From positions 124,001 to 188,000 of the forward strand of contig NZ_JBAKFF010000001.1 in assembly GCF_040838345.1 (NCBI RefSeq): 64,000 nucleotides of DNA. Direction: 5' to 3'. This DNA comes from Spiribacter sp. 1M189 (GTDB taxonomy: Bacteria; Pseudomonadota; Gammaproteobacteria; Nitrococcales; Nitrococcaceae). Made by a program: the position numbers and the translations under genes. This document shows, one piece after another, positions 1-64,000 of this stretch (its first letter is position 1; each line of letters begins with the position of its first letter). The notes beneath the pieces were generated by a model, which saw only the letters and a program-made list of their open reading frames with translations, did no database searches and had not been told where the DNA came from.

Positions 1-1073
1 AGCGCGGCCAGCTGGTCCGCCTGGTACTCGCTGATCAGCGGATCAATCACCACGTCCAGATTGCCCATCAGGACGTCTTCCAGCTTGTAGAGCGTCAAGT
101 TGATCCGGTGGTCGGTCACCCGGGCCTGCGGGAAGTTGTAGGTGCGGATCCGCTCCGAGCGGTCGCCACTGCCCACCAGCAGACGACGGGTTTCGGTGCG
201 CTCCGCGACGGCGGCGTCCCGCTGCTGGTCCATGAGTCGGGCCTGCAGCAGTGACAGCGCTTTGGCGCGGTTCTTGTGCTGCGAGCGTTCCTCCTGGCAT
301 TCCACGACCACGCCGGTTGGCAGGTGGGTGACCCGTACCGCCGAATCGGTCTTGTTGACGTGCTGACCGCCGGCGCCGGAGGCGCGGAAGGTGTCGATGC
401 GAAGGTCCGATGGGTTGATATCGATCTCGTCGAGGGCCTCGGCTTCAGGGAGCACCGCAACGGTGCAGGCGGAGGTATGGATGCGGCCCTGGGATTCGGT
501 CGCGGGGACGCGCTGGACTCGATGGGCGCCGGACTCGAACTTCAGCCGCGAGTACACGCCCTGACCCGCCACCCGCGCCACGACCTCACGGTAGCCACCC
601 TGTTCGCCGTGGCTCTCGCTGAGGATCTCGGTGCGCCAGCCCTGCTGCTCGGCATAGCGCAGGTACATGCGCAGCAGATCACCGGCGAACAGCGCGGCCT
701 CATCGCCGCCGGTTCCGGCGCGGATCTCGAGGAACGTGTTGCGCGCGTCGTTGGGATCCTCGGGGATCATCAGGACCTTGAGGGCCTGCTCCAGATCCGC
801 GAGGCGATCCCGTGCATCGGCGGCCTCATCCTCGGCGAGTGCCCGCATGTCGGCGTCACCCTCGGTGGCCATCTCTTCGGCCGCCGCCAGATCCGCCTCG
901 GCGGCCTCGAAATCGTTCAGGGTGCGCGCCACCGGCTCCAGCCGGGCGTACTCCCGCGACAGGCGCGTGAAGGTGGCCGAGTCGCCGATGATGTCCGGGT
1001 CGGCCAGCAGTTGCTCGATTTCCTCGTGCCGCTCGACCAGGCTCTGGAGTTTGCGGCGCAGGTTGTCATTCAT
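1..1073 (-). CDS. prfA: Peptide chain release factor 1 (3' end cut by window edge)
   Basis: Class I release factor that reads UAA and UAG and triggers hydrolysis of peptidyl-tRNA on the ribosome. 357 codons are visible; the family is about 360 residues, so only the last few lie outside the window. The codon-recognition tripeptide PAT is at residues 190-192 and the catalytic GGQ at 235-237 in [13 protein letters not shown] rather than SPF separates RF1 from RF2. The ATG at 1073 overlaps the hemA stop (ATGA), so hemA and prfA are translationally coupled, as in many gammaproteobacteria where prmC follows. Confidence 0.97.
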
Positions 1074-2347
1074 TCGTTGTCGTCATCTCTGCGGTCGTCG
1101 AGGCCCAGCAGGCGGTGGCTCTCCCGGATGGTCTCCGGATCACCACTACGGGCTGCCTCGCGCAGCCCCAGCGTGGGCAGATGCAATAGCTTTCGGGTCA
1201 GCCGATGGGCCAGGGCCTCGAGCACCTGCTCGGGGGGCTGGCCGGCGTTGAGCTGCCGACGGGCCTGGTCCAGCGCGTAGTCGCGCTGGCGCTCGCCATG
1301 CTGGCGATAGCGGCGGATGGCGCTGACCGCGTCCAGCGTCCGCACCCAGTCCATGAACCGGTCGGCCTGGTCGGCCACCAGGCGTTCGGCCTCGTCCGCG
1401 GCTTCCGCTCGCGACCGCCGGTTGCGGTCGATCACGTCGCGCAGATCGTCGACAGTGTACAGGTAGACGTCCGCCAGATCCTCGACGCTGGGCTCGATGT
1501 CGCGGGGCACCGCCAGGTCGGCCATGAAAACCGGCCGATGTCGCCTTGCCTTGAGGCTCTGACGCACGGCATCGCGGCGCAGCACGGGCTCAGTGCTTGC
1601 CGTACAGGAGATCACGATGTCCGCCCTCGGCAGATTGGCCTCCACCTCATCCAGACCCAGGGCCTGCCCGTCGCACAGTCCGGCCACCCGCTGGGCACGA
1701 TCGCGGCTGCGGTTGGCCACCATCAGGCCGCCCATGCCCTGTTCCTGGAAGTGTCTTGCCGTGAGTTCGATCATCTCACCGGCACCGATCAGCAGCGCCT
1801 GCCGCTCGCCAAGATCGCCAAAGATCTGGCGGGCGAGGGTCACCGCGACGAACGCCACCGAGACCGGATGCGCGCCGATGTCAGTCTCGGTCCGCACCCG
1901 CTTGGCCACCGAGAAGGCGTGCTGGAAGAGCCGGTCGAGAATCTGCCCCAGAAGTCCCGCCCGCGAGGCGGAGTGATAGGCCACCTTGGCCTGGCCCAGT
2001 ATCTGCGGCTCGCCCAGCACCAGCGAGTCGAGGCCTGCGGCGACCCGCAACAGATGGATGATGGCATCGCGACCCTCGAGCGTGTACAGATAGGTGCTCA
2101 GGCCGTCGTGCGGCAGCCCATGCTGGCTTTCCAGCCAGCGCTGCAGGATCGCGGGCGTTGCCTCGGGCGCCAGTACGGCATAGATCTCCGTGCGATTGCA
2201 GGTGGAGAGAACGGCGGCCTCCCGCACACCCGGTCTCTCGGCGAGGGCAGTCAGGGCAGCGTCCAGTCGTTCGGCCGGAAAAACCACCTGCTCCCGCACG
2301 GCGAGCGGCGCTGACTTGTGATTGAGGCCCAGGCTGACGACAGGCAT
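1070..2347 (-). CDS. hemA: Glutamyl-tRNA reductase
   Basis: Cytoplasmic NADPH-dependent enzyme that reduces glutamyl-tRNA(Glu) to glutamate-1-semialdehyde, the first committed step of C5 tetrapyrrole synthesis. 425 residues, the usual family length. The N-terminus [14 protein letters not shown] is typical, and the catalytic cysteine is Cys50 in [12 protein letters not shown] Rossmann domain ([16 protein letters not shown]) and a C-terminal dimerisation helix follow. The ATG at 2347 is chosen from this conserved N-terminus. A much longer frame continues upstream, but it is antisense to the divergent TPR gene. First gene of a hemA-prfA operon with a good promoter just upstream. Confidence 0.97.
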
Positions 2348-2375
2348 CGGGATCCGGTTGAATGGAAAGTGGCAG

Positions 2376-2403
2376 ATTGTAGGGCAGCATCGCTGCAACA
2401 CAA
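2376..2403 (-). promoter_or_regulatory. Candidate sigma-70 promoter for hemA-prfA
   Basis: On the minus strand TTGTGT (2403-2398) and TACAAT (2381-2376) are separated by 16 bp, 29 bp upstream of the hemA ATG. The -35 side lies next to TATAGT at 2405-2410 on the plus strand, a possible -10 for the divergent lipoprotein gene, so the two promoters may interfere. Motif match only; not experimentally shown. Confidence 0.55.
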
Positions 2404-2419
2404 GTATAGTAAGGCCTTG

Positions 2420-3985
2420 ATGAGCAGGTTCGCTAACCGCAAGCCATGGCGGCCGAATTCGACCCGGTGTCCGGGTGCGCGGACCGGGCCCTTGCTGATG
2501 GCCTGGCTGCTGACGGCCTGCGTGCCCATGGCCGGCAACGATGTGCCCGTGGCTGAGCGCGCCGACACCCGCGTGGCCGTGTCCGCCGATGCCGTGGCAA
2601 CAGGCGTGGAATCGCCCATGCATCGGGTCATGGCGGCGGAGCTCGCGGCCGTGCGGGGGCACTTCGAGCGCGCCAGCGCGCTGTATGCCGAGGCCGCCGA
2701 ACAGATTCGTGATCCCGAGGTCATGGCCCGCGCCGTACAGGTCGCCCTTCGCGCCGATCGGCCCGAGCGTGCGATCGCGCTGGCACGGCGTTGGGTGGGG
2801 TTGGCACCGGACAGCATCGAAGCAAAGCAGCTCCTCGGCGTGATGCAGCTGCGCGCCGGTCAGAGTGATGTGGCGATGCAGACCCTGCTGGATAGCGTTC
2901 CGCCACCCGGCCCGAATCGAAATCCGGCGATTGCCCGACTGGGTGCATTGCTGCTCGATGGCGCGCTGCCGCCTGAGGCCCTCGATATCATGCAGGCCAT
3001 CGCCCGCGCCGCACCGCGCTCGGAAGCGGCGAAGCTCGCACTGGCCCGGCTTGCGCTGGCGCGGGGAGAGCCGGCCATCGCCCTCCGCGCGGTGGATGAA
3101 GCGCTCGCGGATCGGCCCGACTGGGTCAGCGCCCTTCTCCTGCGCTCCGACGCCCTGCTGGCCCTCGATCGCCCGAATGCCGCCGTCGCCATCTTCGAGA
3201 ATCTGCTGGTGGACTCGCCGGACAACCGTGCCCTGCGTCGCGACTATGCGCGGATCCTGCTCGATCTGGGCCGGGATGCCGAGGCGCTGATGCAGTATCG
3301 GGATCTGGTCACCGCCGGTGCGACGCATCCGCAGTTGCTCAGCACCGCTGCCATCCTGGCCATGCAGGCCGGCGATGACGAGTTGGCGCTGGAGGCATTG
3401 CGGCGTCTGCGCCAGGCGAACCCCGGTTTTCGCGCCCGCAGCCTGTTGCTGGAGGGCGGGCTGTTGCGTCGTGCCGACCGCTTCGAGGAGAGTCTGGCGG
3501 TCTTCAACCGCGGCCTCCGGGACTATCCGGGCAACACGGAGCTGCGCTACGGGCGGGCGATGACCCGGATCATGGATGGCGATCTCAACGGCGGTGAGAC
3601 GGACCTGCGGCGGATTCTGCAGGATGACCCCGGCGACGCCCGCACGCTCAATGCGCTGGGTTACACCCTGGTGGATCAGACCGATCGCATTGCTGAGGGG
3701 GCGGTGCTCATCGAGCGGGCCTACGCCATCAAGCCGGATGACCCGGCCATTATCGACAGCATGGGTTGGGCCGCCTATCGCCAGGGTGATCCTGAGCGCG
3801 CCCTGGGGTACCTGCGCCGGGCCCACGAGCTGACCGACGGTGATGCCGAGATCGCCGCCCATCTGGGGGAGGTGCTCTGGGTGCTCGGCCAGCGTGAGGC
3901 GGCACGGGATATCTGGGCGCAGGCGGCCGCCAACGATGCCGATCACCCCGTCCTGCGGGAAACCCGGGAGCGGCTGAATCCATGA
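2420..3985 (+). CDS. Tetratricopeptide-repeat lipoprotein upstream of lolB
   Basis: A 521-residue predicted lipoprotein. The ATG at 2420 gives a hydrophobic segment ending in the lipobox LLTAC (Cys34), so it is probably exported and lipidated. The rest is helical repeats of TPR type: paired motifs such as SAKLALARLALARGEPAIAL and, near the C-terminus, a conserved run (DARTLNALGYTLVDQTDR) seen in the TPR proteins that precede lolB in gammaproteobacteria. Overlaps lolB by 4 bp (ATGA). Its role is not established; the location suggests envelope or lipoprotein assembly. Function is inference. Confidence 0.85.
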   Translation: MSRFANRKPWRPNSTRCPGARTGPLLMAWLLTACVPMAGNDVPVAERADTRVAVSADAVATGVESPMHRVMAAELAAVRGHFERASALYAEAAEQIRDPEVMARAVQVALRADRPERAIALARRWVGLAPDSIEAKQLLGVMQLRAGQSDVAMQTLLDSVPPPGPNRNPAIARLGALLLDGALPPEALDIMQAIARAAPRSEAAKLALARLALARGEPAIALRAVDEALADRPDWVSALLLRSDALLALDRPNAAVAIFENLLVDSPDNRALRRDYARILLDLGRDAEALMQYRDLVTAGATHPQLLSTAAILAMQAGDDELALEALRRLRQANPGFRARSLLLEGGLLRRADRFEESLAVFNRGLRDYPGNTELRYGRAMTRIMDGDLNGGETDLRRILQDDPGDARTLNALGYTLVDQTDRIAEGAVLIERAYAIKPDDPAIIDSMGWAAYRQGDPERALGYLRRAHELTDGDAEIAAHLGEVLWVLGQREAARDIWAQAAANDADHPVLRETRERLNP

Positions 3986-4593
3986 TCGGGCTGGCGCGAT
4001 GGCGATGGCTGGCGATGGCTGGCCTGGTTCTGGTTCTCCTGGCGGGTTGCGCGGTGCGGGCGCCACAGCCGGTGGATGCCGGTCGAGTCGTGATGGTCGA
4101 GGACTGGGATGCGCCGCCGGCGCCGGACGCCTGGTCGTTCAGCGGCCGGACATCGTTGCGGCTCGGGGATCAGGGGGCCACCGCCACGGTGTCCTGGGCG
4201 CAGGATGAAACCGCCTACCGGATCGATCTGCGTGGCGCGCTCGGCGTCGGCAGCCTGCGCATCGTCGGCGATGAGCCCGGCGTGCAGCTGACCACCGCGG
4301 ATGGCAAGCGTTATGAAGCCGGCAGTCCCCGCGAGCTGGTTCGGGCCATTACCGGCTATGACCTGCCGGTGGGCTTTCTGCGCCACTGGGTCACGGCCAG
4401 CCCCGTGCCCTGGCTGGATGGTCGGGTCACCCTGGATGAAGCGGGGCGGCCGCGGCTGCTGCAACAGGATGGCTGGGACGTGACATTCGACGGATACCGC
4501 CCGGTTGGCGGTTATCGGCTGCCCGGCCGGGTCGGCGTCACCCACGAGGATATGGCCATCCGCCTGGTCATCGGCGATTGGCGACTGCGCTGA
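3982..4593 (+). CDS. lolB: Outer-membrane lipoprotein insertion protein LolB
   Basis: LolB is itself an outer-membrane lipoprotein that receives lipoproteins from periplasmic LolA and inserts them into the outer membrane. 203 residues. A signal sequence ends at the lipobox LLAGC (Cys23). The fold markers include WSFSGRTSLRLGDQGATATV and a Tyr-Glu-Ala-Gly segment followed by PVGFLRHWV, as expected for the LolA/LolB beta-barrel-like fold. Sits between the TPR lipoprotein and ispE, the standard gammaproteobacterial order, with overlapping start and stop codons on both sides. Confidence 0.93.
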   Translation: MIGLARWRWLAMAGLVLVLLAGCAVRAPQPVDAGRVVMVEDWDAPPAPDAWSFSGRTSLRLGDQGATATVSWAQDETAYRIDLRGALGVGSLRIVGDEPGVQLTTADGKRYEAGSPRELVRAITGYDLPVGFLRHWVTASPVPWLDGRVTLDEAGRPRLLQQDGWDVTFDGYRPVGGYRLPGRVGVTHEDMAIRLVIGDWRLR

Positions 4594-5462
4594 TGGGTGA
4601 AGTCTCCCGTGGCTGGCCGGCGCCGGCCAAGATCAACCGCTTTCTGCATGTCATCGGCCGTCGGGCCGATGGGTATCACGAACTACAGACGTTCTTTCAG
4701 TTCGTTGATCCGGTGGACGAGCTGGCCTTTGCGATCACATCGGATGGCACCATCCGTCGCGACGGCGGGCTGCCCGGTCTGGCGCCGCAATCGGATCTGG
4801 CGGTCCGTGCGGCGATGGCCCTCAAGCAGGCGGTGGGCACGGAACAGGGCGTCCGGATTCACCTGGATAAGCATATCCCGGCGGGTGGTGGCCTCGGCGG
4901 CGGCTCCTCGGATGCGGCCACGACGCTGGTGGCCCTCAATGCGCTCTGGGGCTGCGGCCTGTCATCCAGCGGACTCGAGCGAATCGGCCTGGAGCTGGGT
5001 GCCGATGTGCCGGTGTTCGTGCGGGGCGAGGCCTGTTGGGCGGAGGGTATTGGCGAGCAGCTGTCGCCACAGCGGCTCGATTGCCCCTGGATGGTCGTCG
5101 TCGATCCCGGCGTCGCCGTGGAGACGCGGGCGGTGTTCGCTGACACCAAATTGACACGTCATGGAGAGCGTATAACAATACGCGGCTTCGAAACCGGGGC
5201 GGCGAGAAACGACTGCGAGCCGGTGGTGCGCCGGATGGTTCCGGCGGTGGGGGAGGCACTGGATGCCCTGGCGGTATTCGGTCCGACCCGCCTGACAGGC
5301 ACGGGGGGGTGCCTGTTCGCCACATTCGACGACAGGACGTCCGCCGAGCACGCCGCGGCCGGGGTCCGGGGGCACTGGAGCGCCTGGGTGACCCGGGCAC
5401 GGAATCGCTCACCTTTGCTCGACCGCCTCGACGCCGATAGGGCACGAACGACTGGGGCGTAG
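4593..5462 (+). CDS. ispE: 4-diphosphocytidyl-2-C-methyl-D-erythritol kinase
   Basis: GHMP kinase of the MEP isoprenoid pathway; it phosphorylates CDP-ME at the 2-hydroxyl. 289 residues. N-terminal substrate motif [22 protein letters not shown], and the GHMP ATP loop [17 protein letters not shown]. The ATG at 4593 overlaps the lolB stop (TGATG); an upstream TTG at 4578 is possible but less likely. The last codons (Thr-Gly-Ala-stop) run into the following tRNA-Gln gene, so the ispE stop TAG lies inside the tRNA sequence. Confidence 0.95.
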
Positions 5463-5527
5463 CCAAGCGGTAAGGCACGGGGTTTTGATCCCCGGATTCG
5501 CAGGTTCGAATCCTGCCGCCCCAGCCA
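5453..5527 (+). tRNA. tRNA-Gln (anticodon UUG)
   Basis: A 75-nt cloverleaf with encoded CCA. Acceptor stem TGGGGCG pairs with CGCCCCA. The anticodon stem CGGGG/CCCCG encloses the loop TTTTGAT with anticodon TTG. The T arm contains GTTCGAATC. The sequence resembles E. coli tRNA-Gln in all arms. The 5' ten bases overlap the 3' end of ispE including its stop codon. The tRNA lies between ispE and prs, as in Pseudomonas. Confidence 0.97.
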
Positions 5528-5559
5528 ATTTCCGACAGCCACCGCAGGGTGCCGCCGCC

Positions 5560-6513
5560 ATGGAAAACGGAAGCATGATGGTGTTCACGGGGAACGCCAA
5601 TCCCGCACTGGCCCGATCCGTGGCCGCCCATCTGAAGATCCGGTTGGGTGATGCATTGGTCACCAGCTTCAGTGACGGTGAAGTGCAGGTCGAGATCAAC
5701 GAGCACGTCCGCGGGCATGACGTCTTCATCATCCAGCCCACCTGCCAGCCCACCAACGACAACCTCATGGAACTGCTGGTGATCGCCGACGCGCTCCGGC
5801 GTTCCTCGGCGGCACGGATCACGGCGGTGGTCCCATACTACGGCTACGCCCGTCAGGATCGTCGCCAGCGCTCGCAGCGGGTGCCGATCACGGCCAAGCT
5901 CGCCGCGGACATGATCACCACGGCCGGCATCAACCGGGTGATCACGGTGGATCTGCATGCCGACCAGATCCAGGGCTTTTTCAACATCCCGGTGGACAAT
6001 GTCTACGCCTCGCCGGTTCTGCTCGGCGACATCTGGCGCCAGACGCATCCCGACAAGATCGTGGTCTCACCGGATGTCGGGGGTGTGCTGCGCGCCCGGG
6101 CGGTGGCCCGGCGGCTTGACAACGCCGATCTGGCCATCATCGACAAGCGCCGGCCCCGGGCCAACGAACTCGAGGTCATGAATATCATCGGCGATGTCGA
6201 GGACAAGACCTGTATTATCGTCGACGACATCATCGATACCGCCGGTACGCTATGCCAGGCCGCCACGGCGCTCAAGGAGCGCGGCGCCGGCAAGGTGGTG
6301 GCCTACATTACCCACCCGGTACTCTCCGGGCCGGCCATCGAGCGTATCGAGAACAGTCATCTGGACGAGCTGGTGGTCACCGACAGTATCCCGCTGTCGG
6401 AGCCCGCCCGTGCCAGTGAAAGGATTCGCCAGCTGTCGCTGGCGGAAATGCTCGCCGAGACGATGCGGCGGGTGAACAACGACGAGTCGGTCAGCGAGCT
6501 TTTCGTCGACTGA
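5560..6513 (+). CDS. prs: Ribose-phosphate pyrophosphokinase
   Basis: Makes PRPP from ribose-5-phosphate and ATP for purine, pyrimidine, histidine, tryptophan and NAD synthesis. 317 residues, class I PRS length. The flexible loop and ATP site ([10 protein letters not shown]), the metal-binding VDLHADQ and the PRPP-binding loop [13 protein letters not shown] are all present. The ATG at 5560 has an upstream AGGG at good spacing; Met codons at 5575 and 5578 are alternatives because E. coli Prs begins close to there. Follows tRNA-Gln by 32 bp and is probably cotranscribed with it. Confidence 0.96.
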
Positions 6514-6523
6514 CTGCCGTAAC

Positions 6524-6541
6524 GCCCCTGGTCGCGGGGGC
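6524..6541 (+). other. Hairpin between prs and rplY
   Basis: GCCCC (6524-6528) can pair with GGGGC (6537-6541) around an 8-base loop, 10 bp after the prs stop and 21 bp before the rplY start. No U tract follows, so it is unlikely to be a full intrinsic terminator. It may trim readthrough or stabilise the upstream mRNA. Structure prediction by eye only. Confidence 0.35.
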
Positions 6542-6562
6542 CACAATGGAGACAGACAAGCA

Positions 6563-7240
6563 ATGAGCGTTGAACTGAAACTGGACGCCACCGTTCGCGA
6601 CGACCAGGGCAAGGGTGCGAGCCGCCGCCTGCGTCGCGCGAAGCGGATCCCCGGCATCCTCTATGGCGCCGGCAAGAAGCCGGTGGCGCTGACCTTCGAC
6701 GAGGAGCAGATCCTGCGCCTGATGCGTGAGGAGGCCTTCTTCTCGCAGATCCTGGACGTCAAGGTGAAGGGCAAGCGCACCGAAAAGGCCATCCTGAAGG
6801 ACCTGCAGCGGCATCCCTTCAAGCCGCTCGTCTCGCACCTCGACCTGCTGCGGATCAAGGCCGGCGAGAAGATGCGCCAGCATGTGCCCATCCATTTCCT
6901 CAACCAGGAGGATGCCGTGGGCGTGAAGCAGGGCGGTGGTGTGGTCCACCACGATGCCATCGAGGTCGAGGTGGAGTGCCTGCCCGATGATCTGCCGGCC
7001 GCCATCGATGTGGACATCGCCGAGCTCGATGTCGGCAGCTCGCTGCACCTCTCCGAGATCACCGCACCCGAGGGCGTCGCCTTCCCGGGGCTCGATCCGG
7101 AAACCGATCATGACCCGGTTCTGGTGAGCATTCACGCCCCGCGCAAGGCGGTCGAGGAGTCCGAGGAGGGCGAGGGTGCCGAAGCCGGTGGTGAGGCCGG
7201 TGGCGGAGAAGGCGCCGGCGAGTCGGAAGATCAGGGCTGA
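6563..7240 (+). CDS. rplY: 50S ribosomal protein L25 (long CTC-type)
   Basis: Binds 5S rRNA in the large subunit. 225 residues, the long TL5/CTC form with an N-terminal L25 domain (residues 1 to about 95, with ASRRLRRAKRIPGILYG) and a C-terminal beta domain (QHVPIHFLNQEDAVGVKQGG). The last 25-30 residues are a low-complexity Glu/Gly/Ala tail, which is variable in this family and fits the acidic proteins of salt-adapted bacteria. Standard neighbour of prs and pth. Confidence 0.96.
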   Translation: MSVELKLDATVRDDQGKGASRRLRRAKRIPGILYGAGKKPVALTFDEEQILRLMREEAFFSQILDVKVKGKRTEKAILKDLQRHPFKPLVSHLDLLRIKAGEKMRQHVPIHFLNQEDAVGVKQGGGVVHHDAIEVEVECLPDDLPAAIDVDIAELDVGSSLHLSEITAPEGVAFPGLDPETDHDPVLVSIHAPRKAVEESEEGEGAEAGGEAGGGEGAGESEDQG

Positions 7241-7264
7241 TCCCGGCGCGGTGTCCATGCGGAC

Positions 7265-7849
7265 ATGAGCACCACGGCGATACGGCTGATCGTCGGCCTC
7301 GGTAACCCGGGGCCGAAGTACACGGGAACCCGGCACAATGCCGGGTTCTGGTTTGTTGAGGCCCTGGCCGATCGGGCCGGTGTCCCGCTGCGGGCCGAGC
7401 GCAAGTTCCATGGCATGGCCGGTCGCTGGCGGGAGGGGGGTGCCGACGTGCACCTGCTCTGCCCGACCACCTACATGAACCACAGCGGCCGCGCTGTGGC
7501 CGCGCTGGCGAATTTCCACCGCATCCCGCCGGAGGCGATTCTGGTGGTGCATGACGAGATCGATCTCCCGCCGGGCATCGTGCGCCTGAAACGCGGTGGC
7601 GGGCATGGTGGACACAATGGCCTGCGCGATATCGTGGCCGCCCTGGGCACCCGCGAATTCGCGCGGCTGCGGCTCGGGGTGGGGCATCCCGGCAGCAGTG
7701 ACCAGGTGATCCCCTACGTCCTCCATGCGCCGGGCCGGGCCGAACGGGCCGACATTGATGCCGCCATTGCCGCGGCACTGGATGTCCTGCCCTGGCTCGC
7801 CGGTGGCGATTGGGATCGGGCCCAGCAACAGTTGCATACGCAAGACTGA
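7265..7849 (+). CDS. pth: Peptidyl-tRNA hydrolase
   Basis: Releases peptides from peptidyl-tRNAs that drop off the ribosome, recycling tRNA. 194 residues, the normal bacterial length. The N-terminal [19 protein letters not shown] carries the catalytic histidine (RHNAG), and the conserved PTTYMNHSG and [11 protein letters not shown] motifs follow. Lies 24 bp after rplY and 9 bp before ychF, one translation-related operon as in E. coli and Pseudomonas. Confidence 0.97.
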
Positions 7850-7858
7850 GGACAGTCG

Positions 7859-8950
7859 ATGGGATTTAAATGCGGTATCGTCGGGCTGCCCAATGTGGGC
7901 AAGTCGACACTCTTCAACGCCCTGACACAGAACGAGATTCCGGCGGAGAACTACCCGTTCTGCACCATCGACCCCAATGTCGGGATCGTGCCGGTGCCGG
8001 ATCCGCGGCTCGATAAGCTGGCCGAACTGGTCAAGCCTGAGAGCGTCATCCCTACGACCATGGAGTTCGTCGACATTGCCGGCCTGGTGGCGGGGGCGTC
8101 ACGCGGCGAGGGGTTGGGCAACCAGTTTCTCGCCAATATCCGCGAGACCGATGCCATCGCTCATGTGGTGCGCTGCTTCGAGAGCGAGGATGTGCATCAC
8201 GTCGAGGGGCGGGTGGATCCGGTGGAGGACATCGAGACCATCAATACCGAGCTGCTGCTGGCCGACATGGATACCGTCGAAAAGGCGCTGGATCGCTACG
8301 AGCGGCGGGCAAAATCGGCGGATAAGGCGGCCATTGCCACCCGTGATGCGCTCAAGGCCATGGCCTCGGCGCTGGATCAGAGTGTGCCGGTGCGGGCGCA
8401 GGATCTCGACGAGACCGGCGAGGCGGTTCTGCGTGAGCTACACCTCCTGACGGCCAAGCCTGTGCTCTATGTCGCCAATGTCAACGAGGAAGGCCTGGTC
8501 GACAATGCCCAGCTGGCCGCCGTCGAGGCCCTCGCGGAGCGCGAGGGAGCGCTGGTGGTGCCGCTCTGCGCCGCCATCGAGGCCGAGCTCGCTCAGCTCG
8601 ATGCGGGAGAACAGGGCGAGCTGCTGGCGGCCTACGAGCTCGAGGAGCCCGGGCTGAACCGCCTGATCCGCACCGGGTATGCCCTGTTGGATCTGCTCAC
8701 GTTCTTCACCGCCGGGCCGAAGGAGGTACGGGCCTGGACCGTGCGCCGCGGTGCGACGGCACCCCAGGCGGCCGGTCGCATCCATACGGATTTCGAGCGC
8801 GGGTTCATTCGCGCCGAGGTCATCGGTTTCGAGGATTATGTGCGGTCGGGCAGTGAGCAGGCGGCCAAGGAGCAGGGCCTGATGCGTCTCGAGGGCAAGG
8901 ATTACGTCATGCGCGAGGGGGATGTCTGCCACTTCCGGTTCAATGTCTGA
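7859..8950 (+). CDS. ychF: Redox-regulated ATPase of the Obg family (YchF/OLA1)
   Basis: A universally conserved P-loop NTPase that prefers ATP over GTP and binds ribosomes; linked to stress responses. 363 residues, exactly family length. G1 loop GLPNVGKST (about residues 8-16), G3 as [10 protein letters not shown], a coiled-coil insertion (about 130-200), and the C-terminal TGS-like domain ([17 protein letters not shown] to the end, with [13 protein letters not shown]). ATG at 7859 follows pth directly. The tRNA-Met promoter begins just after its stop. Confidence 0.97.
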
Positions 8951-8958
8951 GCGGGGAT

Positions 8959-8987
8959 TTGACAGCGCTGCCGCGGCTCTGGATACT
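8959..8987 (+). promoter_or_regulatory. Sigma-70 promoter of tRNA-Met
   Basis: TTGACA at 8959-8964 and GATACT at 8982-8987, separated by exactly 17 bp, placing the start about 12 bp before the mature tRNA end. The region after the -10 (TCCCGTCC) is C/G-rich, like the discriminators of stringently controlled stable-RNA promoters. Consensus match; activity not tested. Confidence 0.75.
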
Positions 8988-9005
8988 TCCCGTCCTTGCC
9001 TGAAT

Positions 9006-9082
9006 GGCTACGTAGCTCAGCTGGTTAGAGCACATCACTCATAATGATGGGGTCGGTGGTTCGAATCCACCCGTAGCCACCA
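9006..9082 (+). tRNA. Elongator tRNA-Met (anticodon CAU)
   Basis: A 77-nt cloverleaf with encoded CCA. Acceptor GGCTACG pairs with CGTAGCC, the D arm has GCTCAGCTGGTTAGAGC, and the anticodon stem CATCA/TGATG encloses CTCATAA with anticodon CAT. The body matches the elongator tRNA-Met of E. coli. It has a paired first acceptor position, so it is not the initiator. A CAT anticodon can also mean tRNA-Ile2, but the sequence fits Met better. It borders the curli region. Confidence 0.95.
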
Positions 9083-9155
9083 TATTCCTGCCTCAAGCCG
9101 ACTGGCACGGGCTGCTGACCGGCTCGGTTACTACGACTGAATATGCAATGCAAAC

Positions 9156-9171
9156 AGGCACTTGGGTGCCT
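9156..9171 (+). other. Small hairpin in the leader of the outer-membrane gene
   Basis: AGGCAC (9156-9161) pairs perfectly with GTGCCT (9166-9171) around TTGG, 48 bp upstream of the start codon at 9219. Could end the tRNA-Met transcript or act in the 5' untranslated region. The U tract is too short to call a terminator with confidence. Confidence 0.3.
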
Positions 9172-9218
9172 CTATCCGGTCTGACTCTGCGTCATCACAA
9201 GCGTGGAGGGAAGACTGC

Positions 9219-9764
9219 ATGAAAAATCGTGCAACCATGCCGGCAGTCCTGCTGGCGGGAACGCTGGCCATGGCCGGCAACGGCGCCGCCGACGCGCGGT
9301 TCATCGAGGAAGCCTATCTGGGGGCCGGCGTCATGCCCTGGTCCTACGAGGGCTCGGGTGAGGATGTCGACGCCATTGGCGGACGACTGGTCGGTGGGGT
9401 CATGTTCAGTGACTACCTGGGCGTTGAGGCGCACTTCGCCTGGATGGGCGAAGACGACTCGGGAACCGACCGCATGGTGGAACTGGATTCGGTGGACAGC
9501 GTGCTGGTGCGGCTCAACCGGCCGCTGAACGAGACCTTCGATGTCTACGCCCTGGCGGGGTTCTCGTCGGTGCGCATGGTGCTGCGACCGTTCACGATCG
9601 CCGGGACCGACGAGGCGCCTTCGGATTCGGGGGTGAGCTTCGGGGCGGGCAGTCAGTTCCGCTTTGCCGAAGATTTCTCGGTGGCGGTGGACGCGGTGAG
9701 CTATCTGAGCGAGCCGGACTTCGACTTCATGGCGCTGAGCGCATCCCTGCGCTGGCATTTCTGA
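9219..9764 (+). CDS. Small outer-membrane beta-barrel protein
   Basis: A 181-residue predicted outer-membrane protein. A signal peptide (about residues 1-25, ending near GAADARF) precedes alternating amphipathic strands such as VDAIGGRLVGGVMFSDYLGVEAHFAW and VYALAGFSSVRMVL, and it ends in LRWHF, the C-terminal phenylalanine signature recognised by the BAM complex. The layout resembles the 8-stranded OmpA/OmpW-like barrel family; no OmpA peptidoglycan-binding domain is present. The ATG at 9219 follows a GGAGGG ribosome site and starts the signal peptide. It is convergent with the curli operon; a functional link is unproven. Confidence 0.75.
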   Translation: MKNRATMPAVLLAGTLAMAGNGAADARFIEEAYLGAGVMPWSYEGSGEDVDAIGGRLVGGVMFSDYLGVEAHFAWMGEDDSGTDRMVELDSVDSVLVRLNRPLNETFDVYALAGFSSVRMVLRPFTIAGTDEAPSDSGVSFGAGSQFRFAEDFSVAVDAVSYLSEPDFDFMALSASLRWHF

Positions 9765-9788
9765 GGCGCGTTCAAACACCCGGAATGC

Positions 9789-9816
9789 GGTCACGCCCGA
9801 TCATCGGGGCGTGACC
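9789..9816. terminator. Bidirectional hairpin between the barrel gene and csgB
   Basis: GGTCACGCCC (9789-9798) and GGGCGTGACC (9807-9816) form a perfect 10-bp stem around an 8-base loop, in the 63-bp gap between two convergent genes. There is no long U tract on either side, so it may rely on the very stable stem. It probably serves both transcripts. Confidence 0.6.
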
Positions 9817-9827
9817 GTCCGGTCGGG

Positions 9828-10268
9828 TCAGCGGCCGACGGTGACCTCGACGTTCAGGCCGTCACCATGCTGGCGCACCGCTACCCCGGTTCGCGTGCCC
9901 GCCTGCTGTTCCACCCGCGCGTTGTTGATATCGCCGACCTGCTGGATGGCGGCTGCCTGCGGGTGCCAGCCGAACTGCAGGATGCGGGCGTTGTTGCCGC
10001 TGCCCTGCTGGTCGATCAGCGCCTCATGGCCCATGCCGCGTTGCAGGATGCCGGCTTGATTGGCGTCGCCCTGCTGATTGATGGCGGCCTCATGCCATAG
10101 ACCCTGCTGATCGATTCGGGCCTGGTTGCCGCTGCCGTTGTGCACGGCCGGGGTCAGTTCCGGCGCGGCCAGATCACCGAGGGGGGAGGCGACACTGACC
10201 GTCCAGGGCGCGCCGCTCAGCAGCGCGCCGAGGAGCGTGCCATACGCCAGTCGGGAAAGCCTTTTCAT
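9828..10268 (-). CDS. csgB: Curlin-repeat protein, probable minor subunit (CsgB-like)
   Basis: A 146-residue secreted protein. A signal peptide (about residues 1-28) is followed by about eight 11-residue curlin units of the form A-x-I-x-Q-x-G-x-x-N, for example ARIDQQGLWH, AAINQQGDANQ, ALIDQQGSGNN and AAAIQQVGDINN. Short length, irregular repeats and a basic C-terminus suit the nucleator CsgB better than the major subunit, which seeds CsgA polymerisation on the cell surface. Last gene of the minus-strand curli locus. Assignment as CsgB rather than a second CsgA is inference. Confidence 0.85.
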   Translation of the reverse strand: MKRLSRLAYGTLLGALLSGAPWTVSVASPLGDLAAPELTPAVHNGSGNQARIDQQGLWHEAAINQQGDANQAGILQRGMGHEALIDQQGSGNNARILQFGWHPQAAAIQQVGDINNARVEQQAGTRTGVAVRQHGDGLNVEVTVGR

Positions 10269-10305
10269 ACCGTGATCTCCTGTCGGGTCGGGCGGTCGGG
10301 CCGGC

Positions 10306-10728
10306 CTAATGGGCCATGACCCAGGCGCCGCTCATGGGATAGGTTTCGCGCACCTGCAGTGGTGCAGCGCCGTCGGGTTCCACATCCAGGCGCACCTCGA
10401 TGCGCCGCGGATCCGTTGTCGAGAGGCTGATCCTGGCGAGCGTCGTCGGACTGGACTGAATCTGCGCTCGACTGCTGTCGCGGCTCCGGGTGGTACCGGC
10501 ATCGCTCACGGATTCAATCACCAGCGCATAGCGGGCTGTCACCGGCCGCGGCGCGATGGCATGCGCGCTGATGGTGACCGTCTGACCCTGTTCGTCGAAT
10601 TCCACCCAGGCGCGAATGGGCGGATCGTTGTCGGCGTCGGCCATGCCGGGCTGGATGCCCACCAGGGTGATCAGGCCGAGGGCGAGTGGAGCAAGGAGTG
10701 CGTGGCTTTGAGGCATGGAGAAGGGCAT
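10306..10728 (-). CDS. csgH: CsgH/CsgC-like curli chaperone
   Basis: A 140-residue exported protein with a signal peptide (residues 1 to about 32) and a compact beta-rich domain: WVEFDEQGQTVTISAHA, then TARYALVIESVSDAG, RAQIQSSPTTLARISLS and RRIEVRLDVEPDG. The strand pattern, with a serine-rich hairpin after YxLxI and a late xVRLDV strand, resembles CsgH, the periplasmic Ig-like inhibitor of premature curli polymerisation (CsgC is the enterobacterial counterpart). No CxC motif. The ATG at 10728 has GGAG 8 bp upstream; the longer frame has no better start. Position between csgA and csgB supports the call. Similarity is weak, so this is a moderate assignment. Confidence 0.65.
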   Translation of the reverse strand: MPFSMPQSHALLAPLALGLITLVGIQPGMADADNDPPIRAWVEFDEQGQTVTISAHAIAPRPVTARYALVIESVSDAGTTRSRDSSRAQIQSSPTTLARISLSTTDPRRIEVRLDVEPDGAAPLQVRETYPMSGAWVMAH

Positions 10729-10751
10729 GGGAATGACTCCGCGGTAGGCGG

Positions 10752-10774
10752 GACCCGCCACCGGGTGGCGGGTC
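10752..10774 (-). terminator. Hairpin after csgA
   Basis: GACCCGCCA (10752-10760) and TGGCGGGTC (10766-10774) form a perfect 9-bp stem with loop CCGGG, 18 bp past the csgA stop on the minus strand and 23 bp before the csgH start. No U tract. A stable stem here could attenuate transcription or protect the csgA mRNA 3' end, giving more major subunit than chaperone and nucleator. Confidence 0.5.
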
Positions 10775-10791
10775 ATCCGTTGGTCAGCGCC

Positions 10792-11544
10792 TTAACGGGC
10801 CGACTGATCGATCGAGGCGTAATGGCCCACCCCGTCCTGGGTCACCTGGGCCATGTTGCCGCGATCCCGCTGGGTCACTTCGGCGACATGGTAGGAGCCG
10901 CTCTGCAGGATATCGGTCATGTTGCCACGACCCCGCTGATTGACCCTGGCGACGCTCTCGAATGCGTCATCCTGGGCCACCGTCATCACGTTTTCCCGGC
11001 CGCGCTGACGGAGCTCGGCGTAGTTGCCACCCCAACCCGACTGCTCCAGCGTCATCTCGTTCATGCGGCCGCGCTGATCCACATCGGCCACGTTGCCCCA
11101 GTCCTCCTGGGTAATGGTGATGCTGCCTTCGCGACCACGCTGGGTGACATCCGAGGTGTTCGACCAGCCGTCCTGGTTGATCTCCACCATGCCGTCACGG
11201 CCACGCCGGTCGATCATGGCACTGTTGTTGCCACCGCCGGTCTGGTTGATGGTGGTCTCGTTACCGCGGCCCTCCTGCTCGATGGAGGCCTCCTGCTGAT
11301 AGCCGCTCTGGGTGATCGTGGCGGTCAGCTCCCGGCCGTCCTGCTCGATGCTGGCGACATGGTCGACGCCGTCCTGGTTGATGGTGGCCATATTGGCGCC
11401 AAAGCCGCCGCCGTTACCCATGCCGCCGCCGCCATGGTCGCCGCCGCCGTGATCGTGATCATCCTGCGCCATGGCAGTGCCCATGGTCATGCCGAGCATG
11501 AGCGCCAGCGAGAGGGCAGAAACCGTTTTGGGCTTCCTGATCAT
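10792..11544 (-). CDS. csgA: Large curlin-repeat amyloid subunit (CsgA-like)
   Basis: Probable major curli fibre subunit, 250 residues against about 150 in E. coli. A signal peptide ends near AMAQ (residue 26) and a His/Gly/Asp-rich linker follows (about 27-49, DDHDHGGGDHGGGG). The rest is about 18 units of 11 residues with the curlin pattern (x-I/V-x-Q-x-G-x-x-N), such as ATINQDGVDH, SIEQDGREL, TITQSGYQQ and TINQTGGGNN. From about residue 115 the units alternate between an Arg-rich type (VTQRGREG, VDQRGRMN, LRQRGREN, VNQRGRGN) and a neutral type (TLEQSGWGGN, ILQSGSYH). AGGAG lies just upstream of the ATG. Follows a long hairpin after csgG and may have its own promoter. Confidence 0.88.
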   Translation of the reverse strand: MIRKPKTVSALSLALMLGMTMGTAMAQDDHDHGGGDHGGGGMGNGGGFGANMATINQDGVDHVASIEQDGRELTATITQSGYQQEASIEQEGRGNETTINQTGGGNNSAMIDRRGRDGMVEINQDGWSNTSDVTQRGREGSITITQEDWGNVADVDQRGRMNEMTLEQSGWGGNYAELRQRGRENVMTVAQDDAFESVARVNQRGRGNMTDILQSGSYHVAEVTQRDRGNMAQVTQDGVGHYASIDQSAR

Positions 11545-11587
11545 GGTGTTCTCCTGTATTCCGAATCGCGAAAAAATGATTGCGTGA

Positions 11588-11638
11588 TGCCCCTGGGGTT
11601 CTTCGGCAATTCCGTTTGCCGGAGAACCCGTCGGGGCA
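11588..11638 (-). other. Long imperfect hairpin between csgG and csgA
   Basis: On the minus strand TGCCCC, GGGTTCT and CGGCAA pair in order with TTGCCG, AGAACCC and GGGGCA, giving about 19 paired bases with small internal loops and the apex ACGGAA. A T6 run (11576-11571) follows 11 bp later, further than usual for an intrinsic terminator. The element sits 43 bp upstream of the csgA start, so it could end csgDEFG transcription, act as an mRNA processing site, or control csgA translation. Confidence 0.55.
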
Positions 11639-11704
11639 ATTCCAGAGTAGGTTCAGGGGAGGGTGGTCGGAATACGGAATGCGACGGAAATGATGGCCGG
11701 GGAG

Positions 11705-12562
11705 TCAGGAACTCTGCGGTGATTCCTGGCGGGCCGTTTCCTGGTGCTCGAGAAACGCCTGGTTGTAGGTCTGGATCACGGGAGCATTCCAGTCATCGGC
11801 ATTGGCGAGACGCCAGTGATCCTCGGAAAGTCCACGGACAATCAGATGGATCAATGCTGCGTTAATGGCGTCATGGGTGGCCAGATAACGGGGCTCGTTA
11901 TAGGTGTAGCCCGCTTCGATCTCGAGCAGTCGCTGATTGCGCACGAAACGGAAAAGCCCGCCTTCGAGCTGATAGGAATAGATGGTCTTGGTCGTGGTGA
12001 CGGCGGCCAGGACCTCGCCATTGCTCACGTTGACCGCGCGCAGGCTCACCGTCACCTGATCGATGACATAGGCCTCGCTGGCACCCAGGCCAAAGTAACG
12101 GGCCCCGAAACCGCCGGTGGTGGTGTTGCGGTCATAGCCGGTGACCCCCCCCTCGAACAGCACCCGCGCGTCCTGGAGCGTGGCGACGTTGGTATTGAGT
12201 TGACGGGCGACGCGACGCTCGGTGAGCAGATCCTGCAACCCCTCCCGCTCCAGCGGGCGGAACCAGCCCGAGCGTAATAACGCCTCGGTGAGTAGGCTGC
12301 CGCCGCCCTGGGTGACCGCGGTGGAAAGGTTGCTGCTGGGCGACTCGCGGTACTGCCCGGTGAGATCGCGGAAGCCGTAGACGGCCGCTGGAATGACCCC
12401 GGCCGGGTCCGGCAGTTCGAGCAGATCGCCATAGGTGGTCGATGCCGATGCCAGACCGGGGCGCTCCATGGTGGCCCAGTCGGGGGGGCGATCGCCATCA
12501 AGGGTGGTACAGCCCACGATGACGAACCCCATGGACAGAATCAGGCTGCGTTTGACGATCAT
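11705..12562 (-). CDS. csgG: Curli secretion channel lipoprotein CsgG
   Basis: CsgG forms the nonameric outer-membrane pore that exports curli subunits. 285 residues, close to the E. coli length. The lipobox is VIVGC (Cys18). Conserved family stretches include AVYGFRDLTGQYRESP, GGGSLLTEALLRSGWFRPLEREGLQDLLTERR and SLRAVNVSNGEVLAAVTTTKTIYSYQ, covering the periplasmic core and the transmembrane hairpins. Overlaps csgF by 4 bp (ATGA), so secretion components are made together. Confidence 0.96.
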   Translation of the reverse strand: MIVKRSLILSMGFVIVGCTTLDGDRPPDWATMERPGLASASTTYGDLLELPDPAGVIPAAVYGFRDLTGQYRESPSSNLSTAVTQGGGSLLTEALLRSGWFRPLEREGLQDLLTERRVARQLNTNVATLQDARVLFEGGVTGYDRNTTTGGFGARYFGLGASEAYVIDQVTVSLRAVNVSNGEVLAAVTTTKTIYSYQLEGGLFRFVRNQRLLEIEAGYTYNEPRYLATHDAINAALIHLIVRGLSEDHWRLANADDWNAPVIQTYNQAFLEHQETARQESPQSS

Positions 12563-12987
12563 AGCTGGTTGTTGATGTTGATTTCGGTGAATTCGCTGCT
12601 CCCCTCATCCCTTGCAAAGATCGACAGCTCGCCTTCGGTTTCGGTGAAGCGCAGTTCGAAGTCGCCGATGCTGAAGAGCCGTGTGCCGTCGAACGGGATC
12701 AGCTGGCCCTCGTCATCGAGCAGGCCGATGTTGCTGGTGCTCGCCCGCGAGACATCGCGCAGCAGTGCCTCCTGCAGGTCTTCCTCGAAGCGTTCGATGG
12801 AAGTGCGCGCGGGCCGCCGTGCCGCCTGCAGCGGCGCCCGGCTGGTATCCTGGGTGGTGGCGCGCTGAAAGCGCTGGCTCAGCATGCCGGGATCACCCGA
12901 CTGGATGGGCTGATAGGTGAGGTCGGCCTGGGCCGTGGCGGCGAGGCCAATGCCTAGCAGGCAAAGGATGGGCATTCGTCCCTGCAT
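12559..12987 (-). CDS. csgF: Curli assembly factor CsgF
   Basis: CsgF binds the CsgG channel at the cell surface and couples export to CsgB nucleation. 142 residues with a signal peptide ending near AQA (residue 20). The mature N-terminus is DLTYQPIQSGDPGM; in E. coli this part (the channel-plugging segment) holds a GGNPxNG motif that is not obvious here. The C-terminal half (IERFEEDLQEALL, then IGDFELRFTETEGELSIFARDE and INI strands) matches the family well. ATG at 12987 follows a GGAG. Lies between csgE and csgG. Confidence 0.9.
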   Translation of the reverse strand: MQGRMPILCLLGIGLAATAQADLTYQPIQSGDPGMLSQRFQRATTQDTSRAPLQAARRPARTSIERFEEDLQEALLRDVSRASTSNIGLLDDEGQLIPFDGTRLFSIGDFELRFTETEGELSIFARDEGSSEFTEININNQL

Positions 12988-13005
12988 GATGTCGCTCCTT
13001 GCGTG

Positions 13006-13470
13006 TCATTCGCCGGTCTGGTTGCGAAGTCTCGTCTGATAGTCGTCGATAATGCGGCTCACCTCCGCCACCGCCTGTTGGGCGGTTTCCTCGGGCGAGG
13101 GATTGCGCGGCCACACGCGGACTTGATAGATCGCCTGGCGCTGGTAGCGCACGATCACCTCGGTGCCCTCGCTCATCCAGGGCCGCTCTTCGATGGTGAT
13201 CACGCCGTCGGCCACCACGGGCTGGCTGCGCCAGTGGCTGGCGAAGGCATCGCTGAAGCGGTCGCCCAGGGCGGTCACGGTGCGTTGCAGGACCATGTTG
13301 TCCAGGCCGTCGTTCTCCAGCGTGCCATCGGGCAGCGGCGGCGCTTCCAGCGGGCGCCCGTCGTCGATGGTGCCGTTCGCCTGATCCTCGGCCACGACAT
13401 GCATGCCGGCGAGGGCGAGGACAATCAGCGCGATACCGGCCCATCCGCGATGGTGCCGGTGCCCGGTCAT
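13006..13470 (-). CDS. csgE: Curli export cap protein CsgE
   Basis: Periplasmic factor that caps CsgG and gives export specificity for curli subunits. 154 residues with an N-terminal hydrophobic signal (GWAGIALIVLALAGMHVVA). The family core is visible as LQRTVTALGDRFSDAFASHW, GVITIEERPWMSEGTEVIVRY and IYQVRVWPRN. The ATG at 13470 overlaps the csgD stop (ATGA); the frame extends further upstream but without a better start. Its neighbours csgD and csgF fix the identity. Confidence 0.9.
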   Translation of the reverse strand: MTGHRHHRGWAGIALIVLALAGMHVVAEDQANGTIDDGRPLEAPPLPDGTLENDGLDNMVLQRTVTALGDRFSDAFASHWRSQPVVADGVITIEERPWMSEGTEVIVRYQRQAIYQVRVWPRNPSPEETAQQAVAEVSRIIDDYQTRLRNQTGE

Positions 13471-14174
13471 CGGCTGTCGACGAGCGGTAACGCCCGCTGT
13501 GCCCACATGGCGGCGGCGACGCGATTGGTGCAGCCGATCTTTCGATAGGCGTTGTAGAGATGCGTCTTGACGGTATGCGGGCTCACCGAGAGCTGGTCGG
13601 CAATGTGGTCATTGCTGAGGCCGAGCGCGAGGGCACGCAGCACGGCCATCTCCTTGCGGGTGAGCGTCTCGAGGTGATTCGCGATGCCGGCCCGGGTACG
13701 GCCGGTCTCGGGCTGGACCACGCTGCGGATCTTGGCGAGCAACTGGTCGACGGATTCGTTGTCGTGAAACGCCGCGACAACATCGCGTCGGCCCATGAAG
13801 TGCTGTAGATCGGCATTGGAGGGGACGTTCAGCAGGATCATCGGAGTCGTTGGCTTGCGCGAATCCGTTGTGGTGGCCCCATCGCCCAGCAGGTCGGCCA
13901 CGGCGCGGTCGCTGCTGCGGATATCGAGAAGGATCAGGGCGGGGCGCTCGCACTGCATGAGGGCATTCAGCTGCGAGGGGGAGGCCAGGTAGGTGCGGCA
14001 GATGCCATAGTCGGAAAGATACTTGCCCATCAATCTATTCTGGATGGTTGAATCGCAGAGCAGCATGGCGGTGGGAAGGGGGGTGGCCGGCTCAGTTGAT
14101 AACCCGAACCGGGCCGAATAATGGCCATCCGGCTTGGCCGATTGAAACGCAGTTTTCTGGGCATTCCTTTCCAT
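13467..14174 (-). CDS. csgD: LuxR-family curli regulator (CsgD-like)
   Basis: Transcription factor expected to switch on curli genes. 235 residues: an N-terminal receiver-like domain (about 35-150, with ALILLDIRSSDRAVADLL, where an Asp stands at the usual phosphorylation strand) and a C-terminal LuxR helix-turn-helix (about 165-225, LTRKEMAVLRALALGLSN then SVSPHTVKTHLYNAYRKIGC). VKTHLYN is also found in E. coli CsgD. First gene of the csgDEFG unit, unlike E. coli where csgD and csgBA are divergent. GAGGT precedes the ATG. Upstream lies an AT-rich regulatory region. Confidence 0.88.
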   Translation of the reverse strand: MERNAQKTAFQSAKPDGHYSARFGLSTEPATPLPTAMLLCDSTIQNRLMGKYLSDYGICRTYLASPSQLNALMQCERPALILLDIRSSDRAVADLLGDGATTTDSRKPTTPMILLNVPSNADLQHFMGRRDVVAAFHDNESVDQLLAKIRSVVQPETGRTRAGIANHLETLTRKEMAVLRALALGLSNDHIADQLSVSPHTVKTHLYNAYRKIGCTNRVAAAMWAQRALPLVDSR

Positions 14175-14416
14175 GGTTTACCTCGATACGGAATGGATGG
14201 GCTGATGGAGTGAATCATAGAGTCTGAATCTGATGCTTTTCCACACGCTTTGGATTGAGGCCAGTTAGGAACTTGTCATTAGAAATTACTTTACCTGATT
14301 TCTGGATATAAAGGATATTTAAAAAGCATGCTTCGAATGAACTAGTTCGAACAGGGGGGTAATGGATCGGGAGGGGCTTCCCGAATGAAACGGCGAACGG
14401 AAAAAAGCGGAAAGAA
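14175..14416 (-). promoter_or_regulatory. AT-rich csgD upstream region with palindromes
   Basis: A 242-bp gap between the mgtE stop and the csgD start, clearly richer in A/T than the rest of the window (for example AT-rich runs at 14280-14325). It contains TTCGAA (14332-14337), the perfect palindrome GAACTAGTTC (14339-14348) and a second TTCGAA (14346-14351), plus GCATGC at 14326-14331. These look like regulator binding sites for csgD. No convincing -35/-10 pair could be chosen by eye. Confidence 0.5.
14367..14384 (-). terminator. Possible mgtE terminator hairpin
   Basis: TCGGGA (14367-14372) pairs with TCCCGA (14379-14384) around a 6-base loop, 32 bp past the mgtE stop on the minus strand. 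A T6 run precedes rather than follows the stem on that strand, so the call is weak. It would isolate csgD from mgtE transcription. Confidence 0.35.
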
Positions 14417-15772
14417 TTAAAGCAGGAAGAACGTAGCGAGTCCGAGAAAGGACATGAATCCGATGACATCGGTGACGGTGGTGAGAACGACACCGCCGGC
14501 AAGGGCCGGATCAACGCCGAAGCGTTTGAGAACGAGCGGCACGCCGACACCGGAGAGGGCCGCGACGACGAGATTGATGGTCATGGCGGCGGCGATGATC
14601 GCGCCCAGTGCCGGCCGGCCGAACCAGAGAATGGCGATACCGGCGAGGATTCCGGCCCACAGGAGGCCGTTGAGCACACCGATGCCGAGCTCCTTGTAGA
14701 GCAGCGCCCGCGTGTTGCGTGAGGCGATCTGCCCCAGTGCCAGCGCCCGGATGACCAGCGCCAGCGTCTGCGTGCCGGCGATGCCGCCCATGCTGGCCAC
14801 CACGGGCATCAGCACGGCCAGGGCGACGACCTGCTGGATGGTGGCCTCGAAGAGGCCGATCACATAGGCGGCGAGCAGCGCGGTGAGCAGATTCAGGCCC
14901 AGCCAGACGGCCCGGCGCCGCGTGCTGGACCAGATCGGTGCGAACAGGTCTTCTTCCTCGCCGAGGCCCGCCATGCTGAGGATGGAGCGCTCGGCCTCCT
15001 CCCGGATGACGTCGACTACGTCGTCGATGGTGATCCGGCCGATGAGCCGGCCGCGGGCATCCAGCACCGGCGCCGAGATCAGGTCACGGTCCTCGAACAT
15101 CTTGGCCACTTCGCGATCCGACGTCTCCGCGGGGATCGCGACCGCCTCGGTATCCAGCACATCCTCGACACGGCCGGCGGGATCGCGGGTCAACAGATCA
15201 CTGACCCGGAGTACGCCCAGGAAATGATCGAAGCGGCTGACCACGAACAGGTGGTCGGTGAGTTCGGGCATCTCCCCGCGCATGCGCAGGTAGCGCAGCA
15301 CCACATCCAGGCTGACGTCGGGCCTCACCGTCACGGTATCGGTGTTCATCAGCCCGCCGGCGCTGTCCTCCGGGTAGGCGAGCACCGCTTCGAGCCGCTG
15401 GCGGTTCTGATTGTCGAGCGAACGCAGGATCTCGCCGGTCAGTGTCTTGGGCAGGTCCTGCATGAAGTCGGCGAGGTCGTCCATGTCCATGCCGGAGGTG
15501 GCCGCCAGCAGCTCCTGGTCGTCCATCTCCCGGATCAGCCCGCTGCGTACCTCATCGTTGACCTGCAGCAGCACATCGCCGCCGTTGGCCTCGTCCACCA
15601 GCTCCCAGAGAAGCTTGCGCTCGGGGGCCGGAAAGGACTCGAGCAGATTGGCTATTTCGGCGGGATGCAGCGCGTTGAGCATGCGGCGTGCCTCCGGCAC
15701 CGTCCCGCCCTGCAGCAGGTCGGTGACGGTCTCGGCGACGCGCCCCTGCTTGTTCTCGCGTTCCTCTGCCAT
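14417..15772 (-). CDS. mgtE: Magnesium transporter MgtE
   Basis: Mg2+-selective inner-membrane channel gated by cytosolic Mg2+. 451 residues, the full family length: N-terminal superhelical domain (about 1-130, LHPAEIANLLESFPAPERKLLWEL), two CBS domains (about 135-260, with SAGGLMNTDTVTVRPD and LIGRITIDDVVDVIREE), a plug helix and a C-terminal five-helix membrane domain with the pore segment ASMGGIAGTQTLALVIRALALG. Follows HPr by 18 bp, a common order in gammaproteobacteria. Confidence 0.96.
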   Translation of the reverse strand: MAEERENKQGRVAETVTDLLQGGTVPEARRMLNALHPAEIANLLESFPAPERKLLWELVDEANGGDVLLQVNDEVRSGLIREMDDQELLAATSGMDMDDLADFMQDLPKTLTGEILRSLDNQNRQRLEAVLAYPEDSAGGLMNTDTVTVRPDVSLDVVLRYLRMRGEMPELTDHLFVVSRFDHFLGVLRVSDLLTRDPAGRVEDVLDTEAVAIPAETSDREVAKMFEDRDLISAPVLDARGRLIGRITIDDVVDVIREEAERSILSMAGLGEEEDLFAPIWSSTRRRAVWLGLNLLTALLAAYVIGLFEATIQQVVALAVLMPVVASMGGIAGTQTLALVIRALALGQIASRNTRALLYKELGIGVLNGLLWAGILAGIAILWFGRPALGAIIAAAMTINLVVAALSGVGVPLVLKRFGVDPALAGGVVLTTVTDVIGFMSFLGLATFFLL

Positions 15773-15790
15773 GGCGCTCCCCGCGCGGTG

Positions 15791-16078
15791 TCAGTCGGCC
15801 TCGCCGAAGCGATCGGCGAGCAGGGCACCAAGCGCCAGCAGCGCCTGGCTGCCATCGTCACCGCGGGTCGTCACGCTCAGCACACTGCCCTGACCGGCGG
15901 CCAGCATCATCAGACCCATGATGCTTTTGCCATTGGCCTCGTTGCCGTTGAACCGAACCTCGATGTCCGCGGTGTATTCGCTGGCGACGGCCACGAACCG
16001 GGCAGCGGCCCGGGCATGCAGGCCAAGACGGTTGACGATCTCGAGCTCGGCCTGTTGAACCGGATTATCCGCTGCCAT
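15791..16078 (-). CDS. ptsH: Phosphocarrier protein HPr
   Basis: Small PTS phosphocarrier, 95 residues. The active-site histidine is His21 in RLGLHARAAARF (equivalent of His15) and the regulatory serine is Ser52 in NGKSIMGLMML (equivalent of Ser46). Having both, with an HPr kinase gene nearby, suggests dual control by EI-type phosphotransfer and by Ser phosphorylation. Overlaps the mannose-type EIIA gene by 14 bp. No EIIB/EIIC permease gene is in the window, so this is probably the nitrogen-type HPr (NPr/PtsO). Confidence 0.93.
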   Translation of the reverse strand: MAADNPVQQAELEIVNRLGLHARAAARFVAVASEYTADIEVRFNGNEANGKSIMGLMMLAAGQGSVLSVTTRGDDGSQALLALGALLADRFGEAD

Positions 16079-16493
16079 CGCCGTTCCTGTCGGTGTCCGC
16101 CGCCGGTGGTGTCGCTTGAAGGATACCATTGCGGGCCGCGGCGAGTGCCGTCTCGGCCAGGGCATCCATGGACAGCCACGGGTAGTTGAGGATCCGCAGG
16201 AGCATGGGCAGGTTGAGGCCGGTGATGACCGGGTAGCCCCGGGCACGGCCGAGGGTGACCGCCAGATTGCCTGGAGTGGCTCCATAGGCATCGGTCAGGA
16301 TGACCACGCCATCACCCTGGTCGAGCCGGTCGGCGAGGGCATCGGCGCGGCCATGCGCGGCCTCCGGCGATTCCGCGTCCTGTGGGCTGAGCGCTGCCGT
16401 CTCCAGCGGCAGGCGGCCGAGGATGGCCTCGGCGGTTTCCTGCAATGCCGCCCCAACGCCGGGATGAGTGATCAGCAGCAGGCCGGCGCTCAC
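16065..16493 (-). CDS. PTS mannose/fructose-type EIIA protein
   Basis: A stand-alone EIIA domain of the mannose family, 142 residues. The phosphorylatable histidine is His10 in GLLLITHPGVG, followed by the dimer-forming core (VVILTDAYGATPGNLAV and VITGLNLPMLLRILN). In EIIA-Man such a domain passes phosphate to EIIB, but none is encoded here; similar orphan proteins in proteobacteria are regulatory. The C-terminal TDRNGDGSG tail is disordered. Overlaps rapZ by 4 bp and HPr by 14 bp. Confidence 0.9.
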   Translation of the reverse strand: MSAGLLLITHPGVGAALQETAEAILGRLPLETAALSPQDAESPEAAHGRADALADRLDQGDGVVILTDAYGATPGNLAVTLGRARGYPVITGLNLPMLLRILNYPWLSMDALAETALAAARNGILQATPPAADTDRNGDGSG

Positions 16494-17338
16494 GGCAGCT
16501 CCCGGTGCCGGACCGTGACCGCGACATCATGCTGGCGCAGATTCGCCGCCAGCGCCTCGACCAGATAGACCGACCGGTGCTGTCCCCCGGTGCAGCCGAT
16601 GGCGACGGTGAGGTAGCTGCGGTTCTCCGCCTCGAAAACCGGCAGCCAGTCCTCCATGAAATCGCTGATCTGGCGCCGGTAGCGGGCGACCAGCGGCGTC
16701 GCATCGAGGAAGTCGATGACCGGCTGGTCGCGTCCGGTCAGTGGCCGGAGTGCCGGCTGCCAGTGCGGGTTGGGCAGGCAACGGCTGTCGAACACGAAGT
16801 CGGCATCCGTGGGAGTGCCATGTTTATAGCCGAACGACTCCAGCTGGACGGACAGATGCGTCCTCGACTGGGTGAGCCGCGCACGAATGATGCCGCGCAG
16901 CTCGTGCAGCGTGGTACGGGTCGTATCCACGGTGAGGTCGGCCCGCTCGTGCAGCGGCATGAGCCGTTCCCGCTCGCCCTGGATGGCCTCGGCCAGCGGC
17001 AGATCGGGACCGCTCAGCGGATGGCGACGGCGGGTCTCGGAGAAGCGCTTGAGCAGGGTGGGGTCGTCTGCGTCGAGAAACACGATCTCGGCATCCAGCC
17101 CCTGCTCGCGGAGGCTGTCGAGAATGCTGGGGAACTGCGCCAGCGAGGCGGGCCGGTTACGCGCATCGATACCGACGGCATAGCTTTCCTCGCCGCCGGT
17201 ATCGGCGATATGTCGGCCAAAGGCATCGAGCAGGTCCACCGGCAGATTGTCGATGCAGTAGAACCCTGAGTCTTCCAGCGTCGCGAGGGCGACACTCTTG
17301 CCCGATCCGGACAGGCCGCTGACGATGATCAGCCGCAT
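16490..17338 (-). CDS. rapZ: RNase adapter / nucleotide-binding protein RapZ
   Basis: P-loop protein that in E. coli brings the GlmZ small RNA to RNase E and senses glucosamine-6-phosphate. 282 residues. Walker A GLSGSGKS (residues 8-15), Walker B region and the C-terminal domain with GCTGGQHRSVYLVE, a family hallmark. The start MRLIIVSGLSGSGKS at 17338 is chosen because it begins the P-loop domain; the frame upstream is antisense-like. Overlaps hprK by 10 bp. Whether GlmY/GlmZ exist in this organism is unknown. Confidence 0.95.
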   Translation of the reverse strand: MRLIIVSGLSGSGKSVALATLEDSGFYCIDNLPVDLLDAFGRHIADTGGEESYAVGIDARNRPASLAQFPSILDSLREQGLDAEIVFLDADDPTLLKRFSETRRRHPLSGPDLPLAEAIQGERERLMPLHERADLTVDTTRTTLHELRGIIRARLTQSRTHLSVQLESFGYKHGTPTDADFVFDSRCLPNPHWQPALRPLTGRDQPVIDFLDATPLVARYRRQISDFMEDWLPVFEAENRSYLTVAIGCTGGQHRSVYLVEALAANLRQHDVAVTVRHRELP

Positions 17339-17799
17339 GTCAGCGGCTCCGGGCGTGGCGATGCGGTTGGGCTGCCCGCGGCGATCACTTCCAGCAGGGC
17401 CGCAAGCGGCCGTCCGGGAGCGAGCGCCATGCGGGGACAGCGTGCCCCGTGGATGCGGGTTGACTGCCAATCAGCCTCGGCCGTCACTGACCGCGGCTCA
17501 TCAACGAGATCAACGACCCGGTCAATGGGTGCCGACGGGGCGACCGCCCCGCGGCCGAAACACTGCACGACATCGATCAGTCCCGGGCCGCGCAGGCAAA
17601 GAAGCCCGGCGCCGGCCGCCGGCGCGCGGCCCACGAGCCCACCGTCCTCGTGGCGGATATCAACGGCATCGTCCGCCACCAGCCGATGCCCGGCATGGAT
17701 CAGCGCCAGCGCTGTATCGCTCTTGCCACTGCCGGCCGGCCCGCGCAACAGAATACCGACCCCGCCGACGAGGACCAGCGTGCCGGGCGACAGGCTCAT
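17329..17799 (-). CDS. hprK: Short HPr kinase/phosphorylase (catalytic domain only)
   Basis: A 156-residue protein that matches the C-terminal catalytic domain of HPr(Ser) kinase/phosphorylase. Walker A GPAGSGKS (residues 20-27), then HRLVADDAVDIR, where the Asp pair corresponds to the catalytic region, and a late APGRPLAALLEVIAAG segment similar to the family signature. The roughly 130-residue N-terminal domain of Firmicute HprK is absent, as in alphaproteobacterial forms. The ATG at 17799 overlaps the ptsN stop (ATGA). Likely phosphorylates Ser52 of the HPr three genes downstream. Confidence 0.85.
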   Translation of the reverse strand: MSLSPGTLVLVGGVGILLRGPAGSGKSDTALALIHAGHRLVADDAVDIRHEDGGLVGRAPAAGAGLLCLRGPGLIDVVQCFGRGAVAPSAPIDRVVDLVDEPRSVTAEADWQSTRIHGARCPRMALAPGRPLAALLEVIAAGSPTASPRPEPLTCG

Positions 17800-18272
17800 T
17801 CGTCGGGTGCTCCGCTGCGCCAGCCGCAGACGCTTTCGTAGAGGTCCTGGTCGGTCTCGCAGGCGCGCAGCCGCGCGCACAATGCCTCGTCCCGGAACAT
17901 CTCCGCCAGCCGCGATAGGATGCGCAGATGCTCATCGTTGCTGTGCTCGGGCACCAGTAGCGCGAACAACAGATCCACGGGCCGCCGGTCAGCGGCGTCG
18001 AAGTCGATGGGCTCATCGAGCCGGATCAGTGCCGCCCGCGGCTGGTCAATGTCGGGGCTGCGGGTATGCGGCAGCGCGACGCCGCGACCGAGCCCCGTGC
18101 TGCCGAGCCGCTCACGCACGATCAGACCCTCGAAGATGCTACGGCTGATGTCCGGGTCGGCATCGGTGTCGGCCATCAGCTGCTCGCTGAGACGTTCCAG
18201 CGCGCGCTTCTTGCTGGTGACCGTGACGCCGCAGCGTGTCCGGGCCGCCGTGAGCAGTGTCGAAAGATCCAT
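17796..18272 (-). CDS. ptsN: Nitrogen-related PTS EIIA protein PtsN
   Basis: EIIA-Ntr, the terminal phospho-acceptor of the nitrogen PTS, which regulates potassium transport and other processes by its phosphorylation state. 158 residues. The active-site histidine is His69 in GVALPHTRSP, and the family segments IFEGLIVRERLGSTGLGRG and FALLVPEHSNDEHLRILSRL are present. Located between hpf and hprK, the classical rpoN-hpf-ptsN order. Confidence 0.95.
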   Translation of the reverse strand: MDLSTLLTAARTRCGVTVTSKKRALERLSEQLMADTDADPDISRSIFEGLIVRERLGSTGLGRGVALPHTRSPDIDQPRAALIRLDEPIDFDAADRRPVDLLFALLVPEHSNDEHLRILSRLAEMFRDEALCARLRACETDQDLYESVCGWRSGAPDE

Positions 18273-18277
18273 GGCGA

Positions 18278-18604
18278 TCAGGGTTCCAGTGTTGGTCCGA
18301 CCCGGCCTTCCTCGCGGTGATGATCAGTGCGCTTCTCCTTGTGCTTGACCACCTGGCGGTCGAGTTTGTCGATCAGGGCATCAATGGCGGCGTACATTTC
18401 CTCCGACGTCGCCTCGGCAAACAGTCGGGCCCCGCTCACGGCGAGCGTGGCCTCGGCCTTCCGGGTGTTTTTCTCCACGGTCAGGATGACGTGGACGTCG
18501 ACCACGTTATCGAAGTGGCGCTCGAGCCGCTGGAATTTCTCGTCGACATAGCCGCGGAGTGCGTCGGTAACGTCGACATGATGGCCGGTGACGTCGATTT
18601 TCAT
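18278..18604 (-). CDS. hpf: Ribosome hibernation promoting factor (short HPF)
   Basis: Binds the 30S subunit in stationary phase and promotes 100S dimers or inactive ribosomes. 108 residues, the short form with a single beta-alpha-beta-beta-beta-alpha domain (MKIDVTGHHVDVTDALRGYV, HVILTVEKNTRKAEATL, YAAIDALIDKLDRQVVKHKEK). The C-terminal dimerisation domain of long HPF is missing. 22 bp after rpoN and 6 bp before ptsN, probably cotranscribed. Confidence 0.95.
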   Translation of the reverse strand: MKIDVTGHHVDVTDALRGYVDEKFQRLERHFDNVVDVHVILTVEKNTRKAEATLAVSGARLFAEATSEEMYAAIDALIDKLDRQVVKHKEKRTDHHREEGRVGPTLEP

Positions 18605-18625
18605 GGTCTCTCCTTTTTTGTCGAA

Positions 18626-20086
18626 TCAGACCAGGCGTTTACGGTCCGTTGACGAGGCAATGCCCATAACCTCGCGATACTTGGCCACGGTACGCCGGGC
18701 AACGTTGATTCCCTCCTCCCGGAGGATGTCGGTCAGCCGTGAGTCGCTGAGCGGCCGGGCTGGATCCTCGGCGGCCACCAGCCGCCGGATCCGTGCTCGA
18801 ATGGCCGTGGCCGAGCACTCGCCGCCATCGGCGGTGGGGACATGACTGGAGAAGAAATGCTTGAACTCCAGTGTGCCCTGCGGCGTGCGCATGTACTTGC
18901 GGGAAGTAATGCGGGAGACCGTGGATTCGTGCATGTCGATGGCCTCCGCCACCTCACGCAGTACCAGTGGCTGCATGGCCTCCTCGCCGTGTTCCAGAAA
19001 CCCCTGCTGGCGTTCGACGATGCACTCGGCGACCTTCTGCAGGGTCTCGCTACGGGACTGCAGGCTCTTGATCAGCCAGCGTGCCTCCTGCAGGTGCTGG
19101 CGCAGGAGGCTGTTGTCGGCGCTCGTGTCGCCCCGCCGCACCAGGCTGGCATAGTAGTCGTTGACACGGATTCGCGGCGACGCGTCGGGGTTGACCTCGA
19201 CTTCCCAGCGCCCATTGATCCGATGAACGAAGCAGTCGGGGATCACATATTCGGTCCGCGTTTCGCCAAAGCCTGATCCGGGATGTGGATCGAGCTGCTG
19301 GATGAGCGACAGAACGCCGGTCAACGTCTCTTCATCGATGCCCAACCGGCGACGCAGCGTGGCATGCTGCCCGGGGCCAAGCAGTCTCAGGTCCTCGGCA
19401 ATGGCCAGACGGGCCAGCTCCCGGTGCGGTGTATCTTCGGGCAGGGCATCGATCTGCAGGCGCAGGGCCTCCCGGGCATCGCCGGCGGCGACGCCCACTG
19501 GATCCATATGCTGGATGACGGCGATGACGGCCCGGATGTCATCCTGCTCGATGTCGTCGTCGGCCAGTGCCTCGCACAGTTCTTCGGATGACTCCGTCAG
19601 GTGGCCCTGCTGGTCGAGGGCGTCGATCACGGCCTCGGCAATCCGCCGATCCCGGTCGCTGAGACTCGACATTTCCACCTGCCAGTGCAGGTGATCACGC
19701 AGTGAGGCCTCCGGACCCGCCTGGTTGTCCAGCAGGCTGTCGCGACGTGCCGGATCCGGCGCGCTGGGGGTGGCCGCGCCGGCGGCCGGATCGTCCCAGC
19801 GCTCATCGACCGGCATATCCTCGCCGAGCCGGGAGGCGTCGGCGGCACTCGATCCCAGTGGCGCTTCCGAGGGATCAATGGTGGACTGTTCCGCCATGTT
19901 TGTCTCATCACCCGAGCCCGCGGTCTCGGCCTCTTCCTCGGCCTCGAGCATGACGTTGGATTCAAGCGCGTCGCGGATCTCCAGGCTGAGTTCGGCCGCT
20001 GGCAGCTGCAGCAGACGGATGGCCTGCTGGAGTTGCGGCGTCATGGTCAGTTGCTGGCTGACCCGGAGTTCCAGGGATTGCTTCAT
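18626..20086 (-). CDS. rpoN: RNA polymerase sigma-54 factor
   Basis: Sigma-54 directs RNA polymerase to -24/-12 promoters that need AAA+ activators. 486 residues. Region I is the Gln/Leu-rich activator-responsive part (LRVSQQLTMTPQLQQAIRLLQL), region II is acidic (about 50-115), and region III has the core-binding and DNA-binding parts, ending with the RpoN box ARRTVAKYRE. The ATG at 20086 is chosen from the conserved MKQSLELR start; a GTG two codons upstream (20092) has a better-spaced AGGG and is a real alternative. Confidence 0.96.
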   Translation of the reverse strand: MKQSLELRVSQQLTMTPQLQQAIRLLQLPAAELSLEIRDALESNVMLEAEEEAETAGSGDETNMAEQSTIDPSEAPLGSSAADASRLGEDMPVDERWDDPAAGAATPSAPDPARRDSLLDNQAGPEASLRDHLHWQVEMSSLSDRDRRIAEAVIDALDQQGHLTESSEELCEALADDDIEQDDIRAVIAVIQHMDPVGVAAGDAREALRLQIDALPEDTPHRELARLAIAEDLRLLGPGQHATLRRRLGIDEETLTGVLSLIQQLDPHPGSGFGETRTEYVIPDCFVHRINGRWEVEVNPDASPRIRVNDYYASLVRRGDTSADNSLLRQHLQEARWLIKSLQSRSETLQKVAECIVERQQGFLEHGEEAMQPLVLREVAEAIDMHESTVSRITSRKYMRTPQGTLEFKHFFSSHVPTADGGECSATAIRARIRRLVAAEDPARPLSDSRLTDILREEGINVARRTVAKYREVMGIASSTDRKRLV

Positions 20087-20147
20087 CGTCACCCGTGCCC
20101 TTTAGTGGTGTTCCAGAGTAACGCTGCCCATGGATCCCTCGCCAGTA

Positions 20148-20879
20148 CTAGAGGCGGAAGTCTTCACCGAGGTAGACCGCACGCACCTCGGGGTTCTCGA
20201 GCACGGCCGTGGCATTGCCCTCCGCAATGACCCGGCCGGCGCTGAGAATGCTGGCCCGGTCGACCAGGGCGAGGGTCTCGCGGACGTTATGATCGGTGAT
20301 CAATACGCCGATGCCACGCTCGGAGAGGTGGCGCACGATGGATTTGATGTCACCCACGGAGATCGGGTCGACCCCGGCGAACGGCTCGTCCAGCAGGATG
20401 AAGCGCGGATCGGCGGCCAGGGCCCGGGCGATTTCCAGGCGGCGCCGCTCGCCACCGGACAGGCTGATGCCGGTCTGATCCCGCAGATGGGCGATGTTGA
20501 ATTCGTCCATGAGCGCGCTGGCCTGCTCTTCGCGCTCCGTGCGGGCCAGGTCGCGGCGGGTCTCGAGCACGGCCAGCAGGTTGTCGATGACTGACAGGCG
20601 CCGGAAGACCGACGCCTCCTGGGGAAGATAGCCGATGCCCATCCGCGCCCGGGCGTGCATGGGGAGTGTGGTGATGTCGGCGCCATCCAGATGAATCTGG
20701 CCACCATCGGCGCGGATCAGGCCGACGATCATGTAGAAGCTGGTGGTCTTGCCGGCGCCGTTGGGCCCCAGCAGCCCGACGATCTCGCCGCTGTCCAGCC
20801 CGATAGAGACGTCATCCACCACCCGACGGCCGCGGTAGGCCTTCATAAGGCCAGTGGCGCGGAGTTCGCTGCCGCTCAT
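20148..20879 (-). CDS. lptB: LPS export ABC transporter ATPase LptB
   Basis: Cytoplasmic ATPase that, with LptFG, extracts LPS from the inner membrane and drives it through the Lpt bridge. 243 residues. Walker [10 protein letters not shown]-loop in YLPQEASVF, signature [15 protein letters not shown], Walker [14 protein letters not shown] and switch histidine in [10 protein letters not shown]. Overlaps lptA by 4 bp. Gene order lptC-lptA-lptB-rpoN is conserved in gammaproteobacteria. Confidence 0.97.
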
Positions 20880-21400
20880 TGATCCCCTTCCGGTGCCGGC
20901 AGCACGCGGACGTTCACGCGCCCGTCGCCGTCACCGTCGCCATCGGCAACGGTCCGGTTTTCGGCGGGGTAGTGGGTGATCGTCTGCCCGGTGACCGTGT
21001 TGTCGCCCTGGCGAAGCTCGCCGCCCTCGAGCAGGACCAGTCGCTCCGGCCCGCGGGCGTAATACTCCATGCGGGGGGCCTCGGCGCGTCGTGGCGCCGC
21101 ATCCGGCAGCGTCTCGCGGTAGGTGGCGGGTGTCCCCTCGACCACGACCCGTTCCAGTTGGCGCTCGGCGTCGGTGAAAACGCGCATCAGATCGCCGGTT
21201 ATCCGCAGTGCGCCGCGGGTCAGCACGACATCGCCGCGATAGATGCTCACGCCGTTGGCGTCATCCACCTCAGCGCTGTCAGCGGCCAGTTCCACGGCCT
21301 CGGTGCGATCCGATGGCGCCGTTTGCGCCTGTGCCACTGCCAGCATCGTGGCGAGGGTCAGCCAGAACAGGTGAGTCAGGCGGTTAGCGTGGTGCGGCAT
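20876..21400 (-). CDS. lptA: LPS transport periplasmic protein LptA
   Basis: Forms the periplasmic beta-jellyroll bridge between LptC and LptDE. 174 residues with a signal peptide ending at AQAQ (about residue 26). The OstA-type repeats are seen in [35 protein letters not shown] and [17 protein letters not shown]. Overlaps lptC by 17 bp and lptB by 4 bp. A GAGAGG site precedes the ATG. Confidence 0.94.
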
Positions 21401-21941
21401 GATATCGTCCTCTCGCGTTGTCCGGCAGAACGATGCGCTGTTCGTCCAGCCAGGCCAGGGCGCCCTGGCCCCGGATACGATAGTCGGGGCCGGTCAGGGT
21501 CACCGGTTGATCGGTTTCGGCATAGCGCGCGGGAATATCCAGATCGATCCGCGGCGTGTCGATGCGGGTGACCCCCGACGGACCCTCCCGTCGCATGACC
21601 ACGTCGCCCTCCAGCCGGGCCCGGCTGTGGCCCGCCCAGCTGCGGCCATGATCGGCATGACCCGTCCAGGGCGGTCCCTGCTGTGCGGTCAGCTGCCACT
21701 CTGGCGAGTCCAGTTGCCAGAAATCTTCCTCGTCATAGTAACGGGCAGCAGGCGTGGTGATCTGCCAGGCCACCTGACCATCCGCGTTCGTGGTCGTCAC
21801 TACCACCTCCCGGGCGTAGGCCGTCAGGGCGGGGGCCGGGCCCGTCGCAGAGGCGGGCTCCGCCTCTTCGCGCCCCGCCATGCGCCAGCCGATCAGCGCG
21901 ACGACCACGAGGGTCAGGCCGATCGTGACGATCCGGCGCAT
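21384..21941 (-). CDS. lptC: LPS export protein LptC
   Basis: Bitopic inner-membrane protein that passes LPS from LptBFG to LptA. 185 residues: one N-terminal membrane segment (about 4-20) and a periplasmic jellyroll domain (YYDEEDFWQLDSPEWQLTAQ, VTRIDTPRIDLDIPARYAETDQPVTL). Starts directly after the kdsD stop, so the KDO-8-phosphate phosphatase gene kdsC, which usually sits between them, is absent here. Confidence 0.92.
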   Translation of the reverse strand: MRRIVTIGLTLVVVALIGWRMAGREEAEPASATGPAPALTAYAREVVVTTTNADGQVAWQITTPAARYYDEEDFWQLDSPEWQLTAQQGPPWTGHADHGRSWAGHSRARLEGDVVMRREGPSGVTRIDTPRIDLDIPARYAETDQPVTLTGPDYRIRGQGALAWLDEQRIVLPDNARGRYHAAPR

Positions 21942-22916
21942 TCAGACCACCCCGGCTCGCAACAGATCATGCATGTTGAGCGCGCCGGCGAGGCGGCCAT
22001 CCGCGCCGGTAACCAGCAGCGCGTTAATGCTGTGTCGCTCCATGAGCGCCAGTGCCTCGGCGGCAAGCCGATCACTCTCGACGGCGCGTGGCGCGGCGGT
22101 CATGACCTCGCGGATCGACGTGTTGTGCACATCGACGCCCTCGTCCAGCGCCCGGCGCAGGTCGCCATCAGTGAAGACACCAATGAGCTGAGCGTCGTCA
22201 TCGATGATGGCCGTCATGCCCAGCCCCTTGTGCGTCATCTCCAGCAGGGCTTCGGCCATGGGTGTCTCCGGTCCGACCCGGGGAATGGCCTCCCCGGTAT
22301 GCATCAGATCCTCAATGCGCAAAAGCAGCCGTCGGCCCAACCGTCCGCCCGGATGCGAATGGGCGAAATCCTCGGCGGTGAAGCCACGGGCATCCAGCAG
22401 GGCGATGGCCAGCGCATCGCCCAGGGCGAGCGCTGCCGTGGTGCTGGCGGTGGGCGCCAGGCCGAGCGGACAGGCCTCGGCATACACGCCGGCATCCAGG
22501 TGGACATCGGCGGCCCTGGCCAGGGTCGATCCGGCGTTGCCGGTGATGGCGATGAGCGGCAGTCCTCGACGCTTGATGGCGGGTAGCAGTCGATTGATTT
22601 CCTCGGTCTCGCCGGAATTGGACAGCGCGATCACCCGATCGCCTTCGACGATCATGCCCAGATCGCCGTGGCTTGCCTCCCCCGGGTGCACAAAGAACGC
22701 CGGCGTACCGGTGCTGGCCAGCGTGGCCGCCAGCTTGCCCCCGATGTGCCCGGATTTGCCCATGCCGACGACAACCACGCGGCCCTCGCCATCGAGTAAA
22801 AGGCGGCAGGCGCGGGCGAACGACGCGCCAATACGCTGTCCCAGCGCGGCGACGGCGGCGGCTTCGGTGTCGAGCACCGCCCGGCCCAGCCGACAGAAAT
22901 CCTCATCCGCAACCAT
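21942..22916 (-). CDS. kdsD: D-arabinose 5-phosphate isomerase
   Basis: Converts ribulose-5-phosphate to arabinose-5-phosphate for KDO, the inner-core sugar of LPS. 324 residues: a SIS sugar-isomerase domain (about 35-190, VVVVGMGKSGHIGGKLAATLASTGTP and HGDLGMI) and a tandem CBS pair (about 200-324, EDLMHTGEAIPRVGP, DGDLRRALDEGVD). Placed between yrbG and lptC as in E. coli except that kdsC is missing. Confidence 0.96.
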   Translation of the reverse strand: MVADEDFCRLGRAVLDTEAAAVAALGQRIGASFARACRLLLDGEGRVVVVGMGKSGHIGGKLAATLASTGTPAFFVHPGEASHGDLGMIVEGDRVIALSNSGETEEINRLLPAIKRRGLPLIAITGNAGSTLARAADVHLDAGVYAEACPLGLAPTASTTAALALGDALAIALLDARGFTAEDFAHSHPGGRLGRRLLLRIEDLMHTGEAIPRVGPETPMAEALLEMTHKGLGMTAIIDDDAQLIGVFTDGDLRRALDEGVDVHNTSIREVMTAAPRAVESDRLAAEALALMERHSINALLVTGADGRLAGALNMHDLLRAGVV

Positions 22917-22929
22917 GTCTGCTCCGCTC

Positions 22930-23904
22930 TCAGCCTTGCATCACGAACAGCATCACCTGGTAGGCGATGAATCCGGTGAGCAGGACGCCGCCCTCTAACC
23001 GGCCCAGTCGCCCGCTTTTTCCGACGGAAAAACCGATGACCGCGATGGCCAGCATGAACAACGTCATGATGCCGTAGTCACGCGCGAGACTCACGCCGTC
23101 CACGGCGAATGGTACAATGACGCCGGCGATGCCGAGCACGGCAAGCAGGTTGAAGATATTGGACCCGACGATGTTGCCCACCGCCAGCTCGTCCTCGCCG
23201 CGGCGCACGCTGGCGATGCCGGCGGCAAGCTCGGGCAGGCTGGTGCCCACCGCAACGATGGTCAGGCCGATCACCAGGTCGCTTACACCAAGCTGGCTTG
23301 CCAGCGCCACCGCTGCCCAGACCAGCATGCGCGAGCTGACCAACAGGACAATCAGGCCCAGCACGACCCACAGTGCGGCCCGGCCGACTGGCATCTCTTC
23401 CGGGAGCGCGGCCTCCAGCTCGCGGGTCATGACATCGCTCTCGCCAGCGGGCCGACGCGCCTGCCGGGCCATCCAGAACAGCACCGCCACCAGTCCACCG
23501 AGCAGCAGCATGCCGTCCAGGCGCGAGAGCGCGGCGTCGGCGAGCAGAATCGCTGTAAACGCCACGACGGCCATGAGCAGCGGGAACTCCCGGCGCAGGA
23601 TGCCGGAATGCATGGCCAACGGCGTGATCAGTGCCGTGGTGCCGAGGATCAGCCCGACATTGGCCACGTTCGAGCCCAGCGCATTGCCCAGGGCTATGCC
23701 CGGGGTGCCATCCAGCGCGGCGATGGCCGAGACCAGCATCTCCGGCAAAGAGGTGCCGATGCCAACCACCGTCAGGCCGATGAGCAGGCTTGAGACGCCC
23801 AGATGACGGGCGAGGGCCGAGGCGCCTTCCACGAAGCGATCGGCACTCCAGGCCAGCGCGGCAAAACCGATCGCGAGAATGATAAGCAGAACCGGCAATG
23901 ACAT
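22930..23904 (-). CDS. yrbG: CaCA-family cation/calcium antiporter YrbG
   Basis: Inner-membrane antiporter of the calcium/cation family. 324 residues with about ten membrane segments and two inverted alpha-repeats: GIGTSLPEMLVSAIAALDG near residue 50 and VAVGTSLPELAAGIASVRRG near residue 215, each with the family G-T-S-L-P-E motif, followed by NIVGSNIFNLLAVLGIAGV. First gene of the yrbG-kdsD-lptCAB-rpoN block, divergent from mlaF. Confidence 0.94.
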   Translation of the reverse strand: MSLPVLLIILAIGFAALAWSADRFVEGASALARHLGVSSLLIGLTVVGIGTSLPEMLVSAIAALDGTPGIALGNALGSNVANVGLILGTTALITPLAMHSGILRREFPLLMAVVAFTAILLADAALSRLDGMLLLGGLVAVLFWMARQARRPAGESDVMTRELEAALPEEMPVGRAALWVVLGLIVLLVSSRMLVWAAVALASQLGVSDLVIGLTIVAVGTSLPELAAGIASVRRGEDELAVGNIVGSNIFNLLAVLGIAGVIVPFAVDGVSLARDYGIMTLFMLAIAVIGFSVGKSGRLGRLEGGVLLTGFIAYQVMLFVMQG

Positions 23905-23948
23905 GGGTGGGATCGGGCCCCAGGATAAAAACGCCCACGATACCGTAT

Positions 23949-23977
23949 TTGACCGGCTTCATGCCTTGGCGGATACT
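23949..23977 (+). promoter_or_regulatory. Candidate sigma-70 promoter of the mla operon
   Basis: TTGACC at 23949-23954 and GATACT at 23972-23977 with a 17-bp spacer, 41 bp upstream of the mlaF ATG, in the divergent yrbG/mlaF gap. Strong motif match, not tested. Confidence 0.65.
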
Positions 23978-24018
23978 CGCCGGCGACTGAACGGCCATCC
24001 ATCAGCGAAGCCATCCGA

Positions 24019-24843
24019 ATGCCAGAAAACCCGTCCACGGGCGAGTCCCGGGCCCTGATCGATATCCGTGACCTGGCTTTCAGCCGGGGCGGAAGGCCGC
24101 TCTTCGACGGCGTGAACCTGACGGTGAACCGGGGTGAAGTGGTGGCCATCATGGGCCCCAGTGGTACCGGCAAGACCACCCTGCTGCGTCTCATTGGCGG
24201 TCAGCTGCGCGCCGCTGCCGGCAGCGTCCGTGTCGCGGGCGAAGAGGTCGGCGGGCTGTCGCGGCGTGATCTCTACCGACTGCGACGTCGCATGGGCGTC
24301 CTGTTTCAGAGCGGTGCACTATTCACGGACCTGACCTGCTACGACAATGTGGCATTTCCGTTGCGTGAGCACACGCAGCTGCCGGAAGCGCTAATCCGGA
24401 CTGTGGTGCTGATGAAGCTCGAGGCGGTCGGGCTGCGGGGCGCACGTGATCTCTACCCCGCCGAGCTCTCCGGCGGCATGGCCCGGCGGGTATCGCTGGC
24501 CCGTGCCCTGGCGCTCGACCCCGAGCTCATCCTCTACGACGAGCCATTTGCCGGCCAGGACCCGATCTCCATGGGGGCGCTCATGCAGGTGATCCGGCAG
24601 CTCAACGACGCGCTCGGACTGACGAGCGTCGTGGTCTCCCACGATGTTGATGAGACACTGAGCATCGCGGATCGGGCCTATGTCATCTCCGAGGGGCAGA
24701 TCATCGAGTCCGGGACGCCGGATCGACTGAGGCAAAGCGACAGCCCCTGGGTGCACCAGTTTCTTCACGCGCTCCCTGACGGGCCGGTGCCGTTCCACTA
24801 TCCAGCCGCCTCGATGGCGGACGATCTGCAGCGGGCGCGCTGA
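24019..24843 (+). CDS. mlaF: Phospholipid transport ATPase MlaF
   Basis: ATPase of the MlaFEDB inner-membrane complex that moves phospholipids between the membranes and keeps outer-leaflet asymmetry. 274 residues. Walker [10 protein letters not shown]-loop VLFQSGALF, signature [15 protein letters not shown], Walker [14 protein letters not shown] and switch histidine in [10 protein letters not shown]. First gene of the operon, with a good promoter upstream. Overlaps mlaE by one base. Confidence 0.96.
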
Positions 24844-25619
24844 TGGTGGGGATGCTGCAGCGACTCGGGGCCTCGACGCTGGCCAGTCTCGGCACGCTCG
24901 GGCGGGCCACGGCATTCCTCCTGCGGGTGATTGCCGGCCTTGGTGAGCTGGTCCGCCGGCCGCACCTGCTGATCCAGGAGCTCTACTCCGTGGGGGTGCT
25001 GACGCTTGTCATCATCGTCGTCTCAGGCCTCTTTGTCGGTATGGTGCTGGCCCTGCAGGGTTACTACACATTGGTGGATTTTGGCGCCGAGCAGTCGCTG
25101 GGCGTGCTGGTGGCGCTGTCGCTCACCCGCGAGCTGGGGCCGGTGGTGACGGCGCTGCTTTTTGCCGGACGCGCCGGCTCGGCACTGACCGCGGAGATTG
25201 GTCTGATGAAGGCCACCGAGCAGCTCGCCGGCATGGAGATGATGGCCGTGGATCCGGAGCGGCGCGTGATCGCGCCGCGCCTGGTGGCGGCGCTGATTTC
25301 CCTGCCCCTGCTGGCCATGATTTTTACCCTGCTGGGTATCATCGGGGCGTATATCGTCGGCACCAGTCTGCTGGGAGTGGATGGCGGCTCGTTCTGGTCG
25401 CAGATGCAGGCGCAGGTCAGTTTCTCGGATGATGTGCTCAACGGCCTGATCAAGAGCGTCCTGTTTGGTCTTGCGGCCGGCTGGATCGCCGTTTTCAACG
25501 GCTATGACTGTCTGCCGACATCCGCCGGCGTCAGCCGCGCGACGACGCGGACAGTCGTGGTGACATCGCTGGTGGTGCTGGGGCTGGATTTCGTGCTCAC
25601 GGCCCTGATGTTCGATTGA
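24843..25619 (+). CDS. mlaE: Phospholipid transport permease MlaE
   Basis: Integral membrane permease of the Mla complex. 258 residues with about five membrane helices. The MlaE family motif is visible as [36 protein letters not shown], and the membrane segments include [23 protein letters not shown] at 24843 overlaps the mlaF stop. Confidence 0.96.
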
Positions 25620-25633
25620 CGGAGGTACGCCAG

Positions 25634-26125
25634 GTGGAGAATTCGCGGAGTATGGAGATCGTTGTCGGCGCCTTCGTGGCGGCCGGTCTGGCGGCGCTCT
25701 TTGTGCTGGCCATGCAGGTCAGCAATATCACGGCCTTTCAGCGTGCGGAGGGCTATACGGTGGAGGCCTATTTCCAGAACGTCGGTGGTCTCCGGGACCG
25801 CGCGCCGGTGAGGCTGGGAGGCGTGCCCATCGGCCGGGTGAGTGGCATCACCCTCGATCCGGCCCGCTTCGAGGCCCGCGTGGAGCTCACCATCGACGCA
25901 CAGTACGATGATCTGCCAAGCGATACGGCGGCGAGTATCCGCACCTCGGGGCTGCTGGGCGAGCAGTATGTCTCGCTGCAGCCCGGTGGCATGCCGGATG
26001 CGCTGGCGGATGGCGACGAGATCATGCTTACCCAATCGGCGCTGGTTCTGGAGGATCTCGTCAGTCAGTTCCTCTACAACCAGTCCGGTGACGGCGGTGA
26101 CAGCGGCAGCGGAGGCAGTGAGTGA
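25634..26125 (+). CDS. mlaD: MCE-domain phospholipid binding protein MlaD
   Basis: Membrane-anchored periplasmic MCE protein that forms a hexameric ring for lipid passage. 163 residues from the GTG at 25634, which has GGAGG 8 bp upstream; a TTG at 25616 is an alternative. One membrane helix (about 7-30, EIVVGAFVAAGLAALFVLAM) then the MCE domain (GLRDRAPVRLGGVPIGRVSGITLDP, IRTSGLLGEQYVSLQPGG) and a Gly/Ser-rich tail. Normally followed by mlaC; here mlaB follows directly. Confidence 0.94.
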   Translation: MENSRSMEIVVGAFVAAGLAALFVLAMQVSNITAFQRAEGYTVEAYFQNVGGLRDRAPVRLGGVPIGRVSGITLDPARFEARVELTIDAQYDDLPSDTAASIRTSGLLGEQYVSLQPGGMPDALADGDEIMLTQSALVLEDLVSQFLYNQSGDGGDSGSGGSE

Positions 26126-26435
26126 GCGCCGGGCGAATCAGCGGTGAGCCCCGGAGCGGACTGCGACTTGAGGGGACGCTACGCGCCGCCGATGCGGCGG
26201 TACTGTTCGATGAGCTGCCGATGGCCGACGGGTCGGTGCGCCTGGATCTCTCCGACCTTGAGGCGATGGACAGCGCCGGGCTCGCCCTGCTGCTGGAGTG
26301 GCAACAGCGGCTTGAGCAGTCGGGCGGCGCGCTGGTGATCGTGGCACCCCCGGCGGCGCTGGTGCGGCTCGCCCGCATCAGCGGGGTTGATACACTGTTG
26401 AATATGCAAACCAACGACACGGGGATGACAGAGGA

Positions 26436-26439
<4 letters not shown>
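26122..26439 (+). CDS. mlaB: STAS-domain protein MlaB
   Basis: Cytoplasmic STAS protein that stabilises MlaF in the complex. 105 residues. Conserved MDSAGLALLLEWQQ loop (the position phosphorylated in anti-anti-sigma factors) and VVIAPPAALVRLARISGV-like C-terminal helix. GTG start at 26122 overlaps the mlaD stop, so no periplasmic lipid carrier gene mlaC is present between mlaD and mlaB. Confidence 0.88.
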
Positions 26440-28599
<2,160 letters not shown>

Positions 28600-28603
<4 letters not shown>

Positions 28604-29928
28604 GCGGCATGTTGGAGATAGAACGCCTCAGTACCACGCAGCCCGACTTCGGCGACCGGCTCAAGGCCCTCACCGACTGGGACGACGGTGCGACCCATGG
28701 CGTCGAAGCGGCGGTCGCGGAGATCCTGACCGCGGTCCGCGAGCAGGGTGATGCGGCGCTGTTGCATTACAGCGAGCGTCTGGACGGTCTCGCCGTAGAG
28801 TCCGTGGCGTCCCTCGAGGTCGATCTGGCGCGCTGCCAGGCGGCACTGGAAGCGCTGGATTCCGCTGATCGCGAGGCGCTGGAGACCGCAGCGGCGCGGG
28901 TCCGCGAGTATCATCTCCACCAGCGCCAGAGTGACTGGGAGAAGCGTGAGGCCGACGGCACTCGGCTTGGCCAGCAGGTGAGGCCTCTGGAACGCGTGGG
29001 CATTTATGTGCCCGGTGGCAAGGCGGCGTATCCGTCGTCGGTACTGATGAACGCCATCCCGGCCCATGTCGCTGGCGTGGACGAGATTATCATGGTCGCC
29101 CCCGCCCCCGGCGGCGAGATTGCTCCCATGGTGCTGGCCGCGGCGGCGGTGGCCGGTGTCGATCGGTTGTTCCTGCTCGGCGGTGCCCAGGCGGTGGCCG
29201 CGCTTGCCTACGGCACCGAGACCGTGCCAGCGGTCGACAAGATCGTCGGGCCCGGCAATGCCTACGTGGCGGAGGCCAAACGCCGGGTCTTCGGCCATGT
29301 CGGGATCGATATGGTGGCCGGCCCGTCGGAGATCCTGATCATCTGCGATGGCCAGACCGATCCGGAGTGGATCGCCATGGACCTGTTCTCCCAGGCCGAA
29401 CATGATGAAGACGCCCGCGCGCTGCTGGTCTGTCCCGAGGCGCGGTATCTTGATGACGTGCAGGCCGCCATGGAGCGTCTGCTACCCGAGATGGAACGAT
29501 CCGAGATCATCCGCGCGTCACTGGCCCGGCGCGGGGCACTGATCTGCGTACGGGATCTGGCCGAGGCGGCCGACGTGGCCAACGCCATTGCCCCCGAGCA
29601 TCTGGAGTTGTCGGTGGTGGAGCCGGAGCGTCTGGCTTCGGCCATCCATCACGCCGGTGCGATCTTTCTGGGACGGCATACGCCGGAGGCGCTCGGCGAC
29701 TACTGCGCCGGGCCGAGTCACGTGCTGCCGACTTCGCGCACGGCGCGGTTCGCCTCGCCGCTGGGTGTCTATGACTTCTGCAAGACCACCAGCCTGGTGC
29801 ACTGCACGCCGGAAGGTGCGGCGGTCCTGGGTCCGGTGGCGTCGCGCCTGGCTCGGGCCGAGGGGCTGACTGCCCATGCCCGTTCGGCGGAGTATCGCTT
29901 CAGCGGTGGCGACGAAGCCGATCGCTAG
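28600..29928 (+). CDS. hisD: Histidinol dehydrogenase
   Basis: Zinc enzyme that oxidises L-histidinol to L-histidine in two NAD-dependent steps. 442 residues. Family motifs [33 protein letters not shown] and the metal/catalytic SQAEHDEDA are present. GTG start overlaps the hisG stop. hisC, which usually follows in Pseudomonas, is not here; the operon meets a convergent protease gene with 4-bp overlapping ends. Confidence 0.96.
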
Positions 29929-31085
29929 CGCGCCGGTGGCCGCTGCGGGGCGTCTCCGCCGAGATCGGTGGGGCGCTCGGCAACGCGGACCGGCCAGCTG
30001 AGGGACTCGCCCTCGCGGGCACCCCCCAGAACGATGCGGGTTTCCGGTCGCAGTTCGGTGATGCGATTGAGCAGGCCGCGGACCGTTTGGATCGGCTGTT
30101 CGCCGACCCGCTGTATGACATCATCGGGTCGCAGGCCGGCGTTGTCGGCCGGGCCGCCGGGCAGTACCCCGGTCACCCGGACACCCCGGCCGCCCTGTTC
30201 CGGGATTACCTGAAGGCCAATCCAGCCGCGGATAACCCGTCCGTTTTCAATGATTTCCGTGAAAACCGCCCGCGCCAGGTCGGCGGGGATGGCGAAGCCG
30301 ATCCCCATGGAGCCACCGGACTGGCTGAAGATGGCCGTGTTGATGCCGATCACCTCGCCATGGGCATTCACCAATGCGCCGCCGGAGTTGCCCGGATTGA
30401 TGGCGGCATCGGTTTGAATGAAGTTCTCGAAGGTCGTCAGCCCGAGCTCACTTCGGCCGACGGCGCTGACAATGCCCTGGGTCACCGTCTGGCCAACACC
30501 AAACGGGTTGCCGATGGCGAAGGCCACGTCACCCACCCGGCTATTGGCGGAGTTGGCAAGGGTGATGTGCGGCAGATTGTCCCCCTCGACCTTGAGCACG
30601 GCCAGATCCGTTTCGGGATCGGTCCCGACGACGTTCGCCGGCGCGTTGCGCCCGTCGGCGAGCATCACCTGGATTCGGGCGGCGCCGCGGATCACGTGGT
30701 GGTTGGTGAGCAGATGGCCCGCATCGCTGATCAGCACGCCGGAGCCGAGCGACGTGTCGAGATCCGGGTTTTCCGTCGGAGCCAGTCCGCCGAACAGGTC
30801 ATCCAGCGCGGGGGAATCGAGGAACGCATTGCGCGGATCCGGTGTTCGCGTGGCTGTATAGATGTTGACCACCGACGGCGCTGCCGCCGCGACCGCGTCC
30901 GCGTAGGTGAATGGTTGGTTCGGCGGTGTCGGTGCGCCGGCGTCCGATCGCGGCGACTCATCCACGCGAACCACCGGCCGCTGACGCTCAAGCAGCTCCG
31001 GCGCCAGCCAGACCACGGCGATGGCCACAACAACCCCCACCAGGGTGTAGCTGATCACGAATCGGGTGAATCGTCGCAGGGCCAT
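29925..31085 (-). CDS. Periplasmic DegS/AlgW-type serine protease
   Basis: Trypsin-like HtrA-family protease, 386 residues, with one N-terminal membrane anchor (about 10-28), protease domain (about 65-265) and one PDZ domain (about 280-370). The catalytic triad is His130 (LLTNHHV), Asp160 (PETDLAVL) and Ser234 (PGNSGG). A single PDZ and an uncleaved anchor point to DegS/AlgW, which senses misfolded porins and starts sigma-E activation by cutting the anti-sigma factor. In Pseudomonas algW sits in the same place. Convergent with hisD. Confidence 0.9.
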
Positions 31086-31123
31086 CTTCTATACTCGTCG
31101 AGCGTTGGAGTGACGAGGATACG

Positions 31124-31882
31124 ATGGTACACCGTTGGCAACTGAGTGCTTACCTCGATGAATTGCTGTGCCCCGAGCGGGTCAGCGATTTCACCCCCAA
31201 TGGCCTGCAGGTGGAGGGGCGGCCGGAGATCCGACGCCTGATCACCGGCGTGACGGGCTCGGCGCGCTTCCTGACCGAGGCCATTGAGGCCGGCGCCGAT
31301 GCCGCTCTGGTCCATCACGGTTATTTCTGGAAGGGCGAGCCGGCACCAATTACCGGTATGAAGGCCCATCGATTGCGTCTGCTGCTGCGCAATAACATCA
31401 ACCTCTTCGCCTATCACCTGCCACTGGATGTGCACCCGGTATTCGGCAACAACGCTGTGCTGGCGGACTGGCTCGGCATTGAGGTTGAAGGCACCGTCGA
31501 TGCCGGCGGCGTGCCTGGGCTTCTATGGCACGGTCAGCTGGCCGAGTCGATCGACACGGATGCCTTTGCCGACCGCCTTGCCTCCCGTCTGGGGCGTTGG
31601 GTGACGCCGGTGGTCGCTGGTCCCCACCCCGTGAGGCGCGTCGCCTGGTGCAGTGGCGGGGGGCAGAAATTCATGGCTGCCGCCGCGGCACTGGGGGTGG
31701 ATGCCTATTTCAGCGGCGAGATATCGGAGCCGACGGCCCATGAGGCGCGCGAGCTCGGTGTGCATTATTTCGCCGCCGGGCACCATGCCACTGAGCGGGG
31801 CGGAGTCCAGGCCCTCGGGGAGCATCTCGCCGCGCAATTCGGTCTGGCTCATGAATTCATTGATGACGCCAACCCGGCTTGA
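31124..31882 (+). CDS. Nif3-like dinuclear metal centre protein (YbgI family)
   Basis: A 252-residue member of the NIF3/YbgI family, which binds two metal ions in a hexameric ring; biochemical role uncertain. Metal-ligand patterns are visible: ALVHHGYFW, the YHLPLDVH stretch and the late FAAGHHATERGG. Divergent from the DegS-like gene. Stands alone before the bc1 operon as in Pseudomonas. Confidence 0.9.
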   Translation: MVHRWQLSAYLDELLCPERVSDFTPNGLQVEGRPEIRRLITGVTGSARFLTEAIEAGADAALVHHGYFWKGEPAPITGMKAHRLRLLLRNNINLFAYHLPLDVHPVFGNNAVLADWLGIEVEGTVDAGGVPGLLWHGQLAESIDTDAFADRLASRLGRWVTPVVAGPHPVRRVAWCSGGGQKFMAAAAALGVDAYFSGEISEPTAHEARELGVHYFAAGHHATERGGVQALGEHLAAQFGLAHEFIDDANPA

Positions 31883-31921
31883 GCTTAACCCTTGATTGAA
31901 AGCAAGTTTTACTGAGGGGGA

Positions 31922-31940
31922 AGCCCCGTCAGACGGGGCT
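31922..31940 (+). terminator. Hairpin after the Nif3-like gene
   Basis: AGCCCCGT (31922-31929) and ACGGGGCT (31933-31940) form a perfect 8-bp stem around CAG, 40 bp past the stop. A run TTTT lies before rather than after it, so it is a weak intrinsic terminator on the plus strand; the stem alone may still act. The following bases to 32081 hold TTGACT at 31947-31952 and AT-rich TATAAA at 31984-31989, a possible petA promoter region, but the spacing does not fit. Confidence 0.45.
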
Positions 31941-32081
31941 CCTGGGTTGACTGCGGGAGCTGGATGTTGGATTCTACGCGCGTTATAAACACCATTCGTC
32001 AATAGTGTGAGGGGTGGTCAGCGGGCCAATCAGAAAGCCGCCGCAGCCGCCATGATCCGTTACCCATGCAGGGGAATCCAG

Positions 32082-32672
32082 ATGTCCGAGGATGGCGCTA
32101 ACAACAGTCGTCGCCGCTTTCTCACCGGCGCGGTGTCGGTCGTCGGCGGCGTCGGCGTTGCCTACACGGCGGTGCCCTTTCTCTCCTACTGGAATCCGAG
32201 CGCTCGGACCCGAGCGGCCGGTGCACCGGTGGAAGTCGATACCAGCACGCTCCAGCCAGGCCAGAAAATCAACCTGACCTGGCGTGGTCAACCGGTCTGG
32301 GTGATCCGCCGTTCCGAGGCGGCACTCGAGACACTGCCCGAGCTCAACGACCGCCTGCGCGATCCGGATTCCACGGTGGCTTCGCAGCAGCCGTCCTACG
32401 CGCAGAATCTGTACCGGTCCGTTGATCCGGAGTTCCTGGTGCTCGTGCCCATCTGCACGCATCTGGGCTGCATCCCCTCGTACATGCCGCAACCCGGGTC
32501 CCTCGACACCAACTGGCCAGGTGGCCTTTTCTGCCCCTGCCATGGTTCGCGTTTCGATATGGCGGGCCGCGTTTATTCCGGCGTTCCTGCGCCGACTAAC
32601 CTTGTAGTGCCTCCGTACCGTGTAGCCGATGATGGGCTGATCGTGGTCGGAGAAGATGAGGAGGCTGCCTGA
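32082..32672 (+). CDS. petA: Ubiquinol-cytochrome c reductase Rieske subunit
   Basis: Iron-sulfur subunit of the bc1 complex that takes electrons from quinol at the Qo site. 196 residues. Twin-arginine export sequence NNSRRRFLTGA with one membrane helix. The 2Fe-2S ligands are Cys125 and His127 (CTHLGC) and Cys151 and His154 (CPCHGS), with the Cys130-Cys153 disulfide. The ATG at 32082 has AGGGG 8 bp upstream. Overlaps petB by one base. Confidence 0.97.
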   Translation: MSEDGANNSRRRFLTGAVSVVGGVGVAYTAVPFLSYWNPSARTRAAGAPVEVDTSTLQPGQKINLTWRGQPVWVIRRSEAALETLPELNDRLRDPDSTVASQQPSYAQNLYRSVDPEFLVLVPICTHLGCIPSYMPQPGSLDTNWPGGLFCPCHGSRFDMAGRVYSGVPAPTNLVVPPYRVADDGLIVVGEDEEAA

Positions 32673-33928
32673 TGAGTGATGCCACCACCAAGGCGCAGGG
32701 CGGAGTGCTCGGCTGGATCGATGCGCGCTTCCCGCTCACGAAGATGTGGAACGAGCACATCGGTGAGTATTACGCGCCGAAGAACTTCAACATCTGGTAC
32801 TACTTCGGCTCGCTGGCGTTGTTCGTGCTGGTCAATCAGCTACTCACCGGCATCTGGCTGACCATGAACTACAACCCCTCCGCGGCGGGTGCATTCGACT
32901 CGGTCGAGTACATCATGCGCGACGTGGAGTTCGGCTGGCTGATCCGCTACATGCACTCCACGGGGGCGTCGGCGTTCTTCGTGGTGGTTTACCTGCACAT
33001 GTTCCGTGCCCTGCTGTACGGCTCCTACCAGAAGCCGCGCGAGCTGATCTGGGTGTTCGGCATGATCATCTACCTGCTGCTGATGGCCGAAGCCTTCATG
33101 GGCTATCTGCTGCCCTGGGGGCAGATGTCCTACTGGGGTGCGCAGGTGATCATCTCGCTGTTCGGGGCCATTCCCGGCATCGGCGAAGAGCTGGCGCTCT
33201 GGATCCGGGGTGACTACAACATCTCCGGCGTTACGCTGAACCGCTTCTTTGCGTTGCATGTGGTGGCGCTGCCACTCGCACTGGTGGGGCTGGTGGTGTT
33301 CCACATCCTGGCGCTGCACGAGGTGGGCTCCAACAACCCGGATGGCGTTGACATCAAGAAGAACAAGGATCAGAGCGGCAAGCCGAAGGACGGCATCCCG
33401 TTCCATCCCTACTACACGGTCAAGGATACCTTCGGGCTGGGTGTGTTCCTGATTTTCTTCTCGGCGGTTGTGTTCTTCGCGCCGGAGATGGGAGGGCTGT
33501 TCCTCGAACCGCCGAACTTTGAGCCGGCCAATCCGTTGCAGACGCCGGCGCACATCGCGCCAGTCTGGTACTTCACCGCCTTCTACTCAATCCTGCGCGC
33601 GATTCCGGACAAGTTTGGCGGCGTGCTCGCCATGGGATCGGCGATTTTCCTGCTGTTCCTGCTGCCCTGGATCGACCGCGGTCGGGTTCGCTCGATCCGC
33701 TATCGCGGCCTTGGACACAAGGTCAACCTGGGGCTGTTTGCAATCGCGTTCGTCTGCCTGAGCTATCTCGGCCTCCGGGCCCCCTCCGAGGTGTACTTCG
33801 GTCTGACTGTGACGACCTGGGCGCAGATCTGGACGGTGGTGTATTTCGGGTTCTTTGCGTTCCTGTTCACCTACACGGCCTTTGGGTTCGAACGCACCAA
33901 GCCCGTACCGGAGAGGGTGACCGACTGA
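32672..33928 (+). CDS. petB: Ubiquinol-cytochrome c reductase cytochrome b
   Basis: Di-haem membrane subunit of the bc1 complex. 418 residues with about eight helices. Haem-ligand helices carry MHSTGASAFFVVVYLHMFR and LHVVALPLALVGLVVFHIL. The Qo-site motif reads PVWY in THIAPVWYF-like context rather than PEWY, a variant known in beta/gammaproteobacteria. Ends with a positive tail. Overlaps petC by one base. Confidence 0.97.
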   Translation: MSDATTKAQGGVLGWIDARFPLTKMWNEHIGEYYAPKNFNIWYYFGSLALFVLVNQLLTGIWLTMNYNPSAAGAFDSVEYIMRDVEFGWLIRYMHSTGASAFFVVVYLHMFRALLYGSYQKPRELIWVFGMIIYLLLMAEAFMGYLLPWGQMSYWGAQVIISLFGAIPGIGEELALWIRGDYNISGVTLNRFFALHVVALPLALVGLVVFHILALHEVGSNNPDGVDIKKNKDQSGKPKDGIPFHPYYTVKDTFGLGVFLIFFSAVVFFAPEMGGLFLEPPNFEPANPLQTPAHIAPVWYFTAFYSILRAIPDKFGGVLAMGSAIFLLFLLPWIDRGRVRSIRYRGLGHKVNLGLFAIAFVCLSYLGLRAPSEVYFGLTVTTWAQIWTVVYFGFFAFLFTYTAFGFERTKPVPERVTD

Positions 33929-34659
33929 TGAGAAAGCTCGCATTGATTCTGCTGCTTGGCCTGTTCTCCGGCGGAGCCTTGGGCGCGGGCAGCAGCGCGG
34001 ATCTGATGGATGCCCAGGTCGACGTGTCCAACGAGGCCTCGCTGCAGCGCGGCGCGAATCTGTTCGCCAATAACTGCATGGGGTGCCACTCGGCCAAATA
34101 CGTGCGCTGGAATGCGTTGCCCGAGGCGCTCGGCATCCCCATGGCCATGGTCGAGGAATCGCTCATCTACGGGGCCTATACGCCGGGCGATACCATCAAC
34201 GCGGCCATGCGTTCGGAGGATGCCGCCGACTGGTTCGGCGCGGCGCCGCCGGACCTGTCGCTGACGGCACGCTCCCGGGGTGCGGATTGGGTGTATACCT
34301 ATCTGAACAGCTTCTACGAGGATCCGGACGCCAGCATTGGCTGGAACAATACGCTGCTTGCCAATTCCTCGATGCCGCATGTGCTCTGGCGCCTGCAGGG
34401 TGTGCCCGAAGCCCGTTACGAGGAGAGTCATGGCGAACTTCAGGTGGCCGGAATCCGGGTGCCCGAGGGACAGCAGGGGACGATGACCGAAGAGGAATAC
34501 CATCAGGCCACGCGTGACATCACCAATTTCATGGCCTTCATGGCGGAGCCGGTCCGGGCGAAGCGCCAGGAAATGGGCGTCTGGGTGATTGGCTTTCTGG
34601 TCATCTTCACGGTGCTCGCCTGGTTCATGAAACGTGAGTACTGGAGGGATATCCACTGA
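33928..34659 (+). CDS. petC: Ubiquinol-cytochrome c reductase cytochrome c1
   Basis: Membrane-anchored c-type cytochrome that passes electrons from the Rieske centre to cytochrome c. 243 residues: a cleavable signal (about 1-20), haem site Cys50-x-x-Cys53-His54 (CMGCHSAKY), and a C-terminal anchor (VWVIGFLVIFTVLAWFMKREYW). 33 bp before the sspA start. Haem attachment needs the Ccm system, encoded elsewhere. Confidence 0.97.
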   Translation: MRKLALILLLGLFSGGALGAGSSADLMDAQVDVSNEASLQRGANLFANNCMGCHSAKYVRWNALPEALGIPMAMVEESLIYGAYTPGDTINAAMRSEDAADWFGAAPPDLSLTARSRGADWVYTYLNSFYEDPDASIGWNNTLLANSSMPHVLWRLQGVPEARYEESHGELQVAGIRVPEGQQGTMTEEEYHQATRDITNFMAFMAEPVRAKRQEMGVWVIGFLVIFTVLAWFMKREYWRDIH

Positions 34660-34691
34660 GTAGCCAGGCCGAACAGCTGGGTGCGTCGTCA

Positions 34692-35321
34692 GTGACGCTC
34701 AGCCAGCGAACATCGATTGGTCTCTACACCGATCCATCGGCGGTGGAGAGCCATCGGGTGCGGTTGGTACTGGCCGAAAAAGGCATTGGCGTCGAGGTCG
34801 TCGAGGTCGCGCCCGAGGGCCCTCAGCCGGAAGACCTTGCCGACCTCAATCCCTACGCCGAGACGCCTACGCTCGTCGATCGTGACCTCGCGCTCTATGA
34901 TCCGCGGGTGATCTGCGAGTACCTCGACGAGCGTTTCCCTCATCCTCCGTTGATGCCTATCGATCCGGTATCCCGTGCCAAGGCGAAACTGGTGATCTCT
35001 CGGATTGACCGTGACTGGTATCAGTTGCTGGGCCAGCTCGAACAGCCGGAACGGCGCGGCAAGCCTGCCATCCGACGGCAGCTCGCCGAGAGCCTTGCGG
35101 CCAGTGCGGATGTATTCGACACAGGCATGGCGTATTTCCTGAGCGACGAGATCACCATGATGGATTGCGTGCTGGCGCCGCTGCTCTGGCGGCTGGATCA
35201 CTACGGCGTTGAGTTGCCGGCCGAAGCCGCCGCCATCGAGTCCTATGCCGGGCGACTGTTTGCCCGCGAGCCTTTTCAGGGCAGTCTCACGCGAACCGAA
35301 CAGGCAATGCGCACGATCTGA
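34692..35321 (+). CDS. sspA: Stringent starvation protein A
   Basis: GST-fold RNA polymerase-associated regulator of starvation and acid responses. 209 residues from GTG at 34692: thioredoxin-like N-terminal domain (SIGLYTDPSAVESHRVRLVLAEKG, PYAETPTLVDRD) and a helical C-terminal GST domain. The start is uncertain: an in-frame CTG at 34659 has an excellent GGAGGG upstream and would begin right at the petC stop, but CTG starts are rare. Overlaps sspB by one base, as in E. coli. Confidence 0.93.
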   Translation: MTLSQRTSIGLYTDPSAVESHRVRLVLAEKGIGVEVVEVAPEGPQPEDLADLNPYAETPTLVDRDLALYDPRVICEYLDERFPHPPLMPIDPVSRAKAKLVISRIDRDWYQLLGQLEQPERRGKPAIRRQLAESLAASADVFDTGMAYFLSDEITMMDCVLAPLLWRLDHYGVELPAEAAAIESYAGRLFAREPFQGSLTRTEQAMRTI

Positions 35322-35728
35322 TGACGCCGAGCCGACCGTATCTCATCCGCGGACTCTACGAGTGGATCGTCGATAACGGCCTGACGCCCCATCTGCTGGT
35401 CAATGCCGAGGGCGAGGCGGTCGAGGCACCACTCGAGTTCGCGGATGGCGGGCGTCTGGTACTGAACGTCTCGCCCAGTGCGGTACGCGGTCTCGATCTG
35501 GGCAACGAGTGGGTGGCCTTCAACGCGCGCTTCGGCGGCCAGCCCCGCCAGGTGAATGTTCCCGTCGTCGAGGTCATGGCGATCTATGCCCGCGAGAACG
35601 GCCGCGGGATGCTCTTTACCCCCGAGGATGGCGATGGCGAGCCGCCACCCGGAGGCGGCCAGGAGAGTGGGGCGGGGTCCGGTCCGCCCGCCGGCGATAA
35701 CCGTCCCGGACTCCGCGTCGTCAAATAG
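35321..35728 (+). CDS. sspB: ClpXP adaptor protein SspB
   Basis: Delivers ssrA-tagged peptides and other substrates to ClpXP. 135 residues: a folded substrate-binding domain (about 1-100, PYLIRGLYEWIVDNGLTPHLLVNA, FNARFGGQPRQVNVP), a Gly/Pro-rich flexible linker, and the C-terminal ClpX-binding (XB) motif PGLRVVK, matching the RVVK-type tail needed to dock on ClpX. Follows sspA. Confidence 0.95.
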   Translation: MTPSRPYLIRGLYEWIVDNGLTPHLLVNAEGEAVEAPLEFADGGRLVLNVSPSAVRGLDLGNEWVAFNARFGGQPRQVNVPVVEVMAIYARENGRGMLFTPEDGDGEPPPGGGQESGAGSGPPAGDNRPGLRVVK

Positions 35729-35732
35729 CCCG

Positions 35733-35750
35733 CACCGGATCCCACCGGTG
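35733..35750. terminator. Hairpin between sspB and diaA
   Basis: CACCGG (35733-35738) and CCGGTG (35745-35750) pair around ATCCCA in the 23-bp gap between the convergent sspB and diaA stops. Short stem and no real U tract, so weak. Confidence 0.35.
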
Positions 35751-35751
35751 T

Positions 35752-36357
<606 letters not shown>

Positions 36358-36367
36358 TCATGTCTCG

Positions 36368-36727
36368 TCAATCATCGGCCCTGAAGGCGTCCTTCACCCA
36401 AGTGACATGATCGTCTCCCGGTTGCAGGGCGATCACGTCGAAGCGGGCGGGCGGCTCGTCGGGCTGGCGTTGCAGCCAGGCAGCGGCAGCAGCCAGGAGG
36501 CGGCGCCGCTTGGCGTGGGTGATGCTGTCTACACCGTCACCAAATCCGCTTGCTGATCGGGCTCTGACCTCCACGAAAACCACCTCCGCCCCATCCTGCA
36601 TGATGAGGTCGATTTCGCCCCGACGGATTCGGAAATTGCGGGTTCTCAGGCGAAGACCGTGGTCTTCGAGATAGGCGAGGGCGTATGCCTCTGCGGCCTC
36701 GCCGGTCTCCTGCGGTCGCGGTGTCAT
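36368..36727 (-). CDS. yraN: UPF0102 endonuclease-like protein YraN
   Basis: 119-residue member of UPF0102, with a predicted PD-(D/E)xK nuclease fold: RTRNFRIRRGEIDLIMQDGAEVVFVEVRARS gives the Glu-Asp-Glu-x-Arg arrangement. Possibly a DNA-processing protein; role unknown. Overlaps lpoA by 4 bp. The catalytic lysine of the classic motif is replaced by Arg (EVR), common in this family. Confidence 0.9.
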   Translation of the reverse strand: MTPRPQETGEAAEAYALAYLEDHGLRLRTRNFRIRRGEIDLIMQDGAEVVFVEVRARSASGFGDGVDSITHAKRRRLLAAAAAWLQRQPDEPPARFDVIALQPGDDHVTWVKDAFRADD

Positions 36728-38622
36728 GGCAGGTACGCCGGTAGGCCTGATCCGTTTTCCCGGGCCGGCTGGACACGCTCCAGGCCTGCGGATGTGATCC
36801 GCGCCGGGATCAGCTGGCGTTGGATTAGCCCCTCTGCATTGAGGCTGAGCCGACCGGTCGCCCCGGGCAGGTACAGCTCGGTGCTGCCGGCAAGGGCATC
36901 AAGCCCCCGGAGCAGCCGATAGCTATCCACCCCCAGAGCAACCAGCTGGCCCGGATCACGCTCCGGATTGGCTTCCCTGAGCTGTTGCCTTGCGCCAGCG
37001 CCTGCATCATTCGGTGCCTCGTCCAGCAACCAGGGCATGCGTGCGAGCATTACGCCGCTGAGATCATTATCGGCGCCGGCCTGTTGTTGCTGCGGGTAGC
37101 TCTCGCTGATGGCGAACACCGGCAGGTCGATACCGCGATGAAACCGGATCTGTGGGGTGATGAGCCGCGCGTCACGGCCGAAGGCGGCCATGAAAACGCC
37201 ATCCGCATCCTGGCGTCGTCGGGCCTCGAAACCGAAGCCTTCGCCGGTGATTGATCGCAGCCGCTGGTAACGCTCATCACTCAGGTCCAGCTGGAACAGA
37301 CTCTGGATGGGCCCCGTCAGGTCGTCCTGGTCCGGGGGGTAGCGGCGTTGCCCGAGGATCTCGCCGCCGGCCTCCTGGAATGCGCTGCGGAAGGCGGCGC
37401 TGACACGACTGCCCCATTCGTCATCGCGGGCCATCACCAGCAGGCGGTGATGACCCATTGCGCTCGCCATGGCAGCGACGGCGCGGGCGTCGTTCTCCGG
37501 TGCCAGGCCGAACTGTACTACGTTATCGTTGCCGGGCCTGCTCGGCACGCGATTGAGTGCGAGCACGGGGACCGGGAGCGATTCGGCGGAGACGAGCTCG
37601 CGGACGCCGGATTTGCTGAGTGGCCCGATGACCTGGTCCGCGCCAGCGGCGACCGCCGCATCATAGGCGGCGGTTACATCCCGGCCGGCGGCACCTACAT
37701 CAAAGAAAAGCAGACGCGGCCGATCGTCCCGATCCGCCTCGGCATAGTAGGCGGCCAGCAGACCCTCCTGGATGGCACTGCCAGCGGCGGCCAGTTCTCC
37801 GGTAAGGGGTAGCAGAACCGCCACGACCGGTGGTGGTGAGAGGTCGGCCCGCTGTTCGGCCAGCACTCCGTCAACGAACGAGTCGCTGATCTCGATGCTG
37901 CCCTGGGCGTCCCGCCAGTCAGCGATGAAGGTCTCCGTCTCCGCGGGCTGGAGCGCCCTGTTACGCACGCCGATCGCCAGTTGCAGCCAGCCCTCCACGG
38001 CCTCGTTCGGCTGTCCGGAGAGGCTCTCGCGAACCGCCGGTATAGTGGCCTCCATCAGAATCGCCCAAAGCGCCGACTCATTATTCAGGCGCTGTTCGCG
38101 GGAGAGCGTCAGATCGGCCAGCGAGACACGGTAGTCAATCGCTGCCGCCAGATCGCCTCGGGCCCCCTCCGCGCGGGCCAGCGACTGCAGACGCAGTGGC
38201 TCCATGCGCGCTGACAGAGCGGCTGGCAGTGTGCCGAGGCGGTCAACCACCTCCGTCGGCGGCAGCTCTGGGTTGAGCCGCGTCCGCAGCAGGGTGGCGA
38301 CGGCCCTATTCGATGGCGTGGCGTTGGCCTCGCGCGTACCCAGCCATCTCTCGGCGGGCGCCGAGTCATCCAGTTCCAGGGCCAGCGTCGCGGCCTCCAG
38401 CTGCAGGCCGGTGGCTTCGGGCTTCGGCAGTTGCTCCGCCGCGGCCCGCAGCAGCGTAATGGCCCGGCTGGTATTACCGAGCGCCAGCGCCTCTTCGGCA
38501 TCATCCAGTTGTGGCGAGCGGATCTCGTCGAGCGGGGTGGCATCCTGTGGCGTCATCGGCGCACAGCCGGCGATCAGTAGCGCGATCGTCAGCAGGGCGA
38601 TTGCAATACGGGCACTGAACAA
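36724..38622 (-). CDS. lpoA: Penicillin-binding protein activator LpoA
   Basis: Outer-membrane lipoprotein that reaches through the peptidoglycan to activate PBP1A. 632 residues from a TTG at 38622 with GAGG 7 bp upstream, which gives a signal peptide ending at LLIAGC (Cys20). The N-terminal half is a helical TPR-like domain; the C-terminal half is a periplasmic-binding-protein fold (PPVVAVLLPLTGELAAAGSAIQEGLLAAYYAE). An upstream TTG (38709) would add 29 residues before the signal and is unlikely. Divergent from rsmI. Confidence 0.88.
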   Translation of the reverse strand: MFSARIAIALLTIALLIAGCAPMTPQDATPLDEIRSPQLDDAEEALALGNTSRAITLLRAAAEQLPKPEATGLQLEAATLALELDDSAPAERWLGTREANATPSNRAVATLLRTRLNPELPPTEVVDRLGTLPAALSARMEPLRLQSLARAEGARGDLAAAIDYRVSLADLTLSREQRLNNESALWAILMEATIPAVRESLSGQPNEAVEGWLQLAIGVRNRALQPAETETFIADWRDAQGSIEISDSFVDGVLAEQRADLSPPPVVAVLLPLTGELAAAGSAIQEGLLAAYYAEADRDDRPRLLFFDVGAAGRDVTAAYDAAVAAGADQVIGPLSKSGVRELVSAESLPVPVLALNRVPSRPGNDNVVQFGLAPENDARAVAAMASAMGHHRLLVMARDDEWGSRVSAAFRSAFQEAGGEILGQRRYPPDQDDLTGPIQSLFQLDLSDERYQRLRSITGEGFGFEARRRQDADGVFMAAFGRDARLITPQIRFHRGIDLPVFAISESYPQQQQAGADNDLSGVMLARMPWLLDEAPNDAGAGARQQLREANPERDPGQLVALGVDSYRLLRGLDALAGSTELYLPGATGRLSLNAEGLIQRQLIPARITSAGLERVQPARENGSGLPAYLP

Positions 38623-38702
38623 GGGCGAGCCTCGCGGTGATCGGAACGGCCGGTTAGACTGCCCGGCAGGTTTGCTGGAAGTATCGATTCCGGGGATAAA
38701 GC

Positions 38703-39554
38703 GTGTCAAACGAGTCCGGCCGACTTTTTGTGGTCGCCACGCCCATTGGCAACCTGGGAGACCTGAGCGATCGCGCCCGGGAGGTGCTTGCGACCGTTCA
38801 TCGAATCGCCGCCGAGGATACCCGCCATAGTGGTCAGCTGCTCAGCCGTCTGGGCATCCGCTGCCCCATGATCAGTCTTCATGAACACAATGAGTCCGAC
38901 CGGGTGGGGCGGATTCTCGCCTGTCTGGAGGCCGGCGAGTCGATCGCCCTGATCAGCGACGCGGGGACCCCGCTGATCAGTGATCCCGGTTATCGATTTG
39001 TGCGCGCCGCCCGCCAGGCCGGCTTCGAAGTGCTTGCCGTGCCCGGGCCGAGCAGTGTGGTCGCGGCGCTGTCGGTGGCCGGTCTGCCGACCGACCGCTT
39101 CTTCTTCGAGGGGTTTCTGCCGTCCCGGTCCGCCGCCCGGCGCCGGCGCCTCGAGGCCCTGGCCAGTCAGCCGCACACGCTGGTGTTCCTGGAGGCTGGT
39201 CGACGGGTTGCCGCGGCACTTGATGATCTCGCCCGCATTCTCGGTTCGGAGCGGGAAGGAGCGGTTTGTCGGGAGCTCACCAAGCGGTTCGAGACCACTC
39301 GAACGGGTCGGCTGGCGGAACTGGCGGAATGGGTCCGAGCGGATGTCGCCCAGGTGCGCGGTGAGTTCGTCATCCTGGTGGGGCCCGATTCGGAGGAGCG
39401 CGCACCGGCCTCTGCCAGTGTCCCCGACGCCGCGACCCTGCTGCGGATGCTCCGGGCCGAGGGGCTCGGTGCAAAGGCCGCGGCGCGGGTGACGGCGCGC
39501 ATCACGGGTGAGTCCGCCAATGCACTCTACGATCGGGCCGTGCAGGAAGGCTGA
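38703..39554 (+). CDS. rsmI: 16S rRNA 2'-O-methyltransferase RsmI
   Basis: Methylates the ribose of C1402 in 16S rRNA with RsmH acting on the base of the same nucleotide. 283 residues. Family motifs LFVVATPIGNLGDLSDRAREVL, EDTRHSGQLL, ALISDAGTPLISDPGYRFV and the GPSSVVAALSVAGLPTDRFFFEGFLP segment. GTG start at 38703. Convergent/divergent partner lpoA fits the E. coli yraL-lpoA arrangement. Confidence 0.96.
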   Translation: MSNESGRLFVVATPIGNLGDLSDRAREVLATVHRIAAEDTRHSGQLLSRLGIRCPMISLHEHNESDRVGRILACLEAGESIALISDAGTPLISDPGYRFVRAARQAGFEVLAVPGPSSVVAALSVAGLPTDRFFFEGFLPSRSAARRRRLEALASQPHTLVFLEAGRRVAAALDDLARILGSEREGAVCRELTKRFETTRTGRLAELAEWVRADVAQVRGEFVILVGPDSEERAPASASVPDAATLLRMLRAEGLGAKAAARVTARITGESANALYDRAVQEG

Positions 39555-39580
39555 GGCTGGGCGCCCGCGGGTGGTCGAAG

Positions 39581-39589
39581 TGTTATCAT
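39581..39589 (+). promoter_or_regulatory. Extended -10 promoter of rnpB
   Basis: TGTTATCAT contains TGn followed by TATCAT, an extended -10, placed about 7-9 bp before the mature 5' end of RNase P RNA at 39598. No good -35 is seen at the usual 17-bp distance. Confidence 0.55.
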
Positions 39590-39597
39590 TCATAGCG

Positions 39598-39955
39598 GAA
39601 GCCGGCCGGACAGTCGCTGCGTCCCCGGACGTGGAGGAAAGTCCGGGCTCCATAGGGCAGGGTGCCAGGTAACCCCTGGGCGGCGTGAGCCGACGGAAAG
39701 TGCCGCAGAAAACGAACCGCCGATGGCTGTCTCCGGACGGCACAGGTAAGGGTGAAAAGGTGCGGTAAGAGCGCACCGCGCGGGTGGCAACACCTCGCGG
39801 CAGGGTAAACCCCACCCGGAGCAAGACCGAATAGGGGGGCGAAAGCGCGGCCCGCGCCAGCTCCCGGGTAGGTCGCTCGAGTTGCACGGCGACGTGCATC
39901 CCAGATGAATGGCTGTCTTCGACAGAACCCGGCTTACAGGCCGGCTTCCACCCTT
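39598..39955 (+). ncRNA. rnpB: RNase P RNA, bacterial class A
   Basis: Catalytic RNA that matures tRNA 5' ends. The sequence follows the E. coli M1 RNA closely in conserved cores: GAGGAAAGTCCGGGCTCC and AGGGCAGGGTGCCAGGTAA near the 5' side, GGTAAGGGTGAAAAGGTG, GGTAAGAGCGCACCGCG, the segment ending GACCGAATAG, and AGATGAATGGCTGTC plus ACAGAACCCGGCTTA near the 3' end. The ends pair as GAAGCCGG (39598-39605) with CCGGCTTC (39941-39948). Ends are estimated to a few bases. Confidence 0.96.
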
Positions 39956-39963
39956 TCTATTTG

Positions 39964-39983
39964 ATGCGAATTCTCGCATTTCT
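39964..39983 (+). terminator. Weak rnpB terminator hairpin
   Basis: ATGCGA (39964-39969) pairs with TCGCAT (39974-39979) around ATTC, followed by TTCT. Lies 9 bp past the rnpB end. A second hairpin follows at 40006. Confidence 0.45.
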
Positions 39984-40000
39984 CCCTAACCCAATGTTTT

Positions 40001-40025
40001 GAAAACCGATTTATCGGGGCTTTTT
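40001..40025 (+). terminator. Intrinsic terminator-like hairpin downstream of rnpB
   Basis: GAAAA precedes CCGA (40006-40009) and TCGG (40014-40017), followed by GGC and TTTTT (40021-40025). The short A-rich/T-rich flanks make it look like a bidirectional terminator backing up the hairpin at 39964. Confidence 0.45.
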
Positions 40026-40097
40026 GGGCATCCCTCGAATTCCGGGCGAGGCTTCGTAAGTTCCTGTCGTAATGGAAAAAATTCCGCTTCCACTGGG

Positions 40098-40126
40098 TTG
40101 ACGGGTGGAGTGCTGCTGTCTAGAGT
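40098..40126 (+). promoter_or_regulatory. Main dcw-cluster promoter (Pmra)
   Basis: TTGACG at 40098-40103 and TAGAGT at 40121-40126 with a 17-bp spacer, 63 bp before the mraZ start. The predicted start near 40133 lies just ahead of the MraZ repeats, as in the E. coli Pmra layout. Confidence 0.75.
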
Positions 40127-40136
40127 GTGGCCATAA

Positions 40137-40170
40137 GTGGGGAAAAGTGGTGAAAAATGGTTGCCACGGG
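40137..40170 (+). promoter_or_regulatory. MraZ-box repeats
   Basis: Four direct repeats spaced exactly 10 bp: GTGG (40137-40140), GTGG (40147-40150), ATGG (40157-40160) and CGGG (40167-40170). This matches the known MraZ operator, tandem TGGGN units on one face of the helix, located between the predicted start site and mraZ. Supports autorepression of the whole dcw operon by MraZ. The last unit is degenerate. Confidence 0.7.
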
Positions 40171-40188
40171 TGAGTCAGGGGGAATCTA

Positions 40189-40641
40189 GTGTTTCGTGGT
40201 GTCACCCACATCAATCTCGACGCGAAAGGGCGAATCGCCTTCCCGAGCCGCTATCGCGAGCGGCTGTCGGGTCTTTGCGACGGGAATCTGGTGGTGACCG
40301 TGGACCGCGACCATTGCCTGCTTGTCTACCCGCTGCCGGAGTGGGAGCACATCGAGCAGAAGCTCGTCCGCCTACCCAGCCTCAACCCCACGGCGCGTCG
40401 TCTCCAGCGACTGCTCATCGGCCATGCCACCGAATGCCAGCTGGATGGCAATGGACGCATCCTCCTGCCGGGGCCTCTGCGCGAGTTCGCCGCGCTGGAG
40501 AAGCGCACCGTTCTGATTGGCCAAGGCAACAAGTTCGAGCTCTGGGACGAAGACATCTGGACCCGTCGCCGTGACGAGTGGCTTGAGGAAGCGGCCGCGG
40601 CCGAGGATCTGCCCGGCGATCTCGAATCGCTTTCATTGTAG
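40189..40641 (+). CDS. mraZ: Transcriptional regulator MraZ
   Basis: AbrB-like SpoVT fold repressor of the dcw cluster. 150 residues with two repeat domains: MFRGVTHINLDAKGRIAFPSRYRE at the start and ATECQLDGNGRILLPGPLREFA in the second half, each with the conserved D-x-K/N-G-R-I/L core. GTG start at 40189 with AGGGGG 8 bp upstream. First gene of the dcw operon. Confidence 0.96.
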   Translation: MFRGVTHINLDAKGRIAFPSRYRERLSGLCDGNLVVTVDRDHCLLVYPLPEWEHIEQKLVRLPSLNPTARRLQRLLIGHATECQLDGNGRILLPGPLREFAALEKRTVLIGQGNKFELWDEDIWTRRRDEWLEEAAAAEDLPGDLESLSL

Positions 40642-40653
40642 GGAGTGCTGGGT

Positions 40654-41592
40654 TTGCGCGATTCCACGGGACATCAGGCGGTGATGCGGGATCAGGCCGT
40701 TGCGGCATTGGTCCCGCACGCGGGAGGCGTCTACGTGGATGGCACCTATGGCCGTGGCGGGCACGCCATGGCGCTGATCTCCGAGCTGGACAGCAGCGCC
40801 TGCATCTGGCTGGTGGATCGCGACCCATCGGCCATCGCCCTCGCCCGAGAGCGCCACGGTGACGATCCGCGCTGCCATATCCTGCAGGCCAATTTCGCCA
40901 CGCTCGGCGAGCATCTCCGCAGGGCGGGTCTGGCTGGTCGGGTGGCCGGCATCCTGCTCGATCTAGGCGTTTCTTCCCCGCAGCTGGATGAGGCCGGCCG
41001 AGGCTTCAGCTTTCTGCGCGAGGGACCGCTCGACATGCGGATGGATAACGCAGTGGGTGAGACCGCGGCGGAATGGCTGCAGCGGGTGGATTTCGCCACG
41101 CTATTCCGTGTCCTGAAGGAATACGGCGAAGAGCGATACGCCCGTCGGATCGCTGCCGCCATCTGCGCTGCCCGTGATGCCGGCGATCTCCCGGCGACCA
41201 CCACCGGGCTGGCCGAGTTGATCGCTGATGCCGTGCCGCGTTCCGAGCCTGGCCGTCATCCGGCGACGCGGAGTTTTCAGGCGATCCGCATTCACCTCAA
41301 TGATGAGCTCGGCTCGCTGGAGCGGCTGCTGGACGATGTCTGTGAGCTGCTTGGCCCCCACGGCCGGTTGGTCGTCATCAGCTTCCACTCCCTGGAGGAT
41401 CGCCGGGTCAAGCGCTTCATCAACCGGCGCAGTCAGGTCGGGGACCTACCGCCCGGAGCCGGCGTGGTACCCCCCGAGAAGCGCCCGACGCTGCGCCGGG
41501 TCGGCCGGGCACGCCAGGCCTCGAGCGAGGAAGTCAATGCCAACCCACGGGCTCGGAGCGCTACGATGCGGGTCGCGGAGCGTCTGCCATGA
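40654..41592 (+). CDS. rsmH: 16S rRNA m4C1402 methyltransferase RsmH
   Basis: Methylates N4 of C1402 in 16S rRNA. 312 residues from the TTG at 40654, which has GGGAG at 8 bp; a GTG at 40645 directly abuts that site and is less likely. Motifs [34 protein letters not shown] and [13 protein letters not shown] are characteristic. Second gene of the dcw cluster. Confidence 0.95.
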
Positions 41593-41879
41593 GTCGCCAG
41601 GGGCTGCTGGTGGCTCTGCTGGCGCTGGCAGTGATGGGGTCGGCGATCGCTGTGGTCGAGGTCAAGCATCAGAGCCGCAGCCTGTTCCTGACCCTCGAAT
41701 CCCTGCGCGATTCACGTGATGACTTGAATACGGCATGGAGTCGGCTCCGCCTCGAGCAGGGGGCGCTTGCCATGCACTCTCGGGTGGAGCGGATCGCGCG
41801 CGATTCCATCGGGCTGCATCAACCCTCGCCGGAGACCACGACCATGCTGCGGCTCGATATCGGGGAGGCTCGGCGATGA
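41589..41879 (+). CDS. ftsL: Cell division protein FtsL
   Basis: Small bitopic division protein that forms a complex with FtsB and FtsQ and activates FtsWI. 96 residues: short N-terminus, one membrane helix (about 5-22), then a leucine-zipper-like coiled coil ([22 protein letters not shown]) and the conserved [16 protein letters not shown]. Overlaps rsmH by 4 bp and ftsI by 4 bp. Confidence 0.93.
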
Positions 41880-43600
41880 GCCGTCGACCCGAGTCCGTCG
41901 ATACGCCGCCGGCCTGGCGTCGGGGCGTGGTGTTGATCCTGCTGCTGGCGTTGCCGCTGATCCTGATGGGACGGGCGGTGTCATTGCAGTTGCTGGAGGG
42001 CGACTTCCTGCAGGGGCAGGGCGATCAGCGGCATCTGCGGGTGGAGTCGCTGCCCGCCCACCGGGGCACAATCCACGATCGGCATGGTGAGCCGCTGGCG
42101 ATCAGTGCGCCGGTGGACTCGGTCTGGGCGGACCCCGGGGTCACGCTGGCCGAGGCGGATGCGGCACAACTACGCGCCCTTGCCGGGCAGCTGGGTCTGG
42201 ATCCCGCCACCCTGCGTGCTGACCTCGAGGCCCGTCGCTCCCGGGAGTTCTTCTATCTGCGCCGCCACGTCGACCCGGCCCTCGCGGACAACGTGATGTC
42301 GCTGGGAGTCCCTGGTGTGGCGCTGCAGCGGGAATACCGCCGCTTCTATCCCGCCGGCGAGGTCACGGGTCATGTGCTGGGGTTCACCGATATCGATGAT
42401 CGCGGTCAGGAGGGGCTGGAGCTTGCCTACGATGACTGGCTCTCGGGTGAGTCCGGCGCCAAGCGTGTCCTGCGGGACCGTCTCGGTCGCAATATCGAGG
42501 ATGTCGAACGCCTGCGCGAGCCGGCGCCGGGACGCGATCTGCATCTGACCATCGACAAGCGCCTCCAGTACATCGCCTATCGCGAGCTGAAGGCGGCCGT
42601 GGAGCGCAATGACGCGCTGGGCGGGTCGCTCGTGCTGCTCGATGTGACCACCGGCGATATCCTCGCCATGGTCAATCAGCCGTCATTCAACCCCAATCGG
42701 CGGCAGGACATCACCGGCGGGCGTTATCGCAACCGCGCCGTGACCGATATCTACGAGCCGGGTTCGGTCATGAAACCCTTCACCGTGCTGGCCGCGCTGC
42801 GCAGTGACCGCTACACGCCGGATACGCCAGTGGAGACGGAGCCGGGTGTAATGCGCGTGGGGGCACACACCGTGCGGGATGTCCGCAACTTCGGTGAGCT
42901 CACGGTGACTGGCGTGTTGCGCAAATCGAGCAATGTCGGCGCCGCCCGGATCGCGCTTGATCTGGAAGTCGGCCGGGTCTGGCGGGTGTTCAACGAGATG
43001 GGCCTGGGCCGGCCGACCGGCGTCGCGTTCCCCGGCGAAGCGGCCGGCTTTGTCTCTGCGATGCCCTCGGAGCGGCCGGTGGAGCGGGCAACGCTCGCGT
43101 TCGGCTACGGACTGTCGGTGACCAACCTGCAGCTCGCCCGTGCCTACGCGGCCATCGCCGCCGACGGCATGCTGCCGTCCCCCGGCTTGATCGCCGATGG
43201 GGGTCGACAGTCCGCGGCACGCGTGATGTCAGCCGAGCGGGCGCGGCAGCTGCGTGAGATGTTGACCGAGGTGACCCGCAGTGGCGGCACGGCGACGCAG
43301 GCCGCCATTCCCGGCTACCAGGTGGCCGGTAAGACCGGCACCAGTCGCAAGGCGGTCGCGGGGGGGTATGCCGAGGGCCGTTACATCTCGACCTTCGCGG
43401 GGATGGCGCCTGCCAGTGATCCTCGGTTCGTGGCCGTGATCACCATTGATGAGCCGCAGGGCGAGGATTATTACGCCGGGCCGGTGGCAGGCCCGGTGTT
43501 TCGCGCCGTGGTCGGCGATGCGCTGCGGCTTTACAACGTCACGCCCGATGCTCCCGTGGACGAAGAGGGCGTGACCGTTGCCCAGGGGGTGCAGCCATGA
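41876..43600 (+). CDS. ftsI: Peptidoglycan D,D-transpeptidase FtsI (PBP3)
   Basis: Septal transpeptidase that crosslinks peptidoglycan at the division site with FtsW. 574 residues: N-terminal membrane anchor (about 15-38), pedestal domain, and transpeptidase domain with the active-site Ser297 in SVMK, SSN at 351-353 and the KTGT motif near residue 484. Beta-lactam target. Overlaps ftsL and murE by 4 bp. Confidence 0.97.
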   Translation: MSRRPESVDTPPAWRRGVVLILLLALPLILMGRAVSLQLLEGDFLQGQGDQRHLRVESLPAHRGTIHDRHGEPLAISAPVDSVWADPGVTLAEADAAQLRALAGQLGLDPATLRADLEARRSREFFYLRRHVDPALADNVMSLGVPGVALQREYRRFYPAGEVTGHVLGFTDIDDRGQEGLELAYDDWLSGESGAKRVLRDRLGRNIEDVERLREPAPGRDLHLTIDKRLQYIAYRELKAAVERNDALGGSLVLLDVTTGDILAMVNQPSFNPNRRQDITGGRYRNRAVTDIYEPGSVMKPFTVLAALRSDRYTPDTPVETEPGVMRVGAHTVRDVRNFGELTVTGVLRKSSNVGAARIALDLEVGRVWRVFNEMGLGRPTGVAFPGEAAGFVSAMPSERPVERATLAFGYGLSVTNLQLARAYAAIAADGMLPSPGLIADGGRQSAARVMSAERARQLREMLTEVTRSGGTATQAAIPGYQVAGKTGTSRKAVAGGYAEGRYISTFAGMAPASDPRFVAVITIDEPQGEDYYAGPVAGPVFRAVVGDALRLYNVTPDAPVDEEGVTVAQGVQP

Positions 43601-45090
43601 CCGGCCCATGGGACGCTGAGCGGCTGCTCGCCCCCTGGCTGGTGGATCCGCGGCTGGCGGCGTTGCCGATCTCCGGCATGACGCTGGACTCCCGCGAGGT
43701 CCGGCCCGGATCGGTCTTCCTGGCGCTGGCGGGAGGTCGCCATCACGGGCTGGAGTTCCTGGATCAGGCGCTGGCCGCCGGGGCCGCCGTGGTGGTCTGG
43801 GAGCCGGATGGGGGGCAGGATGCGGCCGCCGTGGCGGCCCGTTGTGCCGCGAGCGGCGCCGTCGACCTGCCCCGGGCCGGTCTCAGTGCGCTGGTCAGTG
43901 CCATGGCGGCACGGTTTTATGGCGATCCCGGCCGGGCGCTGCGGGTGATCGCGGTCACGGGCACGGACGGCAAGACATCGGTGGCGGATTACACTGCCCA
44001 GCTGCTGCAGGCCCTGGAAGGGGATAGCGCGGTGATGGGCACGCTGGGCTGGGGGCGTCTGGATCAGCTGCAGCCCACGCGGCATACCACCTCCGACGCA
44101 GTGACCATCCAGGCGCGGCTGGCCGCTCTTCGCGATGCCGGTGTGCGCTCGGTGGCGATGGAAGTTTCCTCGCACGCGCTGGTCCAGCACCGAGTGGATG
44201 CCGTGCCATTCGATGTCGCCGTCCTGACCCATGTCGGGCGCGATCACCTGGACTACCACGGGAGTATCGAGGCGTACCGCGCAGCCAAGCGCCGGCTTTT
44301 CGCCTGGCCCGGGCTGCAGCGTCAGGTGCTCAACCTGGATGACATCGTGGGCCGTGATCTGGCCGCTCGACCTCTGGGGGATGCCGAGGTGCTGAGCTAC
44401 GCTGATGTCCACCCGGCGGATCTGAAGCTCACCGGCATTGCGCCGCGATCCGATGGGCTGGCGCTGACGATCCTCCACAAAGGCCATCGGCATGCCCTGA
44501 CACTGCCCCTGTTCGGCGTTTTCAACGCCCTCAACGCGCTGGCCGCGCTGGGGGCGATACTGGACGACCAGTTGATGGCGCCTGCCCTTGAGGCGGCTGC
44601 GCACCTGCGGCCGGTGCCGGGGCGCATGGAGCGCTTCGTGGCGACTGGTGCGCCGCTCGCCGTGGTCGACTATGCCCACAACGCCGGCGCGCTGGAAGCC
44701 GCCCTGAATGCGCTGCGGCCGCATGTCACGGGTCGGCTCTGGTGTGTCTTCGGCTGTGGCGGGGATCGCGACAGCGGCAAGCGTCCGCTGATGGGTGAAG
44801 TCGCGGGACGCCTCGCCGATCGGGTCGTTCTCACCAGCGACAATCCGCGTAATGAGGCGCCCGAGTCAATCATCGATGCCATCCGCCGCGGTGTGCCGGC
44901 GCAGACCGACTGCCGCACCGTCACCGACCGGGGTGAGGCCATTGCCATGGCGCTTGCCGAGGCGGCCCCGGAGGACGGGGTCCTGGTGGCGGGCAAGGGA
45001 CATGAGACCGATCAGGTGATCGGCGCGATCGCGCATCCCTTCAGTGATCGCGATCGGGTTCGTCAATCGCTGCAGCGGAGGGCGGGCTGA
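43597..45090 (+). CDS. murE: UDP-MurNAc-L-Ala-D-Glu:meso-DAP ligase
   Basis: Adds meso-diaminopimelate to the peptidoglycan precursor. 497 residues. Mur ligase P-loop VTGTDGKTS, and the diaminopimelate-specific DNPR motif in TSDNPRNEAPE (the lysine enzymes have a different sequence), so the cell wall is predicted to contain meso-DAP. Confidence 0.97.
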   Translation: MTGPWDAERLLAPWLVDPRLAALPISGMTLDSREVRPGSVFLALAGGRHHGLEFLDQALAAGAAVVVWEPDGGQDAAAVAARCAASGAVDLPRAGLSALVSAMAARFYGDPGRALRVIAVTGTDGKTSVADYTAQLLQALEGDSAVMGTLGWGRLDQLQPTRHTTSDAVTIQARLAALRDAGVRSVAMEVSSHALVQHRVDAVPFDVAVLTHVGRDHLDYHGSIEAYRAAKRRLFAWPGLQRQVLNLDDIVGRDLAARPLGDAEVLSYADVHPADLKLTGIAPRSDGLALTILHKGHRHALTLPLFGVFNALNALAALGAILDDQLMAPALEAAAHLRPVPGRMERFVATGAPLAVVDYAHNAGALEAALNALRPHVTGRLWCVFGCGGDRDSGKRPLMGEVAGRLADRVVLTSDNPRNEAPESIIDAIRRGVPAQTDCRTVTDRGEAIAMALAEAAPEDGVLVAGKGHETDQVIGAIAHPFSDRDRVRQSLQRRAG

Positions 45091-46451
45091 TGCGCGCCAT
45101 GCGGCTGAAATCCCTGGCCGTTGAATTCGGCGGCGAAGTGCGTGGGTCCGATGCCACGGTGACAGGTGTCGCCCTGGATTCGCGCCGGTTGCAGCCGGGG
45201 GATCTGTTCATTGCGCTGCCCGGCGCCCAGAGGGACGGGCATGAGTTTGTCGAAGCCGCCGCCGCTGCCGGTGCAAGCGCGGCCATGGTGACGCGTTTCG
45301 TCGATGCGGAGCTGCCCCAATGGCAGGTCAATGACCCCCGCCGGGCGCTGATCGAGCTCGCCTGTCGTGCCCGATCGGAGAGCGCCGCCGGCGTCGTGGG
45401 TGTGACCGGAAGTAATGGCAAGACCACGGTCAAGTCAATGCTCACCGCCATTCTTGCGCGGATGGGCTCAACCTGCGCCACCGAAGGCAACCTGAACAAT
45501 GAGCTCGGCGTGCCGCTCACCCTCTGTCGTATCGAGCCCTCTGATCGCTATGCCGTGGTGGAGATGGGTTGCGGCAAGCCCGGCGACATCGGTCTGCTCG
45601 CGAGCTGGGCACGCCCCGGGGTGGGTCTGGTGACCAACGCGGGCCCCGCGCATCTGGGCGGCTTCGGTACCGTGGAGGCGGTGGCCCGGTGCAAGGGCGA
45701 GCTCTTCCAGGCGCTGCCGGACAGCGGTTACGCCATCATTAATGCCGACGATCCGCACGCCGCGCTCTGGGAGCAGAAGGCCTCCCACTGCCACATCGAG
45801 CGGTTCAGCCTTGCGGGCAATCCCGCCGAGGTAAGCGGCGAAATCCTTGTGGATGGCCGCCTGAAGATTCGCTTCTCCGACCATGAGCTTGTCGTTTCGG
45901 TGCCCCTGCCGGGCCGACATAACCGGGTCAACGCGCTGGCTGCCGCCACCGCGGCGCGCGCCGCGGGCGCGGATTTCGGCGCCATTGCCGCGGGTCTTGC
46001 CGAGGTGGCGCCGGTCGCCGGGCGACTGCAGTGCCTGCCGGGACCGAACGGCAGCCAGCTCATCGATGATAGCTACAACGCCAACCCGGCCTCCCTGGCC
46101 GCCGCCATGGAAACGCTATGCGCTGACCCAGGGCCGGTCTGGCTGGCGCTCGGCGATATGGCAGAGCTCGGTGACAGCGCCCGCCGTCTGCACGCCGAGG
46201 CCGGTGAGCGCGCGCGCGCACTGGGCATCAGCCGGCTGTTCGCCGCCGGGGAGCTGAGTGCCGACGCCGTGGAGGGTTTCGGTGACGGCGGCGAGTGGTT
46301 TGAGGATCAGGCGGCGCTGATCGAAGCGCTGGCCAGGAACCTGACGCCGGGCGTCAGGGTGCTGGTCAAGGGCTCCCGCTCGGCGGCCATGGATCGGGTG
46401 GTCGCCGCCCTCCGCGAGGCTGAAGCGACGGAGACGTCGACATGCTGTTGA
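45090..46451 (+). CDS. murF: UDP-MurNAc-tripeptide D-alanyl-D-alanine ligase
   Basis: Adds D-Ala-D-Ala to complete the UDP-MurNAc-pentapeptide. 453 residues. ATP loop [14 protein letters not shown], central [15 protein letters not shown] and C-terminal [16 protein letters not shown] motifs of the MurF family. One-base overlap with murE. Confidence 0.96.
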
Positions 46452-47524
46452 TGCTCGCCGAACAGCTGCAGGGGGTCTACAGCGGCTTTAACGTATTCCA
46501 GTACCTGACCTTCCGGGCCATTCTCGGCACCCTCACGGCACTGGGGATCGGCTTGCTGGTGGGACCCTGGCTGATTCGCCGCCTCGAGCAATACCAGGTG
46601 GGACAGCAGGTACGCGCCGAGGGGCCGGTCAGCCATTACTCCAAGGCCGGCACCCCCACCATGGGCGGAGCGCTCATGCTGGTCGGCATCGCCCTGGCCA
46701 CGCTGCTCTGGGGCGATCTCGCCAATCGGCATGTCTGGCTGGTGCTGCTGACCACGCTGGCGTTCGGGCTGATCGGCGGTACCGACGACTGGCTCAAGCT
46801 GACGCGCGGCAGCAGCGAGGGGCTGCGGGCCCGGACCAAGTTCCTGCTGCAGAGCATCGTCGCGCTCATCGCCGGCGGTATCCTTTTTGCCACGGCGACC
46901 GTGCCTGTGCAGACCGCCCTGATCGTCCCTCTGCTCAAGGACGTCGCTATTCCGCTGGGTATATTGATCGTGCCGCTCACCTGGCTGGTGGTGGTGGGGG
47001 CCTCCAACGCCGTCAATCTCACCGACGGCCTGGACGGCCTGGCGATCATGCCCACCGTGCTCGTCGGCGGCGCGCTGGGGGTTTTTGCCTATGCCAGCGG
47101 CAACGTGAATTTCGCCGAGTATCTCGGTATCCCCTACGTCGCCGGCGTTGGCGAGCTGGTGGTATTCGCCGGGGGGCTGGTGGGTGCCGGACTCGCCTTT
47201 CTCTGGTTCAACACCTATCCGGCCCAGGTGTTCATGGGCGATGTCGGTTCACTGGCGCTGGGTGCCGCGCTGGGGATGGTCGCCATGGTGGTTCGCCAGG
47301 AGATCGTGCTTTTCATCATGGGCGGCGTGTTCGTGGCGGAGACGGTCTCGGTCATGCTCCAGGTGTTTTGGTACAAGCGCACCGGCCGGCGCATCTTCCG
47401 TATGGCGCCCCTGCATCACCATTTCGAACTCAAGGGCTGGCCGGAACCCCGCGTGATCGTGCGGTTCTGGATCATTTCCGTGGTTCTGGTCCTGGTCGGC
47501 CTGGCAACGCTGAAGCTTCGATGA
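46442..47524 (+). CDS. mraY: Phospho-MurNAc-pentapeptide transferase MraY
   Basis: Integral membrane enzyme that attaches the UDP-linked precursor to undecaprenyl phosphate, making lipid I. 360 residues, about ten membrane helices. Motifs [39 protein letters not shown] and [14 protein letters not shown] include the catalytic Asp residues. Overlaps murF by 10 bp. Confidence 0.97.
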
Positions 47525-48885
47525 TGGGTGAGCCGGTCATGAAACGCGCAACCGAACTCGACGCCGTGGTGCTCGGGCTGGGCGAGTCGGGGTTTGCCAG
47601 CGCCTGCCATCTGCTGGCGGCCGGGCGGCGCGTCGCCGTCATCGATACACGGGAGCAGCCACCCCGAGCGGCCGAGTTGCGCGATCGACATCCGGAGATC
47701 CACTTGCATACCGGCGGCTTCGATGACGCCCTGATTGCCCGTGCCGCAGAGGTGGTGATCAGTCCCGGCCTGGATCCTCGCCATGCGGGGATTCGCGAGG
47801 CAAAACGTCGCGGTCAGCCCGTCATCGGCGAGATCGAATTGTTCGCCCGCTCGGTCAATGCGCCGGTCATGGCGATTACCGGTTCCAATGGCAAGAGCAC
47901 GGTGACCCGGATGCTGGCGGCCATGGCCCGTGCGGCCGGGGTGGACGCGATGGCCGGCGGCAATCTCGGTCCGCCGGCGCTGACCCTGCTTGAGAACCGG
48001 CCGGATGCGGAGGTTTTCATCCTCGAGCTCTCCAGCTTTCAGCTCGAGTCGACCGTTTCCCTGAGGCCGCAGGTGGCGACGGTGCTCAACCTCAGTCCGG
48101 ATCACCTCGATCGCTACGACGGTATGACGGACTATGCCGCTGCCAAGGCGCGCATCCTCCAGGGTGCCGGCCATGCGGTGCTCAATGCCGATGACGACTG
48201 GGTGCGGGGCATGGCCGATGATGCGACGCCGGTGTCCTGGTTCAGCGCCCGGGGCGCGTCCGGTGCCGCCCGGTGGCGGCTCGGGACTGTCGATGGCGTC
48301 GACTGGTTGATGTATGACGACCAGCCTTTGCTGAGGCAGCGGGATCTATCGGTCGTGGGCCGACACAACGCACTGAACGCGCTGGCGGCGCTGGCCATGG
48401 GAGAGGCGGCCGGCTGGCCGTTGCAGCCCATGTGTCGGGCGCTGGAGACCTTCCAGTCATTGCCGCATCGGGGCGAACGGCTCGGTGTGCACCGTGACAG
48501 GCTCTGGGTCAACGACTCCAAGGCCACCAATGCGGCCTCGGCGGCCGCCGCCGTTGCCGGCATGGAGCAGCCGGTGGTACTGCTTGCCGGCGGCGACGCC
48601 AAGGGTCAGTCCTTCGAGGTGCTGGCGGCCGCACTGGCAGACCGTGGCCGGGCCGCTGTGGTGTACGGTCGGGATGCGGATGCGCTGGCGCGATCCCTGG
48701 CGTCATCGCTGCCGGTGGAATGCGTTGATGATCTGGAAGCAGCGGTCGAGGCGGCGGAACGGCGCTCGCAACCCGGCGACGTGGTTCTGCTCTCGCCGGC
48801 CTGCGCCAGCCTGGATCAGTACACCGACTACCGCGCCCGCGGTGAACACTTCCGTGCCTTGGTGGAGGCGTTGGCCGATGAGTGA
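47521..48885 (+). CDS. murD: UDP-MurNAc-L-alanine:D-glutamate ligase
   Basis: Adds D-Glu to UDP-MurNAc-L-Ala. 454 residues from the ATG at 47521 that overlaps the mraY stop; the Met at 47539 is a possible later start. N-terminal [11 protein letters not shown] nucleotide fold, P-loop [11 protein letters not shown], and the C-terminal NDSKATN substrate motif. Confidence 0.96.
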
Positions 48886-50077
48886 GGCAGCGCTCCATCC
48901 CCGCCTCGAGGCACTGCTCGGCTACCGTGACGCGGTGGCGGCGGATGTCGATCGCCCGCTGCTGATGACGATCATCGCCATTGTGGCGCTCGGGCTGGTG
49001 ATGATGGCGTCGGCCTCCGTGGGCGTCGCCGAGCAGAACGGCGGCGGATCGATGCACTATCTGCAGCGGCAGCTGTTATTCCTCGCGCCGGCCGTGGCGG
49101 CCTTTGCCATTGGCCTGCGGTTATCACTGGAAACCCTCGAGAGCCTGGCCGGGCCCCTCCTGCTGTTCGGCCTGTTCCTGCTGGTTCTCGTCCTGGTCCC
49201 GGGGGTGGGGCGCGAGGCGAACGGCGCGGTGCGCTGGATTCCCCTCGGGCCGGTCAATGTACAGGCCTCCGAGGTGGCACGACTCTTCCTGCTGGTCTAT
49301 TTCGCGGCCTTCCTGCAGCGCCACGGTGGAACGCTGCGGACGTCGGCGGCACCGCTGCTACCGGGTCTGTTGGTGCTCGGAGCCGCCGCGGTGCTACTGC
49401 TCGCCCAACCGGATTTCGGCGCCCTGGCGGTCCTCGTGACCACCATCGGAGGGCTTTTCTTCATTGCCGGTATGCCGTTGCTGTTGTTCCTGGGCCTTGT
49501 CGCCGTCGCGGGCATCTCAGGGGCACTACTGATCTTTTCCTCTCCTTATCGGCTGGAGCGCCTGACGGCCTTCCGCGATCCCTGGGCCGATCCCTTCGAC
49601 AGCGGTTTCCAGCTCACGCAGTCGCTGATTGCCGTCGGCCGGGGCGAGTGGTTCGGCGTTGGTCTGGGCAACAGCGTCCAGAAGCTTTTCTATCTGCCGG
49701 AGGCGCACACCGATTTCCTCTTCGCCGTGCTGGCGGAGGAGCTGGGTCTGGTGGGGATGACGGTGGTGATCGGACTCTATGCGTTCCTGGTGTGGCGGGC
49801 CTGTCGCATCGGCGCGACCAGTCTGCGGGCGGGCCGGCATTTCGGTGGACTGCTGGCCTACGGCATTGGGATCGGCCTGGGTCTGCAGGCCTTCGTCAAC
49901 ATGGGCGTCAACCTGGGCTTGCTGCCGACCAAGGGACTCACCCTGCCGCTGATGAGCTATGGCGGCAGCAGTCTTGTGATGAGTGCCGCGGCCCTGGGCA
50001 TTTTGATGCGCGTTGACCTGGAATGCCGGCGGGCCGTTCGCTCGGCGAGCGCGCGGCGGCCGAGGAGGGCGGCATGA
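48878..50077 (+). CDS. ftsW: Lipid II polymerase/flippase-family protein FtsW
   Basis: Septal glycan polymerase of the SEDS family, partner of FtsI. 399 residues with ten membrane helices. Family markers VGREANGAVRWIPLGPVNVQASE and the loop AVLAEELGLVG with GLLPTKGLTLPLMSYGGSS near the end. Overlaps murD by 8 bp. Confidence 0.96.
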   Translation: MSEAALHPRLEALLGYRDAVAADVDRPLLMTIIAIVALGLVMMASASVGVAEQNGGGSMHYLQRQLLFLAPAVAAFAIGLRLSLETLESLAGPLLLFGLFLLVLVLVPGVGREANGAVRWIPLGPVNVQASEVARLFLLVYFAAFLQRHGGTLRTSAAPLLPGLLVLGAAAVLLLAQPDFGALAVLVTTIGGLFFIAGMPLLLFLGLVAVAGISGALLIFSSPYRLERLTAFRDPWADPFDSGFQLTQSLIAVGRGEWFGVGLGNSVQKLFYLPEAHTDFLFAVLAEELGLVGMTVVIGLYAFLVWRACRIGATSLRAGRHFGGLLAYGIGIGLGLQAFVNMGVNLGLLPTKGLTLPLMSYGGSSLVMSAAALGILMRVDLECRRAVRSASARRPRRAA

Positions 50078-51147
50078 GTGCCCGGCCCGTGCTGATCATC
50101 GCCGGGGGCACCGGCGGACATGTGTTCCCGGCACTGGCTGTGGCGCAGGTGCTCACCGGGCGATCCGTGCCGGTGGTCTGGCTGGGTACGCCGAATGGGC
50201 TTGAGGCCCGGGTGGTGCCCGCCGCGGGTCTGCCGCTGGAGACCGTGAGTGTTCGGGGTCTGCGGGGCAATGGGTTGATCGGCTGGCTGAAGGCCCCCTG
50301 GATGGTGGGGCGGGCAATAGTTCAGGCCCTCGGCGTCATCCGTCGCCACCAACCGCGGGTAGTGCTCGGCATGGGTGGCTATGTCGCCGGTCCCGGCGGC
50401 GTGGCGGCGCGCCTGCGGCGGTTGCCCCTGGTCATCCACGAGCAGAACGCCATCGCCGGCCTCACCAATCGTCTGCTTTCGCGCCTGGCAACGCGGGTCC
50501 TCACCGGGCTCGATGCGGCATTTGCGCAGGGTGTTGACGCGGAGTTCACCGGCAACCCCGTTCGCACGGAGATCGCCGATCGCTCCGCCATCGATAGCGC
50601 CGATCATGGCGGCGCGCTGCGTCTGCTGGTGATCGGCGGCAGTCTGGGCGCGCTGAGTCTCAACCGCGCCGTACCGCAGGCGATCGCGGCTCTGCCCGAA
50701 GCGGAGCGTCCCGATATTCGGCATCAGGCCGGTCAGAGTACGCTCGATATCGCCCGCGGCGCCTACGCCGACGCCGGCGTGGAGGCACGGATCGATCCGT
50801 TCATCGACGACATGGCCGAGGCCTATCGCTGGTGCGATCTGGTGGTCTGTCGTGCCGGTGCCCTGACCGTCTCGGAGCTGGCCGCAGCGGGTGTGCCGGC
50901 GATCCTGGTGCCCTTCCCCCATGCGGTGGATGACCACCAGACGGCCAATGCACGGTTCCTGGTGAATGCCGGCGCGGCGCGCATGATCGCCGACCGCGAC
51001 CTCACCCCGGACAGCCTGGCCGCCTTACTCTCGGAACTGCTCGGCGACCGCGACCGGCTCCGAACCATGAGTGCCGCGGCACACCAGGTCGGGCGCCCGG
51101 CGGCCGCCGAGCGCGTCGCGGATATCTGCATGGAGGTGGCGGCATGA
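50074..51147 (+). CDS. murG: Lipid II synthase MurG
   Basis: Peripheral GT28 glycosyltransferase that adds GlcNAc to lipid I to form lipid II. 357 residues. N-terminal [15 protein letters not shown], the [13 protein letters not shown] loop, and the C-terminal [35 protein letters not shown] sugar-nucleotide site. Overlaps ftsW by 4 bp. Confidence 0.97.
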
Positions 51148-52577
51148 ATTCCGTCATCAGCAGCACGGCCGGCGGCCCGGGCGCCATGGGCCAGGTGCGG
51201 CGCCTCCACTTTGTGGGCATCGGTGGGGCCGGCATGGGCGGGATCGCCGAGGTGCTGCTCAACCTCGGTTATCGGGTGACCGGCTCGGATCTGCGCGAGA
51301 ACGCCGTCGTCGCCCACCTTCGCGAGCTGGGTGCCACGGTTTATGTCGGCCACGACGCCGGTCATGTCCACGGGGTGGACGCCGTGGTGACCTCCAGTGC
51401 CGTTACCGAGGACAACCCCGAGGTCATCGCCGCCCGAACCCTGCGTCTGCCGGTGGTGCCCCGTGCCGAGATGCTGGCCGAGCTCATGCGCTTCCGCTTC
51501 GGGATCGCGGTGGCCGGCACCCATGGCAAGACCACCACCACCAGCCTGGTGGCCAGTATCCTTGCCGAGGCCGGCCTCGATCCGACCTTCGTCATCGGTG
51601 GCCGTCTGAACAGCGCCGCCAGTCATGCGCGGCTGGGGACCGGCCGCTACCTGGTTGCCGAGGCCGACGAGAGCGACGCCTCGTTCCTCTATCTCAATCC
51701 GATGCTGGCGGTGGTCACCAATATCGACGCCGATCACCTCGGCACCTACGGCGGTGATTTCGCGCAGCTGCGCGCCACCTTCGTCGAGTTTCTGCATCAT
51801 CTGCCGTTCTACGGCCTCGCCGTGCTCTGCGATGAGGATCAGGAACTGCGGGCCCTGGCGGCGGAGCTGGGGCGTCCGGTGCGGACCTATGGCTTCTCGG
51901 AGTCCGCCGATCTGCGGGCGACGGACGTCCGGGCCGATGCCGGGCGCAGCCACTTCATGGTGCATGCGGCCGGGTTCGAACCACTGCCAGTCACGCTCAA
52001 CCTGCCGGGCCGCCACAACGTGCTCAATGCGCTGGGCGCCATCGCCGTGGCCCGCGCCCTGGATGTGCCGGATGCCGCCATTCGCGACGCCCTGGGCGGG
52101 TTCTCCGGTATCGGCCGCCGCTTCCAGCAGCTCGGTGCCCTTACCCTATCCGACGGGGGTGAGGCGCTGCTGATGGATGACTACGCGCATCATCCCCGGG
52201 AGATTGAGGCCGTTACCGAGGCGCTCCGCGCCAACTGGCCGGATCGTCGTCTGGTGGTGGTTTTTCAGCCGCACCGCTACAGCCGGACGCGGGATCTGTT
52301 CGAGGACTTTGCGCGGGTGCTCGGCGAGGCCGATGTCCTGGTGGTGACCGAGGTCTACGGCGCCGGTGAGGCGCCGATCTCCGGTGCCGATGCACGCAGT
52401 CTGTGCCGGGCCATTCGGCTGCGGGGCCAGACCGATCCGATATTCGTTGCCGGACTCGATGAGCTGATGGATCTCCTGCCCGGCATCCTCCGGTCGGATG
52501 ATGTCGTCATCACCCTCGGTGCCGGCAGCATCGGCGGCGCACTGCCGCGCCTGCTCGCAGAGGAGGGCGCGCCATGA
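51144..52577 (+). CDS. murC: UDP-MurNAc:L-alanine ligase
   Basis: First Mur ligase, adding L-alanine to UDP-MurNAc. 477 residues. N-terminal [21 protein letters not shown] nucleotide fold, ATP loop [14 protein letters not shown], and [13 protein letters not shown] in the C-terminal part. Overlaps both neighbours by 4 bp. Confidence 0.97.
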
Positions 52578-53470
52578 CGGCCCTGCGCGGTCAGCTTCGC
52601 GAGTCGGTGCCGATGGCCCGCTACACCACCTGGCGGGTCGGCGGCCCGGCCGAGCGCCTCTATGAGCCCGCGGACGCCGATGATCTGGGCGCCTTCCTCG
52701 CCAGTGACCAGGCGGCGGAGCCGCTTTTCTGGCTGGGGCTCGGCAGCAACCTCCTGGTCCGGGACGGTGGGCTGCGCGGTTCGGTCATCCGGCTGCATCG
52801 CGGTCTGGCATCGCTACAGGACCTGGGCGACGGCCGGGTGCATGCCGATGCCGGTGTGCCCTGCGCCAAACTGGCCCGCTGGTGCGGCCGGCGAGGTTAT
52901 GCCGGGGCGGAATTCTTTGCCGGCATCCCCGGCACGGTGGGCGGTGCGCTGGCCATGAATGCCGGTGCCTGGGGCGGAGAGACGTGGGCTCGGGTGGAGT
53001 CCGTATCGACTGTCGATCGTCAGGGGCTGACGCACCGTCGCCTGCCCGGGGAATTCGAGGTGAGCTACCGCCATGTCCGCGGACAGGCGGATGAATGGTT
53101 CACGTCGGCGACCTTCCGGTTCCAGCCGGGTGGCGATCCCGATGTGCTGAAGGCGCGGGTGCGATCGCTTCTGGTCGAGCGTGCCGAAACACAGCCCACG
53201 GGCATGGCCAGCGGCGGATCGGTTTTCCGCAATCCGCCGGGGGATCATGCTGCGCGGCTCATCGAGGCCGCCGGACTGAAGGGGCATCGATTGGGCGGTG
53301 CCTGGGTCTCGGAGAAACATGCCAACTTTATCGTCCACGGCGGTGAGGCCCGTGCGGCGGATATCGAATCCCTCATTCACTTTGTTCAGTCCCGGGTCGA
53401 GGCGCTTCACGGCGTTGTCCTCGAGCCCGAGGTTCGGGTTGTTGGGGAGGCGCCTGGCGATGCGCATTGA
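52574..53470 (+). CDS. murB: UDP-N-acetylenolpyruvoylglucosamine reductase
   Basis: FAD enzyme that reduces the MurA product to UDP-MurNAc. 298 residues, the type II MurB family in length and motifs ([43 protein letters not shown], and [25 protein letters not shown] with the catalytic Ser). Its presence in the dcw cluster next to ddl is typical of many proteobacteria outside the enterics. Confidence 0.96.
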
Positions 53471-54401
53471 AGGCAATCCCGCGCCCGTCGACCTGGGCCG
53501 GGTAGCAGTGCTGATGGGCGGACAATCCGCCGAACGCGAGATCTCGCTCGCTAGCGGAGGCGAGTGCCTTGCTGCGCTACAGGCCCGTGGCGTGGCAGCG
53601 GAGGCCTTCGACCCGGCAGAGCGCCCGGTGGCGGCGCTGGGCGACTACGACCGGGCCTTCATCGCCCTGCACGGCCCGGGGGGTGAGGACGGTGTGATCC
53701 AGGGTGCGCTCGAGGCCATGGGCGTGCCCTATACCGGCAGCGGCGTGCTCGGCTCGGCGCTGGGCATGGACAAGTGGCGTAGCAAGTGGATCTGGCAGGG
53801 GATGGGTCTGCCGACCCCGGCGTTCCGGGTGCTGCGCCCGGGGGATGATCCCGGCGCGGTGATCGATGCGCTCGGCCTGCCGCTCTTCGTCAAGCCGCTG
53901 GGAGAGGGCTCGAGCGTGGGGACCGCCCGCGTCGAGCGGGCCGACGATCTGTCGGCAGCCGCTGAAGCGGCGAGGGCCTACGGCGATGCCGTCCTGGTGG
54001 AGCGCTGCATCGAGGGCCCCGAATACACGGTGGCATTGCTGGAGAGCGAGATTCTGCCGGCGATTCGGATCGAGGTCGGCGAGACCTTCTATGACTTCAA
54101 CGCCAAGTATCGCTCGGATGCCACCCGCATGGTGATTCCCTGCGGGTTGCCGGCGGATGCCGAAGCGGCCATGGGCGCGCTCGTGCGGCAGGCCTTCGGG
54201 GCGATCGGTGCCAGTGGCTGGGGACGGGTCGATCTGATGGCGGACGCCGCGGGCCGTTTCTGGCTGCTCGAGGTCAACACGATTCCCGGGATGACCGATC
54301 ACTCCCTGGTCCCGGCCGCCGCACGGGCGCGCGGGATCGATAGGGAGGAGCTGGTCTGGCGCATCCTGCTGACGAGCTGGAGGCGTGGTGAGGGACGGTG
54401 A
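53460..54401 (+). CDS. ddl: D-alanine--D-alanine ligase
   Basis: ATP-grasp enzyme forming D-Ala-D-Ala for MurF. 313 residues. LMGGQSAEREISLASG at the N-terminus, HGPGGEDGVIQGALE, and the metal/substrate site LLEVNTIPGMTDHSLVP. The ATG at 53460 overlaps murB by 11 bp. Ortholog of DdlB by position. Confidence 0.96.
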   Translation: MRIEGNPAPVDLGRVAVLMGGQSAEREISLASGGECLAALQARGVAAEAFDPAERPVAALGDYDRAFIALHGPGGEDGVIQGALEAMGVPYTGSGVLGSALGMDKWRSKWIWQGMGLPTPAFRVLRPGDDPGAVIDALGLPLFVKPLGEGSSVGTARVERADDLSAAAEAARAYGDAVLVERCIEGPEYTVALLESEILPAIRIEVGETFYDFNAKYRSDATRMVIPCGLPADAEAAMGALVRQAFGAIGASGWGRVDLMADAAGRFWLLEVNTIPGMTDHSLVPAAARARGIDREELVWRILLTSWRRGEGR

Positions 54402-55108
54402 GTACCGGATTCAGGCAAGGCACGCGGTTGCTGATATTGCTGGGGCTGGGCCTCGCGCTGATGGCCGGTGGCTCTCTGGCGCTGGAGCGCGGTCCCGAAC
54501 TGCGACTGCTGCCGCTGGAGCGCGTCGGCTTCGATGGCGAACTGGCGCATGTGCGCGAGGCGGATCTGCGGCGGGTGCTGCAGGGGCATCTGAAGGGCGG
54601 GCTGCTGGGCGTGGATGTCTCCGCCGTTCGGGCCGCGGTGGAGTCCCTGCCCTGGGTGGCGACGGCCACCGTGCGGCGGGTCTGGCCGGATGCCCTGCGC
54701 ATCACCGTCGACGAGCAGGAGCCCGTCGCCCGCTGGGGCGGAGTCGCGCTCATGAATGGTCAGGCCGGGGTGTTCCGGCCACGGCAGTTGCCGGCGGCGT
54801 CACTACCGGCGTTATCCGGTCCGCCGGGCAGTGCGGCACGTGTGCTGGCGCGCTATCAGCAGCTGCATGCACTGCTCGAGCCGCTGCCGCTGGAGCCGGT
54901 AGGCCTCGCCTTGGACGAGCGCCGCGCCTGGACGCTGACGCTGGCGGATGGCGGCCAGATCCGGCTTGGCCGAGAGTCGGTGGAGTCACGCCTGGCTCGG
55001 CTGGTGGCGGCCTGGCCGCGCATCCCCGGCGCGGCGGACAGACAACTGGCGCTGGCGGATCTGCGCTATCCCAATGGATTTGCCCTGCGCTGGCAGGACG
55101 AGGACTGA
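54398..55108 (+). CDS. ftsQ: Cell division protein FtsQ
   Basis: Bitopic divisome scaffold binding FtsB-FtsL. 236 residues: short cytoplasmic tail, one membrane helix (about 9-27), the POTRA-like domain (LERVGFDGELAHVREADLRRVL, LPWVATATVRRVWPDALRITVDEQEPVARW) and beta domain (VGLALDERRAWTLTLADG). GTG start overlaps ddl. Confidence 0.94.
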   Translation: MSTGFRQGTRLLILLGLGLALMAGGSLALERGPELRLLPLERVGFDGELAHVREADLRRVLQGHLKGGLLGVDVSAVRAAVESLPWVATATVRRVWPDALRITVDEQEPVARWGGVALMNGQAGVFRPRQLPAASLPALSGPPGSAARVLARYQQLHALLEPLPLEPVGLALDERRAWTLTLADGGQIRLGRESVESRLARLVAAWPRIPGAADRQLALADLRYPNGFALRWQDED

Positions 55109-55112
55109 ATCA

Positions 55113-56354
55113 ATGACACGCAAACAGGAACGCAATCTGCTCGTTGGTCTCGATATCGGCACCTCCAAGGTCGTCGCCATCGTCGGCGAAATGCAGGCTG
55201 ATGGTGACGTGGAGGTCATCGGTATCGGCTCGCATGCCTCCCGGGGGCTGAAAAAGGGCGTGGTGGTGAATATCGAATCCACCGTGCAGTCCATCCAGCG
55301 CGCGGTGGAGGAGGCCGAGCTCATGGCCGGTTGCCAGATCCACTCGGTCTACGTGGGTATCGCCGGCAGTCATGTGCGCTCGCTCAACTCCCACGGCATC
55401 GTCGCGATCAAGGACAAGGAAGTGACCCGCAGCGATCTCGATCGTGTGCTGGATGCGGCGCGAGCGGTGGCGATTCCCGCCGACCAGGAGATCCTCCACA
55501 CCCTGCCACAGGAGTACATCATCGACAGCCAGGAGGGGGTGCGCGAGCCGGTGGGCATGTCCGGTGTCCGTCTGGAGGCCAAGGTGCACATGGTCACCGG
55601 TGCGGTGAGTGCGGCCCAGAACATCGTCAAGTGCATCCGCCGCTGCGGCCTCGAGGTCGACGACATCATCCTCGAGCAGCTTGCCTCCAGCCACGCGGTG
55701 CTGACCGAGGACGAGAAGGAGCTGGGTGTCTGCCTGGTGGACATCGGGGGCGGGACCACCGACATGGCGGTCTTTACCGATGGCGCCATCCGCCATACGG
55801 CGGTGATTCCCATCGCGGGCGACCAGGTCACCAACGATATCGCCGTGGCCCTGCGCACGCCAACGCAGCATGCCGAAGACATCAAGATGCGGTACGCCTG
55901 CGCACTATCCCAGCTGGCCACCAGCGACGAGACAATCGAAGTGCCGTCGGTGGGCGACCGACCACCGCGCCGCCTCTCGCGCCAGACCCTGGCCGAGGTG
56001 GTCGAGCCGCGCTACGAGGAGCTGATGACGCTGGTCCAGGCCGAGCTGCGACGCAGTGGCTTCGAAGATCTGATTGCCGCCGGGGTCGTCCTGACCGGTG
56101 GCAGCTCGAAGATGGAAGGCGCGGTGGATCTGGCCGAGGAGGTGTTCCACACCCCGGTGAGACTGGGGCTGCCGCAGCACATGACCGGACTGACCGATGT
56201 CGTCCGCAATCCGATTTATGCCACCGGGGTGGGCCTGCTGCATTGCGGCTGGCAGCACCGCGGTGAATCGCGTCCGGAACTATCGACCTCGGGAGGCAAT
56301 GGCTTCTCGGCGGTCTGGGGCCGGATGAAAGACTGGTTCAAGGGAAATTTCTGA
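55113..56354 (+). CDS. ftsA: Cell division protein FtsA
   Basis: Actin-like protein that tethers FtsZ to the membrane. 413 residues. [17 protein letters not shown], the 1C domain ([20 protein letters not shown]), [13 protein letters not shown] and [21 protein letters not shown] are all in the expected order; the C-terminus ends in an amphipathic membrane-binding helix ([13 protein letters not shown]). 5 bp after ftsQ. Confidence 0.97.
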
Positions 56355-56376
56355 TTCATCGACGGAGGGTGACGCA

Positions 56377-57522
56377 ATGTTTGAACTAATGGATGCCTAC
56401 AACCAAAACGCGGTGATCAAGGTAATCGGCGTTGGCGGCGGTGGCGGTAACGCCGTGCAGCACATGGTCTCGGCCGACGTCGACGGGGTCGATTTCATCT
56501 GCGCCAATACCGATGCTCAGGCGCTGCGCAACAGCTCGGCGCGGACGACGCTGCAGCTCGGCCAGGGAATCACCAAGGGCCTGGGTGCCGGGGCGAATCC
56601 CCAGGTGGGCCGTGAGGCGGCCGAGGATGACCGCGAGCGTATCGCCGAGGTGCTGGAAGGCGCGGATATGGTGTTCATCACCGCCGGTATGGGCGGTGGA
56701 ACGGGCACCGGCGCAGCGCCGGTGGTGGCGCAGATCGCTCGTGAGCTGGGTGTGCTGACCGTGGCCGTGGTCACCAAGCCCTTCCCGTTCGAGGGCAACA
56801 AGCGCATGACCGTGGCCGACGACGGTATCCGCGAGCTGGAGCGCGAGGTCGACTCGCTGATCACGATCCCCAATGAAAAACTGCTCTCGGTGCTGGGCAA
56901 GGAGCTGACACTGCTGAACGCCTTCAAGTCGGCGAATGACGTTCTGCTGGGAGCAGTCAAGGGCATTGCCGAGCTGATCACCCGTCCGGGCCTGATCAAC
57001 GTCGACTTCGCCGACGTGCGCACCGTGATGTCGGAGATGGGCATGGCGGTCATGGGCTCGGGCGAGGCCAGTGGCGAGGATCGGGCCCGGGAGGCGGCCG
57101 AGCGGGCCATCGCCTGCCCGCTGCTGGAGGACGCGAACATCGCCGGTGCCCACGGCATTCTGGTCAACGTCACCGCCGGTCTGGACTTGTCCATTGGCGA
57201 GTTCGACGAGGTCGGCAATGCGGTCAAGGAGTTTGCCTCCGACGATGCCACGGTGGTCGTGGGCACGGTGATCGATCCCGAGCTCGAGGGCGAGCTCCGC
57301 GTGACCGTGGTCGCCACGGGCCTGGCTCCCACCCAGCAGGCGGCCGAGCCGGCACCCACGCCGCGCCTGGTCAGCCGCAACGCCGCCGGGGAGGTGGACT
57401 ATGATGCCCTCGAGCGTCCGACCGTCGCCCGCAAGCGCGCCGCGGCCGGGGGTGGCGCCGGCGCCGAAGCCGACATGGAATACCTGGATATCCCGGCGTT
57501 CCTGCGGCGGCAGGCGGATTGA
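56377..57522 (+). CDS. ftsZ: Cell division tubulin FtsZ
   Basis: Tubulin-like GTPase that forms the Z-ring. 381 residues. GTP-binding [15 protein letters not shown] loop, the T7 loop [11 protein letters not shown], and the conserved C-terminal peptide [13 protein letters not shown] for binding FtsA and ZipA. ATG at 56377 has GGAGGG upstream. Confidence 0.98.
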
Positions 57523-57526
57523 GTAT

Positions 57527-57553
57527 GTCGCCGGGTCGCCCGGCGACGTTTCT
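57527..57553 (+). terminator. Hairpin after ftsZ
   Basis: GTCGCCGGG (57527-57535) and CCCGGCGAC (57539-57547) form a perfect 9-bp stem around TCG, 4 bp past the ftsZ stop, followed by GTTTCT. Good terminator candidate closing the dcw transcript, though the U tract is short. Confidence 0.6.
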
Positions 57554-57561
57554 GATACACT

Positions 57562-57580
57562 GCCCGGATATTTTCCGGGC
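57562..57580 (+). other. Hairpin in the lpxC leader
   Basis: GCCCGGA (57562-57568) pairs with TCCGGGC (57574-57580) around TATTT, 23 bp upstream of the lpxC start. It could be a 5' untranslated structure or a second terminator. A possible -10 (GATACA, 57554-57559) lies just before it. Confidence 0.45.
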
Positions 57581-57603
57581 GCGCGACCGCGGGACAGCCG
57601 AGC

Positions 57604-58518
57604 ATGATTCGACAACGTACGCTGAAGAACAGCATCCGGGCGACGGGTGTAGGCCTCCATACTGGCGAAAAGGTCTACCTGACCCTCCGCCCGGCGCCCG
57701 CGAATACCGGGATCCGATTCTGCCGGGTGGATCTCGACCCCGTTGTTGAAATCGCCGCGCATCCGCAGAACGTCGGCGACACCGTGCTCTCCACCTGTCT
57801 CAGCCGCGATGGCGTGCGGGTCGCCACCGTGGAGCATCTGCTCTCGGCGATGGCGGGGCTGGGGATCGACAACGCCTATGTCGATCTATCGGCGCCGGAA
57901 GTGCCCATCATGGACGGCAGTGCCGGCCCGTTCGTGTTTCTCATCCGCTCGGCGGGGACGCTGGAGCAGGAGGCGCCGAAGCGTTTCGTGCGCATCGTCC
58001 GTCCCCTCAGCATCGAGGATCCGGACGGCAAGCGGGTGAGTTTCGAGCCCTATGAAGGGTTCAAGGTGAGCTACACGCTGGAATTTGATCACCCGGTGTT
58101 CAAGGCAGGGGAGCGCACGGCCGAGGTCGATTTCTCCTCCACCTCCTTCGTCAAGGAAGTCAGTCGGGCGCGGACCTTCGGTTTCATGCGCGATATCGAG
58201 TACCTGCGCCAGAACAATCTGGCCCTGGGCGGGAGCCTCGACAATGCCATCGTCGTGGACGACTACCGGGTGCTCAACGAGGACGGCCTGCGATACCAGG
58301 ACGAGTTCGCCAAGCACAAGATCCTCGACGCCATCGGCGATCTCTATCAGCTCAATCGCAGTCTGATCGGCGCCTTTCATGGCTACAAGTCGGGCCACGA
58401 GATGAATAATCGACTGCTTCGCAAGCTTTTGCTGGAGCAGGATGCCTGGGAGGAAGTGACCTTCGAGGACGACGAGGTCGCCCCCATCGCCTACGATCAG
58501 CCCCTGCCGGTCGCCTGA
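57604..58518 (+). CDS. lpxC: UDP-3-O-acyl-GlcNAc deacetylase LpxC
   Basis: Zn2+ enzyme for the committed step of lipid A synthesis. 304 residues. [24 protein letters not shown] at the start and the metal/substrate residues in [15 protein letters not shown] (His of HLLSA), [13 protein letters not shown] (HKSGH-like zinc site) are typical. The cluster end in gammaproteobacteria; convergent with dciA by one base of spacing. Confidence 0.97.
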
Positions 58519-58519
58519 T

Positions 58520-58969
58520 TCAGCGCCGGCGCCGGGAGGCGAGGCGCCGAAGGGACGCCGCCAGGCGCGGGTTGTCCATCCCCCGCGCCGCCGACTCGAG
58601 ATGATCGGCGGTTGCCGGGCTCATCGCCTGACCGGCCCTTCGAGGCGGTATCTGCCGCGCGGTGGCCAGCCGTACCTTCAGCTTTTCCGGCCGTTTTCCC
58701 ATCAGCGCCGCCGCTGCGTCGAGCAGGGCCGCCTGCTGTGCGCGCAGGGGCGTCGACCAGGCCGGACTCTCGGCGGTAATGACAAGGGCCTCGGTGGACA
58801 GGGCGGCCACCTGCCAATGGCCGTGCAGGCGTGGCGGCAGGACCGCGTTGAGCTCGCGGGTCGCATCCGCCAGCCAGGCAGTCTGGCGCCGGATCGCGGC
58901 GACATCGCCGGCGGATCGCCGCAGGATGCCGTTTAGTCGACCGGGGCCACCGCCCTTGCGCTCGCTCAT
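58520..58969 (-). CDS. dciA: DUF721 protein, DciA-type helicase operator
   Basis: 149-residue member of DUF721. DciA proteins replace DnaC/DnaI in loading the replicative helicase DnaB in many bacteria. The core (WLADATRELNAVLPPRLHGHWQVAALSTEALVITAESPAWSTPLR) has the KH-like alpha/beta layout of the family. It sits between lpxC and secA in the opposite direction, as in Pseudomonas. A basic N-terminus and C-terminus could bind DNA. Function is inferred from the family. Confidence 0.85.
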   Translation of the reverse strand: MSERKGGGPGRLNGILRRSAGDVAAIRRQTAWLADATRELNAVLPPRLHGHWQVAALSTEALVITAESPAWSTPLRAQQAALLDAAAALMGKRPEKLKVRLATARQIPPRRAGQAMSPATADHLESAARGMDNPRLAASLRRLASRRRR

Positions 58970-58978
58970 CGCCCGCTC

Positions 58979-59008
58979 CTGATTTTCCCGCGACTGATGC
59001 GCTATAGT
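58979..59008 (+). promoter_or_regulatory. Candidate secA promoter
   Basis: CTGATT (58979-58984) and TATAGT (59003-59008) separated by 18 bp, 32 bp upstream of secA. Reasonable match; activity not tested. Lies in the 71-bp dciA/secA divergent gap. Confidence 0.5.
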
Positions 59009-59040
59009 AACGCGTCACTTCAACGGCCCACTGGATCGGC

Positions 59041-61770
<2,730 letters not shown>

Positions 61771-61793
61771 CCGGTCGGTTGAGGGCATGACGG

Positions 61794-63005
61794 ATGGCTG
61801 TGGGTGAGTCCCCGTTGCCGACCCTGCATGCGGTGCCGGGCCTGCGCCTGGGTACCGTAGCGGCTGGCGTGCGGAAGGTCGGAGAGCCCGACCTGGTGGT
61901 GATGACCCTCGAGGCGGGCAGCCGCATGGCCGGGGTTTTTACCCGCAATCAGTTCCGGGCCGCACCGGTTCGCTCTGCCGAGGCCCATCTTCGCGATGAT
62001 ATTCCCCGCGCGCTGATCATCAATACCGGAAATGCCAATGCCGGCACCGGTCCGGCCGGCGAGCGAGCCGTTGATCAGAACTGTGCACGACTTGCCTCGA
62101 TCCTCGGCTGCCGCCCCACCCAGGTCATTCCTTTTTCCACCGGTGTCATCGGTGAGCTGCTGCCCGCTGAGCGGATCGACGCGGCCCTGCCGGCGGCTGT
62201 CGATGCCTTGTCGGACAATGGCTGGGCGGCGGCGGCGGATGGTATACGCACCACCGATACGCGCCCCAAGGGCCGAAGTTGCCGAGTGGAGCTGGAGGCG
62301 GGGCCGGTGACGCTCACTGGCATCGCCAAGGGCTCGGGCATGATCCGGCCGGACATGGCCACCATGCTGGCCTATATCGCGACCGACGCCGACATCGATC
62401 AGCCCCTGCTGCGCAACCTGTTGCGGGATGCGGTGGCGGTGAGTTTCAACCGCATCAGCGTCGATGGCGACACCTCGACCAATGATGCCTGCGCGCTGAT
62501 CGCCACCGGCGCGAGCGGCAGCAAGCTCTCGGCCGAGGCGGATATCCGGCGCTTCGCCGATGCCCTCGATGCACTCTGTATCGAGCTCGCCCGCGAGATC
62601 GTTGCCGACGGCGAGGGTGCAACCCGTGAACTCGCGGTTCGGGTGACGGGTGCCGGGAGCGTAGCCGAGGCCGAGCGGGTGGCGTTTACCGTGGCGGAGT
62701 CGCCGCTGGTCAAGACCGCTTTATTTGCCGGCGATCCCAACTGGGGTCGGATTCTGGCCGCCGTGGGCCGTGCCGGGATCGATGATCTGGAGGTCGACCG
62801 GGTGCGCATCCACATCGATGACTGTGCCATCGTCGAGGGCGGTGGTCTGAGCCCGGATTATCGGGAATCGCTCGCCGCCGAGCGCATGGCCGCGGATCGC
62901 GTGACTTTCCGTATCGATCTGGATCGCGGCGATGATGAAGTGACGGTCTGGACCTGCGACTTCTCCTACGACTACGTCCGCATCAATGCCGAGTACCGGA
63001 GCTGA
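61794..63005 (+). CDS. argJ: Bifunctional glutamate N-acetyltransferase ArgJ
   Basis: Transfers acetyl from N-acetylornithine to glutamate, recycling the acetyl group in arginine synthesis, and may also use acetyl-CoA. 403 residues. It self-cleaves before the threonine in the conserved GSGMIRPDMATMLAY segment. GAGGG 8 bp before the ATG. Overlaps the mutT gene by 20 bp. Confidence 0.95.
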   Translation: MAVGESPLPTLHAVPGLRLGTVAAGVRKVGEPDLVVMTLEAGSRMAGVFTRNQFRAAPVRSAEAHLRDDIPRALIINTGNANAGTGPAGERAVDQNCARLASILGCRPTQVIPFSTGVIGELLPAERIDAALPAAVDALSDNGWAAAADGIRTTDTRPKGRSCRVELEAGPVTLTGIAKGSGMIRPDMATMLAYIATDADIDQPLLRNLLRDAVAVSFNRISVDGDTSTNDACALIATGASGSKLSAEADIRRFADALDALCIELAREIVADGEGATRELAVRVTGAGSVAEAERVAFTVAESPLVKTALFAGDPNWGRILAAVGRAGIDDLEVDRVRIHIDDCAIVEGGGLSPDYRESLAAERMAADRVTFRIDLDRGDDEVTVWTCDFSYDYVRINAEYRS

Positions 63006-63939
63006 CCCGATACCACTGCGCGTCGCCGTCGGCGTTGTCCGTGATGAACGGGGCCGGGTGCTCGTGGCAAGGCGTGCGCTGGACCGCCACCAGGGCGGCC
63101 GGTGGGAATTCCCCGGTGGCAAGGTCGAGGTTGACGAGTCCGTGAGCACAGCTTTGCGGCGAGAGCTGACCGAAGAGCTGGGTATTACCGTGGATGAGTG
63201 TCGTCCGCTCATTCGCATTGCCCACGACTACGGAGATCGCCAGGTGGTTCTGGAGGTCCGGACGGTTGATCGCTGGTCAGGCGAGGCGGTGGGTCTTGAG
63301 GGGCAACCGCTCGACTGGCGCCTGCCCCATGAACTCGACCCGGCCGATTTCCCGGCCGCCAATCGCGGCATCATCACCGCGCTTCGGCTGCCTGGTCACT
63401 ATGTCATCAGCGCCGACTGCCATGAGCCCGCCGCATGGCTGGCGATGCTCGATCGCGTGTTGGCGGGCGGCGAGCGACTCATCCAGTTCCGGGTGCGCCT
63501 GCAGGGCGAAGACCGGCGAGTCCTCGCCGATGAGGCGCTCGCCCGCTGTCGTGCGGTCGGTGCCCGGCTGCTTATCAACGGCGATGTGGCATTGGCTCGG
63601 GCGCTGGCGGCGGATGGCGTGCACCTGACCGGCCGTGAGCTCTCCCGGCTCCGGGAACGCCCGCTGCCGCCGGACCAGTGGGTCGCGGCTTCCTGTCATG
63701 ATCCGCAGGCAATCCGGCAGGCTGCGTCACTGGGTGTGGACTTTGCTGTTCTGAGCCCGGTTGCCGCGACGGCAAGTCACCCCGGCGCGCAGCCCCTTGG
63801 GTGGGCTGCGTTCAACGGCTGGGCGGCGGAAGCGCCTTTCCCGGTCTATGCCCTTGGCGGGATGACGCCCGATGACCGGGCGATGGCATGCCGCCAAGGC
63901 GGTCAGGGGGTGGCCGGTATCTCGGGGTTCTGGGCTTAG
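62986..63939 (+). CDS. MutT Nudix hydrolase fused to a ThiE-like domain
   Basis: A 317-residue two-domain protein. The N-terminal part (about 8-130) is a MutT-type 8-oxo-dGTP pyrophosphatase with a full Nudix box (GKVEVDESVSTALRRELTEELG). The C-terminal part (about 135-317) is a thiamine-phosphate-synthase-like barrel (RLLINGDVALARALAADGVHLTG, VAASCHDPQAIRQAASLGVDFAVLSPV, FPVYALGGMTPDD). Such fusions are known from gammaproteobacteria; whether the ThiE domain makes thiamine phosphate is uncertain. Confidence 0.9.
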   Translation: MPSTGADPIPLRVAVGVVRDERGRVLVARRALDRHQGGRWEFPGGKVEVDESVSTALRRELTEELGITVDECRPLIRIAHDYGDRQVVLEVRTVDRWSGEAVGLEGQPLDWRLPHELDPADFPAANRGIITALRLPGHYVISADCHEPAAWLAMLDRVLAGGERLIQFRVRLQGEDRRVLADEALARCRAVGARLLINGDVALARALAADGVHLTGRELSRLRERPLPPDQWVAASCHDPQAIRQAASLGVDFAVLSPVAATASHPGAQPLGWAAFNGWAAEAPFPVYALGGMTPDDRAMACRQGGQGVAGISGFWA

Positions 63940-64000
63940 AGACGTTCATCTCCGTTGGGATCCAGCCCCTCGGGCAGCCCTTCGATGTCCGGTTCCGCGG
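63936..64000 (-). CDS. yacG: Probable YacG zinc protein, C-terminal end only
   Basis: A minus-strand frame enters from the right window edge and stops at TAA (63938-63936), which overlaps the mutT stop. The visible tail reads AEPDIEGLPEGLDPNGDERL, acidic like the tail of the gyrase inhibitor YacG. In Pseudomonas argJ-mutT is followed by yacG, coaE and pilD in this orientation. The zinc domain lies outside the window, so the call rests on position. Confidence 0.5.
   Translation of the reverse strand, partial: AEPDIEGLPEGLDPNGDERL

Follow-up and report, generated by a model that had tools for sequence, protein, structure and literature searches.

The curli gene cluster of Spiribacter sp. 1M189, a moderate halophile, raises the question of whether the arginines that recur through its major subunit form an ordered surface feature kept by selection, and what a row of like charges on a functional amyloid might do in brine. 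We addressed it within a stretch of 64,000 nucleotides of that genome (positions 124,001 to 188,000 of contig NZ_JBAKFF010000001.1; hereafter the window), in related genomes, and in a broader set of curlins.

The gene concerned (10792-11544, minus strand; 250 residues, ATG start) sits between csgG and a csgH-like gene. Its product matches the Pfam curlin repeat Curlin_rpt (PF07012) at an E-value of 8.2e-33 and 112.5 bits (cut-off 20.7), and it shares its locus, entirely on the minus strand, with a csgB-like gene and with csgE, csgF and csgG; the protein is the major curlin CsgA of this csg cluster, as an earlier reading of the sequence alone (the sequence-only reading) had recognized. On the NCBIfam equivalog for CsgA (NF007470) it scores 77.1 bits against a cut-off of 160, and the csgB model NF007506 scores it higher, at 104.5 bits, still under its own cut-off of 165; because these models, 150 residues long, suit enterobacterial proteins of five repeats, the miss bears on membership of that subgroup. 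The remaining components comprise a csgB-like minor curlin of 146 residues (9828-10268; PF07012, E 2.2e-11; NF007506, 62.1 bits, under the cut-off of 165), the secretion channel csgG (11705-12562; PF03783, E 1.9e-61), csgF (12559-12987; PF10614, E 1.8e-6, 28.6 bits, cut-off 25.8), csgE (13006-13506; PF10627, E 1.1e-18) and a csgD-like LuxR-type regulator (13467-14174; PF00196, E 2.4e-19; NF007505, E 7.2e-21, under its cut-off), all on the minus strand. Throughout this genome of 1.95 Mb, all ten curlin-repeat matches fall inside csgA and the csgB-like gene.

The csgA product opens with a putative signal peptide (residues 1-26; 11467-11544, minus strand), assigned from its hydrophobic start with cleavage after AMA judged by eye, and continues through an Asp/His/Gly-rich linker (residues 27-52; 11389-11466) into the predicted curlin solenoid (residues 53-250; 10795-11388), delimited by unit segmentation and AlphaFold2. 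Segmentation by a simple scoring scheme (A at unit position 1, I or V at 3, Q at 5, G at 7 and N at 10) yielded, from residue 53, 17 complete units, each 11 or 12 residues long, followed by a C-terminal half unit, ASIDQSAR, making 18 strands or nine two-strand turns. The original estimate of about 18 units was accurate, as was the expectation of a solenoid longer than that of Escherichia coli K-12 CsgA, which has nine solenoid units and a short tail. Length had also been put forward as a novelty, a proposal that does not survive comparison with repeat numbers of 4-62 in the accessible part of PMC10192328, up to 22 motifs in that of PMC3521004, and 3-52 repeats in that of PMC12822426.

The distinctive feature is the register of the arginines. 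Unit position 8 is Arg (QxGR) in 9/9 even units and 0/9 odd units, producing a column at residues 71, 93, 116, 138, 160, 183, 206, 228 and 250 (10795-11334, minus strand) that is defined by unit segmentation and codon comparison; position 6 is Arg in six of the nine even units and again in none of the odd. Even units contain all 18 Arg of the mature protein, which has no Lys. The alternation of RGR-type units previously described is therefore real, and it is present in the second half of the protein as proposed, but it is not limited to that half, beginning at unit 2 and recurring through the first half as GREL, GRGN and GRDG. Nor are the alternating partners neutral, as they had been called: odd units contain 13 Asp plus Glu with no Arg or Lys, and even units 18 Asp plus Glu with 18 Arg. 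Six of the nine odd units, and no even unit, carry an aromatic residue at position 8 or 9. When exposed residues were shuffled over exposed positions 20,000 times, no arrangement was as pure as the natural one, the highest column reaching 0.78.

CsgG is present in six of 59 genomes around the window, the window included. Four carriers belong to the genus (the window, G003, G009 and G010, of 14 members) and two to another family of the order; in a fifth member, G007, csgA is not assembled, because csgD and csgE lie at a contig end. The CsgA proteins of the window, G010, G009 and G003 comprise 18, 18, 22 and 22 units and place Arg at position 8 in 9/9, 9/9, 10/11 and 10/11 even units respectively, for a total of 38/40 as against 0/40 odd units, with N as the replacement in one even unit each of G009 and G003. 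Since G010 CsgA is 93% identical to that of the window, and G009 and G003 (52-53% identical to it) constitute a second pair, the comparison covers about two well-separated lineages, and four species are few. An aromatic at position 8 or 9 recurs across the four species in 25/40 odd units and 0/40 even.

Codon comparison within each pair showed how the column has been maintained. Between G009 and G003, even-unit codons for the position-8 Arg include 3 identical, 8 synonymous and 0 non-synonymous (all codons: 119, 63 and 57), and between the window and G010 the corresponding numbers are 5, 4 and 0 (all codons: 148, 37 and 13). Pooled over the two pairs, synonymous and non-synonymous differences stand at 12:0 for these Arg codons versus 88:70 for other unit codons (Fisher 0.0016, to be taken, like the Fisher value below, as a guide only, because codons within a single protein do not vary independently). 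Within a protein, the other exposed positions of even units share just 15-23% mutual identity, and the units have diverged to 54-58% nucleotide identity; with Arg retained among positions so diverged, the column is not the product of fresh duplication. An origin as a passive by-product of repeat duplication or Arg-rich composition, lacking any selected role, would accord with the preference of this genome for Arg over Lys (K/(K+R) of 0.21 over six window genes) and with repeat numbers that vary by species, 18 versus 22, yet it sits poorly with an Arg that changes only synonymously while its surroundings diverge and with a column that none of the shuffles matched; we consider that account improbable. 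The codon and repeat comparisons indicate instead that the Arg column is kept by selection and, within this sample, it is confined to one genus.

A separate candidate, that Arg had replaced the conserved Asn of the turn, was dropped, as loss of Asn is not peculiar to Arg units: in the four species Asn holds position 10 in 18/36 complete even units and 19/34 eleven-residue odd units, and in other curlins Arg at position 8 is accompanied by Asn at position 10 in 30/37 cases.

The column does not make the protein basic. Mature CsgA of the window has a pI of 4.57, with 35 Asp plus Glu versus 18 Arg, and is an acidic protein with an Arg edge; the line of Arg proposed along one edge of the fibre is supported, with its edge taken from the unit register. 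This balance bears on the idea, raised in the sequence-only reading beside a possible tuning for salt, that the stripe serves as a cationic rail for acidic polymers, namely extracellular DNA, acidic polysaccharide or acidic cell surfaces. A regular one-edge column built of Arg without any Lys, and supplemented by the second Arg at position 6, is in its favour; opposed to it are the acidic net charge, the matching or outnumbering of even-unit Arg by Asp plus Glu (18/18 in the window, 17/19 in G010, 16/23 in G009 and 16/21 in G003), and the weakening of long-range attraction by high salt. Acidic net charge and acidic neighbours of the Arg together weaken any simple polycation reading, and we retain the rail as a tentative possibility. 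Asp or Glu is found at exposed position 2, 4, 6 or 9 in 34/36 complete even units and 29/40 odd units (Fisher 0.014), so that acidic neighbours are, given their frequency in odd units, weakly special to Arg units; their presence in nearly all complete even units fits short-range pairing better than a bare polycation, without amounting to proof.

How widely such a column occurs was assessed in 259 sequences, which included the window, its own and relatives' loci, E. coli K-12 and five plasmid stretches. The set was fed by searches with CsgA of 369 class genomes and, with a profile model of the Arg-type unit (A2), of 398 phylum, 369 class, 54 order and 78 further genomes, taking matches within E-value limits; Bacteroidota were covered by named-record loci and a plasmid search, from which five of 13 matched plasmid records were used and a Spirosoma record left out. 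Near-identical Caballeronia and Alcanivorax rows were kept as separate rows. Distinct curlin stretches numbered 208 with at least five units, 127 with at least eight and 17 with at least 16, the four CsgA of the genus included. An Arg/Lys column of at least 0.9 was found in 4/127 stretches of at least eight units, all four being the CsgA proteins of the genus, and in none outside it. Units were called odd or even by counting from the start of each stretch, and a stretch ended wherever a unit was irregular, a procedure that can conceal columns in irregular curlins; with just 17 stretches reaching 16 units, the survey could also have overlooked a long column elsewhere. Among the 54 genomes of the order, A2 matched only the six that bear CsgG, and the curlins of the two from the other family (L095 and L096) lack the column. 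The sequence-only reading had proposed that its novelty would fall if relatives shared the pattern; they do so inside the genus and not outside it, and absence from the curlins compared beyond the genus is borne out.

In the subset that omits own-genome loci, relatives' duplicates and L190-L226, the runner-up Arg/Lys columns were 0.80 of 5 units (L023), 0.75 of 4 (L231) and 0.75 of 4 in the window's own csgB; Arg occupied position 8 in 43/1851 units outside the genus, and acidic columns of at least 0.9 appeared in four other curlins. One of these, a 22-unit curlin (L107, 1270-1995), mirrors the Arg column in acidic form: 11/11 of its units of one parity are acidic at position 4. E. coli K-12 CsgA, which has the same repeat, a Gly-rich N-terminal linker and homologous secretion genes, has no Arg column, its top Arg/Lys column being 0.50 of 4 units. 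The Galbibacter orientalis curlin (L071, 2508-3104) is likewise long and regular, with repeated QDGRRN turns, but its column is incomplete, with Arg or Lys at position 9 in 6/9 units of one parity (0.67). A literature search linking Spiribacter with curli, or for a halophilic CsgA amyloid solenoid, found nothing, and an Arg ladder was not found in the accessible parts of PMC10192328, PMC3521004, PMC9900396, PMC4838910, PMC12345136 and PMC12822426. The window thus encodes a known kind of protein, CsgA, with a new surface pattern, the genus-limited Arg column. Firm across the four species are the periodicity of Arg, its restriction to even units, the exclusively synonymous differences among position-8 codons, and the lack of a column in the other curlins compared.

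The mature protein was predicted by AlphaFold2 to form a beta-solenoid of stacked two-strand turns, as had been anticipated, both with an alignment of four orthologues (model 1; pLDDT 85.9, pTM 0.80) and with one of 32 curlins (model 2; pLDDT 83.8, pTM 0.79), although its handedness is doubtful; in model 1, mature residues 1-3 and 5-22, within the linker, have a pLDDT below 50. The closest solved relative by sequence is the CsgA R15.5 of Pontibacter korlensis (PDB 8c50; phmmer, E 3.7e-24), which is also the top fold match after realignment (model 1: Z 23.4, 211 residues, rmsd 8.6, 35% identity; model 2: Z 24.2, 201 residues, rmsd 8.0, 35% identity). Foldseek against the PDB returned nothing at an E-value of 0.001 or better, and 8c50, at rank 19, came first upon realignment only; E. 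coli 8enq matched model 2 across 110 residues (Z 13.8, rmsd 8.2). SufB and SufD, whose helices are right-handed, superpose on the models at an rmsd of 2.5-3.7, and the contrast with 8.0-8.6 for 8c50 implies that the models probably have the opposite hand to 8c50. Sparse alignments often yield right-handed curlin models, and deep alignments and fibres support the left hand (PMC10192328, accessible part); our models probably represent this published artefact, which the alignment of 32 rows did not remove. The order of strands and edges is independent of hand.

Taken as a whole, the best explanation, to which we assign a probability of roughly 0.7, is a CsgA solenoid of nine two-strand turns with an Arg ladder on one edge. 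CsgA would be exported via CsgG, CsgE and CsgF and would then fold into a solenoid whose two sheets are built from odd and from even units respectively, such that every even-to-odd turn places its Arg alike and builds a ladder of one Arg per rung on a single edge, while the opposite turn would often bear Trp, Tyr or Phe; the one-edge placement we infer from the unit register. Because 18 and 22 are even numbers, head-to-tail subunits would continue the same edge and might extend the ladder along the whole fibre; connectivity between CsgA subunits within fibres is disputed (PMC12345136, accessible part). With less certainty, the ladder may act at short range, pairing with adjacent acidic residues and with the turn backbone and so holding the turns together in brine, and it could present a stripe of guanidinium groups that neighbouring fibres or an acidic matrix might contact.

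Exposed positions of curlin units are mostly polar or charged, Arg among them, and ladders of Asp and Glu are known (PMC10192328, accessible part). From that same source, P. korlensis R15.5, like the window protein, is a long curlin solenoid one of whose sheets bears charged ladders; it differs in that its ladders are of Asp and Glu (20% acidic, pI 2.98) rather than Arg, and in ending with a half repeat, by which its charged patch alternates sides, whereas the unit number in the window is even. A bolder proposal, which we regard as unlikely in its full form, would make curli of these halophiles a two-edged fibre, having one continuous Arg edge and one aromatic-rich edge, in which an even unit number stops the swapping of sides and the Arg edge, working at short range, would go on holding acidic polymers or partner fibres in brine where ordinary electrostatic adhesion and ordinary curli gatekeeping are switched off.

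As a moderate halophile, Spiribacter lives above 600 mM NaCl, and this matters for a further alternative, in which the Arg residues are electrostatic gatekeepers that pair with Asp or Glu in the unfolded chain and slow nucleation. Gatekeeping of this kind, by Arg/Lys-Asp pairs that affect assembly, has been demonstrated in a Citrobacter youngae CsgA that bears gatekeeper Asp (PMC9900396, accessible part), and acidic residues are frequent in the even units. The gatekeepers of C. youngae, however, are the single residues R62 and K107 as opposed to a periodic column, placement in a single column is not required for such a role, and NaCl up to 600 mM screens the effect (PMC9900396). Inhibition by CsgC also drops sharply from 200 to 500 mM salt (PMC4838910, accessible part). 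Given that these published electrostatic effects fade with salt, short-range stacked or paired Arg is likelier than gatekeeping in a halophile, and we rate gatekeeping as rather unlikely. The Arg ladder is of wider use: as a naturally kept column obeying a simple repeat rule, it allows one to ask directly whether like charges stacked along a functional amyloid serve its structure, its adhesion or its assembly kinetics; it bears on curli at salt concentrations where the published effects of CsgC and of gatekeeping fade (PMC4838910, PMC9900396); and the protein is a possible scaffold for ordered display of guanidinium groups.

The linker preceding the solenoid had been proposed to bind metal. 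A run rich in His, Asp and Gly is indeed present, the 12 residues that follow the assumed cleavage site including three His and four Asp, and the G009 linker has four His; its His residues are not conserved, however, being absent from G003 and from G010, whose corresponding linker reads QNNGGGMGNGGG despite 93% identity of the two CsgA proteins. A Gly-rich flexible start is not special, because that of E. coli CsgA is also Gly-rich, with one His. The linker was accordingly dropped as a conserved metal site, and a metal-binding module there appears highly improbable.

The csg block (8950-14417) is flanked by the convergent genes ychF and mgtE. Four other members of the genus (G001, G006, G012 and G013) have a gap of approximately 140-170 bp between ychF and mgtE without csg genes, and it is here that the csg cluster, together with an outer-membrane barrel gene, lies in the four curli species, which indicates that the locus was gained or lost as one block at a single site; the remaining members were uninformative in this comparison.

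Next to csgA, the gene at 10306-10776 (minus strand; 156 residues) resembles the curlin chaperone gene csgH (NF041112, 50.9 bits, cut-off 35) and has no Pfam match. A distant cysteine pair is a defining criterion for CsgH (PMC4838910, accessible part), and the 156-residue protein of the window contains no Cys, as is the case downstream of the likely start Met in the CsgH-like proteins of the three relatives; we therefore name it CsgH-like only. A supposed inversion of charge between CsgA and this protein was discarded, the pattern being inconsistent across the four species: over the last 110 residues, two of them have a pI of 5.0 and 5.4, and the others 10.0 and 10.9. The barrel gene (PF13505; 9162-9764), convergent to csgB and present in all four curli species, is possibly a curli accessory; a barrel gene of 39% identity also adjoins the csgB-like gene in L096, which belongs to another family.
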